Shown here: piece after piece, positions 1 to 64,000 of the stretch
Numbering within the stretch: the first letter of the stretch is position 1
Layout of the letters: each line of letters opens with the position of its first letter
Origin: Sipunculus nudus
Taxonomy: Eukaryota > Annelida > Sipuncula > Golfingiida > Sipunculidae
DNA length: 64,000 bases
Direction of reading: 5' to 3'
Assembly (NCBI GenBank): GCA_026874595.1
Contig: CM049307.1
Span: 95,392,330-95,456,329, forward strand
Notes under the pieces: model-generated
Database searches by the model: none
Seen by the model: the letters and a program-made list of their open reading frames with translations, nothing else
Told to the model about the DNA's origin: nothing
Position numbers and translations under genes: made by a program

Positions 1-1518
1 TTCAGTTCATTTCGAAAATGGGCCTAGGAAAATCGTTTAAATTTTGGTTTGGATCCGACACATTACCATGATTCGGGAACGTCATCAAGGAATATTCACA
101 AATGTAAAGTCACTTACACATAAATGAACCTGGGAATATGGGCCGAATATATGAATGCATACATGATGGAGGCTGTATATTCCTTAGAATGCAGATTTCT
201 AGTTTACCTTGCGTGTAATTAAAATACTTTATTGATAAATCATTGATAAAATCTACGGATTATAAAATTGTGCCACTTAATGGTTTTAATTTCAAGTTAA
301 TTTTAAGGTATTTCTTGGTAGTTCATCTGAGGTGCCGGGGAACAGCTCCATTCACAGTAATAGAAAATCATTGTCAATAAATACAATTATTATAAATCAT
401 AAACATAAAATGTCGGGCCAACACAGGATAGAAAGCAAACGGTGGTTTGCAGTATGTTTAAAACTTAAGGCCATGTGTGCGTTAACATCATGTAAAGTGC
501 ATTTGTATAACGACTGCGATCAAATTATACATTTTGTGACAGTTATTTTTTTTTTCTCGCGCTGACAGTTGATATACAATAGTTCTCCCCCAAAGTGATT
601 ACCGAGAGGTAACATCTGTGGATACTGACCTCCAGGCATGTGGCATTATGATGTGGTTCGGAATTGGGGCTCAACAGTGTGTACTTGTACAATTTAAAGA
701 TATAGAACAACACTGTTTAATTGAAATATAATTTAAACTCTTAACCTACAAATAATCAAAGTTCATTATATATGATTAAGTTTAACATGGATTTAAAATG
801 TATAGCCACACTTGACAGGCACGGCCTTATAATATAGCTACCCTCCCAGGGTAGGTTCATCTCGGCTAAACAGCTTGATCCCTAGAGGCAGCTCCATCCT
901 CCGTCCAGATTTTTTTAGCCCACGAAATCTGCATTGGGCGGAGTCACTGACTGTCTGTGATTTGCTGTTAGCCGTGGTCAGTTGATTGATGGTGGACATG
1001 CATTGACTATAGTGACAGATGAGAGGAGGGTCCTTACAGTATAACGCCTTATGCTGGTCAGTACTGGTAGGGCGAGTCAGGAAGAGAACTGCAAGGCAGA
1101 TGCATCTGGCTGGGTACAGGGGCTGCCAGCCTAACTACTTGTACAAAAGCAAGGCATGGTAAGCGCCCATCAAAATGTAAAGAATTCATAATCATATATA
1201 TGAAGCTAGAAATATGCATTCCACCAACATTCACTTTTTCTGCCATATTCCCATTAAGCATTCGTGCATGAGTCACTGTACATTTGTGAATATACCTTGA
1301 CGACATTTCTGAATCCGGATCATTCGCTGGGTCCACACTAAAATCGAACAGAATCTTCATTGGCACATTCCCGAAATGCAAAGAAATTTCACGAGATTCC
1401 ATTCATGATGGTGACATTCATGTGGTGGACAAAGACATAAACACACTCAAACACACACAGACATACAAACGGGAATGAACGCATAACCTCTTGGGGGAGG
1501 TAGTAAACTGTTTATTTT
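1..1518. other. Non-coding stretch, nothing recognised
   Basis: AT-rich sequence without a recognisable gene, RNA or repeat. A 114-codon minus-strand reading frame ends near 1402, but it has no family resemblance and a length expected by chance in DNA of this composition. Confidence 0.4.
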
Positions 1519-1587
1519 TCCGATCGAACATATAACCCTTTTCTTCCCCGAGTGCAAATAGTGCATGATAGACACAAAGTGTTATTC

Positions 1588-1712
1588 TACACTGCTATCC
1601 CGCTCAATTATAACCTTCAGCCGATCATAGAGATGGGCGTACAACGCCATCTTAGGTGGTCCCAGTTGCAACTCCTGACTTACCGATAGACTGGTTCCAA
1701 CTCCGATATGCA
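1588..1712 (+). repeat. Left terminal inverted repeat of the 4.6-kb element
   Basis: Starts TACACTGCTATCCCGCTC directly after the 8-bp duplication. It matches the reverse complement of 6093-6201, with an extra stretch of about 25 bases near 1668-1692 that the right arm lacks. Confidence 0.8.
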
Positions 1713-1824
1713 CGCTCATACGCTCATCGGTTGTCGTGGACGCTTACGCGGTCATGATTGATTATCCATGAGAAATTCTTGTAAAATAACTTTCTTGAGT
1801 TTTTTATTTTTATATTTCCAACTG

Positions 1825-2065
1825 GGCAATTGATGTTGAATAGACATCAAATTGATTTCAAACCTTGATGTCAAAATGATGTCAAAATAGGTTTAATTTT
1901 AAAGTAAAAATGACGTCAAAAGTTTGGCATCAACTTGATTTCAAACATTGATGTCAAAATAATGTCAAAGAAAGGCTTAGTTTGCACATCAAATTGACGT
2001 CAAAAGTAGTTACATCAAGATTTTGATATAAATCTGCTGTCACTTTAAAGTCAATTTAATGTCAT
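1825..2065. repeat. Cluster of TTGAYRTCAA-like motifs, left subterminal
   Basis: At least ten variants of the near-palindrome TTGATGTCAA or TTGACGTCAA, in both half-site orientations, lie just inside the left TIR. A matching cluster lies inside the right end at 5620-5860. Subterminal short repeats in some DNA transposons bind the transposase; that role here is inference. Confidence 0.6.
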
Positions 2066-2280
2066 GTGAATGCCAAACTATGTTAAAATTTCACCCTGTA
2101 GATGTTTTTCCTTTAAACATAAGCACACATCAACTAAGGAAAAGTATATCAAGTGAAGGCACTGTTTTATTTAGATTTCAATGTCCATTAAACTTGATTT
2201 CCGGAACGCGATCTTCAGATTTTCAGCTGCCATCTGAAAAGAACAGAGAGATTTTTAAACATTCAGAAAAGCATTGAGTA

Positions 2281-5200
2281 TGTACTGGGAATTTTGCAAT
2301 AGCAGGAAACGCTTTTTTATTGAGATGTTATATTAATTACCAAATCAACGAAGAGAAAAATAATGCTTTTTGAAAGGTCAAAGATGTAAACACAACATTG
2401 TCTTAAAAGCATATCACCTATAAAGAAAGGTATAATTTACATATGCATTTTTCATGGTCTAAACTTTAAACCTTTTCAGTCAATATGTGTTTAATTTAAA
2501 CACAAAGCATATTGCAAAAATAATATTACTACAAACACTGCCCACTCTTCAGAGAAAATATATTTATACTCCTGAGCTGCACATGGGCAGCTCTGGGCAA
2601 CACAATTTCATTTGCATTGCCCACTGAGCTTCCCACTGTAAAATCAGTGGGTATAGAGCTGCACAAAGCCTAGCCATGCGCTGCCCACCATGTATTTTTG
2701 TATGGGTAAACCTGTTCACTGCTATATTGTTCTTTTTACCTTTATGTTGAGTGTGCAATCAAAGTGAACAACCAAAATATTACTGTTTATGCCCTCTTCA
2801 TTAGTAAATACGATATCAGATTAATGGAAATTAACCATGGTGCCATATTAGGCAGAATAATCTGACTTTTAATAAGACAGTGCAAATCTGTGATTTCAAT
2901 ATACATTAAAGAAAGTTTGGATATAAAAAATAAGATTTAATTACAAAAATTTAATATGTCTTATATGTACAGTAAATCCGGAGTTATAGATATATAAAAA
3001 AAAGACAACCCTCTTTTCAGTATTGTAGGATTATGTAATATTATGTAATAGGATGATACAGCTGAGCGCCGGGACCCATGGCCTGTTTTTTATTTTTTTG
3101 GCAAGCATGCATTTGGACACGTACGAGCGTGTCAGTTTATGTCACAGAGTACATATTCTATACGGATCTCAAACAGCTTACTGGTTTTCTGCTCAGAACT
3201 CAAACATGTCAACATAGCCACTAATATTTCAAACTTAACTAGTAACACAACAAACTTTTTAATTTACTTATTTACTTTTACAATTTTATGAAACAATAAT
3301 GGTAATGGCAAATGTCATAATCACAATTATGTGAATGTCATATTATACACATGAGTGAAGCACTTTAATAAAATTGCTTGTTATAATATATTTTAAATAT
3401 ATTTTACCTCTAGATGACCACTTAAATGGGAATTAAATAGCATGGAATAACACCCTTAAGCATAGAATGGTTTCTTATGTAATTTCTTTCATTTTTTGTA
3501 AATACTCAGTAAAATAATAATTTGTTAAATTATTAACTTTTCAATAACATATGTTTAATTGATTATTAGATATTTCTTTTAATCGCTAACTGTAACCTTT
3601 ATGCATGCATATAGTGTTTCCAGTTCATAAAATGACTGAAAAAGTTTTTTAACCCCCCCCCATTTTTCTTTTTACATTGGTCCGTTTTTTATCACTTAAA
3701 ATTACTGTTATTAAAACATGTTAAAAATGGTACCTTAAAAATGTTTTACAAATTTATTCATAAAAGTATCTGTATAACTCTCCCTTTACCAGGCAGAGCT
3801 AAAAGCATCGATATCCTATGTCAAGTCCAGATTTGATTCCCGACCTCGCATGCTCAATGCTGTATTATAAGACCTCTTCCTTAAAAGGCTACATTTTACA
3901 GTCAAAATGGCGGCCTGTATAAAGGAGTTAAAAAATTTGACATTAACAAGCGACTGCAACGATATGTAATGCATGTAGTTCTTTCAGTGCTTCAAACTTA
4001 TTTAATTTTTTTTTTCATTTTTTTCCTATTATATTTATTCATTTTATTTTAATAGTCCATTTTGCCACCTTTTCTACTGAACTTCAAATTGATTTTGATT
4101 AATCTTATTTAAAAATTACTAATGGTCTTTCATAAAAATTATGTTTTACAATTTTATGGTAAAATACTATACAATATACAGAAATTAATATATACATTTT
4201 ATATATATATATATTATTTAGAAAAATATGAATGTGAATATAATGCCATGGTCGTTTGCTTCATTAATGTCATTATAAAGTATTTAATGAAGGTGAAATA
4301 AGGGGTGAAGTCAACATGCACTTTGTAAGGATAAAGTAAGACTTTATTGAATACGCTTATAAGGGCATAACATGACAGCCTGAGCCCTGTATAGTGGCTC
4401 AAGTTTATAAATAAGGTGAGGGAGTGGGATAGTATGGTTTGTATAGGCCATGTTATATAATCTAAGGAATGCAGCAGGTTCAGGCGAGGTCAGACAATAA
4501 TGGCTTAGGCTTCCTTTGCTTGTGGAGTTGGTGTAATGACCAGTTACATTGTTACAATGAAGCAGTTACATTGATATATGACACATCAACTACTTGTACA
4601 GAAATACATACACATTTGAATACATATATATTCACTATACCTGTATTTACACAGTAAGAATCGAACCCCAACCTTCATTTTACATATTCCTACACTATAT
4701 AATTAAAAATATAAATAAATAAATATATATATACATATATATTTCAAACACAAACATATATGGACTACAAACATATATGGATTGATTCAATTATCCTTAT
4801 TAATACATTTCAGACCGTCTTTTTGTATATACTGTAGAAGGCCTTCACAATTCAATGGTTCTGATATTACTGAAACATACTGGCCTGTTGGCCAGGAAAC
4901 CTCCCCACTTACATACCTTTTACCAAGAAAACGGCTGATTTTATGCAACACTTCATAATAAATTTTGTTAAAAATATGTACCAATATTTTTTTATTGTGT
5001 AGCAATGCAAGGGTTAAAGCAGGAAGGAATAAAGAATAAAAATATACTCACAATGCTTGAACACGTTTCCTTGATTCGACTGTTTTAGCTGCACTGCTGA
5101 TGTGTACTGACAGAATGTTGGCCTCACAAGGACACAGAAACCAATGACGACCCCAGTGCTGGGGGGGGGGGGGGATATACGAGTGCGCTTGAGGGGATCA

Positions 5201-5617
5201 TCAAATAAGTGACACACTATGGGTTGATGTGAGAGGGCTGCAGTGTTCACAGACCAAGTGAGGTTGCTGTACAGTCCACCAATTAATTAATGGTTCCTTA
5301 TAAATTTCAAGTTTGGAAATAATAGCACAGTTTACAATTACCTTATTCCTGGTAAATAGCATTTAATATGTATACATCAGAAAGGGATAGATATATAATA
5401 AGTAATATAACAGCATGCCAATTTACAGCAATATGTACCAGTATTAGACCTTTTACAATAATTTTTATATATGTTGCACATCTTTTGAATCACAACTTCA
5501 TCCCCCAATATATCATTAAAAGTATTCAGGAAATGTGCTTACACTTTCTTGTGAGAAGCTTAGGCTAAATAAACATGATTCCCCTATAAACAGCATGCAG
5601 GCACTGTTAACCTGAAA
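2281..5617. other. Interior of the 4.6-kb element, no gene recognised
   Basis: AT-rich interior with short frames only (up to 78 codons) in both strands, a 14-base G run at 5161-5174 and a short AT tract near 4201. No transposase motif was recognised. Confidence 0.5.
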
Positions 5618-5862
5618 AATATTGATGTCAGTTTGACGTCAATTTGACATCAATTTATTGTCTAAAACTTGACATCGATTTGATGTCAAATGAAAATCAA
5701 TTATATTGAATAAATGTAGTAAATATATAATGTTTCCTTTAAAAATTATTTACTAATTTCCTTATTCTACTTCTAGAGAAAATACAATCAAATAAAATCT
5801 GAAATGACAATGTTTAACATTTTGATCAAATCTCAACCAATATTTGACGTCAAATTAACGTT
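5618..5862. repeat. Cluster of TTGAYRTCAA-like motifs, right subterminal
   Basis: Several TTGATGTCA, TTGACGTCAA and TTGACATCAA variants occur at 5622-5700 and again near 5843-5860, mirroring the cluster at the other end of the element. Confidence 0.55.
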
Positions 5863-6092
5863 GAGGTGCACAATGGGTTATCTAGTTTTGAAATATTGAA
5901 GATTGCGTTGTTGCTCAAAAATATAATGATGGATGTATAGATAATACAATATTCTGAATACGTTTTTTATTCCACTGTATGTTACATTGATTTATCATTA
6001 ATATCTATTCAACTAATCAATAATTTCACATGAAATGCAAAGCAAACTTTTGGCAACTTTTCCGAGCAAATGAGATTTTATTTTTCTCAAAT

Positions 6093-6201
6093 ATATCCAT
6101 ATTGAAGTTGGAACCGGTCCGTCGGGAGCACTGAAGATGGCGTTGTACGCCCGTCTCTATTATTGGTAGAGAACCATAATAGAGCGGGGTACCAGTCTAA
6201 A
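6093..6201 (-). repeat. Right terminal inverted repeat of the 4.6-kb element
   Basis: The reverse complement begins TTTAGACTGGTACCCCGCTC and aligns with the left end. It is followed directly by the duplication TGTTATTC at 6202-6209. Confidence 0.8.
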
Positions 6202-6339
6202 TGTTATTCCAGTCATGTACACATGTCCCGAATGTCCGAAATTTCTTTTAAGTCTTCCTATTAAAGGTACTGCAAGGTGCATCAACATCAGATACTAACC
6301 TTTATCAAGGAAAGATGTGTTATAGCACCAAAATATAAA

Positions 6340-6342
<3 letters not shown>

Positions 6343-6387
<45 letters not shown>
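6343..6387. repeat. (TA)n microsatellite
   Basis: Uninterrupted AT dinucleotide run of about 45 bp inside the dispersed repeat. A (TA)n run lies at the same internal place in the copy at 18.98 kb, so the tract is part of the repeat family. Confidence 0.95.
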
Positions 6388-6390
<3 letters not shown>

Positions 6391-6599
6391 ACACATATAC
6401 TAACCGTCTGTGCCGTTGATGTTTCCTGCAGACCTTCAACACCAGGTTAACCCAAGCTGAACTCGAAGTGAACCTAGGGCATGTATGTGATTATACACTT
6501 AATGTCGCTGTACATGCTAAAAGGGTTACACGCATCAGTGCATGCAGTCCTGAAGTAACATGGTCCAATTTCAAATTTGTAACACACACGGATCCTTTT

Positions 6600-6760
6600 T
6601 TTAATCAGCCGCCGCAACCTTTTTAGATTTTCATATCAATTTTTGCGGCCTGACCCTTCTATTTTCGGACCTTTATTTTAAGTTTTATTTTAAAGTCGGC
6701 CTTGGTTGAATCCCTCCTTTCCTTAATCCTGGATTCGCTCCTGCTCGGGCTCCATTCATG
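6600..6760 (+). repeat. Dispersed repeat fragment (GCCGCAACCTTTTTA / CCTGGATTCGCTC family)
   Basis: Shares CCGCAACCTTTTTA, a CTTTATT stretch and AATCCTGGATTCGCTC with 19850-19970. A related piece with GCGGCCTG and a C run is at 36205-36260 and a further piece near 38030-38060. Family not identified. Confidence 0.55.
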
Positions 6761-6884
6761 ACTCCAAACAGTTGTATTTTAGATACATACATGAAACCAA
6801 AAAAGTAATTAATCAATTAATTTAACTAAATAGTTACAATAAAATTATTTATACCAGATTTTATATAATTTTATAGGCTATACT

Positions 6885-8199
6885 ATCAGGGCTGGAGTAA
6901 TTGAAAAAGTAATTGTAATTGAATGTTATTAATTTCATGATTTCATGTAAATGATAGTAATTTGTAATTGGCTATATTTTAAATTACATGTAATTGTAAT
7001 TGTAATTAATTATTTTGAAAACAATTCACAGTAATTTCAATTACTTTTCAATTACTTTTTAATAACACTTAAAACAAATAATCTGCCTGAAGTCAGACTA
7101 CCTTGTATATTGCTACACAGTAGTCATCACGCTGATCCCTCTGTTCCCAAAGTTTCATCTGAGCTGTGTGTTTCAAGCTTATTCCTAACAAGGTTTCTGG
7201 GGAGGGTTCTGTGTGAATTTCCCCCAAATATAATTTAAGTAACCTCTGCGTGTATTCTGTCTGAATACAAACAGCCTGACTGCATTCGTTCAGTCTATCT
7301 GCTGGTCATCCGGAAACATCTTAAGGGGCTAGTATTTTGATTGCAGGAACTTATTATCGACCATCGAGTGCCTACATATAATTTCTTCTGAGCAGTGGCC
7401 TGTATGTATACAGCTTATGATTGACAAAGTTTCCTGTAAGGGTTTCTGTGGGAGTTCACCCTGACAATGAAGCACCCCTCTTCTCTTGTTATGTTTGACT
7501 GCAAAATGTCCAGACAATCGATATTTCATCCAGAATCATCAAAAGGGGCTAGTTCCATTTGTTTGGATTATAGTGACCTATAAGTGTGGACATGCACAGT
7601 GATTTAACGAAAATAGAATCATCATTAGCTTTTGTGCCCAACGGGAGAGCAATGTCTAAGGATAAGCAACTTTCAGTATCATCAGACAAATTGTTTATGC
7701 AATACAGCTGTTCCATGATAGGAATTTTTAAATTTTTTTGATGGTAAAGGGCACCCAACAGTTTGATAACGTATCATATACAGGCATAGATATACACCAA
7801 ACAGACATGCATTTAATGAAACCAAGCATTGCAAGTACATCCGTTTTCTTTTGTATTTAGTATACCCGGTAGTTAATTACCTACCACAATATATAGTGAT
7901 ACATACCATAACATCTGGATGTAATTGACCTCGGCAATGTATACTATACAAATCTTATTCAGAAAGGCATTTGTTATTATATGTATCAAACAATTATCAT
8001 ACCGATTCCCTGTGATAATTTAGGAGAATATATCTTCAAAGGTTATTATTTTTTTCGTAGTGGATATATTCCCCGCTTCGAAGGCACCCCAAAATTTCAC
8101 TATGCTTTTCTCGGACTTTCTGTACTTTGACTTCTGGTAAGTCTTCAGTTTGTTGGCTCACATTAACTTTACCTGCAGTGGCAAGAGTTTCGCCTCATC
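6885..8199. other. Intergenic stretch, TAATTG-rich at its start
   Basis: 6890-7060 is dense in GTAATTG/CAATTAC words, a simple low-complexity pattern. The rest to 8199 contains only short, unrecognised frames. Confidence 0.4.
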
Positions 8200-8229
8200 A
8201 TGAAGCTTGGGGATCAGCAGGTATCATTT

Positions 8230-8577
8230 ATTCTGATCTTTCTTTCATTTAATCTTTCATTCATTCAATCTTTCATTCATTCCTATCTTTATTTTATTCA
8301 ATCTTTCTCTCATTCAATCTTCCTTTCATTCAATCTTTCATTCATTCAATCTTTCATTTATTCTGTCTTTCTTTTATTCAATCTTTCATTCATTCAATCG
8401 TCCATTCAAACTTTCATTCATTCATTCTTTCATACATTCTTCAATCTTTCAATCATTCAATCTTTCATTCATTCAACCTTTCATTCATTGTCTCTCTTTC
8501 TTTCAATCTTTCTTTCATTCATACTTTCATTCATTTAATCATACATTTAATCATTCATTGATTATGTCTTTCTTTCA
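8230..8577 (+). repeat. TTTCATTCATTCAATC-type minisatellite
   Basis: About 350 bp built from TTTCATTCATTCAATC-like units of 12-16 bases with small variations. The Ser/Phe/Ile-rich open frame across it is a by-product of the repeat and is not a gene. Confidence 0.9.
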
Positions 8578-8581
8578 TTCT

Positions 8582-8770
8582 CGATATAATGGTCCGAGAT
8601 CGTAAGGAATGTGGTCCGAGATCGTCCACCCGATTGTCTAAAATTGTCGCATTAATCGCCTAAAGATCGATTGCTGACGCGTGACGCATGACGCGTTACG
8701 CACGCATTAGTCTGATTTGCTAAAGATTGGAGCATTTTTTTCCCAGATTTTACGCTGGACGCGTGACGCT
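8582..8770 (+). repeat. CpG-rich dispersed repeat with GACGCGTGACGC words
   Basis: Contains GATTGCTGACGCGTGACGC, then ACGCGTTACGC and GACGCGTGACGC, followed by TTAGTCTG and GAGCATTTTT. The same order of words is found at 23729-23812, so this is a two-copy dispersed segment. It is unusual for its CpG density in AT-rich DNA. Confidence 0.6.
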
Positions 8771-8875
8771 TGCATAAGTGTGCTGTGGGCTTTAATAATT
8801 CGTTGTGTGATGTACAAGAGCATGTACATCAAAGTAACAACCTGCTCTTTTTATTCTAAGTTACATTCAGGTCGC

Positions 8876-9071
8876 GCTGCAATCGTCCTTCGTAAATATA
8901 AAAAGAAATATCTGAGGATTCAGGCAAAATTATGGGAAACGATCCCTCTTAGGACCTACCTGGTATCATTCCCGGCAGTACAAGACCAAAAATATGCATT
9001 TCCGAGGCACGGTCACGGAGGAGAAGCGAGACAAAAGTCTCGTGTGACCACCTTGAATTATAATATAGAAG
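8876..9071 (+). CDS. Unrecognised open frame, candidate exon
   Basis: An open frame of 133 codons (8717-9118) contains a segment bordered by an acceptor-like CATTCAG|GTCG and a donor-like AGAAG|GTAAAC. The encoded stretch is basic (YKKKYLRIQAKLW) with no family I recognise. No matching exon was found nearby. The length is close to what chance gives in this composition, so this is a weak candidate. Confidence 0.15.
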
Positions 9072-10488
9072 GTAAACAGTATGAACCGAAGAAAGAAATA
9101 TCTTTACAAAGTAGGTAATGTCATTAACTTAAGCTTTTATTATGCAGAAAAAAAAATTTCTGTTGTAAGATAAACTTTTTTAGTGGTGAAGCACTCATTT
9201 TAACCATTTCTAAAATTCCCTGGTTCCCTTTTCAACGGGATCGTTTGGAATGCAAAAATCGTAGTTGTTAAATTTAGAGTGCTCAAACTTGAGATTCAAT
9301 CCAATCTCGAAACTAGATCACTATTTGTGCCTTGGCTTTGAATTATTCATAAAATTTTTTATTTAAGCTCTTACAAAGGAATTCAGAATAGTCCTACACC
9401 TCGGTTGTGACAATCATGGCAGATAAACTACTTGTTTCATATATTACATTTACTTCTATAATTTCTGAAAGAGAAGATAACATATACCGACAGAAGGCAG
9501 TTGATGAATAAAGCCAGCCCTGTGCTTAAGAATGGACCAAACCAGCTTCAAGCCAACATTCCGGATTAAAACCAATATGACAGTATAAAAAAACATATAA
9601 AACTAACTATGCAGTCATCTGCATTCAAGTTACTTGTTTGCAGATACTTAAACTACATACGAAAGCGTAGAAAGGAAAGGCGTATAGGGTTTGATGTGTT
9701 TATTACTGAATCAATATTTGGGTTAAACTAGTTTAAGGGGGGTTTCTTAGATTCACCTTTGAGGCTAAGATTTGTTTTTTATGCTGTTGACATTTTTTAA
9801 AAATTCCCTTAGAAATTAAATAAAATATGATAGAGCGATAACAATATTTTTTAAATCCAACTCCCTTTGATTAAAAGTAAAAAATATAATGTTAACTGTT
9901 TTTATTTAAAATGTAAATATGGCAACACAATCTCCATATTCTATCTGAATAACCCAGTCATCACTTTGACATGTGGCAATTACCTCTACGACTGTCTTAT
10001 ATTATTCCTTACTTAAGCATAAAAACAGCAACCTTTATGGCAAGTAGAAGCACTCTCGCTCGTACAAGTTTATAGATCATATGTCTGAATCATTCGGAAT
10101 CAAGGCTTCATAATGTAGTCCAGTTATCAAGCATAAAATGAATGGCAAACTTTGCATTTTTGTATGTGCATTCTTTTTGCCATTTGTTGTATGAGATCAG
10201 GGACGCAATATGGAAATTGCAATTACATTGCCTGCATACATCAAAACACTCTGCAAAAAAGACTGCGTTCAACTAATCTAAGAATTTGTAGACTATTGAT
10301 TTTAGAAGAAATAATGTTGCGAAAATGTTTAGTTGTTCAGAGACCCTGTACTACAAAAACCGAAAACATATTGGTATAAGGTGGAGAATCCCGTTACAGG
10401 TAATAACGCCTTTGTTTCATGTATGCATGGTTAGTTTATTATTTTGAAATTATGTTGACCTATTGTATTGCTTTAAGAGAAATTTTAC

Positions 10489-10519
10489 AAACATATGTTT
10501 TAAATTAAAACATATGTTT
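10489..10519. repeat. Perfect 31-bp palindrome
   Basis: Arms AAACATATGTTTTAA and TTAAAACATATGTTT with a single central base. The DNA could extrude or form a transcript hairpin; no neighbouring gene explains it. Confidence 0.85.
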
Positions 10520-10879
10520 TAAAGGATCTGTTTCTTGAATACTATGTTTTTATTACGGAAGAAATATGCATGTACACAGATAACAGCTGAACTTACAATA
10601 AATTTTAGTCCTCTCAGTTATCCCACATTTAATAAGAAAAAAGTTTGCAATATATCCTATAATAATCAAAAGTGCTTTCCTTTGCCAGAAAGCAGTAATA
10701 ACTACCACATTTATGTGACTATCTTTGTCACAAACAAAAATTTAAAGTTAGCTGTCCCTGAGCAGGCTCTTTATGGTCAGGTAAAATATTTCTGAGATAA
10801 ATGAAGAATAATTATTTTATATTCCATATCCATAATTTATCCTGATTATTTTTATGACACCCTGGACATTCTGAGATAA

Positions 10880-11065
10880 GCCTTCTTTGAAGGGTCCATA
10901 AAGGACCATATACCGGGGGTTTCCAAAAGTACTTTGAAAGGTTCCAGAATCAGTCCGCTGTAAAGAATCTTAATGGATTCCTCTTGGAACGTTTAAATAG
11001 GTTCTGGATGGAACCTAAGAACCCTTTTGGGTTCTACCTGGAACCATTTTCTTAGAAAGCATCGG
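10880..11065. repeat. GGTTCC/GGAACC-rich segment, possible degraded small TIR element
   Basis: Many GGTTCC, GGAACC and GGTTCT words in both orientations, including AACCCTTTTGGGTT, give local dyad symmetry. Clean ends and a target duplication were not found. Confidence 0.3.
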
Positions 11066-11661
11066 ATCTTGCTTCACACAGCGGTTAGGAGTTCTGGGAG
11101 TGTGTAACAGTAGCGTGAGGAGAGGAGAGTATACAATCACGGGAAGAAACATTATGTGAAAATAATTAAAGGAAATAAACAACATTATAAATCATTAATC
11201 TTTTTCATATTTTGATTGAATAAATAAATGTGTATCTAGACACAGATGTATGATAAATCAAGTTGTAAATATCGATTATAACGAAGGTAGAAAGGGAATT
11301 TTATATAACAGTTGAATCCCATGTTTTATAACTACGGGTTCATCACCATGCCAACAAAGAATAGTGCAGTCTCTAACACGAATAGGTATGATAACGCTTC
11401 ATAAACCGAAGTCCATGAATATTTTGAGTAAAAGTTCATAATAAAAATATGTAGGTTTTCTATTTCTTAAATGGTTTCACTCAAATGTATATAACGGTAC
11501 CCTAGACTAACCCTAACATATAAATATAAAATGACATAAAAAAGCTAAAATTTAAGGAGAATTACATAACTGCATATGTCGATATTATATTGCCTGTCGT
11601 TGCCCTTAGAACAAAAAATCCAATGAATCATTTGATAAGAACTGATTAAAAAAATCCAATA

Positions 11662-11786
11662 TTATTTTCCACAGAATCTTCTGTTAGTAAAAGGGATTAA
11701 AAACATGACCAGAAATGACACCAGGAAATACCCGCCGGCCAAGTAAAACACTGGGTCGTATGAGTCCAATATATGTCGAACATAAC
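11662..11786 (-). CDS. Transporter exon 5 (TM12, C-terminus, stop)
   Basis: Acceptor TTATTTTACAG|GTTATG completes Gly and gives GYVRHILDSYDPVFYLAG, a final hydrophobic helix and the tail NRRFCGK before TAA (11664-11662). Exon 4 ends in a PFAG that joins this GYV in frame. The acceptor is the first unit of the 44-bp array at 11781-12100. Confidence 0.85.
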
Positions 11787-14700
11787 CTGTAAAATAAGAA
11801 AGCATAACTCAGGGTACATACACATAACCTGTAAAATAAGGAAAAGCGTAACTAGAGCTACATATAAATAACCTGTGAAATAAGAAAAAGCGTAACTCAG
11901 GGTATATACAAATAACCTTTAAAATGAGAAAAAGCGTAACTCAGGGTACATACACATAACCTGTAAAATAAGAAAAAGCGTAACTCAGGGTAAATTAACA
12001 TAACCTGTTAAATAAGAAAGTGCAACTTAGGGTATAAACACATAACCTGTTAAATAAGAAAATGCGTTACTCAGGGTACATACTCATAACCTGTAATATA
12101 TATAAAACAGATCTACCCTGCTCATCCCCTGTAGCTAAAAAAAATGAGGGAACATGCCCGCATCCCTCTGTATTAAACACCCCTGTCACAAAGATATAGA
12201 GGATGGATTGTAAACAGCGTATCATGTGGCACATATGCACGTCAACATGGTTAAACGCCCGGTACATCTAAGGTAAGGTACGCTTTAATTTACATGACCA
12301 AAATACAGCCAACATTAAATTTCTCAATTCACAAAAACATTTAGGTTTCAATGTACAGTGTAGTAACAACAGTTTCTCAAATATCAAGAGGAGGAAAATA
12401 AGGTTGCAGACATTGGGAAATATCTGAAAAGCATCTCATAAATTGCTCTATAACGACTTGAGGAACTTAGACGTACCAGCAAACGGTGTTGCTATTAACG
12501 ACGCTAAACCAATGGACACCAAAGAGAGGCCGAATGATCTGCCGATGACGTCATGTCCAAAGAGATCCACGAGTGTTACTGGTAACACAACCACGTGACC
12601 CCCTAAAACGTACACCATAAACTGAATAATACAAGAATTTCTTCACAATTTTTCAGGAGTAAGAAAAGTTTGGTTGGTTTATCTAAGATTACCAACACAT
12701 TGACCCATTACTCTATATACGTTCAATAAAGCGAACTGGAACCTGGCACACAGAACTCTCTCATATGGTTAATCTCTATTATTTCATACATATTATTAAT
12801 TATTTTCACTTTTAAAGATATGCATTAACCTAAAGCAAACCCTATCTGTAGGAACTGTAAAAAAGAGTTGTAAGGATGAAACAAAACTGACAAGATTTTA
12901 CTTGCGATGGAAATGTAAAGTGTGAAGAATTTATCGGAAATCGAAAATTAATACAACCAGGAACTTGACGTAATGTTTTTTCTTTTCATCAAAATACTTT
13001 TTTTCGAAATACAAAATTAAAGAGAAAATTATATTTGTTCCAAAATTTTCACATTTTTTCTTTTATCTATATGTGTGTACATTCACAATGATTTTTTCAA
13101 TTATTTTTTATCTTTATATATATGTGTGTGTGTTTGTACATTCACACTCACCTGTGGCGTATCCTATTACAACAAAGACGGAAAACAAGGACCATAGATT
13201 CCGACATACCGGTATCAAAATAAGGCCCGTAGCAGCCAGGGCTACATTGAATTGATGAAGGTAAAGACGTCTTCCTCGTAACAAAGACACATTACCGAAT
13301 AGACCGACGGTAACTCGACCGAAGAGGCTTCCGATTCCTATACAGAAAACGAACCATTTTGTCTGATCTTTGCTGAAACCCATGTCACTTCCTTTATCTG
13401 GTCCAAAGACGAACATGATAGGATAAGCGAGCTGAGCCATAAATAATGCAAACGTGTACATTGCGAATCGAAGTTTCTTTAAGTGCTTGAAGTCCATAGA
13501 TGCCTTCAGGGTTGCAATTAGTTTTTGTGATATACGTTTTCTCGTTGAATTCCCAGTCTTGTTCAACTTTGACGGAAGTGCGGGATGGAATTCGGGTTTG
13601 TACTCAATTTCTGTAATTTCTCTTTCAATTCTGTCCTTTCCAGAAAATCCTTTAGTGTGACTCCGTTTAGGGAGCACTAACATCCAAAGCCAAATACACT
13701 GAAGGGTTATACCTGCTGTGATCAACATGCAGCCACGCCAGGAATAACGGTTTAACAAGAATCGCACAAAAGGACTCATAGCAAAAACACCAATACTAGA
13801 ACCGGCGCATGATATTCCAGCCGCCAATGCCCGGTTTTTGTTAAAATATTTCTGGACTGAGACACTGGACAAAACGATCAAGAAGGAAAAACCAGCACCT
13901 GGAAGAAATAACATTTTTTTTAATTCTGTGTTTCATTTATATAGAAAATTATTATTCATAAAACGCGCTGCCTATATGGCCTAATGCTGAATGATTTGAA
14001 AAAAAAAAACATTGAGTGAAAGTGAACATGCCGTGAAATATTTAACGTTATTTTCACTATATGCGGGTTTAAATTAATCCATCTAAATTACGAACTAATG
14101 TTCCACTGCAATATTCAGCTCCTGCAAAAATTAGCATGGGTCATATTTTCCCATAAAATGAACTACACATGCACTGTTAAGTGAATATCAGATCAATTTT
14201 TAGATTTAATGTTCCTCGGCTATGTATATGTATAATACACTGGTTTGTATTATCAAATATACTAGTTTCATTCAATGACTGAGCTGATGCATGATTTTCA
14301 CATTTAAGGTTTACCTTAGGATAACTAAACTAAAGCTATTATGTTACTGCATTCATCTAACGTTCAGGTTTTGAACGCGATCATGCTGAAGTTGAATGCG
14401 TGGAAAAGTCATCCCCGTAATTCTTTTACAACCACCACGTAATTAACATCGAAGTACTGAATAAAACCGGCCCTTATCATATTCCATATGTCTAATTGTC
14501 CAACAAGTAACGATTTTAACTTGGTGAAAAAATAATGTTGATGATTCTTTCATCTCTATATTCGTGCACTTGCTTAAACCAAACAGAGCTTTGGGGTAAT
14601 AATAATATCAGGGATCCATTTTGTGTGACAGTGAGCACGTTATGCAACATCATTCAAATTTTTATTTAAGCATAAATGAACATTCTACGGGATCGAGGAA

Positions 14701-16174
14701 GTTAGATCTCTTACATTTCCAAGTTTCCTAAAAATTCTTATTTCTATGTTCGAAACAAAGAATCGATTGATTTATCATTTTTTCCGCTACTTGTTCTTGA
14801 ATAGCTATACTCGCCTGTCATCAAGCCGTAGCCTAGAGTGAGCACGACCAGACTTCGTGCAAAATAAGCGGTAATGAGGCCGCATGTGGATAGAAAGCCG
14901 CCCACGATCCCGGTAGTTCGGAGACTGAACACTTCTAGAAAGGCGCTTGTCATCAATGCTACATGAAATATGGAATATTGCAATAAACCTCTAAAATATA
15001 TAACATAATGTAAACATAATAATGTTAAACAAGGCGAGGATATATCAAATAGACAAAAGGGAAATATTTGTCATATCACAGACGTGACACCACTTATTAT
15101 ATATAACATATTGTTAATATTAATCTTGGATCCGTGTACCCCGCAATGGCTAGATACATTTAAATGCTCAAAACGTTCAGATTTTTTTTCCGGATTAATT
15201 TTTTTTTCTTTTCATTCCTACATCGTGAATGTATTTTTCTTCTTCTAGTAAAAAGAAATTAGAAGCAAATGTGATTTGTATAAACTGCCTGCAAATATAC
15301 CACTTTAAATTGGACGTGGGAAAGTATAATATTCCAGTACAATTGTATGTTATCAACCAACCGATATGCTGGTCGAACGCTAATACGAAGGCATACCAAT
15401 CAAGCTGGTTGATAATGTTTTAATTGAAATATTTTAATTAAAGGGCAATACAATCAACCGTTAACAGTCATTCTATTTCCACGCATAATTCATACCATTC
15501 AAGCGAAACAGCAGAACAGGCACACGCGCCGGTGCCTTTACACAACCAAGACCTAGCATAACGTCAGTCTCAGCCGTCACTGAGGCTAGTGACGTCTAAC
15601 ACCCAATGAGTCCTGCCATTTCTTTGTGGGCCGAAGAGTCACTGAACATAGTGACATTGCGCGAATCATGATGCTTGTCAATTTCATTCACGGGCTTTGC
15701 GTCACAACACAACGGTCACGTGAGGGGCTGATGTGAGCCCACTTTTTTAGATCAGTGTGTACAAATATAGCCGGGAAGCGATATGACGATGAGTGACGTG
15801 TCGCCCTGCATACTGGTCGGCCGGAGCTCTGTAATTAGTTGATTACACACGTGACCGGTTAATAGCAGGTAATGAACAAACTACTAGTATTTAAAAGATT
15901 TATGAAATCACCTACCTCCAAAGTGTGTCATAAATATTTGGATAGCTCCCGGCCATGTCAAACTTGACGCATCAGCAGCAAAGTATGACTTGATATCTTG
16001 GTAGATGACGCCATACGCAGTCTGAATCCCATCAACAACTAAACACGTTGCAAAACTTACTGCCAGAACCAGGTAGCTGTACCATGTTTCCTTGATTTTA
16101 GAAGCTGCTGTCAGGGGGCGCTCATGGTCGCTTTGTAAGAACTCATCGTCCGCTGTCCTTTGTTCGCCAGACAT
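11662..16174 (-). CDS. Monocarboxylate transporter-like MFS protein (SLC16 type), five exons
   Basis: A plasma-membrane major facilitator of about 472 residues, probably moving a monocarboxylate or similar small solute with protons; the substrate is not shown. Exons (minus strand): 16174-15916, 14958-14815, 13898-13152, 12621-12477 and 11786-11662. Exon 1 holds the N-terminus and first membrane segment. Exons 2-3 give TM2-TM6 and the SLC16-type motif KYFNKNRALAAG..CAGSSIG. A basic loop of about 70 residues separates the two halves, and TM7-TM12 follow. The DGGWGW-like TM1 motif is absent; DGIQTAYGV stands in its place, as in divergent members. Junctions 1/2, 2/3 and 4/5 are in phase. Junction 3/4 is off by one base with the obvious sites, so a small exon, an odd splice site, an assembly indel or a damaged gene must be considered. 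Confidence 0.85.
11781..12100 (-). repeat. 44-bp minisatellite carrying eight copies of a 3' splice site
   Basis: Eight units 42-44 bp apart. On the minus strand each carries a pyrimidine-rich run and AG followed by GTTAT, like the real exon 5 acceptor. Exon-first bases would be 11786 (real), 11828, 11872, 11916, 11960, 12004, 12046 and 12090. The remaining unit sequence is like GTACCCTGAGTTACGC. The array lies at the end of the last intron and overlaps the exon edge. Confidence 0.9.
12477..12621 (-). CDS. Transporter exon 4 (TM10-TM11)
   Basis: Acceptor ATTATTCAG|TTTATGG; encodes FMVYVLGGHVVVLPVTLVD then LFG...GRSFGLSLVSIGLASLIATPFAG, matching the late SLC16 segment. The donor is GCTG|GTACGT. 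The end phase fits exon 5, but the start is phase 0 while exon 3 leaves one base. Confidence 0.8.
12622..13151 (-). other. Intron 3 of the transporter gene
   Basis: About 530 bp, AT-rich, with a (TG)n-like stretch next to the donor (13115-13140). Because the flanking exon phases disagree, a micro-exon of length 3n+2 could be hidden here; none was identified by eye. Confidence 0.7.
13152..13898 (-). CDS. Transporter exon 3 (TM4 to about TM10)
   Basis: The largest exon, 747 nt, starting at TTCCAG|GTGCTGG. It has the conserved YF.K.RALA.G...AGSSIG segment after TM4, a WRGCMLI helix, a hydrophilic loop with KRISQK and basic clusters, then FAMYTFALFMAQLAYP (TM7), TKWFVFCIGIGSLFGRVTVG and a further two helices. 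It ends GCCACAG|GTGAGT with one base left over. Confidence 0.9.
13899..14814 (-). other. Intron 2 of the transporter gene (GC-AG)
   Basis: About 916 bp of AT-rich sequence with no repeat or other gene recognised. It starts GCGAGT and ends TTCTTCCAG on the minus strand. Confidence 0.75.
14815..14958 (-). CDS. Transporter exon 2 (TM2-TM3), GC donor
   Basis: Acceptor ATGTAG|CATTG joins exon 1 as GCA (Ala). The exon encodes ALMTSAFLEVF, then TTGIVGGFLSTCGLI and ARSLVVLTLGYGLMT, the TM2-TM3 region of the SLC16 fold. It ends GACAG|GCGAGT. No GT is available there, and joining at the GC restores GGT (Gly) with exon 3 (LMTG-AGFSF), so this looks like a genuine GC-AG intron. Confidence 0.85.
14959..15915 (-). 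other. Intron 1 of the transporter gene
   Basis: About 957 bp, GTAGGT to ATGTAG. The 15470-15830 part is more GC-rich, with paired GTGACGT and TCACTGA words that could form hairpins; no element was identified. Confidence 0.75.
15916..16174 (-). CDS. Transporter exon 1 (start codon to first TM region)
   Basis: Begins at the ATG (16174-16172) with MSGEQRTADDEF, an acidic hydrophilic N-terminus of about 30 residues, then a first membrane segment WYSYLVLAVSFATCLVVDG and the start of the TM2 region. It ends ...HFG + g at the donor G|GTAGGT. The phase (one base left over) fits exon 2. There is no in-frame upstream ATG evidence to prefer a different start. Confidence 0.85.
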
Positions 16175-16199
16175 ATTCTGTTGATATGTTATTGGCCGA

Positions 16200-18540
16200 C
16201 TGCTTGAAATGAAAATATATTTATTTATTTACACGTTATTTTGATCCTAGCTGATACTTATTTCCATGAAATAAATATTGTGATAGCTCCATAAGAAAAA
16301 ATACATTACGTTATCTATAAAAATATCAACTGCCCGAGTGATGTCTGTCTATATGTCACAAGATTGAAACTCTGAGGTATAAATACCCTCGATACTGAGA
16401 TATGTATTGTTTACCTTTTATACTTTTCAGTGCGATTACAGAATATATGCCTACCGGAAATTGGATAAATATGAAGGGAACGCTTTTCATTCTAAAGAGG
16501 CAATACATAAATACAGCAACTCAGGTTTATTCGGGTGTCGTGGCGATTTGTAAATCATAAAGTCAATATTTTACGTCATATCCACTTTTCGATATTTTAC
16601 TTGGAGTTATAAATCTAATAGGTACCTGTACTAAAATCGTAGCAGTAGGGGATTTGGTAAAAAAGCCAGAAAATTAATTGATAAATAAAGTACGGCGTGT
16701 TTAATATTAGACACGAAAATGTGATAACGTACATATCTTTCCTGCTATCGAATAATGCAGCGCACTGTTAGATTACAAATGAGTCCCTTTCATATCACGA
16801 GAACATCCCATAATTGAACTACAACATATTGGAGATTTCTTACTGAAAATTGCTGTTAGAATAATGACGAGCACAGCTGTCATAAGCATCGGGGGAATCA
16901 TAATAAACGACGGCTTTACATGTCATAGGCAGTCAATGTGTTGAGAAATAGAATACAAGTAGGACGCATGTGTAAACATTGGTTGTATTATCTAAATACC
17001 TGATCAATACTGGTACACCAACTGTCCACTGGTCAGACCACCGACGCCCCTGAGGGAGTGTGTATGGAAGGCCAGCTTACCGACTATTATTGTATCTTCT
17101 CCGATCGGTCAAAGCTTATGGTCATGGACGCCCAGCTTAATCTCACCCACACCAATATATAGCCATTAGTGGAGGCGATAAGATATCAGTGTCTATAATC
17201 CAGGCAATAAAAAACTTAAGAAATCGTCTGCTTTTCGTGTGCACGCTGTGCTGTATTTCCGAGGCAGATCGTACACATGAGTAGTTAACAACTGGCAGAT
17301 TATATAGCTGTGTTGATTGAATGACTGAGCAATCCTGAAAAACGCAATCCTCGGACGACACAGTCACCAGTGTTGACCGGTCGGGGGATGTGAGGACACT
17401 GAAGAACAACGGCCTGCGCCAGACAATAGGACAAACACAAGTACCCGGAATGACAATCAAATGCCCGATTCATAACACTTCCACCAGATGTTGTCTCTAC
17501 TCATAATTGATCTCTTCCAGCCAGGCAGTGTGGGACTGCCCGGACTACTTTCTCAACTGTCAAACTTACAAAATCAAAATTTGTTACATTTCAAGTTTAC
17601 ACCTTTTGTTTACATTTCACATGCGCATAATTACTAATAATTACTGGTTTCGTGAAGTTCTTACCAATAAAAAACAATCATGTTTAAAGGGGTCCAATCA
17701 CCTATGTGATCGTTAACTAAAAGTAATTCTTTTTAGCTGTCCTAAAAAAATAGGCCAGAAAACGTGGATAACACAGCTCACAGGCTGCTTGTTATGTTTA
17801 TATGAACGTGTTCATAATATGTGGGGGCCCGCCAAAATCATCAAAACAAATTCAACAAGGGCATATGGCAGCACGTTAGATAAGCCAGAGCCTTTACGAA
17901 TGCCATTTTGCAGCAAATGACCTTTCTACCTTAGTATATATGCAACCTACCACCTTAGGTTACATGGTTTTCCCGTTTCTCAACATTGCCGTGTTCACAA
18001 ACATGTTTTTGATTAACAAGTTCACACATCCTTTACGAAGGCGTTATAAGAACTTTCTGAACCAAAATTACCCTAAGATCATTAATAGATCGAGGAAGCC
18101 CGAAATTATATAATTAAATTATCATAAGGAAGTGAATGAGCACCTTTAACTACTTAAGCAATTCTTATACAACGTATTTGAACGGGCTATGTTACCATCT
18201 TCATTATATTTATACTAACGCCATACGTTCAAGTAGGATCCGCGAGGCATTGTGGGCCGTCGATTAAAAAAAATCATACACCCTAACCAGAAGTATCGTT
18301 CTCTTGTGAGTCCGATTCTACCCCGTGTGCCGATTCGCGTGATGATGTTTCCGACCCTACAAAACTTAGTGCTATATTTCATAATAATGGTGTGCCAATT
18401 AATCGGTAACTTGTCGTATTCTTTCATAATCGATTAAATCGATTGGAATTTAGCAATGTCGATCATAAACGATGATGTATGCACATCCAAAGATGTCATA
18501 TAGACCCGATAAAGTACTTTTATTCTGTCAGAGATTTACA
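16200..18540. other. Region upstream of the transporter gene, nothing recognised
   Basis: Presumably holds the transporter promoter and any 5' UTR exon. No confident core promoter was found: a TATTTATA word on the minus strand near 16380 is the only TATA-like candidate. Frames in this stretch are short and unrecognised. Confidence 0.4.
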
Positions 18541-18545
18541 AATGG

Positions 18546-18547
<2 letters not shown>

Positions 18548-18592
<45 letters not shown>
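18548..18592. repeat. (TA)n microsatellite
   Basis: Uninterrupted TA run of about 45 bp about 195 bp before the intact dispersed repeat copy. Confidence 0.95.
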
Positions 18593-18598
<6 letters not shown>

Positions 18599-18785
18599 TT
18601 GTTCACTGCAATAAACAACTGCTAGAGTGCTCCATGGTATAAGGCCAGAGCTATATAATTATACAAATAGAAGAATCAAATTTTTTTATACATTTCTACT
18701 GCTACGTAGTTTCGTGCAACGTGCTGCGATCTGTGTTAGCGATATGGATTGTCGATAAACACAGGTTGTTGCATTTACCCGCATG

Positions 18786-18973
18786 TGTATAACCCCTTTC
18801 TTCCGCAAGTGCAAATAGGGCATGATAGACACAAGTGTACTTCCGGCCATGTACACGTTTCCTGCATGCGCGAGATCCGTTTGAAGTCTCCCTTTTAAAG
18901 GAACTGCTATGTGCATCAACATCGGATACCAACTTTTATCAGGGATAGATGCGTTAAACCCAATATAAACATA

Positions 18974-19030
<57 letters not shown>

Positions 19031-19218
19031 TTACCGCCTGTGCCGTTGATGTTTCATGTATATCCTTCAACACCAGATTAACCCTAGCTGAACTCGAAAT
19101 GAACCTAGTATGAGATTATACACTAAATGTCGCTGTACATGTTAATTAGGTTACACGCATCAGTGCATGAAGTCCTGAAATGAAGCGACATGGTCCAATG
19201 TCAATTTATAAAACATAC
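18786..19218 (+). repeat. Dispersed repeat, uninterrupted copy
   Basis: Aligns with 1519-1587 plus 6202-6595 and shows the pre-insertion site TGTACTTC (18836-18843). It includes an internal (TA)n run and the landmarks CTGTGCCGTTGATGTTTC and TACACGCATCAGTGCATG. Family unknown. Confidence 0.75.
18976..19027. repeat. (TA)n microsatellite
   Basis: TA run of about 52 bp inside the dispersed repeat, at the place matching 6343-6387. Confidence 0.95.
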
Positions 19219-19790
19219 GGCTGCTTTAACAGTTTTATCATGTCCCTTGATATAAAACGCTTTATACTTAGTCTTATACGCATGGATAATAAGCTTGGTC
19301 CCACTCTTTTTACAGAGCGAGTTGAGATTATGCCAGAAACATGGATTTGACCACTGCAGTTGTCTGTAATAACAGTGTGTTCGCAATTATGTTTTGTCTT
19401 TGAAAAGAAAGCGCTTGGAAAGAAAAGGCGACCGACTAGTAATTGTTAGATGCAGGATGCAAGATGCAGGCTTCTGTGGATGTGAAAGGCCATTCACAAG
19501 GGCAAACAAAGGAGGAACATAAAAACAAAACAAAAAAAAAAACTTAATATCATCAGCTCAGCTAAACAAGAGAACGACGACGCCCGCATTCTACTGCTGA
19601 GAAGGCTGTAACCCGACCAAACCAGCTCACCAACAACGCCAAAGTGAACAGTCATGGTTTTTGTTTTTTTTTAAACTAACGTTTTCAATTTGCATGGGGA
19701 GAAATTACACATGATCAAGGTGAGGTAGCATGAGCTATAATTTTGTAAATGCCACTTGTAGCCGGGCGCGAAAGCATTCAAGGTGTATAA
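19219..19790. other. Stretch with nothing recognised
   Basis: Short frames only; several A and T runs. No repeat matching elsewhere in the window was seen. Confidence 0.35.
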
Positions 19791-19794
19791 AAGA

Positions 19795-19970
19795 ACTCAT
19801 TCAAAGAATCATGGCAAAAGCGAATCCAGGCGGCCGGAAGGGGGGGGGGGGGGGTGATCCTCCCTTTTTCAGCTTCCGCAACCTTTTTAAGAGTTTCAGA
19901 GACTTTATTGAAGTTAAATCAATAGTCCTTTCCTAAATCCTGGATTCGCTCTGCTCGGACTACAATCATG
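19795..19970 (+). repeat. Dispersed repeat fragment with 14-base G run
   Basis: AAAAGCGAATCCAGGCGGCC, then a G run at about 19840-19853, then CCGCAACCTTTTTA and AATCCTGGATTCGCTC. The second half matches 6600-6760; the head matches 24390-24420. Confidence 0.5.
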
Positions 19971-20543
19971 TTAAGCTAAATTTAGTGTTAACTCGGGATA
20001 AATTTGTATAAAAAAATAATACTCAACTTTCACTCTAATATACTCACTCTCCGATAAAAATACCTGCTTCAAAGTGTGTACACTGTGAACGCTATTGAGA
20101 GTAAGTTGCACTCCCTCACTGCACGGAGCCACCTCCCGAAATCCTGCTGGAGATTAGGTCCAACCTAGTTCTTTATCGCCTGATAACAGGTGCCGGTCGG
20201 CCAGTCAAGATGTTTTCAATCCGGTTATGACCCCTGACGAATTCTTTCATGATTTTTGGTATGTTTTAAGCATCCCCTCAAAAGAAAAAAGACCAATGCG
20301 TGCGTCAGGAATGCGTCAAGCATGCACCTGTGGCTGGCGTTAAATTCAAAACACACCAAGGCGACCACAACGAGCATCACACGCGATAGATTAAATGGTT
20401 TTAACCAAGCACCTGTTGTGTATTTCATTTATCGTTGTAAAATTAATAAACTTGATAATCAGCATTGCTTTAATTCTACACCCATGTATATGTATTTGTT
20501 TGTGACAAAACTTTTCTACATAAAACTCATTTACTATTCTAAA

Positions 20544-20545
<2 letters not shown>

Positions 20546-20601
<56 letters not shown>
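20546..20601. repeat. (TA)n microsatellite
   Basis: TA run of about 56 bp with no interruption. Confidence 0.95.
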
Positions 20602-20604
<3 letters not shown>

Positions 20605-21777
20605 CTGCTTACGGTCACCCCTCAACAACGGTCAGAGCTTCATGAACGGTCAGATTTTCTAGTCCCGAATTTACCCCCGTTATATATCATATTCTTTTGT
20701 CAATTGCGAAAACTCATCTATTCCATATAACGGCCAGGTCTTTCGGTCGCGCAGACCAGTAAGCGCTGAAATTACGGTCAGTTGCCAAAATCGAGCGTGC
20801 GCCTTTGACATATACCTGTCTGTTAATGAGTGCACCGATAAAGTCAACCACTCAACCGTGACTTAGTTGTTTGACACGTAGCAGTGTCGCCGTACAGCGC
20901 TCAGCCTCAATTGTATGTTGTAAGACATTGGTTCATCACTTCGGGTTTTTTGTGCGAGTCGGATCTGATCAGTTTGTCATTTAATAAATGGATAAAAAAC
21001 GGTGTAAAAGTGATTATTTCAACATAACCACTTACAGGCAAACTTAACTCCTTTTCTCTTTCTTAAATGTATACATGTGATCACATGAATATAATACAAA
21101 ATTGGTGCGGGGAACTAGGCACAACTCAACTGCACCTGAATAATTAAAAATGTAAATTAAACAGCACGACAAGTATGATATGTTACGCATGCTCCGTCCC
21201 GATCACTGTTGCGACCAAGAAATGCATGAATTTGCTCCCTTAGGAAAAGTATACCTAGATCAAGAAGAGCGACGGGAAAACAGCCTACATCGGAAATCTA
21301 TAGTGGGCCACACTCTGGTTCAAAACATACTCAGAGGAAGGGAAGATTGTAGAACAGTATGAACAAAACACAAATACTCAGATACGTGTATTTGTATATA
21401 ATGTTGGTATTGGTAATACTGACAAGCATAATTATATAATATGCTGTTGACTGTAATAAACACTCTAACTTAGTTTTGTGGTATATTTTAAAACCTTTCC
21501 CCACTTCTGGTCAACTCTTGTATTAAGGCCACTCCTGTATTAAGGCCACCTTTATCCGGTCCTAAAAGTGACCTTTATAGTGAAATGAACCATAATAAAC
21601 GTTTTACCCGTAGTTTGTTCTTGAATGTGCGGGCTGTGAGGGAAATCGTTTTTAGGGTCTATGATCGTCAAACAACATTGGTTTAACTTAGCTTTATAAT
21701 TCATATTAAAATGAATATTAGCCACAATGAAATATACATATTTGGAATTCTTGGAATTTGGAATATCTGCTTTGAGA

Positions 21778-21778
<1 letters not shown>
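20602..21778. other. Intergenic stretch, possible decayed pogo-like fragment
   Basis: ACGGTCA words repeat at 20614-20780, and GTATTAAGGCCAC is tandemly repeated at 21520-21560. Such GGTCA/GGCCAC repeats resemble ends of pogo/Tigger elements, but no TIR pair or TA duplication was established. No gene recognised. Confidence 0.25.

Positions 21779-21779
<1 letters not shown>

Positions 21780-21840
<61 letters not shown>
21780..21840. repeat. (TA)n microsatellite
   Basis: TA run of about 60 bp, the longest perfect one in the window. Confidence 0.95.
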
Positions 21841-21842
<2 letters not shown>

Positions 21843-22645
21843 AACATTGTCTAAGATTTTTTATGACGATTTTAAACTTTAAATGATTTTTTTTATATTT
21901 GTAACGCGATATATTTGACATTTGGCATAGAGTATGTATGTAAAAAAGAAGCACATGGAAGTACATACAAATATCTCTAGCCTTTTTTATTGTGTGTTTA
22001 CAACAAACAATGCATATTTTTAAATGGTGTATAACTGCTAGACTAAAACAGAAAAAAAACATTTTTGATTACATGTCGACTTATATATATGTTTAAAAAC
22101 TCTTCATAAGGTGGTTTTTGTGAAATATTGCGCCGAAGACCGTGCAGTCTGTTGAATTGTTGTTTTGAGATAAATGCCAAAAACTGTTTCAGAAGAGTAA
22201 TCTCGTTTTTAACGGGAAACAGGAATATCAGTGCAAGTGACGGTTGTGTATTTTCATTATATATTCTGATCTGAATTAATATGGTTTGGAAATTAAATAG
22301 TTTGTCATGGTGAAAACGACGAACTTTTTACCAGAAATGACATCTCAAGAACTGTCAAAACAGCAGAAGCGGAGCTTACTACTGCGAGTGGCTGGTCATC
22401 GGTAATTAGGTCATGGGACCCCGCGCCGGGACACACGTCAGGGGTGAAGTGACTGATTAGCAAAGATTACTCTTACCACTATGAGCACACATTCGAACTG
22501 TCAATATATACCCCGCTATGAATCACACTTGAACACTGTCGACGCTAATAACTAGCATCGAAACCTGCAAGTAAACCGATATCATCCAAGAATGACGAAA
22601 CCTATAGATTACCGAATATTAAATAGGCATATATATTATAAAATA

Positions 22646-22700
<55 letters not shown>

Positions 22701-23700
22701 TGACATATCTTCATACTTTAAAAACTGTATCCAGACTTTAATATAGTTTTCTAAAAATCATCAAATCCCGATGTTGATTGACAGCGTTCCTGAACAAGAT
22801 CCGAACTGGCTTTTATGTATTATACAGCGCTATAAGCCATCCAGCAGCACGTATTATGATATTAAAGCAAGGGTGATTTTTTCACAAGGCACCGTATTTA
22901 CCGCGTAAAATGTGAACGATTTCAGTGAATGTCAACTCTGTTAGCTGGCTTTCACAGAGATATACACGGAGACACGCACGCTTTCAGGACAACCAGTAGC
23001 GCGTAATAATTATATATAAGAAGAGACGAGTGCCAAGCAATCCAATATTTATCGGTTTGTAGTGTTCGGCAACGTCATGAAACGAATATATTTTAAAACC
23101 AGCTTTGAATATATTCAAAATACATAGACATAGTGAGCATAAAATTAGGCAAGATAACAACATGGGGGAAATACTTACAAGCAAGTACGTTAAGTTTACT
23201 AAAGCGGCAGTTTCATATTTCATGACATATTCTTGCTAAACTTACGTGTTTTTTTGTAAGTGACACAGACCTAAACAAAATTCTACGACCTGTATAATAG
23301 ATCAGGGGGAAGTGTTTGCAGTAATTAGTGTCAACTAATTATCAGGTGCCGGTAATAAAAATAAGTACAGTCCCGGCTGACTGACCAGCGGCCTCCGCAC
23401 GCCTGTCAATCAAAGATGTGCCGGCACCGCCAGAAAATAGTTCACCAATAAGCAATTGAATACCCTATTAGTACTCGCCGAGCTGACAGTGGTCCTGTAT
23501 ACATCCTACGTGGCGCTGGCATCTGAATTAAAATGCTTATTTTTCAAACTGACACAGTAAAACGCCTGTGTTTTTGTGACAAGGTAGATATAACAAACAA
23601 GTATAAGGTCACGATTTTTCACAAAAATGACGATTTTACGATTTTTGACGATTATAAGACCTTAAATGATGTCACTATCAGGAATTCCCACTCGGCTAGC
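21841..23700. other. Intergenic stretch, nothing recognised
   Basis: Apart from the (TA)n run at 22649-22697, no gene or repeat with a partner in the window was found. Confidence 0.35.
22649..22697. repeat. (TA)n microsatellite
   Basis: TA run of about 49 bp. Confidence 0.95.
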
Positions 23701-23728
23701 AAGCTTGACGCGTCAAATATCATGTACA

Positions 23729-23812
23729 GAGCGATTGCTGACGCGTGACGCGTGCGTTAGTCTGTTTTGCTTCAGATAAATAGGTTAGAGCATTTTTCCA
23801 GATCTTTCCAGA
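23729..23812 (+). repeat. CpG-rich dispersed repeat, second copy
   Basis: CGATTGCTGACGCGTGACGC then GTTAGTCTG, TTTGCT and GAGCATTTTTCCAGAT, in the same order as 8666-8750. Confidence 0.6.
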
Positions 23813-23854
23813 CTAGAGGATACCTCAATCTGACTACCAACCTGGTTTTCCTCT

Positions 23855-23965
23855 CCAGACACTTATATTGAGGACTAAGGAATTTAATCAGCTAAAACTA
23901 TATCCTGTGGACTGTCAATTATCCTTGATCCATGATCAATTTGTATTACTGGCCAGAACTGTCTT
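23855..23965 (-). mobile_element. Second copy of the gypsy pol tail (fragment)
   Basis: TCTCCAGACACTT, TTTAATCAGCTAAA, ATTATCCTTGATCCAT and TTACTGGCCA occur here in the same order as at 24418-24520, which lies at the end of the minus-strand pol frame. This is a leftover of another copy or a local duplication of the 3' end of the element. Confidence 0.6.
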
Positions 23966-24455
23966 GCCATATTTTGGATTATTTGTCTCATTCACATTAC
24001 GCGACATGCAGGTAAGACATTATAATTCACTCGGTAGATGAAGGAATAGCTCCTGCAAACTATGACCTAGAACCTTTTATACTGTCTCATTTGCAAAAAA
24101 AAAAAAAAAAATATCCCGGACAACATGCCGACATACTACACGTGTTCTGTTTAGCAGAGCTCTGCCAATTGATGCAAATTTTGTGCTTGTCAGATGATTG
24201 AGGGTTAACAATACCAATGGTTACCTTATTGGATACTCGTTAGTCCAATGCTTATGATTATTCATTGAACTAATATGCGATTAAAGTCACATAAAGTGCA
24301 CGGATAGGTCAATAAACCTTGTCATTGGGGAGGAATATGGTACTGCAGGACATACTTGCCAAACCCAAAAGGACTCATTCGAAGAATCTTTGTAAAAGCG
24401 GATACAGGCGGGGGGCGTCTCTCCAGACACTTCTATAGAGGGCTGAGGACTTTAA

Positions 24456-24698
24456 TCAGCTAAAGCTATATCGTTTGGACATTATCCTTGATCCATAATC
24501 AGTTTGGGTTACTGGCCAAATTATGAACAGATCATCATCCTCTGATGAATTGACGTAACAATCTGTAAATTCGACCCTCTTACATTCTGATTTATCTCTA
24601 TTTACAGCCGCCGGACTTTTTCCAGTGTCAAGTTCCAGAGGTAAAATATTTACTGGCAGTAGCAGATTACGGTGTAATGTGCGAGTACGACGTTTCAT
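24456..24698 (-). pseudogene. Gypsy pol C-terminal tail fragment
   Basis: The frame starts MKRRTRTLHRNLLLPVNILP. A run of the type RTLHRNLLLP after the integrase is frequent in metazoan gypsy polyproteins, as I recall them. Its end overlaps the sequence duplicated at 23855-23965. Confidence 0.55.
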
Positions 24699-25078
24699 TC
24701 CTTCTGCTTGGACTATAAAAACAGGGACCTGTGGGTTGGGCTGTCCACAGTTGATGTAAACAGGCTCTTTTCATATGTCTGCCAACTTGTGTTTACCTCT
24801 TACTTTAACTTTCCCACCCAGTACTGTGCTCCCTTTCGCAAAGTTAAAAGCATTGGCTTTACAACCATAATATAATTTCTGACGGCCGTCGCCCTTTTCT
24901 TGAGCCGTTAGACAAATTAACTATAAGTAAGAGGGCCACCGGGGGTGTCCTCTAGGCCCAGAAAGACGTCAATTGGTAGTCTGGGATGCCTACCATATTT
25001 TAAATAAAAGGGACTTTATTTTGTGGTGTCGTGTTTGGTATAATTGTAAGAGTGCGTGAGTGTTCTAAAATGTTGTTT

Positions 25079-25620
25079 CTAATCCTGTTTTTGGCTTTCA
25101 TTCAGGCACCTAAGCATATCTAATAAAGTTCTGTTAAAACGCTGGCAAACGCCATTACCCATAGCGTGATAGATTGTTGTGTCCATCTTTATGACACCAG
25201 CTAACAGACAGAGCTCCTTAAGTAATTTGTTCTCAAAATTTCGGCCTTGTTCGGATTGAAGTTTTAATGAAAACCTACAGTGAAAAATAAACTGGGCAAA
25301 CAAAATTTTTGCGACCACTTTAGCCTTTTGAGTCTTACAGGCGAAGGCCCTTGCAAATTTAGCGAAATGGTCTGTTACAACCGGTATATTTTCAAAATTG
25401 CCTTTACAGGGTTTCACTGTGAGGAAACCAATACATAATAATTCCAATGAAGCCGAAGAAGTTACATTGACCAGTGGCGGCCAGTGGCGGAGACTTCCGA
25501 CGCCTACAACGAGGACAAGATGAGACGTATTGAATGATATCTTTGGTCATACCCGGCCAGAATTATCTATCCCTTGCCTATTGTATAGTACAAAATTGTC
25601 CTGCCCCATGTGCCCTATAT
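25079..25620 (-). pseudogene. Gypsy integrase remnant
   Basis: The piece at 25447-25079 has the core pattern: VVTDHFAKFARAF (first Asp region), LQSEQGRNFENKLLKELC where the usual SDQG reads SEQG, then NGVCQRFNRTLLDML with the Glu region changed. Upstream on the same strand a CPRC-like pair marks what is left of the zinc-binding head. Frameshifts separate the pieces, so it is inactive. Confidence 0.75.
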
Positions 25621-26098
25621 CATCACCTGTAAAAGAGGGGGGGGGGGGGCCTAGAGAGTTAGGTTAGATTATCTGCAATCGACCTCTTTCCTTTACTGTC
25701 CTTTTCCTACATAGGACCCCCTAGTGCAGAATTAACCGTTTTCAGTTCTGATTATAATATCTAAGATCAGAAAAGTCTGAAGAATCCTTAGGAATTAAAA
25801 TCGACTTTCCAGACTTAAGATGTGTAATAAAACTGCTGAGATTAGGGTCCTCACTTTGGGCCAGTTTGATGTCTACAGTCGGTACAATGACTTCTGCCAT
25901 TAGAGGAATTTATGATTGTGTCATAATTATATGTTTATTTGTTGGTAATAAATAAGCAACACATATGGCTTTTACCATTTTAGATGAATAATAGCTACCA
26001 CTCTGGGCCTGAGAAAATCACGGTCATGGGGGAGGACGGGATAGAATATCTGCATCCACTTTCTCCCGGCCTGCCCTGTACACAATATTAAAATGAGA

Positions 26099-26371
26099 CT
26101 AAGCCAGTTCAGCTACCTGTCTCGGCCCTGTCGCATCCAAGCCTGCTGACGTCGGTTCATAGCAGAAATGATTATTTTCTGTCCTAACTGAGAATTCGGA
26201 TCCATACACGTAGTCCTTAAGTTTATCCGTTACTGCCCTTTTTAATGATAGAAACTCTAGCTTATAAGCCGGGTAATGTGCTTCACCTGAAGTAAAACAA
26301 CGGCTGGGAATAGCTATAATATATATATAATATAGCGGTAATATGGGCATCAACGGCTTCTTGTTGGACAT
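26099..26371 (-). pseudogene. Gypsy RNase H remnant
   Basis: HYPAYKLEFLSLKRAVTDKL and DYVYGSEFSVRTENNHFCY follow the pattern of gypsy RNase H, with the usual TDNN reading TENN. A frameshift or insertion with an AT run is seen near 26320. Inactive. Confidence 0.8.
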
Positions 26372-26479
26372 TTTGCCATTTAAGGTTGAATTTACCTTTT
26401 TAGGGCTTTTAGGTGATTTTTTTTCGTTTGAGGGTAGACCTTTAAGAAGGCATGCAACGGTCTAGCAATTTTAGAAAAA

Positions 26480-27180
26480 TTTTAATCAATTTTCTAAAAA
26501 AAAAAAAACAGCAAATCCGAGAAAGGCACGGACCTCCTTAACTGAAGACGGGTGGGGCCAGTTTGACGAGGCTTCTACTTCAGCCAGGTCGGTCTGTATT
26601 CCCTCGGATGAAACAAAGAAACCTAGTTATTTTACCTTCTTTTGGAATAACTGACACTTGCTAAGCTTCAGTTTTAAATCGGCCGCCTGCAGTTTTTCAA
26701 CTACCGCTTTCAAACGGATTAAATGTTTTTCAAATGTATTACTGAAGACAATAATATCATTAAGGTATAGTACACATTAAGTTAAATAAAGATTACCTAT
26801 CGCTTTTTCCCTTTAAGCGCTGGGATAAGGCTGTCGCGTTGACCAAGTCGAATGGCATGGTATTAAACTCGTAAAGGCCGAGTATACCAGCGATAAAAGC
26901 GTTTAATGTTTGTCGGTCTCCTCTAGTTCTACCTGCCAGTAACCTGATTTAAGATCTAATGATAAAAGTAATTACTGCCAACTAGGCAATCAATAGTGTC
27001 GTCAATTTGGGGTAAACACTATATATTCCTAATTGTTTTAACATTAAGTTTACGAAAATCTATGCAAAAGCGAAGTGTCGCTTCAGGTTTTTTTTAACCA
27101 GGATAATCGAACTGGAATATTGAGTCTCACTCTCTCGAATTACCCCAGCTTTTAACATCTCCTCAAGATGCCGTCTTACC
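26480..27180 (-). pseudogene. Gypsy reverse transcriptase remnant
   Basis: Pieces in different frames show LRFCIDFRKLN, then DLKSGYWQVELEE-like sequence, GLYEFNTMPF and YLNDIIVFSNTFEKHL, where the YLDD box has become YLND (26745-26780). At least three frame changes. Inactive copy. Confidence 0.75.
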
Positions 27181-27601
27181 TCCTCATATAAATGAGGTGG
27201 GATCCTTCCATAAGGTTCACGAAAAGGATGAGGCTCATAGAGATTAATCTAATGTTTAATGATATTAGTTATGCAAAGATCAATATCAGAATTTGAAAAT
27301 ATAGATTTCCGTTTATCCAGGAGAGTTAGTATTTGGGTACGCTAATCCGAAGAAAGGGATGCCTCAATTTTAAACTGTTGCAGGAATTTATCACTTGTGC
27401 TAGATAGTGAGAAATTTTTTTTCCACGGGGAGTAGGGGCAACCGCATGTATGGAGCCCTAATTACTAAAGCCATTCCATGAGTAAAGTCTCGAGTAAAAC
27501 CGGTTATTAGTTTAGAAATACCTACCGGAATAACTACCTGGTTTTGGCAAACTACTTTACCCGATTTTATTTCAGGCTGCCCCGAAGCCCATGTAGTCCT
27601 T

Positions 27602-27823
27602 TCAAAGCAAACCGCCGTGGATTGCTTGACCTGATTTTTTAAGGAATCGGGGTCCTACTGAAGAATGGTAGTGGTCAAAATAACGGTTAATGACATTCTT
27701 GTCTATAAACAGTGGGGGTTTACGGGTAAATGGTGTGCCCTTCACCAGTAAAATTGGTGTAGAGAATACCATGTCAAAAGTAGGAAAGGTTATATATAAT
27801 TCTAAAACCCCAAGGAACTCCAA
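27602..27823 (-). pseudogene. Gypsy protease-to-RT linker remnant
   Basis: MEFLGVLELYITFPTFDMVF, then ILLVKGTPFTRKPPLFIDKN and VINRYFDHYHSS fit the region after the DTG box of metazoan gypsy proteases, as far as I recall the family. The active site itself was not found intact. Confidence 0.45.
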
Positions 27824-28372
27824 TTTCTTCTAACCTTTTACTTCGATATCCAATATTTGAGAAATGTTACACAGGGGAAGATGACATAAGTGTTGGATAT
27901 AGAACCATTCAGTCATGGTTGACACGGCTGACCTGGAATCCAGGAGTTGTAGATTTCAGTATCCCAGACTATCAAATCTACTATATCATCGAGATCTGCC
28001 AGTAGGTTTATATTTACAGTTCCTGATTGTGCGGCTGGTGAAGCATCACTCACATAACCCCGACCAAGCACATGATGGGTTTTAGTCTAAAAGGTTCCCG
28101 TAGATATCACGGCGAGCAAAAACAATCTTTATATACATGATTTAACTGTTTACACCGGGCACATGTAATTTTTACAGTTTTATTTTAACTAAAAATATAA
28201 GGTTGACTGCTGTCTAACCAAGTACTGTTGGTGCCTTTTTATGTTTTGTAAGTGCAGTTTCTACTGAACCAAGTTTCTTTAACACCTCATCTCTTACCCT
28301 TTCTATTGGTACTGTTTGGGCATTGGCCTCGGCTACTACTGGCTTACTACCTCGGGAAAGTGGCACCTTTGA

Positions 28373-28555
28373 TCAATGGAATGCTGTTGCAAATTTCACC
28401 TCAAGTTCACTGGCGGTTCTTAGCAACTTCTCATACAAAGCACAGGTTTTAAGGGAAATCCTAATGGCTTCTTTCACTTGATTGTAAGATTCGTTAAGCC
28501 CGTACCAAAATCTAGACTGCAAACTAATAACTGTTTCTATGCTGTAATGGCCCAA
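28373..28555 (-). pseudogene. Gypsy gag-like remnant
   Basis: SRFWYGLNESYNQVKEAIR and YEKLLRTASELEVKF resemble the gag helices near the C-terminus of capsid in gypsy elements. A short piece; the assignment rests mainly on position upstream of the pol remnants. Confidence 0.45.
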
Positions 28556-29574
28556 TGACTATTAAGTTAAATAGCATTTTCTGTAATCTACAACTCCCCA
28601 TTACCGCATTTTCCCCAGATGCCTGTTTCGCCCCATAGAACTGCTCCCTCACCAAATCGATTACAAAAACTTCCCCGAAAGTTAGGTGGAATTGTAGGAT
28701 AGGTTCTCGGAATGACTAAACACCCGCAGATTTATGCTGCAGTATCCCTAAGAGAAGACCTAATGGCTTCAACCACTTCATAATCCGATTAGAAAGTGTT
28801 ATCTAAAAGGCACTGCACATTGTACCTCCATTGAAGATAGGAAAATCTTTAGCAGATGGATCTCCAGAAAAGCAAGGTCATCTTGCTTTTCTGTTACCAT
28901 ATAGTTAAGGGATGGTGTTATAGGTATGTGTGTTCTTCCTATTCTTTCGTCTAATTTCACCTTGAGTTGTTTTAATTGTTCATGTTAAAATGGTCTAGGA
29001 TACTTTTTTCCTTTTAAGTTCCTTCACATTAAGGACGAAGGTGATGGTTTATTGATCACATTTCTGAAGAAATCAGCTCTAAAGAATTTGATCAAGCCCA
29101 AAATAGGAATGGCATCTGTAGGAGTTTCACGTTTATCAAAAACTACGATGGCCTAACCCCAATCTGGAGATTCCCCTGGGAGCAGGGCTACGGTTTCGAC
29201 TGGACCTGCATGTTTATATTGGTATTCACTATGGTTCTGTTTTACTTTAACTGGTAAGTTTTCACAATTATGTTTCTCAGATACTCCATAATGATAGTAA
29301 AAAATCTACATATTTTACGTCCTTCAAAGATAATATGAGCGCAATGCGAGATCTTACAGGTTATCAATATACACGGCTATACATATACAAATATCCTATC
29401 GAACACTGTTGTAAGTACACATTTACAGTAAATCCAAATCAACAGATATGAAAATGTACATGACAAAGTGAGTTCACATTACACATAGGCCTTTCGGAAT
29501 ATATTTAAGCAATTATCCTTATCAGACCAAGTCCATATATATATATATATAAAGTTTATAGTACACTTTTTGTT

Positions 29575-29720
29575 ATACCATTATTACTATTATTTTTATT
29601 CATATTAGTATTATTTTTATTATTATTATTATTATTTCTATTATTATTATCATCACTATCAGTTTTATAATTATAATTATTATTATTATTAATATTATTA
29701 TTATTATTGTTATCAGTACT
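29575..29720. repeat. (ATT)n-like degenerate microsatellite
   Basis: Long run of TTA/ATT triplets with interruptions. Confidence 0.85.
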
Positions 29721-29824
29721 ACGTTTGTTATTTTGTTTATATCTGTTACAACATTTTTTGCATAATCATCACTTGTTTTATTTTTCTTAATTTAGCTTTA
29801 ATATGTAACTTACGTTTATGTTAA

Positions 29825-30180
29825 TTCTTTCCTTTGCATACCGGCGTCCTAGCATGGAACATCTAACGGGCCCGATGGCCGGGGCGGGAGAGACAACTCA
29901 TGGGCCGGACAGAGCACTGGTAAATCGCACCTCCCCCTCCCTCGTAGAGGGAGTAGGGTTGGGTATCCGACTCGCGGCACACCCTCGACCGATTAATCGG
30001 ACAGATTTTGGCATTCGAAAGGGGATTCGGTTAGGGACTACCATTGGAAATGGCGGGCTTACCACGACGTGCCGCACTTTGGACCCGGCGACCCTTCGAC
30101 GTGACGTCATAAGATGGATGACGTCGACCTTCATTCGGTTTCGCGGAATTCCCGAGTGAAGGGATGTGTACTCACTGTAC
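29825..30180. other. GC- and CpG-rich island in an AT-rich region
   Basis: About 350 bp with many CpGs, GTGACGTCA-type words and open frames on both strands, unlike the flanks. It lies directly before the hairpin-bearing segment at 30310-30435 and could be the 5' or promoter part of the same mobile element. No protein match. Confidence 0.5.
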
Positions 30181-30309
30181 CCCGCCCACCCAGGTCATCA
30201 TGGTTATAATATTACTAAATATCCAATCAGCATGTAAATACACCGTTTCTGGCATCATGGACTCTATACATTGTCGTTCCACCATATATAATCTCTGTAC
30301 CCGTTCCCA

Positions 30310-30435
30310 CTTAATTACCACCTGAAGAAGAAGTCTTTGTATACTTCGAAAGCTCGTGTGTTAATAAATTAGTTAGTCTATCTAAAAGGCGTCACTATTT
30401 ATCTTAACTTTTGCTTCAACTACAGACTAACACGG
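30310..30435 (+). repeat. Repeat tail with hammerhead-like core and inverted repeat
   Basis: CTGAAGA (30322-30328), a 5-bp stem GAAGT/ACTTC (30330-30334 and 30343-30347) and GAAA (30348-30351) follow the CUGANGA-stem-GAAA layout of hammerhead ribozymes. GTTAGTCT (30372-30379) pairs with AGACTAAC (30424-30431). Mobile-element tails (for example Penelope-like) carry such motifs; stems I and III were not established, so catalysis is unproven. Confidence 0.35.
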
Positions 30436-30448
30436 CTATACCACTTAT

Positions 30449-30451
<3 letters not shown>

Positions 30452-30507
<56 letters not shown>
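30452..30507. repeat. (TA)n microsatellite
   Basis: TA run of about 56 bp directly after the hairpin-bearing repeat tail. Confidence 0.95.
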
Positions 30508-30509
<2 letters not shown>

Positions 30510-30619
30510 TATATATATCTTAGAATCTTAGAAATATTATTATCTTTTTCATGCAATGTCTTACAATATGCTATCCCGTGATTTTCCGAGTGCTTGTTAA
30601 ACAAACATTTAAGGCGGTT

Positions 30620-31840
30620 TCTACACTATGAAAACAACGTCAGGACGCGGAACATTTCATACATGGCACTCTTAATTGACCAATTTGCCTATTTTTATAT
30701 GTCTTTCTGGTGGGTGTTCTTTCTGCGGCATTGTAACTAGACATGGCACCTTACTGATTTGATATATCAACAATCGCTGAGCCAAATGATTTTATTATTC
30801 CATGAATGGGAACATGTTTAATTTGAATCGAGTTGTGTGTATATCAGCCTTAAACACTGCTTTGACGTCGTCAACAAGAACAGCCATTCATCCTATAATA
30901 ATATTATTTATGTAGCATGGTAGGCCTATAACATAACACGCATTTTTGACTAAATCTGATATGTTCATAACCATTAAATTTTTTTTTTTTACATTTTGGA
31001 AAACTCCTTTATGAAAATATAATTTTATGGAAACTGTTTTAGTTGTGAATGTGTATAATTACTTGTATCCAATTTTACCCATGATTTTCCAAAATTTATG
31101 GGCATTATTATGCAGTAGCAATATATATATATAGCAAATGAACAGAATTAGATTAAATATGTTTACCATATATTCTCCATGTGTATACAATTTTTCTCAT
31201 TGAAAAAATAAAGGGCAGTTATATCATTGCCAGTGATTGTTTCATAAAATTCCTCTCTAAAATGTTATTCGTCGCAGATCTCACTTTAATCAACTTATTT
31301 AGATTTTGATCAACTTTTAAAACTGACCCCGAATAAGTAAAAAACAATATCAAATATTAATGATCATTATAATTATGCCAAAGACCCTGAAAATACAAAC
31401 TGTTGCATAGTCCTAATATTACCACTAGTTTCACAGTTATGTCTATAATCTGCCCTTTTGGGCTGTACACACTGCGGATCTATGCCCTGTAACTCATAAA
31501 AACTCTAATTAAGGCCTTGTGTATCAGCAGATGAGTCGGCGAGATAAAGGAGGAAGCTCTATTCCTCCCCGACATCAGGTAAAGTATCAGTAATTAAGCC
31601 AGGCTCTCACAACAGAATAAATTAAATAGCGAACTCAAGTCTTCGGACCGAAATCTGCTTGTGTGCACGGGTCACGAGTTGGCACCCGTTACCGCCTCTT
31701 TACAATGCATGCAATGGACACGTAACTGATACTTTCACCGTTAGCTTCTCTCACGTTACCATAGGCCAAATCCTGCAATCGGGTAGGGCAATATACGTAC
31801 TGATTAATTGTAATTTAAATGCGGCATGGCACCCCACTTG
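30620..31840. other. Intergenic stretch, nothing recognised
   Basis: AT-rich, only short frames. Confidence 0.35.
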
Positions 31841-31849
31841 ACAGACACC

Positions 31850-34740
31850 AACCTCTAATTTAACTGTTTCAGGTGATATATGCTCTATGGGTGTAGCTAC
31901 GTAAAGCACCTGTATGTGCATATGGGCACACAGACTGCACTGGGGCAGTATAGTATATAGTATAAATAGTTTACCCTTGCAAACAGCTCTTTTTCCACTC
32001 AAGGTCGTTTATATTTCGTCAAATGACATTATAAACCATATGATAGGATAGGCCTAGAATTAGATTGAGCCATATTATGCCCCCAAAACGGATATTGTAC
32101 CACCTTTTCATATTGTCGATATGAATGAAAATTTGCTTTGGTCTCATATGTTAACCAAAAAATGTTTCACCTCGGAAACAATTTTGAACTTTTATACCTG
32201 GTACAGAAACACATTGAAGAGAAGTCTCATGGGTTGATTGCATGATAAATATAGCCACATATGGTTTATTTAATGTTATATGCCTCTATTGAATAAGTTT
32301 TCACACTGTTGCACCCTGTAAATATTTTTATGAAACAGCTCTTTTCCATGCAAGATCCTGTATATCAAATCTAATGTCAGTTTAAACCAGCATAGAATAT
32401 CATTGTAAACAATAATTTTGCACACAAAAAAATGATATTTTTTGTCCTATATTTATACTGTACATATCTGCGGAATGCAAAGTTTTCAAACTATCGCATC
32501 CTGAAAATATTTTGCTTTTACAAACAGCTCTCTTTCACACAAAATTTTGTATATTAAGTATGATTAAAGTATGAACCAGTATAGACTTTATTGTTCGAAC
32601 ATTTTCAACTTTTTAAAATTGTCGGTATGATTGATATGTTACTTGGGTCTCAGTTTTAACCAATAAAGGTATCACCATGGAAACAGTTAATTTTACTCAT
32701 ATTCCTGATACAGAAACATATGAAAGAGACACGTTTGATGGGTGCACTACATTTAAAAATAGCCCCATTAGCTGCATTCATCTTATACATGTCAGTGGAA
32801 TGCATAATTTTCAGACTGTTGCAATCTTTAAATATTTTTACTATTGCATACAGCTCCTTTTAAGATCCTGTATATTTAGTCCAACGCAAGTATAAACCAG
32901 TAAAAGGGATAGAGCTGAATCTAAAATTGGCTGTTTTTTTTTCCTTTAAAAAAATGGAAATTTTTCAACTATTCAACATTGTCGGTATGATTGATATGTT
33001 ACTTGGGTGTCAAGCATTAACCTATAAAGCTATCACCATGGAAAAAAATTAATTTTTGCTTATATTCCTGATACAGAATGACTTAAAAGAGAAAAGTTTA
33101 ATAGGTGCCCTGCATTAAAAGTAGCCCCATGTGCTGTGTGTTTATGTTTTACATGTCAGGCTAATGCTTATTTTCAGACTGTTGCACCCTGTAAATATTT
33201 TACTTTTGCAAACATATCTTTTCCATTCAAGATCCTGTATATTGGGTCTAATGCCAGTATAAGCGAGTAACAAGACTAGAGCTAAATCTAAATTTGGCTT
33301 TTTTTTTGCAAAAAATAGAAAATTTCAACTTTTTAACACTGTCGGTATGATTGATATGTTACTTAAGTCTCAAGTTTTAACAAATAAAGGTATCACCATG
33401 GAAACAGTTAATTTTACTCATATTCCTGATACAGAAACACATGAAAGAGACACGTTTGATGTATGCACTGCATTAACATTAGCCCCATGTGCAGCATTCA
33501 TCGTATACATGACAGTGGAATGCATACTTTTTAGACTGTTGCACCCTGTAAATATTTTACTTTTCCAAACAATTCTTTTTCACTCAAGATCCTGTATATT
33601 TGGGTCCAAATCCACAATCAACCAGTAAAGAGGATAGAGTTAAATCTAAATTTGCGTACTTTATGGCCAAAAATTGTTATTTTAATTAACATTTTCACAT
33701 TGTCGCTATGATTGAAAACTTGCTTGGGTCTCAAGCATTAACCAATAAAGGTATCACCATGGAAAAAGTTAACTTTACTCATATTCCTGATACAGAAACA
33801 CATGAAAGAGACAAGTTTGATGGATGCACTGCATTAAAATTAGCCCCATGTGCTCCATTCATCTGATACATGTTAGTGGAATGCATCTTTTTGAGTCTGT
33901 TGCACCCTGTAAATATTTTACTTTTGCAAACATCTCTTTTCCACTCAAGATCCAGTATATTGGATCTAATGGCAGTATAAACTAGTAAAAAGGATAGAGC
34001 TAAATCTATATTTGGCAATTTTTTTGGCAAAAATGGAATCTTTTTAAATTTGTCGGCATGATTGATGTTACTTGGTTCTCACTAATTAACCAATGTATCA
34101 CCATAGTAACATATATTTTTACTTATATTCCTAATACAGATTCACATGAAAGAGAAAAGTTTAATAGGTGCCCTGCATGAAAATTAGCCCCATGTGCTAT
34201 GTTCATGTTTTACGTGTCAGTCTATTGCACAGTTTCCAGACTGTTGCACCCTGTAAATATTTTCTTTTGTAAAACGCTCTTTTCCACTCAAGATGCCAGT
34301 ATGAACCAGAAAAGAGGATAGAGATAAATCTAAATTTTGCAGTTTTTTTTTTTGGGAAAAAAATGGAAATTTTTCAGCTTGTTCACATGGTCGGTATGAT
34401 TGATATATTGCTCTGGTCTCAAGCATTAACCAATAAAGGAATCTCTATGGAAACAGTTAAATTTTACTTTTATTCCTGATATAGAATCACATGAAAGAGA
34501 AAAGTTTAATAGGTGCCCTATATGTGCTATGTTCCTGTTGTACAAGTCAGTCTGATGTTTAATTTTCAGATTGTTGCACCCTGTAAATATTTTACTTTTG
34601 TAAACAGCTCTTTCCCACTCAGGATCCTGTATATTAGGTCTAATGCAAGTATAAACCAGTGCTGTGCCTTAACAATAGCCACCTCAGGCTTGCAAGTGGA
34701 ATGCACACTTTCCAGGGTGTTGCACTAACAGGCAGCTCTC
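31850..34740 (+). repeat. Tandem array of a ~350-bp unit (about eight copies)
   Basis: The word GCACCCTGTAAATAT or a variant recurs at 32311, 32496, 32821, 33183, 33541, 33902, 34246 and 34576, mostly 325-362 bp apart. Each full unit also has CTCAAGATCCTGTATATT, TGTCGGTATGATTGATATG, AAAGGTATCACCATGGAAAC, a CATATTCCTGATACAGA run and TAGCCCCATGTGC. The outer units are shorter and more diverged. Short frames starting at CACCATGG recur because the unit recurs; stops break them and I do not regard them as genes. Confidence 0.9.
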
Positions 34741-34974
34741 AACCCCCTGATGCAAGGCGACAGTCACCAGCTTGTATGGCCTGGCGCCCGCGCCCGGGAC
34801 TATGTGGGTTTAGGTATTAGCCTGTTGCTGACCTGATAAGGGAGCGTGTATTTGTGATATATGCATACAGTATGAAGAGATGGGGTCCTCACCCGGGAAC
34901 TCGTGTACAGTTAGACTTCTGACCAGTTAAGATCAAGTAGAAAATAAGCAGTGCTTTTCCTTAATTTTTTCTCA

Positions 34975-35060
34975 TACTCCTGTTTAAAATCTCCTGAAGA
35001 GATGTCTCCTGGGTGGATTGCATATTCAATAGCCAAACGTGCTTAATGAAATATATACCC
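34975..35060 (+). repeat. Detached fragment related to the ~350-bp array
   Basis: GAAGAGATGTCTCCTGGGTG, GATTGCATATTCAATAGCCA and TTAATGAAAT match the first, diverged unit at 32215-32280. Confidence 0.5.
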
Positions 35061-36250
35061 AAGATACACCCAAGAAGTCAGCCGTCGATGGGGTATGACG
35101 GGATTTCTCTTTGAGCGGCCCATTAAGTGTGCTGTGCAGTCCAACGGTTACTTCAATTTAGCCGGCCACCGGAGGTCGGAGGACAATGAGAAGTAGGTAT
35201 GCAACGGAAGACTCTCGAAAGGACACCAAGCTGGTAATATAGTATTTAATTATTCTTTTTCATCAGATTTGGAGCAATTTGAGAGAGGAGGGGGGGGGGG
35301 AGCATGGTCTATGAGCAAGGCTGTTTGTATTCATGCAACACGGGGGGGGGGGGTGCACCTTGCTTTAATGTCATTGGATCTGGAAATACTGGAATTCATC
35401 GAAACATCGATCATTTTAAACGCTGATTTTATTCTCATTTAGAAATATACGGGAACTCATGAAGGCCTACTGCTCACACTTAAGTTTTCTTTTTATTTTT
35501 AAAAGGCCAGACTTTTTTTAATTGTTTTGCTTTAGGCCTACAAACCCGCCAACCTCCGATTTCCTCATATAAAAAAAAGTCATTTTTTTTTTACTTTTAC
35601 AATTAGTTTTATATTGCGCTGCAGAATCCACAACGGTTGAAACAATCTTCTGATTGACTAACTTACGTTGTTTAGGGACATATCGGTCGCAGGCCTCAAA
35701 CCGACCATGTCAGCTGTTGGCGCTCAGCGGCCGGCAATTTCGGCCGCCAGTTCAAGTGAGTCACACTACACTCACTACACTGATGTGGATTAGTGACCTA
35801 ACGTTGGTACGGACAGAGTAATCTGATTCACGATCGGAATATTTGCAAATTCATATACGGCCTTAGACCGGAACTGGCGCTGCCCGGTCAATCATATCAG
35901 CCGCGATGTGAACCAGATAACACCGTTTCGGCCGCTGCGCCCCTCGAGCATTACAAAGTGCATTAAGCTTAAGTAGTTTCCCATCGATAATCAGTTAATA
36001 AGTAATCAGTTAATAAGTATATAGACTTAGTGTTAATGGGTGACATCTTTGAACAATTAGTCTTAACAGAAATATAAAGCAACACTGAAAAAGTTCAATG
36101 AAACTTTCTTGACATTAAAATAAAAAGTACCCCACACAGGAAATGCACACAGGAAGGAAAACGGAGCAAATATTATATAGGCCTACGTAGTTTTTGCAAA
36201 AAAATTTTGCGGCCTGCCCCCCCCCCCCCCCTTTCGGGACAAGGGGACCT
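35061..36250. other. Intergenic stretch with G and C runs
   Basis: Contains G runs near 35289-35300 and 35342-35353 and a C run near 36218-36231. No gene recognised. Confidence 0.35.
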
Positions 36251-36259
36251 TTTTTCAAA

Positions 36260-37260
36260 GGACTTTAGCACAGCTGACTGTAAGTCAACTGAGTTATAGT
36301 GATCGGTCAGCGTCCGTCCGTCCGTTCATCCGTCTGTCTGACTGTTAGAGTGACAAGTTTTGACAGAGTTGGACCTAGAAACCTGTAACTGAGTATTCAG
36401 GAAGGATTCTTCTTGAAAACCTGAAATAAGGTCACTGTGACCTATATCCTCCGAGCTATGCATGGGGCTCGGAAGTAGCCCCCCCCCCCCCCGATTAATT
36501 AAAAATTTTGATACAAAACCTCCAGTGATTTGGTATTAATTTATGAATCGCCTTGAAACTTGCCTTGAATATAGACCATGGCTAGTGTATTTCTATTTTT
36601 TACGATTTTTGTCCTATTTTGAGACCCACCAATAACAGCAATTATGTCAGTTTCTCGACTGTGGTTTCATCTAGTGTCCTGAAACCTGGTGTGTTTCTTG
36701 GTTATGACTGGTTTATTCAATTCCTGAAGACTGGTGGTTATCTATTTTTTTTTACGATTTTTCCTATTTGTTTTGAGACTGCTAAATTATAATGATACTA
36801 TCAGATTTGAAGCTGTGATTTTATCTAGTGTCCTGAAACCTTGTGAGTTATTAGGACTCCGCTTGAATAAGCGGATGCCCTATAATAAGCACCCTCTCTG
36901 TCGGTCTGTCTGTCTGCTCCTTGTTTTTCTGTTTGTCCCTCAAATAATTTTCCTGATGATAACTCCAGTTTGAGTAGACATATGGATTTCAAACTTGAAT
37001 AATATATAGCCAACGTCTAACGCAAGAACTCTATTGGTTTTTGATCATGAGGTCAAAGGTCACACGACCCATGCACTTATTTAGAAAAATTGTGGATGCA
37101 TTTTAAGCAAAATTTTTCATCCCAAACCTTCCATCTTGCACATATAGCTGACCTGCCAATAGGGGAGGAACTTGATTCATTTTAGGGACACACGGTCAGG
37201 GTCACAATGGCTATCTGTCAAAGTATTTGTTTCTGAATGATAACTCCAGTTTAAGGGATC
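36260..37260 (+). repeat. Dispersed repeat copies with AGGTCA strings
   Basis: AGCTGACT.TAAGTCAACTGAG at about 36270 recurs at 38628. TGATAACTCCAGTTTGAGT at 36955 recurs at 38957, and AGCTGACCTGCCAATA-like sequence at 37148 matches 38860. 37050-37062 is a perfect direct repeat AGGTCAAAGGTCA. These pieces form a rearranged repeat family typical of low-copy filler in mollusc genomes (inference). Confidence 0.6.
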
Positions 37261-38619
37261 GAAATACTTTGAAATTTTTACCTTTTCAACGCCTTTCCAC
37301 AGACATAATTGCCTTTCCGCTTAAGATGCACCCTACCGTCATATTTGACCTTCAGTCATACTTCGCTCAGTGTAAACCCAATTCTGCCATCTTACATGCC
37401 ATCATACATGCACACTAGCAATGAAAAAGAACTGAATGGTTTAAATAGTAAGACTGTTATATCAGAAATGCAATTATGCAAGAAAAAAAACCCAGAAAAA
37501 CATTGGAGAATGTCGTAAAGTAAAAAACAAAACTATAGACCACTTGGAAAATATATAAAGTCGGTTGAAAATGTTTTGTTTTTCTCGTCATGTTTGTTAC
37601 TATCAATCAGCTACTAATGTGGAAAACATCCAAGTGTTTACCTTTCCGATGGATTGGTACAAAATTAAAAATGCCTTTCTGTGCACGTGTTTGCCTGCTG
37701 TCTGAGACAGGCGTAAAGGCGTTATTTCGAGCCCAGAGCTTGGACCAACATATTGTTTTCAAACTTGATTTACATAATAAAGTAAGAACCCTTTTTTTAA
37801 TTTTTGGTTCATGAGGTGAAAGGTAAATGACATAGGGTAGCAGCGTAATGTAGCATTATATCAAATCACAGTCTGAATCAGGATTTGGGCTGAACTAGAT
37901 CCTGATTTGGGTTTGGATTGGTCTGAATCCCGATTGGGATTTGGTCTGGACGGTATAACAAATATTCTCATAATCAATTTCAGCTGAGCGCCGTGACCCA
38001 CAGGCCCCTTGTTCATTAGTTCTCCTGGGTTGGATTCCCCCTTTGCCGTAATCCTGGATCTTCCCCTGCAGATGGTGAGTTCAAGCCAATCACAATACTT
38101 TTGAGCCAAAAGGTTAAGTAAACCTATTACACAGGATTTCATCCAGATATCAGACTTTGCCCTGATTTAATTGGCTTGTACACATATGACATCATGGACA
38201 AAATTTTATCAACAACTCAGACTGCATGTTGTTTTTATTCGCTCCTGAAAATTTGGGACTGACACTGGCAGAAATACTGTCCTTTTACTAAGATTTTGAA
38301 TTTTTAGTCACAGGGGATTCCCCAGTGTGTGTCGTCACTGCCGGGTTGACAGTGCTCATGGATGTCTCAATAGTTTTTGATCAAATCACACGACCTAATG
38401 TTATTAGTGGAAAATATATATATAGAAAATTGTTGTTCCTCAGGAATTGGGCTTATTTTATGTAAAATCTATATTAATACTTATTTTTCATAACCAATTA
38501 TGTTATATGATAATATAATGAGATTTGGAATACGTTTCCTTGACCATAAATGAAAACGTCTGGCTATCAAGTAGTCGGAGATTCAGCGGAAATTTCTGGA
38601 GAGTTTTTAACGATTTTTG

Positions 38620-39100
38620 GCTTAGCTGACTTTAAGTCAACTGAGGTATAGAAATGGGGCTTTGTCCGTCGTTCGTCCGGTCGTCCGGCCGTCCGTTAGC
38701 AGGGCACAAATCGTAACTGCTGGTCCTAGAAACTTCTACGTAAACACCCAAAGAGGTCAATAAAAAATCTCACAGGTCACAGGACTCACTTATTGAAAAA
38801 GATTATGACTGCATTTTAAGTCAAGCTTTTAATCCCAAACTTTCCATTTTGCGCATATAGCTGACTTGCTAGTATGGGGACGGCATAAATGACTTTGGGA
38901 TCACATGGTCAAAGGTCAAGGTCACAGGGGCCATCTGTTCACAAATAAGTTCCCAGATGATAACTCCAGTTGAGTTTGACATATTGGTTTCAAACTTAAG
39001 TGATATATGACTCACCGCTAAAACAAGAACCATGTCGATTTTGGGGTCCAACGGTCAAAGGTTAAGGTAACAGGACTAATTCTTTAAAAAGAGTGCATAT
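38620..39100 (+). repeat. Dispersed repeat copy with GGTCAAAGGTCAAGGTCA
   Basis: Same words as 36260-37260, in the order CTGACTTTAAGTCAACTGAG, CGTCCG-rich run, ATTTTAAG, ATATAGCTGACTTGC, then the AGGTCA string at 38907-38925 and TGATAACTCCAGTT. Confidence 0.6.
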
Positions 39101-39358
39101 GCAATAGTCTTCTTCTGTAAAAATGTTGTTTCAACTTCTGTAACATTGCACATAAATGATTCTTAGGATGCCTTTGTTCAAGTTTACCGAAATGATTTTT
39201 GGCAGATTTATTGGACCTTTCTTTAACAATGAAAGGACATCTATTATCATTCTAAAAATTAGGGAAAAAAACTTATGGATATGTCAGCTTAAAAAAGCAT
39301 TGAAGCCAAAGTCTTTCAGGATGTGTAAACAGAGATTTTGTCGTATCTATAAATAGTT

Positions 39359-39500
39359 TGGCAGACTGCCCACTATTTCAAAATTGGCAACAGGCCAAAG
39401 GTCAGTCTAGATCTGTTTTTAGCTTTGGCAGACTGCCAATTGTATCAGATTCTGCAACAGGTCAAGAGTTCACTCTTGGCAGCCAGGTACAGGTCAAAAG
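39359..39500 (+). repeat. ~65-bp tandem duplication (TTTGGCAGACTGCC)
   Basis: TTTGGCAGACTGCC occurs at 39357 and 39424, each followed by related CAACAGG and GGTCA words. Confidence 0.6.
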
Positions 39501-39669
39501 CTCACTCAGTCAGTAGCTGCAGCTAGCAATTTGTTCCGGTTCAGTAGGCGCAACTGTCTTCCTCACCTGAGCCTGGTCAGCCCAGTGCATCTGACTCAAG
39601 AGATGTGTGATGTATTGGCCTGTTATCTACATTCCCTTGCATCTTTGATGGCTTTCTCGTACACAAAAC

Positions 39670-40300
39670 GGTGTCACCACCTACAATGATTTTTGCACAG
39701 TGTATGTCCCCGCTACTCTCTGCTTATTTCTCAAAGGGGTTTGATATATCAGCCTGAAATTCGGCATATGTATACATCTCGGATAGCTTTGTTGTATGCA
39801 AGACTCGCGGCACTACCTACAATAATTGTATATGCAAAAACAGACATTTGCGCAAACTATGTTTTTATGCTGGGTTCCGCCGCCGCCACTGCGTTCGTTT
39901 CCGGAGAACTCTTCTGAGACCCTTGGACCAATCTTTCCGAAACCTGGTATAGTTGTCTCCTCACCTATGTAGTTTTACATAACAAAGACAGGTGGCGTCA
40001 CCTGAAATCCTTTCTTTGCAGTATGAATTTGGGTGTCTGTAAGATTACAGCCCATATCTCAGGAGTGGTTAAATGTATTGATGTTTATAGATCTTGGATC
40101 CTTCCATCTCGTAATCAAGGCTAGTGGTGCCACTTACTATACTTTTTGTCTGATTTTATCTGTGCATTTGCCATCTGTTCGTCTTCGTGATTCTTCAACG
40201 CATTGGGTTGAAATTGTGAATGTACATAGATCCTCATCACCTCCACTTTGTACTCAAGACTTTTAGCGCCATCTGCAATCATTTTCCCGTTGCGTCCATC
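39670..40300 (+). repeat. Degenerate ~150-bp tandem repeat
   Basis: Variants of GGTGCCACCTACAATNATTTT recur near 39674, 39818, 39990, 40125 and 40265, with ATCTC.GGA and CTGAAA words between. The series stops where the LINE begins. Confidence 0.45.
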
Positions 40301-40372
40301 GGTACATTTGCTTTATTCAGGAGGGTGTGGCATACCGCTCAATCCATCCCTCACTTAACCCATACCACTCTG

Positions 40373-42590
40373 ACTCCGGCGAAAAGAGGGCAAACTTGGA
40401 CCATCACAAAACAGGGGGTAATAACACTTCTACAAAAAAAAGACAAAAATCCACTAAATCTTAAAAACTGGAGACCAATTACACTTTTGAATACAGACTA
40501 CACATTAATCTCCAAATGTATTGCAAATGAAATTAAAAAAATTACTTCCAAATCTTATAAATGAAGATCAAACTGGCTCCATGAAGGGAAGTTACATTGG
40601 CGAAAACATAAACAAGATAATAACAGTTATAAACAATGCAAATGAGCAAGATTTGGAAGGATATTAAATGAGTATCGATTATGAAAAAGCTTTCGACTGC
40701 TTGGAATGGTCTTTTATATGAAAAATATTAGAATACTTCAATTCCAGCGAAAACATTACGAAATGGGTAAAAACATTATACAAAGATTCAAACACATGTG
40801 TAATCAATAATGGATGGTGTTCCCAGTTCTGTATGCCATCAAGAGGTGTTAAACAAGGGTGCCCTTTGTTTCCATATTTATTCATACTCTGTTCAGAATT
40901 ATGAGCAAAAAAGATGAGAAGAGAAAGGAAAATTACTGGAATAAATATAAACGACTACATTTACAAGGTTCTGCAAAATGCAGATGACACCATTATGCTA
41001 TTATCTGACATAAAGAGTATTTCTGAGTCGTTAAAAATCTTACAAGATTTTGAAAGCCAGTCAGAATTAAAAATCAACATGAGTAAAATTGTAATAATGC
41101 CCCTCACAGTTAATGACTTTAACACACACTATGCCAAAATGCAGGTTGCAGAAGCCGGTTTAAAATGGACAAATAGTTGGATTAAAAAACTGCTTATAAA
41201 GAAGAATAAGAATGTATGGAGGAAACATATACTAAGTATGTTTCCTCTGAAAGCAGACATGTTTAAATGTAAACTTAGACTTTAAGAATGCAGAAAACTG
41301 TGTGTCCATTAAAAACCCCTTCTGGAAGGACGGTTATCATTAATGGTGCAAATTTCATTATCACATACCAACAAGTAAAACAGCAATCCTCAATCAGCTA
41401 CTGTGGTATAACTCTCATTTGAAAATGAATAATAAAATAAGTTTCATACAGAAGCTATATTCTTCAGGGATCAGGTGTATAAAAGACATACTATGTATTG
41501 ATGTAGGCAAAACAAGGTTTTTAAATTATAATGAATTTTGTTCAAAAACCAATATACAGATAAACTTATTGTATCAAGGATTAATCAATTGTATACCTAC
41601 TGAATGGAAGAAAACCATACAAATAAACCAGGAAGATAATGATGATCATGTAATATACAAAATAGATTCTTTAACTGGGATGAAATGTTACAAAATATGT
41701 GTATGGAAAGCTCGTAGAAAAGGTTTATACAACTCCATCAAAATCATTAAAAAAGTGGGCATACGAGTTTAACATTGATAACACAGACACAGCTCAGGAA
41801 GTGTACATGAAGCTTAGGAAGACTACAAACTCAGTAAAGTTAAGAATGTTTCAATATCAGATATTGAACAGAACATTGTATTTAAATGACAGGCTATCAA
41901 AATGGGAATAGTTTCTGATTCTAAGTGCACTTTCTGTAGAACAGAAAATGAAAGTTACTTTCACCTTTTTTGGTCATGTATTTTTCAAAGGCTTTTTGGG
42001 TGAAATACATAACTTGTTGACCAAATGTGATAATATATCACCAACTTTTACCTTTAATGCAGAAAGCGTAATATTGGGTAACTATACTGGTTTGATAGGC
42101 AGCGTTATTTTGTGTGTTAAAAGATTTATATTTATAAATCGGTGCAGACAAAAGAAACCGACACCGACTGATGCAATCATCTTCATTAAACAAATTATGG
42201 AAATTGAAAAAAAGTATAGCATGGCAAAATGGTAAAATTGATATGCATAATGAAAAGTGGCAGAAATTCTGTTCACTTGGTTCAACCATCGGTTAAAACA
42301 AAAACCAAAATAGCAATTAGTTACAAAGTTAAGTTTGATACACTGCTATTGGTGGACAAACACATATGAACTGATTATCAGAACACTGAATTATATTTCT
42401 TAATTTGTATAAAAGATTAGTTGACAGGTCCTGTCTAGCTGTAGTGACAGAAAACAGCAGAATTATCTATATGAGAGATACAAAGTAACCTTCTGTTGTA
42501 CAGTTTAGAGTAAAACACTATTTATATTCAACGTGTTGTATGCAATGTGTATGTATTGTATGTATGTATTTTTGTTTAATGAAAAAAAAA
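40373..42590 (+). mobile_element. 5'-truncated L1/Tx1-like LINE with RT and zf-RVT remnants
   Basis: Broken frames give the RT domain in order: GVITLLQKKDKNPLNLKNWR and PITLLNTDY, then INEDQTGSMKGSYIGENI, SIDYEKAFDCLEW (first Asp), RGVKQGCPLFPYLF and QNADDTIMLL, where the usual aromatic before ADD is Asn. After an internal deletion (near 41120-41250) the C-terminal part ends with a zinc-finger-like CTFC..E..YFHLFWSC. The endonuclease is missing. At least five stops or shifts. The 3' end is an A-rich run near 42582-42590. Inactive. Confidence 0.85.
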
Positions 42591-42640
42591 GATATTAAGA
42601 ATATGAAGGATAAACTATTTAGAAATGTTAATCAATGCAA

Positions 42641-42654
42641 AGTTGGACTCACAT
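42641..42654. repeat. SINE target-site duplication, left copy
   Basis: AGTTGGACTCACAT, matched by AGTTAGGCTCACAT at 42952-42965 with two differences. Confidence 0.8.
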
Positions 42655-42951
42655 ACCTGCTTCTGTGGCTGAGGGGTAGAGCGCAGGACTGAGAGCCGGG
42701 AGATCGTGAGTTCAAACCTCAGCCGAGGCGGTGAGGTTTTTTACGGTCGGCCCACACCCAGGGTGAGTGCTCTGCAGGCTTAATGGGAAAGTCGTGCCCA
42801 ACGACAGGATATCAAATAAGAGGAAGCGTGTGATACTGCCCTGTCACGTAGTCCGAAACCAAAATGGAAATCTGCAGATGTACATATAATTAGTTAAGCT
42901 AGGATTAAAAAATGGAGGCGGTTACCTCCAACAACAAAAAAATAAAAAAAA
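42655..42951 (+). mobile_element. tRNA-derived SINE, about 297 bp
   Basis: The head is tRNA-like with an A box TGGCTGAGGGGT and a B box GAGTTCAAACCTC spaced as in a tRNA gene (pol III promoter). A unique body follows, with a small hairpin GGAGGCGGTTACCTCC, then an A-rich tail. It is flanked by a 14-bp near-perfect target duplication. It sits about 65 bp after the LINE tail. Whether it shares the LINE 3' end was not seen. It probably belongs to a mollusc SINE family; the name was not determined. Confidence 0.85.
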
Positions 42952-42969
42952 AGTTAGGCTCACATTGAA

Positions 42970-44280
42970 CTTTTAAATCTGATTTCATTTGAAATCAAAT
43001 TGTAATTTGTTAATATTTAATGTTCATTTAACAAGTAGAGATTTTTGCAGGGAAAAAAACAGTTTTAGTTATTTAAGCACATCAAAGTAGACACCTGTAT
43101 AATGCACCAATATCAAACTGTCTTCTTCAGTTTATCGAAGGTAAATCCTATACTTTGATTAAGGACCTGCCTAGGCATACCAGCTATGCAAAACAGGTTT
43201 TCTGTCTATCTGTCTGTCTCTCACGCTCTCAGCGTGCAGCCACTCATGAACCATACAAGGAGTTGCTGTAAAATTTTACTGTAGATTGGCAACTATGAAA
43301 GATGTCCTCTATCAAATTTTAGTCCCTTTGAAATCTGAATTTAGATTCAGAATTCAAATAAATAGTCTGCAGACCTGATTAACTTATAGTGACATATCAA
43401 ACTTATAAACCTATTATGTCTTATGCAGGTACAGGAAAGATCCACAGAGAAAGATGAACCAAAGAAGGAAACGAGGTCTTCTTCAAAGAGTCGGAAAACA
43501 GTATTAAAAGCAAGAAGATGCCAAGAAGCCTAGAGCTTTAGAAATTAAAATAAGATCTTACCTGGTTAGACCATTGCTATTATGCTATCAAAAATAAAAC
43601 AAGCGTCCTTCCAAGATAGGCTTTTAATTAGAAAAGCGCATGTTGCATAAGATTTAGTCTTGGATAATTTGTATGTGGACACTCAGCTGTAAATGTTTTA
43701 TGTTAACATTTTATATGAAATGTATATTGTATAGCTCTTTTAAGCATTCCTTGTGCTGTATACATTTGGTAACTAAATTTGATTAATTAAAAATTCATAC
43801 AAAAGCTCCAGTATCTGAATAACTAAGGCATTGATTGTCATGATTGTTTCCATGCATATTGTTTATGGAGATTTTCATCATTTCCTGGAGACTGGGTGTG
43901 CCAAATTTGACGCATTATTTTCGCTACTTTTGAGATATTCAGATGAGGCGGCCTGCCTGTTATTAGGGCACACACCATAACCATTATACCTCAAAACGTT
44001 TAACTATACATCCAAGGAGGTTCTTGACAAAGATGACCTATATTCTGTGAGTGACTAGGCAAAACATGATTTTTAGCACCCAGAAAGCCAGACAATGCAC
44101 AAATTGTATCCATTTGACCTAGAAACCTAAAACTGTACTTGTAAAAGGGAGTTCCTTTGCAAATTTCTGAAATCTGAAAATATTTAATGGTGAAATATAT
44201 TCTAACTACTCGCAGGGATCATGTTTTGATCAGAAATCACGTTTCTGATCACCTGGAGGGTCAGACATATGCATGGGCGA
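42970..44280. other. Intergenic stretch, nothing recognised
   Basis: AT-rich, with a CTGTCTATCTGTCTGTCT run at 43200-43220. No gene supported. Confidence 0.35.
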
Positions 44281-44289
44281 ATAAGAGGC

Positions 44290-44375
44290 GGACCAGTTTA
44301 TTCGGATCTGTAAACGAATGCATACACTTCAAAGCAATCTATCGTGGTGCCGTTCGGAGATGAACTCAGGCTCAT
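44290..44375 (+). repeat. Partial copy of the 45.47-47.21 kb duplicated unit
   Basis: CTGTAAACGAATGCATACACTT, AAAGCAATCTAT.GTGGTGCCGT and CGGAGATGAACT match the segment at 45765-45830. Confidence 0.55.
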
Positions 44376-44515
44376 TATATGACAATTAATACACTTAAAA
44401 TACATGAACACATATGGATATTGTACTCTAAAAACATTTTCAATTCGTTGGGTTCTTTGAGTTTGAGTTAATAAATATTACCTCCTTTAATACTCAAGTT
44501 GCGAATACTGGCTTT

Positions 44516-44522
<7 letters not shown>

Positions 44523-44567
<45 letters not shown>
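44523..44567. repeat. (TA)n microsatellite
   Basis: TA run of about 45 bp. Confidence 0.95.
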
Positions 44568-44571
<4 letters not shown>

Positions 44572-45470
44572 CTAGTTTACAAGCCTTACATAGAGCAATT
44601 TAACGTTAACATGTTTTATAAAGGACTGTCTGTGAGGAGAATACAGAACTCGCGCAATAATCTAATTTACTGGATATAGTGCGGGTTCCTTTCCTGTTTA
44701 TGGAGACACTACTATAAGAACTATACTACTATGCGTTCACTTTGGCGCTGACCGATATAGCAGACGGACGTTTAGTGGGGCGGCACAGTCACGTTTCGGC
44801 CAGTGTTCCTTATTCTTTAATAACATACAGTCAGCTTTGAGATATTCATTCAGATTATGATCAGTTTTAAACTGTGTTATAAACTTCAGGATCCATATAA
44901 ACCAAACATTTCCAGAACAGGTTCTATTTACATGAAATTGTTTCCAATTCAGAATTCCATGAAAAAAGAGGCCACCCCGCATTGTCTAGGGAAACAAGAA
45001 GAGCTGATTATGAGTGAGTAAACACTACTCCGGCAATCTTAACATCATTTCAACAAGGTGTTACGTTTGGTAATATTACAAAAAGTAGTATCTTTTATCG
45101 TGTTATCAATAAATTAGTTATAACGGCCTAATCGGAATATCCTTCCTGTGTTGTTAACCAAGAGATGATATCTTGTAATAAATTAAGAAATATGTGTAAC
45201 AGATACCAAATATTTCTAGCCGACTAGACCAGGTGTGCGTCTGAGTTAATAAGTTCTCATTTTAAGAATAAAGCCATTAAAAAAATAATTTCCCGTTTCT
45301 AAATAGTAAATTTGCATCCAACAAGTGCTATGATTCATTACTGGGTTTCATAAGAATGGAAAAAAGAGGCCTGATTAAGTTTTAGGTTCGTTCGCCAGAT
45401 GGCAGCAGTATTGTCAACCGGTAGACAATTATGAACTGGAGTGCTCAATGTAAAATATAATTTAATTATG
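44568..45470. other. Intergenic stretch, nothing recognised
   Basis: No gene or partnered repeat seen. Confidence 0.35.
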
Positions 45471-45479
45471 CAATAATAA

Positions 45480-47215
45480 TACTCCGTTTGATTTATTTAG
45501 AGAGTACAAAACAGTTCACCCAGAGCTTCCGAGTCATTTTCTCTACTGACGTGAGCAGTGTGTTTTTTAACGAAGACCAGTGGCCTCCTGTTCATAAGGA
45601 CATCCTTATCTCGTAACTTTCATAGGTATACAATTCAAACGATTATGACTTGTTACTCTTATTCATGTTAAATTAATACATGATTCATAAAGTACAATGC
45701 ATATTATAAGTTAATACCGCAATGCTTTTTTACTACCTACACGTAAAAAGAAACAAGGCGAGCCTACCTGTAAACAAGTGCATACACTTAAAAGCAACCT
45801 ATTGTGGTGCCGTACGGAGTTGAACTGAAAATAGCAGTCTCTCCATACGACACCTCGGCCCAAGGAGTGACAACAATTTTTTCTTAAACCTGCAAGAACA
45901 CATTTTAGAAACATTTAAAGATAGGCTACATCAAACATAGATATATTGGTACGTGTGAACACGTGGGACTTGCGGTTAACTAAAATCAAATATTCATGAA
46001 CAAAACAAAAGCCAGGTTATGGCCCGTGTCGTACTATCAATAGACTAGTACATAGAAGACCATTACACAGATGGTCTCTGTGGGGCTAAATGATATCCAC
46101 CGAGACATGGACACTAAGGTTATAAATGTGTAAAAAACAACGGGAGCACCAATGTTTTCCTGTGGACATTCATACAAATATTTACATTATTTCGACTGGT
46201 ATAGTGCTGTTAAAATATGATGATATAACAATCCCATGATACCTGACAGTATATTTGAAAGAATATCAAAACAAATGCTGTAATTAAACGATAACATTAT
46301 TTGATTAATAATCTACCCAGGATTATATAGACAGATGAATTATATTAGAATATTCTTTCCAAGCTTTCTCAAGGGGAGCAGATGGAACAAAGATAAAAAG
46401 ACGTCTGGGGTTACACAAAATTTTTTGACGTATAAAGCCCCAACAAGAATCTTAGAACTCACACTTTTTTGACAATGACCTTACCGGTTCAAATCATAAA
46501 AAAACCTTCAAAATATACTCCGTTTGATTTATTTCACCCAGAGATTCAGAGTCATATTCTCTACTGCGTCAGCAGTGGTTTTTTTTTTAACGTAGACCAG
46601 TGGCCTCCTGTTCATAAGGACATCCTTATCTCGTAACTTTCATAGGTATACAATTCAAACGATTATGACTTGTTACTCTGATTCATGTTAAATTAATACA
46701 TGATCTATAAAGAACAATGCATATTATAAGTTAATGCCGCACTGCTTTTTTACTACCTACACGTACAAAGATAACAAATTGCGCCTACTTTTAAACGAGT
46801 GCATGCATCCTATAGTTGTGCTGTACAGAGTTGAACTAAAGCTAGCAGTCTCTCCAAACGACACCTCGGCCCCAGGGGTGACGTCACTTGTTTCTAAAAC
46901 TTTCTAGAACAAGTTTCAGAAATATTTACCTATAGGCCACACAGAATATAGATACATTGGTACGTGTGAACACGTGAAAGTTGCGGTTAACTAAAACTAA
47001 ATATGTATGAACAAAGCAAAAGCCAGGTCATGGCCCGTGTCGTACTATCAATACACCATTACACAAAAGAAGTCAAACCCATCTAAAGGGAGTTACACAC
47101 TGAGTTTTTGGAATTGTACAGCCCCCCCCCCCAAAAAAAAAAAAAACCTGAGAACTCACACTTTTTTTGCCAATGACTTTCCCGGTTCCAATTATAAAAA
47201 AATCAAAATATAATG
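45480..47215 (+). repeat. Tandem segmental duplication, two ~0.7-1.0 kb units
   Basis: 45480-46015 and 46515-47055 align closely: ACTCCGTTTGATTTATTT, GGACATCCTTATCTCGTAAC, GTTAATNCCGCA, TACGTGTGAACACGTG and GCCCGTGTCGTACTATCAAT occur in both. The stretch after each (46440-46510 and 47145-47210) also matches (GAACTCACACTTTTTT, CCGGTTC). The second unit lacks about 300 bp near its end and holds a C/A run at about 47120-47143. No coding content recognised. Confidence 0.85.
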
Positions 47216-47790
47216 AAAGGTCATTCCATTATACTGCACAAAGGTTCTAAAATTCACTCCTGAAGAACACCAGAGATGCTGAATCTGAAAATTCGTCAAA
47301 AAATCGGATTACAACAAAATTTTATACATAATAAAATTAACAATATTAAAGAGTATTCTTACAGTTTGACAACGCGCATCATTTGCTATTTGGTCTTGCT
47401 TAAACATGCTGAGATGACAGCTATTTTATAATGACTCTCATAGTTTGGTCCTATTTTTACGTAGAGTCATTTCTGTGGAGGATGCTTTTGTTTCAGACCA
47501 CTCTGCTGTTTTATGACATCTCTGTATCAGCTCTACACCTTTAACCAATTGGAAGCGCATTGTTAGGTCTTTTAGGAATATTTCGCTTGACGCAATCACT
47601 GATGACCTCATCACAGCACTTAGGCCATCCAAAGGGAGATTCGATGTTAGTATCATCACTTGTTGTTTTTTTTAACATCACTACTGAAGCAAGATAAAGT
47701 TCTGACAGCATCTTTGCCGACCCTGACAACATGTCAACATATGGGAATTTCCCATATTTCCTGGAGCGTGGTATCTCTACAGCTCAAGAA
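47216..47790. other. Intergenic stretch before the MITE, nothing recognised
   Basis: Short overlapping frames only. Confidence 0.35.
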
Positions 47791-47803
47791 GAATGGCCTG
47801 GAC

Positions 47804-48091
47804 CACAGGTGCTTGAATTGCCAGTAGTGTAGATTTCGGTTAAATTTGTTACTTTTCCGGGTCATTTCCTTAAAAGTATTACTTATCTGACATGTTTTTC
47901 GCACTATATGGTCCCTCATTTTATTATTTACTTAATATATGAGAACGCATATTGAGAAGATAATAAAGAGGTAGCCCATATAGTGTAATAAACGCTAGGA
48001 CAATGTTAGATAATATATAGTTGTAAGGAAATGACCCAGAAAAGTAATAAATTTAACCGAAACTACACTAGTAGCAATTCAAGCGCCTGTC
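47804..48091. mobile_element. Palindromic MITE, 288 bp
   Basis: Two arms of about 120 bp (47804-47923 and 47968-48091) are inverted copies of each other: GGTGCTTGAATTGC, TTTCGGTTAAATTTGTTAC and GGGTCATTTCCTTA on the left reappear reversed on the right. The short centre is AT-rich. It is bordered on both sides by CCTGGAC (47797-47803 and 48092-48098), a 7-bp target duplication. No coding capacity. The superfamily is not certain. Confidence 0.85.
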
Positions 48092-48104
48092 CCTGGACGT
48101 TATT

Positions 48105-49785
48105 AAACTGAGTAAAAACTGGCCTGTGTCAAATATCCAATGTTTAGGGAAAATCATTGAAAAGGTAACAGCGCATGAATTATCACCTTATAATTGCAAC
48201 TTGCATGCAACCGGGTAAAGAAACAGAAACGGCTGTAATTAACTATAATTTAAGCAAGACAGGTGGAGTCTGCTACAGCGATAGAGTGCCAATAGAGAAA
48301 TGTTAGGAGGATGATTAGAATAAACAAGCTAAACCTGAAAAACCGAGGTGATGATAGTAACAAAGAAAGCCCAGGTTAACATAGCCAAACATATATCCTT
48401 CCAAATTGGTCGGGAAAAGATAACACCAAAGCCTGAGCCATAAACTTTGGTGCCAATTTAGACCGGGCAATTGTCACTCCGCAGAGGATGTGAACTTCAA
48501 GGTTCTTATACAGTCAGTAAAAACAACAACAACAGGCAGACCTGAAATAACACTCATGCGATGTACTCTCCAAATACAAAGAAAGACGGTTTTGAGTAAA
48601 CAAAAAAAATATAATAACACATTAATGGGTCCTTGGGGGGAGTATCAACATCACAAATATAAAAGTCCTGGTCTCACACAAATTCCTATGCAAGAGTACA
48701 CGTGAACATAGTCCCTCGCTCTGCTGCCCCAAGTCTCATGATCCCTCGCAATGACAGTTCACTGCGGAATAAACGTTACTAGTGTTAGAGCACTCTGTAA
48801 ATGTCTTTCTCTCAGCTATAACTCTTTAGTTGTCATATATCGAGGAACCTCTCGCTAGCGAATCTAAACGCCGTTATATCTCAGCATCAAACATAAGTCC
48901 CTCGCCTGTTACTGGGAGCTCTCTTGACGACCCGAATTGCCCGTCCATCGGCTAACATCACTACAGTCTCTGCAGTACTGCACACAGCATTGGAAGACGG
49001 TCCCTCAGACTGGACTGTCTGAACACTATAACGCTACAGCCCACAAGGCTCGCCGAAGAAACGCAGACCAGCCGGTTGGACTGCTTGCAGCTTATACAGG
49101 AGAAGCCGACAATCACTCGCTCTCCAGTTTTTGTTCCTGTTCCTGACGTCATTCTCCTCCGCCAAACAGCATCCATCTGGTCCGCTGGCACAAACATCAA
49201 ACTACCGTGGACTCGCCCCCAGGCATAACACGTGGGAAAACTATTCTACGCGAAACATGCAGAAATAGACACGTTGGCGTCTCTAAACACCGTTGCTCAG
49301 GAGATTGTCGTACAAGATCAGTGTCACGCAACTGAAGGAAGGTACATCAAACGTGCTGGCTTTCTACTGACCGCCAAATCTTTTAAATGTTGATATCAAA
49401 CAAACCAGGTGCTTCCTCTGAGCTTCTCACACTTAACGTGCTATTACATCCAAATAATTATAATCTACAAAATAAATATCTGATCATACACCCCATACCT
49501 AATTACATACAAAACGTCACAGACCTCTGATGACAGCAATGTTGATGAAGCAGCAGGCTTACTCTTTCACAAATATGATGTACTTTTATATCAGGCTCAT
49601 CTCAGATATAAAACATCATCTCACCTCTGAGTTCTCTGCGCGAAAGTCGTCAATGATACGGTCACATCACAACTGGACTGTTACAATAGCCTGCTCTTAG
49701 GTCATGCTATTTTACATTTTTTTTAAATCAGGTAATGCTTAAACTAAATTTAAAAGAGAAGTATTTTGTTTAAAGATTAAAACAC
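48105..49785. other. Intergenic stretch, nothing recognised
   Basis: Somewhat more GC-rich at 48700-49350, with AGTCCCTCGC words recurring near 48711 and 48895. Short frames on both strands overlap one another without family resemblance. Confidence 0.35.
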
Positions 49786-49790
49786 TAAAC

Positions 49791-50070
49791 AAATGGCATC
49801 TTCTAGATTATTTCATAGACCGCTATTGCAAAAAAAGAGATTGTACATATCGGTTTTTACTTTAATGTTCATGCTTAATTTATTAACTAAATAAAAATAA
49901 TCAGTAAAATTAATTAAAAGTTCCTCTTCAAATGGCATCTTCTAGATTATTTCATAGATCGCTATTGCAAAAAAAGATTTTGTACATTACAGTTTTTAGT
50001 TTAATGAACATGCTTAATTTTGTTAACTATATAGAAATAGTCAGTATAATTGATTAATAAACCCCTCTTC
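49791..50070 (+). repeat. 139-bp tandem duplication
   Basis: AAATGGCATCTTCTAGATTA and CGCTATTGCAAAAAAAGA recur at 49791 and 49930, followed by matching TTTAGTTTAATG and GCTTAATTT words. A CTCTTCAAAT start of a third unit is at 50065. Confidence 0.8.
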
Positions 50071-50558
50071 AAATCAGGTATAAACACTGGCGGTTGGATT
50101 AAGGACACATAACATCATTATGCTAAATATTATCTAAACTATAATTTAAAACTAAATATCACACACGTAAAGAAGAAAGCAAAAATTTTTAACTCCTATG
50201 AAGCAAGGAGGTCTTTTCAACATGCACATCCACACTTTTATAGCAAAACCTAATAATGGTTATTCAATAAGCATTCATTGTAACCCCTTGTTAAACAAAC
50301 TGTTACAGGTGCTCTTTTTATTATGTGACACGGGCGTAACTCATGTTGTAGCGCTCTTGCCTGGCCGCTTGCTACATTCTTTTTAATCCATACCGGTTGA
50401 ACTCTTGTTGTCCTGCTGGCTTGCTCGTGAATCACGTGTACACCATGGTGTGTGGAGACACGCAGCGCTGTTTTTCTAGAGAATTCCTGAAACGTGTGTT
50501 GTGCAAGACCTTATAGACTATTCGAGAAGTGGAAAATTCCCGGCTTGAGATGTGAAGG

Positions 50559-50567
50559 TATATAAAG
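50559..50567 (+). promoter_or_regulatory. LTR TATA box
   Basis: TATATAAAG, conserved at 56435-56443 in the other LTR; the likely core promoter for the element RNA. Confidence 0.7.
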
Positions 50568-50928
50568 GGGCTGTTTTTTTAGAACCAGGGGGGCAGAAAG
50601 CAAAGAAGATTCCAGCGGAAGCAGAAGCGTGTGTCAGATTCTAGGACCTTATCCGACTAATGCGGCAATTATAAAGTTTTAAATACTTTCTTCTGAATTT
50701 TATACATTTAGAGTTCAGTTTACTTTCTGGTTGTTGCAAGAACTTTCCACTGGACTGTCATTCCCCGAAAGTTAACATTTAAAGGACTTATCGTCGTGAT
50801 TGTGTTGGTATCCAAGTATTGTGCACATACATTATTTTCTCTGTTATTGTATTGACTTGTTGCTATACCGCTGTTTTACTGTATAATTGTATTGATTTAG
50901 TGTATTGTAATGTTAAGGTTGTTTTAAG

Positions 50929-50934
50929 AATAAA
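50929..50934 (+). promoter_or_regulatory. LTR polyadenylation signal
   Basis: AATAAA about 365 bp after the TATA box, conserved at 56729-56734. Confidence 0.55.
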
Positions 50935-51096
50935 TTATAGTTATTATTTAACAAAGAAACCACTGACTTCTTTATTCATTCCCCTAGACATTTTACGCTG
51001 CCTAGTGTTACAGAATCTGATTTTTTTATCTCCATTACAAAATTTGTGTTCATCACGCATACGTGATCTTTTTATATTAGGTTCCTTAACATAAAT

Positions 51097-51112
51097 TGGG
51101 GGCTCTCGTCGG
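51097..51112 (+). promoter_or_regulatory. Putative primer-binding site
   Basis: TGGGGGCTCTCGTCGG five bases after the LTR end. It resembles the proline-tRNA primer site used by several retroelements but has extra bases, so the primer is uncertain. Confidence 0.5.
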
Positions 51113-51258
51113 AATGCTTAATAGTTTTCAAATTTATTAGGCCTTGACCTGGACACGTTGTTTTATCATACATTGTTTGCAAGATTACATATTGTTTGAA
51201 GTACATTGTTTACAGGATTTATCTCAGTGGTTTTTTGTTATTGTTTTGACATCTTAAC

Positions 51259-52480
51259 ATGGCAGATTTCAAACCTGAGACATTTGTTGTCGATCCCGAC
51301 CCTGATCAACTTGGACAGTTGTCAAAAGGACAGTTGTTGCGTTTGGGACAACACTTGGGGCTGAGTGTGATATCATTGCTAACATCCTGCAAGATCTTAT
51401 TAGCAAAGGTTTAATTGAAGTGACTGAAGTTGAAACATTAAAAAATGATAGCCTTGCTATGCAATTGGAAGTAAAGAAGTTAGAAATGCAACATGAGCTA
51501 GCATTTAAACAGTTAGAATTAGAAAAGAGAAGAGAGGGAAGAACATGAAATGTTAGAAGGAGAAAGACTAGAAAAAGAAATAGAAAGAGAGAGACTAGAA
51601 AAAGAAAAAGAAATTGAGTTAAAACGACTGGAGTTAGAAAGACTTAAAGTAGAACATAGTCTACGTGCTGCCCCAACTCACAGTTTTGATGTTACAAAAT
51701 ATATTAGACTTGTCCCACCTTTTCAAGAAAAAGAGGTTGATAAATATTTTTTACACTTTGAGAAGGTAGCTGAAAATTTAAAATGGGCTAAGGAAAATTG
51801 GACTGTGTTGTTACAAAGTGTATTGACTGGCAAGGCCAGAGACATTTATACAGAGCTTTCAGTAGAAGCTGCTGCTGACTATGACCTGGTAAAACGGTTA
51901 GTCCTAAAAGGTTATGAGTTAGTTCCAGAGGCTTACCGCCAGAAATTCAGAAATTGGGAAAAGCGCAAAGAACAGACCTACGTCGAATTTGCTAGGACAA
52001 AAGAGCATTTGTTTGATCGCTGGTGTAGTTCTAAAAATTTAATGAAAGATTATGACAATTTGCGCCAGTTGATTTTGCTTGAAGAGTTTAAGCTCTGCAT
52101 TAATGCAGATGTTAAAACTTTTCTCGATGAGAAAAGTCCTGAAACACTTGACATTGCTGCTCAATTAGCTGATGATTATTCATTAACACGCAAAATGTCC
52201 TTTACTAGCAAATCAAACCAGTCATTCACAAACAAGAATGGAAATCAGTATGGTCAAAAGAAGTTTAAAGCGCAGTCAACCAGTACAAGTAGTCCAGATA
52301 GTTCAACAAAGCCCATAGCTACACCTCAGTCCACGTCCAATTTGTCTAAGTCCAACAAAGACCAGTCATTTTCAAAGAAAATCAGTAATTACTGCAAGAA
52401 GTAAAGTCATCTAATATCTGACTGCTGGAAAATTGCGAATAGAACAAATAGCAGACCTTCTGGTTTTGTTTAAAAATCTA
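51259..52480 (+). pseudogene. Gmr1-like gag (disrupted)
   Basis: Starts at the ATG 51259 with MADFKPETFVVDPDPDQLGQ. A frame change near 51358 and another near 51530 lead to the long 3' part (51550-52404), a charged coiled-coil stretch rich in E, K, L and R followed by a capsid-like helical region (FLHFEKVAENLKW to AQLADDYSL). It ends in a nucleocapsid CCHC knuckle at about 52392-52432 that has lost its first Cys (now Ser) and gained a TAA stop inside. The structural protein would package element RNA; this copy is non-functional. Confidence 0.8.
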
Positions 52481-52864
52481 TGCATAGCATAGTACAAGAG
52501 CCAGGCTCTTTTCATGCAAATAAGGGGTAAAACTCCTTTATTGACTAATAAAGAGTTTGATGCTACGGAGGCCCACGTGCCTTCTAAATCCAAAGAAGAA
52601 TCCGTAACTTGCGGGGTAAAAACCTCAGTTGATTCCTGCGAGGAATTAAATAAGACTAGGTCCTATCAAGACTCCTGCGAGCAGTGTTTTCTAAATAAGG
52701 CTTAGTCATTTTATGACTCTTGCGAGAGTATTTCAAATGAGGCGAGGTCCTCTTATGACAAACAAAAGTTTGTTTCTGCTGAGTAAAATTCCTCTGTTGA
52801 CTCCCATGAGGAGTTTGATGATAAAAAGGATGTAGATTCAATAGATGACTCTGAAACAGAGTCT

Positions 52865-53300
52865 ATGACTGACAATGTCAATGTCAGTTCTTTGTTTGAT
52901 GAGGGGGAGGCAGTAGATTCCTCTCTAGACTCTGAAATGGAGTTATTTGAGCCATTCATACATGATGGTTTTGTACTACTTTCGAGTGATTTTTCAGATT
53001 CTACCCCTATTAGAATTTTGAGGGACACTGGTTCAGGCCAGACATTCATGTTAGCAAACACTTTGTCATTTTCTGGTAGGTCCTTTACTGGTGCACATGC
53101 ACTTGTTAATGGTGTGTTTTCAGACAGGCACACTTCAGTTCCGCTTCACAGTATCCATTTAAAGTCAGATTTGATATCCGGGAATATTACTGTGGGCATA
53201 AGAACTTCTTTACCCTTTAAGGGATTTCAGTTGCTACTAGGCAATGATTTTGCAGGTGATAATGTACAGCCTGTACCAATCGTGACAGAAAAGCCGTCAC
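52865..53300 (+). pseudogene. Gmr1-like aspartic protease
   Basis: Within an open frame of 347 codons (52865-53908). The active-site DTGS box is intact (53023-53034), followed by a QTFML strand and the later LLLGNDFAG motif expected near the end of retroelement proteases. It would cut the polyprotein. Upstream 52480-52865 is an acidic Ser/Glu-rich linker broken by stops. Protease and the start of integrase share the same frame. Confidence 0.75.
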
Positions 53301-53589
53301 TTGATCAGGACACCGATCTGGAAAGTCAGGAAATTCCTGGTTTGTATCCTTCATGTGCTGTAACTAGATCTATGGCCAAGAAAAACACACATGAGGATAA
53401 TGGTCCAGATAATAACACTCTGGGAGTCACTAGTGACTCGTCTAACGACTCGCCCGTACAGGATGCAGCATTCTCAAGGTCAGAACATATCGCGGAACAG
53501 CATAAGGACCCTGATATTTCATGTTTGTTTCCCAGGGCAGTTTCGATAGATGAACTTTCACAGTACCCAGTTTGTTTCTATGTTAAAAG

Positions 53590-54901
53590 TGGAGTGCTTA
53601 TGCGTAAATGGCGACCACCTGATGTATCGGCCATCAAACATCAAATAGTAATATCCAAAAGCTTTCGCAATGATATTCTAAGCATGGCACATGAGGCTTC
53701 TTTGTCTGGCCATTTAGGTATAAATAAAACTTATCAGAAAGTTAGCCATACATGCCAGATGGTAGGCAAGCCCAATCAGAATCCTTCTAAGGCCCCACTT
53801 AGGCCTATTCCTGCTTTCGAGGAACCATTCAGTAGGATTATTGTTGATTGTGTTGGACCACTGCCCAAAACAAAATCTGGACATGAATACTTGCTGACAA
53901 TTATGTGAGCATCTACCAGGATCCCTGAGGCAATACCATTGCGCAAAATAAATGCCAAAAGTGTTGTCAAAGCTCTGACCAAAATTTTTAAAAACGTTTA
54001 GATTACCAAAATCTGTCCAGTCTGACCAAGGATCAAATTTTATGTCTGGCTCATTCCAACAAGTTATGCTTGAGCTAGGTATAAAACAGTAAAGCTCATC
54101 GCCATACCATCCTGAAAGTCAGGGCGCCCTTGAGCGTTTTCACCAGATATTAAAAAACATGATAAGTACTTCTTGCTATGACACACAGAAAGACTGGGAT
54201 GAAGGAATCCACCTATTGCTGTCTGCTGTCAGAGAAATCTTTCAAGAGTCCTTGGGTTTCTGTCCCTCTGAACTAATTTTCGGACATGGACCTCGAACGG
54301 AACGTCCATTGAAACTGCTTAAAGAAAAACTCTTGTGTGAAAATCCTGATTCTCTTAATTTACTGCATTATGTCTCAGCCTACACAAACTACACAATGCT
54401 TGTGAGATTGCAATGTCAAATCTAAAATCTGCACAAAGTAAAATGAAAACAAAGTATGACAAGCACACTGTAAGTAGGACCTTTGAACCTGGTGAAAAGG
54501 TTCTTGTCTTATTTCCCATCCCTGGCAGACCTCTGCAAGCAAGGTATTTTGGTCCTTACAGGGTTGACAAGAAAGTCAGTGATTTAAATTACATACTGTT
54601 GACACCAGATAGACGTAAGAAGAAACAAATGTGCCATGTTAACATGTTGAAACCATATTATGACAGAAATAGCACATCAGATGTTGTACAAAATGTTACT
54701 GCTGTTAATTGTGTAAAAACTGACCCTGACCGTGTCAAGATAGATACTGATTGTAAGTGGGATGTAGACATTCAGTGTGGTACAGTGCCATTAAAAACTC
54801 AGACGTGCTTAAAAACCTGGATGCCAAACTGTTACACCTTACCGCACAACAACAACAAGATCTCAAGAACCTGCTGCGGATATATGAACGTTTGTTTATG
54901 A
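53590..54901 (+). pseudogene. Gmr1-like integrase, upstream of RT (disrupted)
   Basis: The zinc-binding head has HEASLSGHLGINKTYQKV but then jumps straight to HTCQ, so the segment with the first Cys is missing. The core Asp is in RIIVDCVGPLP (53838-53870), the second in SVQSDQGSNF (about 54017-54046) and the Glu in YHPESQGALERF (about 54103-54138), all visible. A TGA replaces a codon at 53906, a frame change follows near 53998 and a TAA at about 54090. The C-terminal part (54413-54690) has a GPY-type motif ARYFGPYRV. The enzyme would insert the cDNA; it is disabled here. Confidence 0.85.
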
Positions 54902-54916
54902 CATTCCAACGCGTAC

Positions 54917-55600
54917 TAACATGTTATGCAATGACGTCGATGTTGGCGAGGCAAGCGCAGTCAAGCAACATCCTTATAGACTGAATCCAGAAAAACAAAA
55001 GTATCTACAGGATGAGATTCAATATTTGCTGGACAATGATTTTATTGAACCTAGTAACAGTAACTGGAGTTGACCATGTATTCTTGTGCCAAAACCTGAT
55101 GGAAGTTACCGTATGGGCACAGATTATCGAAAACTGAACTCTGTCACAAGACTGGCATGTTCCCGATTCCAAGCATCGGTGATTGTATTGAAAGAGTCGG
55201 TAGCTCCAGGTATGTTTCCAAGTTTGTCTTGCTCAAAGTATTCTCGCAAGTTCCGCTGACGGATCGAGCGAAGGAAGTGTCCGCATTTGTCACGCCGCAA
55301 GGACTGTACCAGTATAAAGTTATGCCGTTTGGCATGAAGAACTCGCCAGCCACGTTCCAGCGCCTCATCCATATGGTTGTCAAGGACATTCAGGGCTGCG
55401 ACGCAAATATTGATGACCTTATTGTGTACAACGACACCTGGAAGAAACATTTGCAAATTCTTCGCGACCTCTTCGAAAGACTCAATGAAGCACGTCTGAC
55501 TGTCAATTTAGTAAAATCTGGGTTTTGTCATGCACAAGTAACATTTTTGGGCCATATTGTAGGGCAGGGTCAGGTAAAACCTGTGATGCTAAGATGAGTG
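54917..55600 (+). pseudogene. Gmr1-like reverse transcriptase (disrupted)
   Basis: Frames join the integrase at about 54,920 (NDVDVGEASAVKQHPYRLNP). A TGA stands in the SNWS.PCILVPKPDGSYR stretch, and a frame change follows before MFPIPSIGD. The first catalytic Asp of the D-L-x-x-G-Y box is replaced by Val (KFVLLKVFSQVPL, 55219-55257). The later box reads NIDDLIVY (55409-55432), keeping both Asps. QYKVMPFGMKNSPATFQRL is intact. Polymerase activity is excluded by the lost Asp alone. Confidence 0.85.
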
Positions 55601-55639
55601 CTATTTCTCAATTTTCTAGACCAGAGAACAAAAAGCAAA

Positions 55640-56041
55640 TAACAGCTCCAGAGACTTTTCTGTACCTTTTAAGTTAGCTTTAGATGCTAGTAATACTGCT
55701 GCTGGTGCTGTGTTGTTACAAGAAGGCAATGATAGCATAGATCATCCAATTCGTTATTTCTCAAGAAAGTTTAATGCCAACCAGAAAAAAAAACTACTCC
55801 ACTATTGAAAAAGAATGTTTGGCTTTGATTTTGACGTTGCAACATTTTGAAGTTTATGTTACTTCATCAGTCAGTCCTATCTTTGTCTTCAGTGATCACA
55901 ATCCCCTCACGTTCATGAACAAGTTGAAGTGTAAAAATCAAACATTGAGATGGAGTTTGTTCTTGCAGGATTACAATCTTGATATCATGCACATTAAAGG
56001 GAAAGACAATGTACTTGCTGATTGCTTATCGAGATGTTTAT
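55640..56041 (+). pseudogene. Gmr1-like RNase H
   Basis: FKLALDASNTAAGAVLLQ, PIRYFSRKFN, NYSTIEKECLALILTLQHF, FSDHNPLTFMN and LQDYNLDIMHIKGKDNVLAD follow the gypsy RNase H order with active-site acidic residues in place. The frame changes between RT and this domain (about 55590-55640, partial deletion) and at a poly-A run near 55783. The stop at 56041 ends pol. Confidence 0.85.
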
Positions 56042-56162
56042 GAAATGTTGTAAACAGGATGTTTATGTAATGTTGTAGATATGATGATTTTGAGATCTTG
56101 TAAAAAATTTGGTGATTGAGATCGCAAAAAGAAAGTTTCCGTAAAACTTTCTTTTTTCTTAC

Positions 56163-56173
56163 AGGAGGGGGAG
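56163..56173 (+). promoter_or_regulatory. Polypurine tract
   Basis: AGGAGGGGGAG lies directly before the TGTTACAGG start of the 3' LTR, where plus-strand DNA synthesis is primed. Confidence 0.85.
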
Positions 56174-56891
56174 TGTTACAGGTGCTCTTTTTATTGTGTG
56201 ACACGGGCTAAGCTCATGTTGTAGCGCTCCTTGCCTGGCCGCTTGTTACATTCTATGTTTAATCCGTACCGGTTGAACTCTTGTTGTCCTGCTGGCTTGG
56301 TCTTTGGTCACGTCTACACCATGGTGTGTGGAGAAACGCAGCGCTGTTTTTCTAGAGAATTCCTGAAACGTGTGTTGTGCAAGACCTTATAGACTATTCG
56401 AGAAGTGGAAAATTCCCGGCTTGAGGTGTGAAGGTATATAAAGGGGCTGTTTTTTTAACCAGGGGACAGAGAGCAGAGAAGATTCCAACGGACGCAGAAG
56501 CGTGTTTCAGATTCTAGGACCTTATCCGACGAATGCGGCAATTATAAAGTTTCAAATACTTTCTCCGAGAGTTTACATTTAAAGGAATTATCGTCGTGAT
56601 TGTGTTGGTATCCAAGTATTGTTCACATAGATTATTTTCTCTGTTATTGTATTGACTTGTTGCTATACCGCTGTTTTACTGTATAATTGTATTGATTTAG
56701 TGTATTGTAATGTTAGGGTTGTTTTAAGAATAAATTATAGTTATTTGTTCACAAAGAAACTACTGACTTCTTTATTCATTCCCCTAGACATTTCACGCTG
56801 CCTAGTGTTACAGAATCTGATTTTTTATCTCCATTACAAAATTTATGTTCATCACGCATACGTGATCTTTTTTATATTAGGTTCCGTAACA
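56174..56891 (+). repeat. 3' LTR of the Gmr1-like element
   Basis: TGTTACAGGTGCTCTTTTTA to GGTTCCGTAACA. Close match to 50301-51091, shorter by one internal deletion of about 75 bp. Confidence 0.9.
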
Positions 56892-58530
56892 AAACAAAAT
56901 TTCCAAAATGTAACAAAAGCCTAGAAAAAATAATATAAAAATAAAAAGTACAACATTATCTTGTTTATGCCTCCTCTCCTTGGAGGGAGGTGCGGACGGG
57001 AAGGGAAGCCTAGCTCTGCTGAGCAAAGGTGGCTAGGCGCGTGGACTGAAACAAGTTGTATAACCGGTGGCTAAGTGAGGGCTCCGACATTTACTACACA
57101 CCACCGTGCTGCGTTGACTTAATGTAAACAATACGTCACGTGGTGTCTGTACACTTGAATTAAGCTACTGTTTTCGATCAATTCCTTTCAAATTGTCAGA
57201 TTACAAAAGAGTTATTCATAATGTGTATATGCCGTAAAAATTTAATCATCAGTTTTTACCAGAAAAATTGTGCCAAGTCAAAATACGGCCAAAGTAAAGG
57301 TATTGAGTTAACATTTATTCTTATAACTTTAAAAAATACAAAATTCTGAAAACATTTCTGGCATATGATTATATTATGATAAAATAAAGTTTTTTCCATG
57401 AAAAAGTCTCTACCTGTAAAAGTTGCCATGTTTAGTGTAAAATATATATCCTGATGTTTCTACAAGATATATTATGTTCAGATCAATAACTTAAAAAAAT
57501 GCAAAATTGACCTTAATGTCTTGCATGCACATGGGAAATATATAAAGGATTAACTATGCAAAATATAAGGAAAAACTATATTGATCTTCATATGGGGCAC
57601 TCTTGAAGTGTAACAACAGGCTCTTACTGGTTTTCTTCCTTCATGTTCCAAGGGAACGAAGTCGCAGTGACACAGTTTTGGGTTTGGTAGGATAATTTAT
57701 ATGACGTCTAACTTTATGTTAAATTTTGTATTCATAGGCCCTATATTTTCAAACAGTTCCCATGTTGACCGACGGACGGACGGCCGGCCAGACGGATGAC
57801 GGGCAAAGGACCATTGCTATAGCTCAGATAACTTATATGAAATGTACAAATGTCCTAAATCTGGGGATGTAATGGACAGGATTTTCATTTTGTAAATTTA
57901 ATCATTATAAGACCAAGTGAAATAATGGGAGGACTCGGATCACTCGATGCCATCGGGAAGGGGGGGGGGGGGGGGCGCCCTTTGGCTACGCCTCTGAGAC
58001 TCGCTGTCTGTGACGCACTGACTACGTTATCACATATGCATAAGAATTTAGCTATAGGGTACTCATAAAATCTCACAGACCAGTTTTACTTTCCTTTATG
58101 AGAGCAGATTCTGTAGTAAATATTTCATTGGCTACCAGCCTATATTTTGACAAAAACGTCGCAGTTCCGAACAAATACATTCGGAAAGTAAACAACTTTT
58201 TATGGACCATAAAATATTGAAATGGACCTCATATAATTACTCTGTTTATAAAATTAGGTGTGTGTGTGTGTGATATACCACACTGAAACCCAGGTAAATT
58301 TTTTATTCTTCCAAGAAGAATTAGTTATATTAATCTCTGGAATGAGACAAAACTATTTTAGTGTTGCTTGCAAAGGAGTGGCCCCTTGTGTCGCCAGCTG
58401 GCCATGATTAATATGACCTGGTAGAGAGACCGGGGCAACAAGACATATCTACATCAATGCAAATTAACAAAAAATAAAACATATTCGCCAGGCGTTCTGT
58501 CGGATACCGGTTATTTGCTTGCCGGAATCA
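56892..58530. other. Intergenic stretch, nothing recognised
   Basis: Contains a 16-base G run at about 57960-57975 with flanks resembling the G-run repeat family at 19.8 kb, and a (TG)n run near 58258. No gene supported. Confidence 0.35.
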
Positions 58531-58539
58531 GAGATTTCG

Positions 58540-58900
58540 GCAAGCATATTGCTCAGTTGCGTATGTTTGTTTGTCTGTTTGTCTGTCTGTCTGTCTGTTT
58601 GTTTGTCTGCACTCTCCTGGCCAAAATTTTGCCACAATCACCTTAAAACTTTCAGAGATGATGGAGAATTAAATTTCTAGGTGCCCTATTGTTTTTGGTT
58701 AAAATAGGTCAAAGGTCAAGGTCAAGGTCGTCAAAAATTCTCAAAACGGTTTTTTCTTCATATCTTTGACTCAAATTTGCCGTAACCATGGTTACAAAGT
58801 TTGGGGGAAAAGTCATGATATTCGAATATAAGGGGTCTTATTTTTGTAACTTTGTCAGTTTTAAAGCTAGTGTGATCTAGTTTTTGCATCAGGTAGCATT
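58540..58900 (+). repeat. Dispersed repeat with GTCTGTTTGTCTGT run and AGGTCA string
   Basis: A GTTTGTCTGT tract (58565-58610) is followed by AGGTCAAAGGTCAAGGTCA at 58706-58724. The arrangement resembles the 36-39 kb family. Confidence 0.5.
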
Positions 58901-59079
58901 CAACTAGTACTACGAGATTTTATAACAAGTATTGCAGTATCTCGTAAAATATCTCGTGAATAGAGATATTTCGAGATTTCATTTATCTTGCGCCAAATGC
59001 CACATTATTGCAGGAATCTTTCTGAAACTGACATATTATAAGTCCTACACTAGTATCCCGAAATTTTTTTTTCATTTTT

Positions 59080-59725
59080 TGAATAGGGCCGCTAGGGGGG
59101 GCGGGATGCAAACCTCCCGAACATATCATATTTTGGCCATATCTCCAAAATTATAAGCCTCAATTACATAAACTATAGCTTATTTTCTTCCTCTGAGTTT
59201 TCTCCATAACCTAGTGTAGTCATCTGGTCACAATTTTGTAACACTTTGTCGGTGTGTCTGTCTGTTTGTCAGTTGTCCTCAAATTCGCCTGCTTGCTCTT
59301 GCGTCTCACATATAGCATTCTAAAGGGCACAGTTTTGAAAGAATCCTTTTGAAACTATTACATCTTAAGTCTTACACTAATATCTCGAAGCCAATTTTTC
59401 ATTTTCCGGATATGGCCGCTAGGGGGCGCTGAACTCGAACCTCTCCCAACATATCATGCTTTGGCAATATCTCCAAAACTATAAACCTCAGTTACATAAC
59501 CTGTAGCTTTTTTCTTCCTTTGAGTCTTCTCCATAACCTGGAGTAGTCATCTGGACTCAATCTTGAGTCACTTTGTCAGTGTTTTCGTCTGTTTGTCAGT
59601 TGTCCTCAAATTCGCCTGCTTGTTGGTTCTTGCGTCTCACATTTAGCATTCTATAGGCCGCAGTTTTGATGGAATCCATTTGATACTATTACATCTTATG
59701 TCTTACACTAATATCTAGAAATAAA
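59080..59725 (+). repeat. ~320-bp tandem repeat, copies 1 and 2, with CTCF-like motifs
   Basis: Units begin near 59083 and 59409 with GGCCGCTAGGGGG and share CATATCAT, ATATCTCCAAAA, TTTTCTTCCT, TCTCCATAACCT, GTCTGTTTGTCAGTTGTCCT and TTACACTAATATCT. Copies 3 and 4 lie beyond the first exon of the right-hand gene. Confidence 0.85.
59414..59430 (+). promoter_or_regulatory. CTCF-like motif in repeat copy 2
   Basis: GGCCGCTAGGGGGCGCT differs from the CCASYAGRKGGC core at one position. Variants are at 59087 (GGCCGCTAGGGGGGGCGGG), 60727 (GGCCACTAGTGGGCGTT) and 61057 (GTCCGCTGGAGGGCGCTT). Binding is inference. Confidence 0.4.
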
Positions 59726-60291
59726 ACCTCAACTGCCGTGAAACTTCAGAATGATGACATTGCATTATGATGCCCTCTCCCTGAACAGTCCCATCATAAA
59801 GACAGTCATGGATGGTACTCAGACATCCGGTAAATATAGCGCAATAGTCGGGAAAGAATTATCTAGTAAAATAGTTTGCCTACACATAATGTTATAACTG
59901 TGCCGCATATTTCCAGACACTTTGCCTCATGACCCAGATGCTACGTCTCTTCTTGTTGGCAAGTCGGAATTTTGTCAGTTATTGCGGCATGCGCCACAAA
60001 TCTTACAGGAAATAAATTGTCAGGTGCGCAAAAATGTAATTTGATTTGCCATTGTGCAATAAAAATATTCATAAACATTTCTGTTTCTTTATTGACGATT
60101 TATTTAATATCATTTGAGACATAGCGCTTCTTCTATGGCATCAAAGGGACATCGTTGTTGAAGCCCGCATAATGTCACATCCTGGTTATTATCATAATCT
60201 TTAGAAGCATGCACCATAGACATGACAATAAGCGGGCTTGATTGTATTTGATTTCAGTTTGTTCAAAGACAGAGTGACCTATGTAGCACCC

Positions 60292-60413
60292 ATGGCTAAG
60301 GTGTGTCCGAAGGCAGGCCGCAGCCCATTCCGCAGGAAGAAGAACTGTATACTCGGAGTGTTTGGAGCAATATTAATCTACACCCTGGTACACATGGTGC
60401 AGTATGATGGCAG
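60292..60413 (+). CDS. First coding exon of a putative type II membrane protein
   Basis: The ATG at 60292 opens MAKVCPKAGRSPFRRKKN, a short basic tail, then a hydrophobic span CILGVFGAILIYTLVHMV and QYDG before a strong donor GGCAG|GTGGGT. An acceptor-like TTTCAG lies at 60257, so part of the 5' UTR may be in this exon. A basic tail with one signal anchor is the layout of Golgi type II enzymes (glycosyltransferases, sulfotransferases). The catalytic part would lie beyond the window; no family is claimed. Frame-compatible with the exon at 61588. Confidence 0.5.
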
Positions 60414-60719
60414 GTGGGTTTTCTCTAATCATACATAAGTAATAACGTATCAGTTATCCTACTAGTACTACATCATGTTTAGATAACTTTATAAGGATTT
60501 TTTTTGTAATATGTCTGTATGCTCCTATACTAATGTTATTTACATGTCATGCTAATTAGCTTCATGTTAAATCTTTTTGTATTAAGTAACAAGCAGAGTT
60601 GGGTCCAGGGGGAAGCAATTGTAAATACTTGTACCTGTGTACAGTTGATGGTCAGGTACAGGTGCAATTACAACACTTTTTATAGAGTATCTAGCTTCAG
60701 GTCCAGGTACTTCATTTTC

Positions 60720-61350
60720 CAGATATGGCCACTAGTGGGCGTTGTACACGACCCTCACAAACATACAATTGTATTGGCCATATCTCTACACCCAAAGCCT
60801 CAGTTACATAAACTATAGCTTATTTTCTTCCATTGAGTCTTCTCCATAACCTGATTAAGGCATCTGGTTTCAATCTTCTGTCATTTGTCAGTGTGTCCAT
60901 CTGTTTGTCCGTTATCCTCAAAGTCACTTGCTTGCTGGTTCTTACGCCTTACATATAGCATTTTACAGGCCACAGCTTTGACGGAATCCTTTTGAAACTG
61001 GGACAGCTCATGTCATACACTAATAATACGAAACGCATTTGTCGTCTTCGGAATATGTCCGCTGGAGGGCGCTTCAGTCGACCCTCCCAAGTATATCATT
61101 AATTCGCCATACCTCCAAAACTATAAATCTAAATTACATAAATTATAACTCATTTTCTTCCTTTGAATCTTCTCAATAACTAGGTTATGTCATCTGGTGT
61201 CAATCTTGTCTCACAAAGTCAGTATGTCTGTCTGTTCGTCTGTTGTTGTCAGCTTTGTCTGCTTGCCTGTTCTTTTGTCTCATATGTCATTCTACGGCCA
61301 CATATTCTCAGCAATGTCCCTGAGAATCATTCCATTAATAGAAAACCGAC
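60720..61350 (+). repeat. ~320-bp tandem repeat, copies 3 and 4
   Basis: Units begin near 60722 and 61052 with the CTCF-like word, then CATATC.C, AAAACTATAAATCTAAATTA, TTTTCTTCC and TGTCTGTCTGTT words. They lie inside the intron between the two candidate exons. Confidence 0.8.
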
Positions 61351-61587
61351 GATATGTTCTGTCTGTTTGTCTGTGTTTCACTTCCGATTTCCGGCAAGCG
61401 TTCGACATATGGTCGTCTAGTTTTAAACTTAATGTTTTCACAACTGTTTCATACATAAAATTGATCGATATACGAGAGCGGGTTTCTCCATTTATATACG
61501 CATGTCAAAGTCATAATTTCCATTGTGAACAAGTACATTGGGACGATTCCAAGTTCATCCGTGGTTATTTAACTTTTTCGTGCAGAG

Positions 61588-61649
61588 ATACATCCACAAA
61601 GAGTATATAGAAATTCAGACGCGCAGCTCAGACAGACATTTATATGAAG
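61588..61649 (+). CDS. Second candidate exon of the type II membrane protein
   Basis: The sequence after TTTTTCGTGCAGAG continues the frame of 60413 (AG + A = Arg) as YIHKEYIEIQTRSSDRHLYE and stops at a good donor GAAG|GTAAGG. It would be a hydrophilic stem segment after the membrane anchor. The alternative acceptor two bases earlier leads to an early stop. Short, so only moderately supported. Confidence 0.4.
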
Positions 61650-62063
61650 GTAAGGCTTATTTTCATTCAACTTTCAGTTGTTTGAGCTGCCTTTCCTGCC
61701 TTGCGATGGCGATAATTTGCGATTGCGGACATTGTCGAAGTTATTGTTTCGTTATTTTTGTATAATCAATGCAACTTTTCCATTGACGAGAGTCGCGTAA
61801 CCCTTCATTCGTTTATATACTGGGGGCTGATTTAAATTTATATTTGTGTTTAAGTATACGTATAAACATTCGATGATGCTGACGGTACTTACCTTTTTCC
61901 ACCAGATTGCAGCCTGATACATGTCTCAATATATATTTCTGTGCAAAGCATTTCGCCCATTTTATAAACAAGAATCTTGTTAAACTGTTGATTTTAACAT
62001 GAAAAGCAAGTCATTTTCAAAATAATTATGGCAGTACTCAAAAATACGCACATAAATCTATCT

Positions 62064-62110
<47 letters not shown>
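62064..62110. repeat. (TA)n microsatellite, interrupted
   Basis: TA run with a TTTA interruption. Confidence 0.9.
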
Positions 62111-62113
<3 letters not shown>

Positions 62114-62719
62114 AAATAAAATCCCTAATGTGCGGAATAAACAAAGTTACAGCTTCTAAGAAATGTAGCCGAACAAGTTTGTAATTATAAAAGATTCTGC
62201 TGCTGAGTAATTCATGGGATCTTAGTCCTAAATTTTTTTAAACTACAACATTTCGCGATGTTTATTCTTCTTATGTTGATATATATGCCTACCACTGATT
62301 TGGCCTGATATTCGACATACTTTTTAGCAAAATGGATTAAAAATCAAACCGCTTTATCTTCAAAGATTTAAAAAGGGGGTTAACTCATAGTTTAATACAT
62401 CAAATATCTCAAAGTCCCATTTAAAATACGTTAAATCATTTAATTATTTCAGCAGGATTTAATTCGGACAGAGACATAACATCTAAGTTGATCTGACCCC
62501 TATAGCATTTTGATTTTCATTTAAACTTGGCTTTGACTGGAGTTTCACTCGGAGTTTCCCTTCGTTTCATTGTGCGCGTATATACGCGTATGTGCGTATA
62601 CATGCGTGATCCTGTATAGACGTATGCAGTGGTAGAATATATCAAGCACGCCTTCCTAAACAATAAGGTGTAGTGAGGTCATTTTGTCCTGAATCCCCGA
62701 GTTCATGCAGACCCTATGC

Positions 62720-63070
62720 GTGAAAATCGCTCCATGGCGATTTTCACACAAACACGCTGACGGACACAGGTAGCAACCAAATTGCAAAATCATATTAGCA
62801 ATAATTCACGAATATACGCACACGGAAACACTGCTTAAAACCGACCGCTCACTGTATGATTAGTTCAGAGATATTGTGCGCGATGTTTTGGCAGATTTTC
62901 TCTAGAACAGCACAGCGATTTACGGTCTTACACTAAAGCCGCTGGCTCACTTCACGACTGTATCGGACAATTCAGAGAATAGGCGGAATAAGTACCGACA
63001 GGGTACATTATCGTGAAGTGTAGCAGACCAAGCGTCGCGATTTTCTCAGCATGAAAAATCGCCGTCGCCA
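62720..63070. repeat. Group of inverted repeats, possible MITE remnant
   Basis: GTGAAAATCGC (62720-62730) pairs with GCGATTTTCAC just after it. CACTTCACGA (62948-62957) pairs with TCGTGAAGTG (63011-63020), and GCGATTTTC recurs inverted at 63038-63062. Nested dyads of this kind suggest a folded DNA element; ends were not defined. Confidence 0.5.
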
Positions 63071-63330
63071 AGAGTAAAGAACTCTCAAAGAAAATCAACC
63101 GATCTTACGAAATCGTGTCGTGAACCAATAGATCCGACAAAGTTGGCTGATTTTGATTATTTTTGTTGGGACATTGTTCAAGTTCTGTGACGGTATATTT
63201 GCCGTACTCTATTTCATTTTCTTTTGGCTGGATCCCAGAACAGGTGCGTCAATACAGGGGACCTGGGTGGAGGTAAATATCCCCTACTTTTAGCAAGGGG
63301 GGATTGTAAATATAAACATCCCCTTAGAAT

Positions 63331-63332
<2 letters not shown>

Positions 63333-63371
<39 letters not shown>
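63333..63371. repeat. (TA)n microsatellite
   Basis: TA run of about 39 bp. Confidence 0.95.
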
Positions 63372-63374
<3 letters not shown>

Positions 63375-63542
63375 GAATGTCATAAGTTAATAATTAGAAT
63401 TATAGACTTCTCGATCTCATAGTTTACTATAAAATATTATAACTAAACCTGTTTAGAATTAACATATATCCTGGAAACATAATACCTTATTCTTTAAAAC
63501 CTTATACTCAGTTGTAATATATGTGAAATGTGTCCAGCAGAC

Positions 63543-63544
<2 letters not shown>

Positions 63545-63613
<69 letters not shown>

Positions 63614-63680
63614 CATATATATTTATTTATACATACATATATATATATATATATAAATTTACATATATACATATATTTCA
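63545..63680. repeat. (TA)n / (TACA)n compound microsatellite
   Basis: A perfect TA run to about 63598, then mixed TATACATA units. The Tyr/Ile open frame over it is a by-product. Confidence 0.95.
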
Positions 63681-64000
63681 GGACTTAAACACACTTACTT
63701 GTGTTCGACAGCTCTGTTTGGTAAGGGCCCCTACGGGCCCTCACTCGTCAGGAACACTGAGTGGTCTTGTCGGGGCTCCTAATACTTGTTCCAGGGGATT
63801 TGTAGTTGGTCAGCAGGTGTTTTGACCTGTGCCTGCATGTCGCTGCGATTTCATTTCTTTTGTTGAGAGTGCATAATAAGGGTATATTGCACATTTAAGT
63901 CCTTTATTTTCCAAATGTATTCGCTTAGTGTAGTGGAATTTCGTCCCTTTTCGTTTTTGAAGCTAGATTTGTGGGCCGTGTAGCGTGTTTTGAATGTGTT

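Follow-up and report, generated by a model that had tools for sequence, protein, structure and literature searches.

Tandem repeats that copy an intron/exon boundary have been described in lancelets as "mirages", in the genes for Adh3, the globins BflGb6 and BflGb9, troponin C and PGBD5 (PMC3087553, PMC3902484). The Adh3 mirage has units of 10–72 bp and a somatically unstable length, and that of BflGb6 has units of 150–160 bp, six and three in its two haplotypes, which repeat the 3' end of the intron together with the exon start (PMC3087553). According to these reports, mirages seem not to disturb its regular course in the Adh and globin genes (PMC3087553); normal splicing of troponin C is cited in the PGBD5 report, which supposes the same for PGBD5 itself (PMC3902484). 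Many mirage repeats carry AG/GT, and the globin authors allow that these could act as cryptic sites (PMC3087553). Copy number in the PGBD5 mirage differs between assemblies (PMC3902484).

Two further systems bring acceptors into competition. In the human CBS allele 844ins68 the intron 7/exon 8 junction is duplicated, giving two copies of a splice site of which the distal one is strongly favoured (PMC2630376); the passage concerned speaks of a "donor", and the title of the work that it cites says 3' splice site. In NAGNAG tandem acceptors, adjoining acceptors compete for one donor, and pairs as close as these are reported to be chosen at the second step of splicing (PMC9225289). Among the open-access papers searched, which cannot prove absence in print, we came upon tandem arrays of a splice boundary in lancelets only.

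The locus described here is a minisatellite that lies across the last intron/exon boundary of a transporter gene. Like the lancelet mirages, it consists of minisatellite-type copies of such a boundary, many of them with splice signals. The lancelet cases concern other genes, and normal splicing and length variation have been reported for them. The genome that carries the present array has 1.43 Gb, about three times the size of a lancelet genome (about 0.5 Gb), and the host is probably another animal. Identity is 81–100% among BflGb6 units (PMC3087553) and 74–93% among the seven full units here. The CBS allele likewise duplicates one splice site, but it is a human polymorphism with a single extra copy of 68 bp, against seven extra sites in the array. 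NAGNAG acceptors are 3 nt apart, whereas those of the array are 42–44 nt apart and have a tract each, weak at position 12090. The units span the exon–intron boundary, carry splice signals and, at 44 or 42 bp, fall within the 10–160 bp reported for mirages. Judged by these anatomical features the array appears to resemble the known lancelet mirages, to which the transporter would add another gene.

The host gene and the repeated boundary

The window, by which we mean the whole stretch of 64,000 nucleotides analysed, holds the gene on its minus strand (Table 1). The predicted protein matched MFS_1 in Pfam (E 6.3e-30) and, among solved structures, monocarboxylate transporters 1, 2, 8 and 10, with MCT2 (E 5.8e-28) and MCT1 (E 1e-27) as best matches. 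The MCT2 alignment continues across the exon 4/5 junction (ATPFA/GYVRHILDSYDPVFYLAGG), so that the 11786 acceptor is well supported, and the range matched by MCT1, 53–463, also spans this junction. Membership of the MFS family, with an MCT alignment that runs through the exon 4/5 junction, identifies the gene as an SLC16 monocarboxylate transporter. Exon 4 ends in phase 1. From the general architecture of MCTs and from the hydrophobic run in exon 5, we take TM12 to lie in that exon. Polyadenylation-type words (AATAAA or ATTAAA) occur on the minus strand between 11662 and 10500 only at 10633 and 10554.

Two peculiarities were seen at other introns. Intron 2 apparently starts with GC (cag/GCGAGT at 14815/14814, minus strand) and would be a GC-AG intron, since the homology-supported frame (LMTGAGF) needs that junction. 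Near the start of intron 3, an imperfect direct repeat of 25 nt (84%) lies at 13054–13129, with the donor itself outside it.

Table 1. Positions in the window of the transporter gene, the array and the decoy acceptors (for decoys, the first exon base)
Feature	Position	Strand	Description
SLC16/monocarboxylate-transporter gene, coding part	11662–16174	minus	466 aa, five-exon model
Transporter exons, coding	16174–15916, 14958–14815, 13898–13152, 12602–12477, 11786–11662	minus	stop included
Intron 4	11787–12476	minus	690 nt; array forms its 3' part
Intron 4 ends	12476 (donor); just before 11786 (acceptor)	minus	donor ctg/GTACGT; acceptor ttacag/GTTATG
Exon 5, coding part	11662–11786	minus	true acceptor 11786; GYVRHILDSYDPVFYLAGGYFLVSFLVMFLIPFTNRRFCGK then stop (presumed TM12)
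44-bp minisatellite astride the intron 4/exon 5 boundary	11780–12100	minus	TRF: 7.4 copies, 83% matches
Decoy 1	12090	minus	weak TATATATA tract; predicted tail GYEYVP-stop
Decoy 2	12046	minus	predicted tail GYVFIP-stop
Decoy 3	12004	minus	predicted tail GYVNLP-stop
Decoy 4	11960	minus	predicted tail GYVYVP-stop; scores level with real site
Decoy 5	11916	minus	AAAG; predicted tail GYLYIP-stop
Decoy 6	11872	minus	other frame, reads on to stop ending 11697; 483 aa, long hydrophobic tail
Decoy 7	11828	minus	predicted tail GYVYVP-stop; highest score among the eight

The repeat unit combines roughly the last 37 nt of the intron with the first 7 nt of exon 5. Its consensus, GTATGTACCCTGAGTTACGCTTTTTCTTATTTTACAG/GTTATGT, comprises a U-rich tract, AG and the seven exon bases, plus a possible branch region picked out by eye. 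Eight AG/GTTAT sites follow one another on the minus strand at spacings of 44, 42, 44, 44, 44, 44 and 42 bp, the last being exon 5's own acceptor. There are seven full units, of which two measure 42 bp, and alignment of the array brought out no full unit beyond those with AG/GTTAT sites. With up to 3 mismatches, the 18-mer acceptor core matched nine times in the window (eight times in the array and once at 25621) against 0.15 expected, a count reached by none of 100 shuffles; a 20-nt spacer from the unit, with up to 5 mismatches, gave seven window matches, all inside the array. AG/GT is present at all eight sites, which had been found by that motif, and CAG precedes seven of them, decoy 11916 having AAG. 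Likeness to the unit stops at exon base 7: among the following 44 nt, 9 match, which is about chance.

The outermost site, 12090, resembles the others mainly at the acceptor end, where 13 of its last 17 intron bases match the unit, as does the exon start. Twelve of the 617 ACAG sites in the window reach 13/17, seven inside the array and five elsewhere, and kinship of this site with the array units is likely but not sure.

A sequence-only reading of this DNA had described a 44-bp minisatellite repeating the last exon's 3' splice site eight times, with acceptors 42–44 bp apart and the real one as final unit, and the TRF array, the minus-strand site positions and the shuffle test agree with it. 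Its statement that each unit keeps a tract, AG and GTTAT stands for AG and GTTAT at the eight sites, and needs refining for the tract at 12090, which is weak.

The array is read from one assembly, and in view of the assembly-dependent copy number of lancelet PGBD5 (PMC3902484) it could be in part an artefact, with a repeat miscounted or haplotypes merged. The units differ from one another, so that a simple read-stitching error is unlikely, and we hold an artefact of this kind to be very improbable.

Decoy acceptors and the choice of splice site

Splicing of exon 4 to six of the seven decoys is predicted to add GY, three residues, P and a stop, and so to yield proteins of 431 aa without TM12. 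The earlier claims that seven decoys precede the real acceptor, that six of them end early and that the one at 11872 reads through were all confirmed by these readings (Table 1). Stops in a last exon are not expected to elicit exon-junction-dependent decay. The decoy stops fall in the apparent last exon, so none would be expected for the decoy mRNAs.

Acceptors and donors were scored with approximate matrices. The scores are a weak guide, as the accepted acceptors of exons 2 and 4 themselves score low, reaching merely the 80th and 85th percentile on the approximate matrix. On this matrix, the eight sites from 12090 to 11786 scored −0.3, 3.6, 3.6, 6.7, 1.9, 7.0, 7.1 and 6.7, so that decoys 11960, 11872 and 11828 equal or beat the real site; sequence alone leaves the choice of the latter unexplained. 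Elsewhere in intron 4, AGs scoring above 0 are those at 12182 (2.9), 12134 (1.4) and 12128 (5.8), and inside exon 5 there is one at 11680 (2.9). The folded RNA of the array is no more stable than shuffled sequence, as 83 of 100 shuffles equalled or exceeded its stability (z +1.04).

Published rules do not predict that the distal site wins and, if anything, lean the opposite way. Where the branch point is distant, the spliceosome is described as seeking the first downstream AG (PMC1431707). Between competing acceptors separated by 20 nt or more, a transcriptome-wide study of internal exons reports an overall preference for the upstream one, weaker under exon definition, with the choice typically set at initial recognition (PMC9225289). 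High decoy scores and this upstream preference make substantial use of the decoys plausible, in which case "tolerated" would be too mild a word for the array.

The array could then be a splicing rheostat, with decoys used at a real rate and array length setting the ratio of full-length transporter to the TM12-less GYxxxP form. The U-rich tract and AG in every full unit, CAG at seven of the eight sites, the three decoys that score as well as 11786 on the approximate matrix, and the same type of short tail from six of the seven decoys are all consistent with such a role. Evidence on the other side comes from divergence among the units and from paralogues, and is given below.

A different use of the decoys would be recursive splicing, in which exon 4 is first spliced to a decoy, G/GTTAT is thereby regenerated and acts as a donor, and the intron is removed unit by unit, as by a ratchet. 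AG stands before GT at each of the eight sites, and the normal mRNA would be restored without a trace of the re-splicing. In ratchet points, the acceptor stands directly before a GTAAGT-like 5' splice site. The regenerated donors (CTG/GTTATG or GTTATT) lie at the 68th–71st percentile of GTs in the window on the approximate donor matrix, below the three GT donors of the transporter, which are at or above the 99th. GTTATG and GTTATT are thus weak as 5' splice sites and do not qualify these sites as ratchet points; recursive splicing appears extremely improbable.

Divergence among units and the wider gene family

Substitutions were counted over the seven full units, with two 2-nt gaps scored as unchanged, and amounted to 25 in 308 cells. 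The CAG/GTTAT block had 1 in 56 against 24 in 252 elsewhere (Fisher P 0.059), AG alone 0 of 14 cells (25 of 294 elsewhere; P 0.61), and the spacer 16 of 140 cells (9 of 168 elsewhere; P 0.061). Column permutation gave P 0.056 for the CAG/GTTAT block and P 0.67 for any window of eight columns, and the longest invariant run, of 7 columns, had P 0.24. A slower-changing splice core, which would suit a rheostat, is thus borderline, and seven units give little power; the decoy signals are without significant conservation, which argues against a rheostat.

The decoy tails speak against it too. Among the seven tails, 12 codons depart from the commonest one, and 9 of these replace the amino acid, 2 are silent and 1 loses the stop; codon comparison of the seven made no protein-level constraint visible. 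Mean unit identity at lags 1 to 6 was 0.845, 0.847, 0.861, 0.843, 0.814 and 0.929, the last from one pair, with no steady fall over distance, and the order of duplication is unreadable from the similarity of neighbours. The pattern fits an expansion that would have been followed by independent, near-neutral drift.

The window lies at C2:95392330–95456329 of the 1.43-Gb genome, in which a search that passes over very common words matched the array DNA only to itself. Genome-wide, the 18-mer core matched 18 times, 5 times in the array and 13 times elsewhere, and a control with the reversed pattern matched 12 times. A dispersed satellite or mobile repeat was rejected as source of the units: that search gave no copies beyond the array, and the core occurred elsewhere at control level.

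The transporter belongs to a large family, with at least 107 exon-level matches genome-wide (91 of 655 candidates scored). It is heavily expanded on one chromosome, C2, at about 76.6–80.4 Mb, 84 Mb and 95 Mb, and a number of the matches have stops. The 264 kb surrounding the gene hold nine clear other copies on the same strand. The stretch from exon 4 to exon 5 could be read in seven of them, those near 195 and 217 kb of the joined string having no exon-5 match; two weak exon-5-like matches, near 233 kb and near 264 kb, lie outside this set. At exon 5 of the seven, TRF listed no arrays with a period of at least 20. Four further stretches were inspected: exon 5 was present in three, none with an array, and was not found in L041. 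Exon 5 was thus free of the array in all 10 paralogues inspected (seven neighbouring and three further), another point against a rheostat. This distribution suggests that the array most probably originated in this gene, unless other copies have lost it.

Some neighbours are damaged, by an in-frame stop in exon 4 (at about 180 kb) or loss of the end of exon 4 (at about 72 kb), and the copy near 95 kb of the joined string has no clear exon-5 acceptor. The transporter could itself be decaying, the array then reflecting lost constraint on the last exon, as several neighbouring copies are partial or have stops. In this gene, however, each of the five exons is open and the match of the protein to transporters extends over the exon 4/5 junction, and we consider decay quite improbable.

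The closest relative is a partial duplicate, at L033 and its neighbours (194164–197120 of the joined string, about C2:95486493–95489449), with 88% identity to window positions 14508–17510 over 3 kb that cover exons 1 and 2 and the upstream region. Exons 3–5 were not found in the roughly 6.5 kb before the next copy. With exons 1 and 2 alone present, this relative was unusable for dating the array.

Other repeats were surveyed for similar features. Among eight arrays checked in the window, only that at 11780–12100 held three or more high-scoring splice-like sites. TRF listed 45 rows of period 20 or more in the 264 kb, some for the same array, and two held three or more such sites, one of them being the array at the transporter. 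The other, at L021:3–1368, repeats a 249-bp unit 5.5 times and has seven donor-like sites with high scores on the minus strand. The window also contains a 361-bp tandem repeat of 5.9 copies at 32601–34660 and, on the plus strand at 51523–55597, pieces of a Gypsy-like retroelement, the first frame of which encodes a SCAN domain. In these pieces an integrase zinc-binding domain stands ahead of the reverse transcriptase, an order that we take to be that of Gmr1-like elements.

Reading and bearing of the array

The array is probably a tolerated minisatellite of the mirage type, an accident and not a switch. The intron 4/exon 5 boundary would have been multiplied in tandem by slippage or unequal exchange, leaving seven extra, near-complete 3' splice sites in intron 4. 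Enough normal mRNA would still be made through the 11786 acceptor, altered transporters from any use of decoys would stay in the minority, and drift of the array would be near-neutral.

The sequence-only reading had left two branches, that the array tunes splicing or that it is tolerated because the distal site wins. The tolerated branch is favoured because the splice core lacks significant conservation as the units drift, because 9 of the 12 codon changes in the tails alter the residue, because the paralogues have no array and because of the lancelet precedents, for which normal mRNA is reported (PMC3087553, PMC3902484). Tuning by a rheostat is less favoured, and we judge it unlikely. That copy number, perhaps varying between individuals or cells, should act as a heritable dial for the share of the TM12-less GYxxxP form, in an animal that is not a lancelet, seems to us decidedly unlikely. 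Against the tolerated reading stand the decoy scores, the published upstream preference and, as a borderline observation, the lower variability of CAG/GTTAT (P about 0.06).

The array amounts to a natural competition assay, with eight similar acceptors 42–44 nt apart, one donor and one functional answer. Transcripts of this animal would tell directly which acceptor wins, be it the first, the strongest or the one nearest to the exon. If the host is not a lancelet, the case suggests that mirages are not peculiar to lancelets, and mirages beyond that group bear on the origin of new introns and exons through tandem duplication of splice sites.
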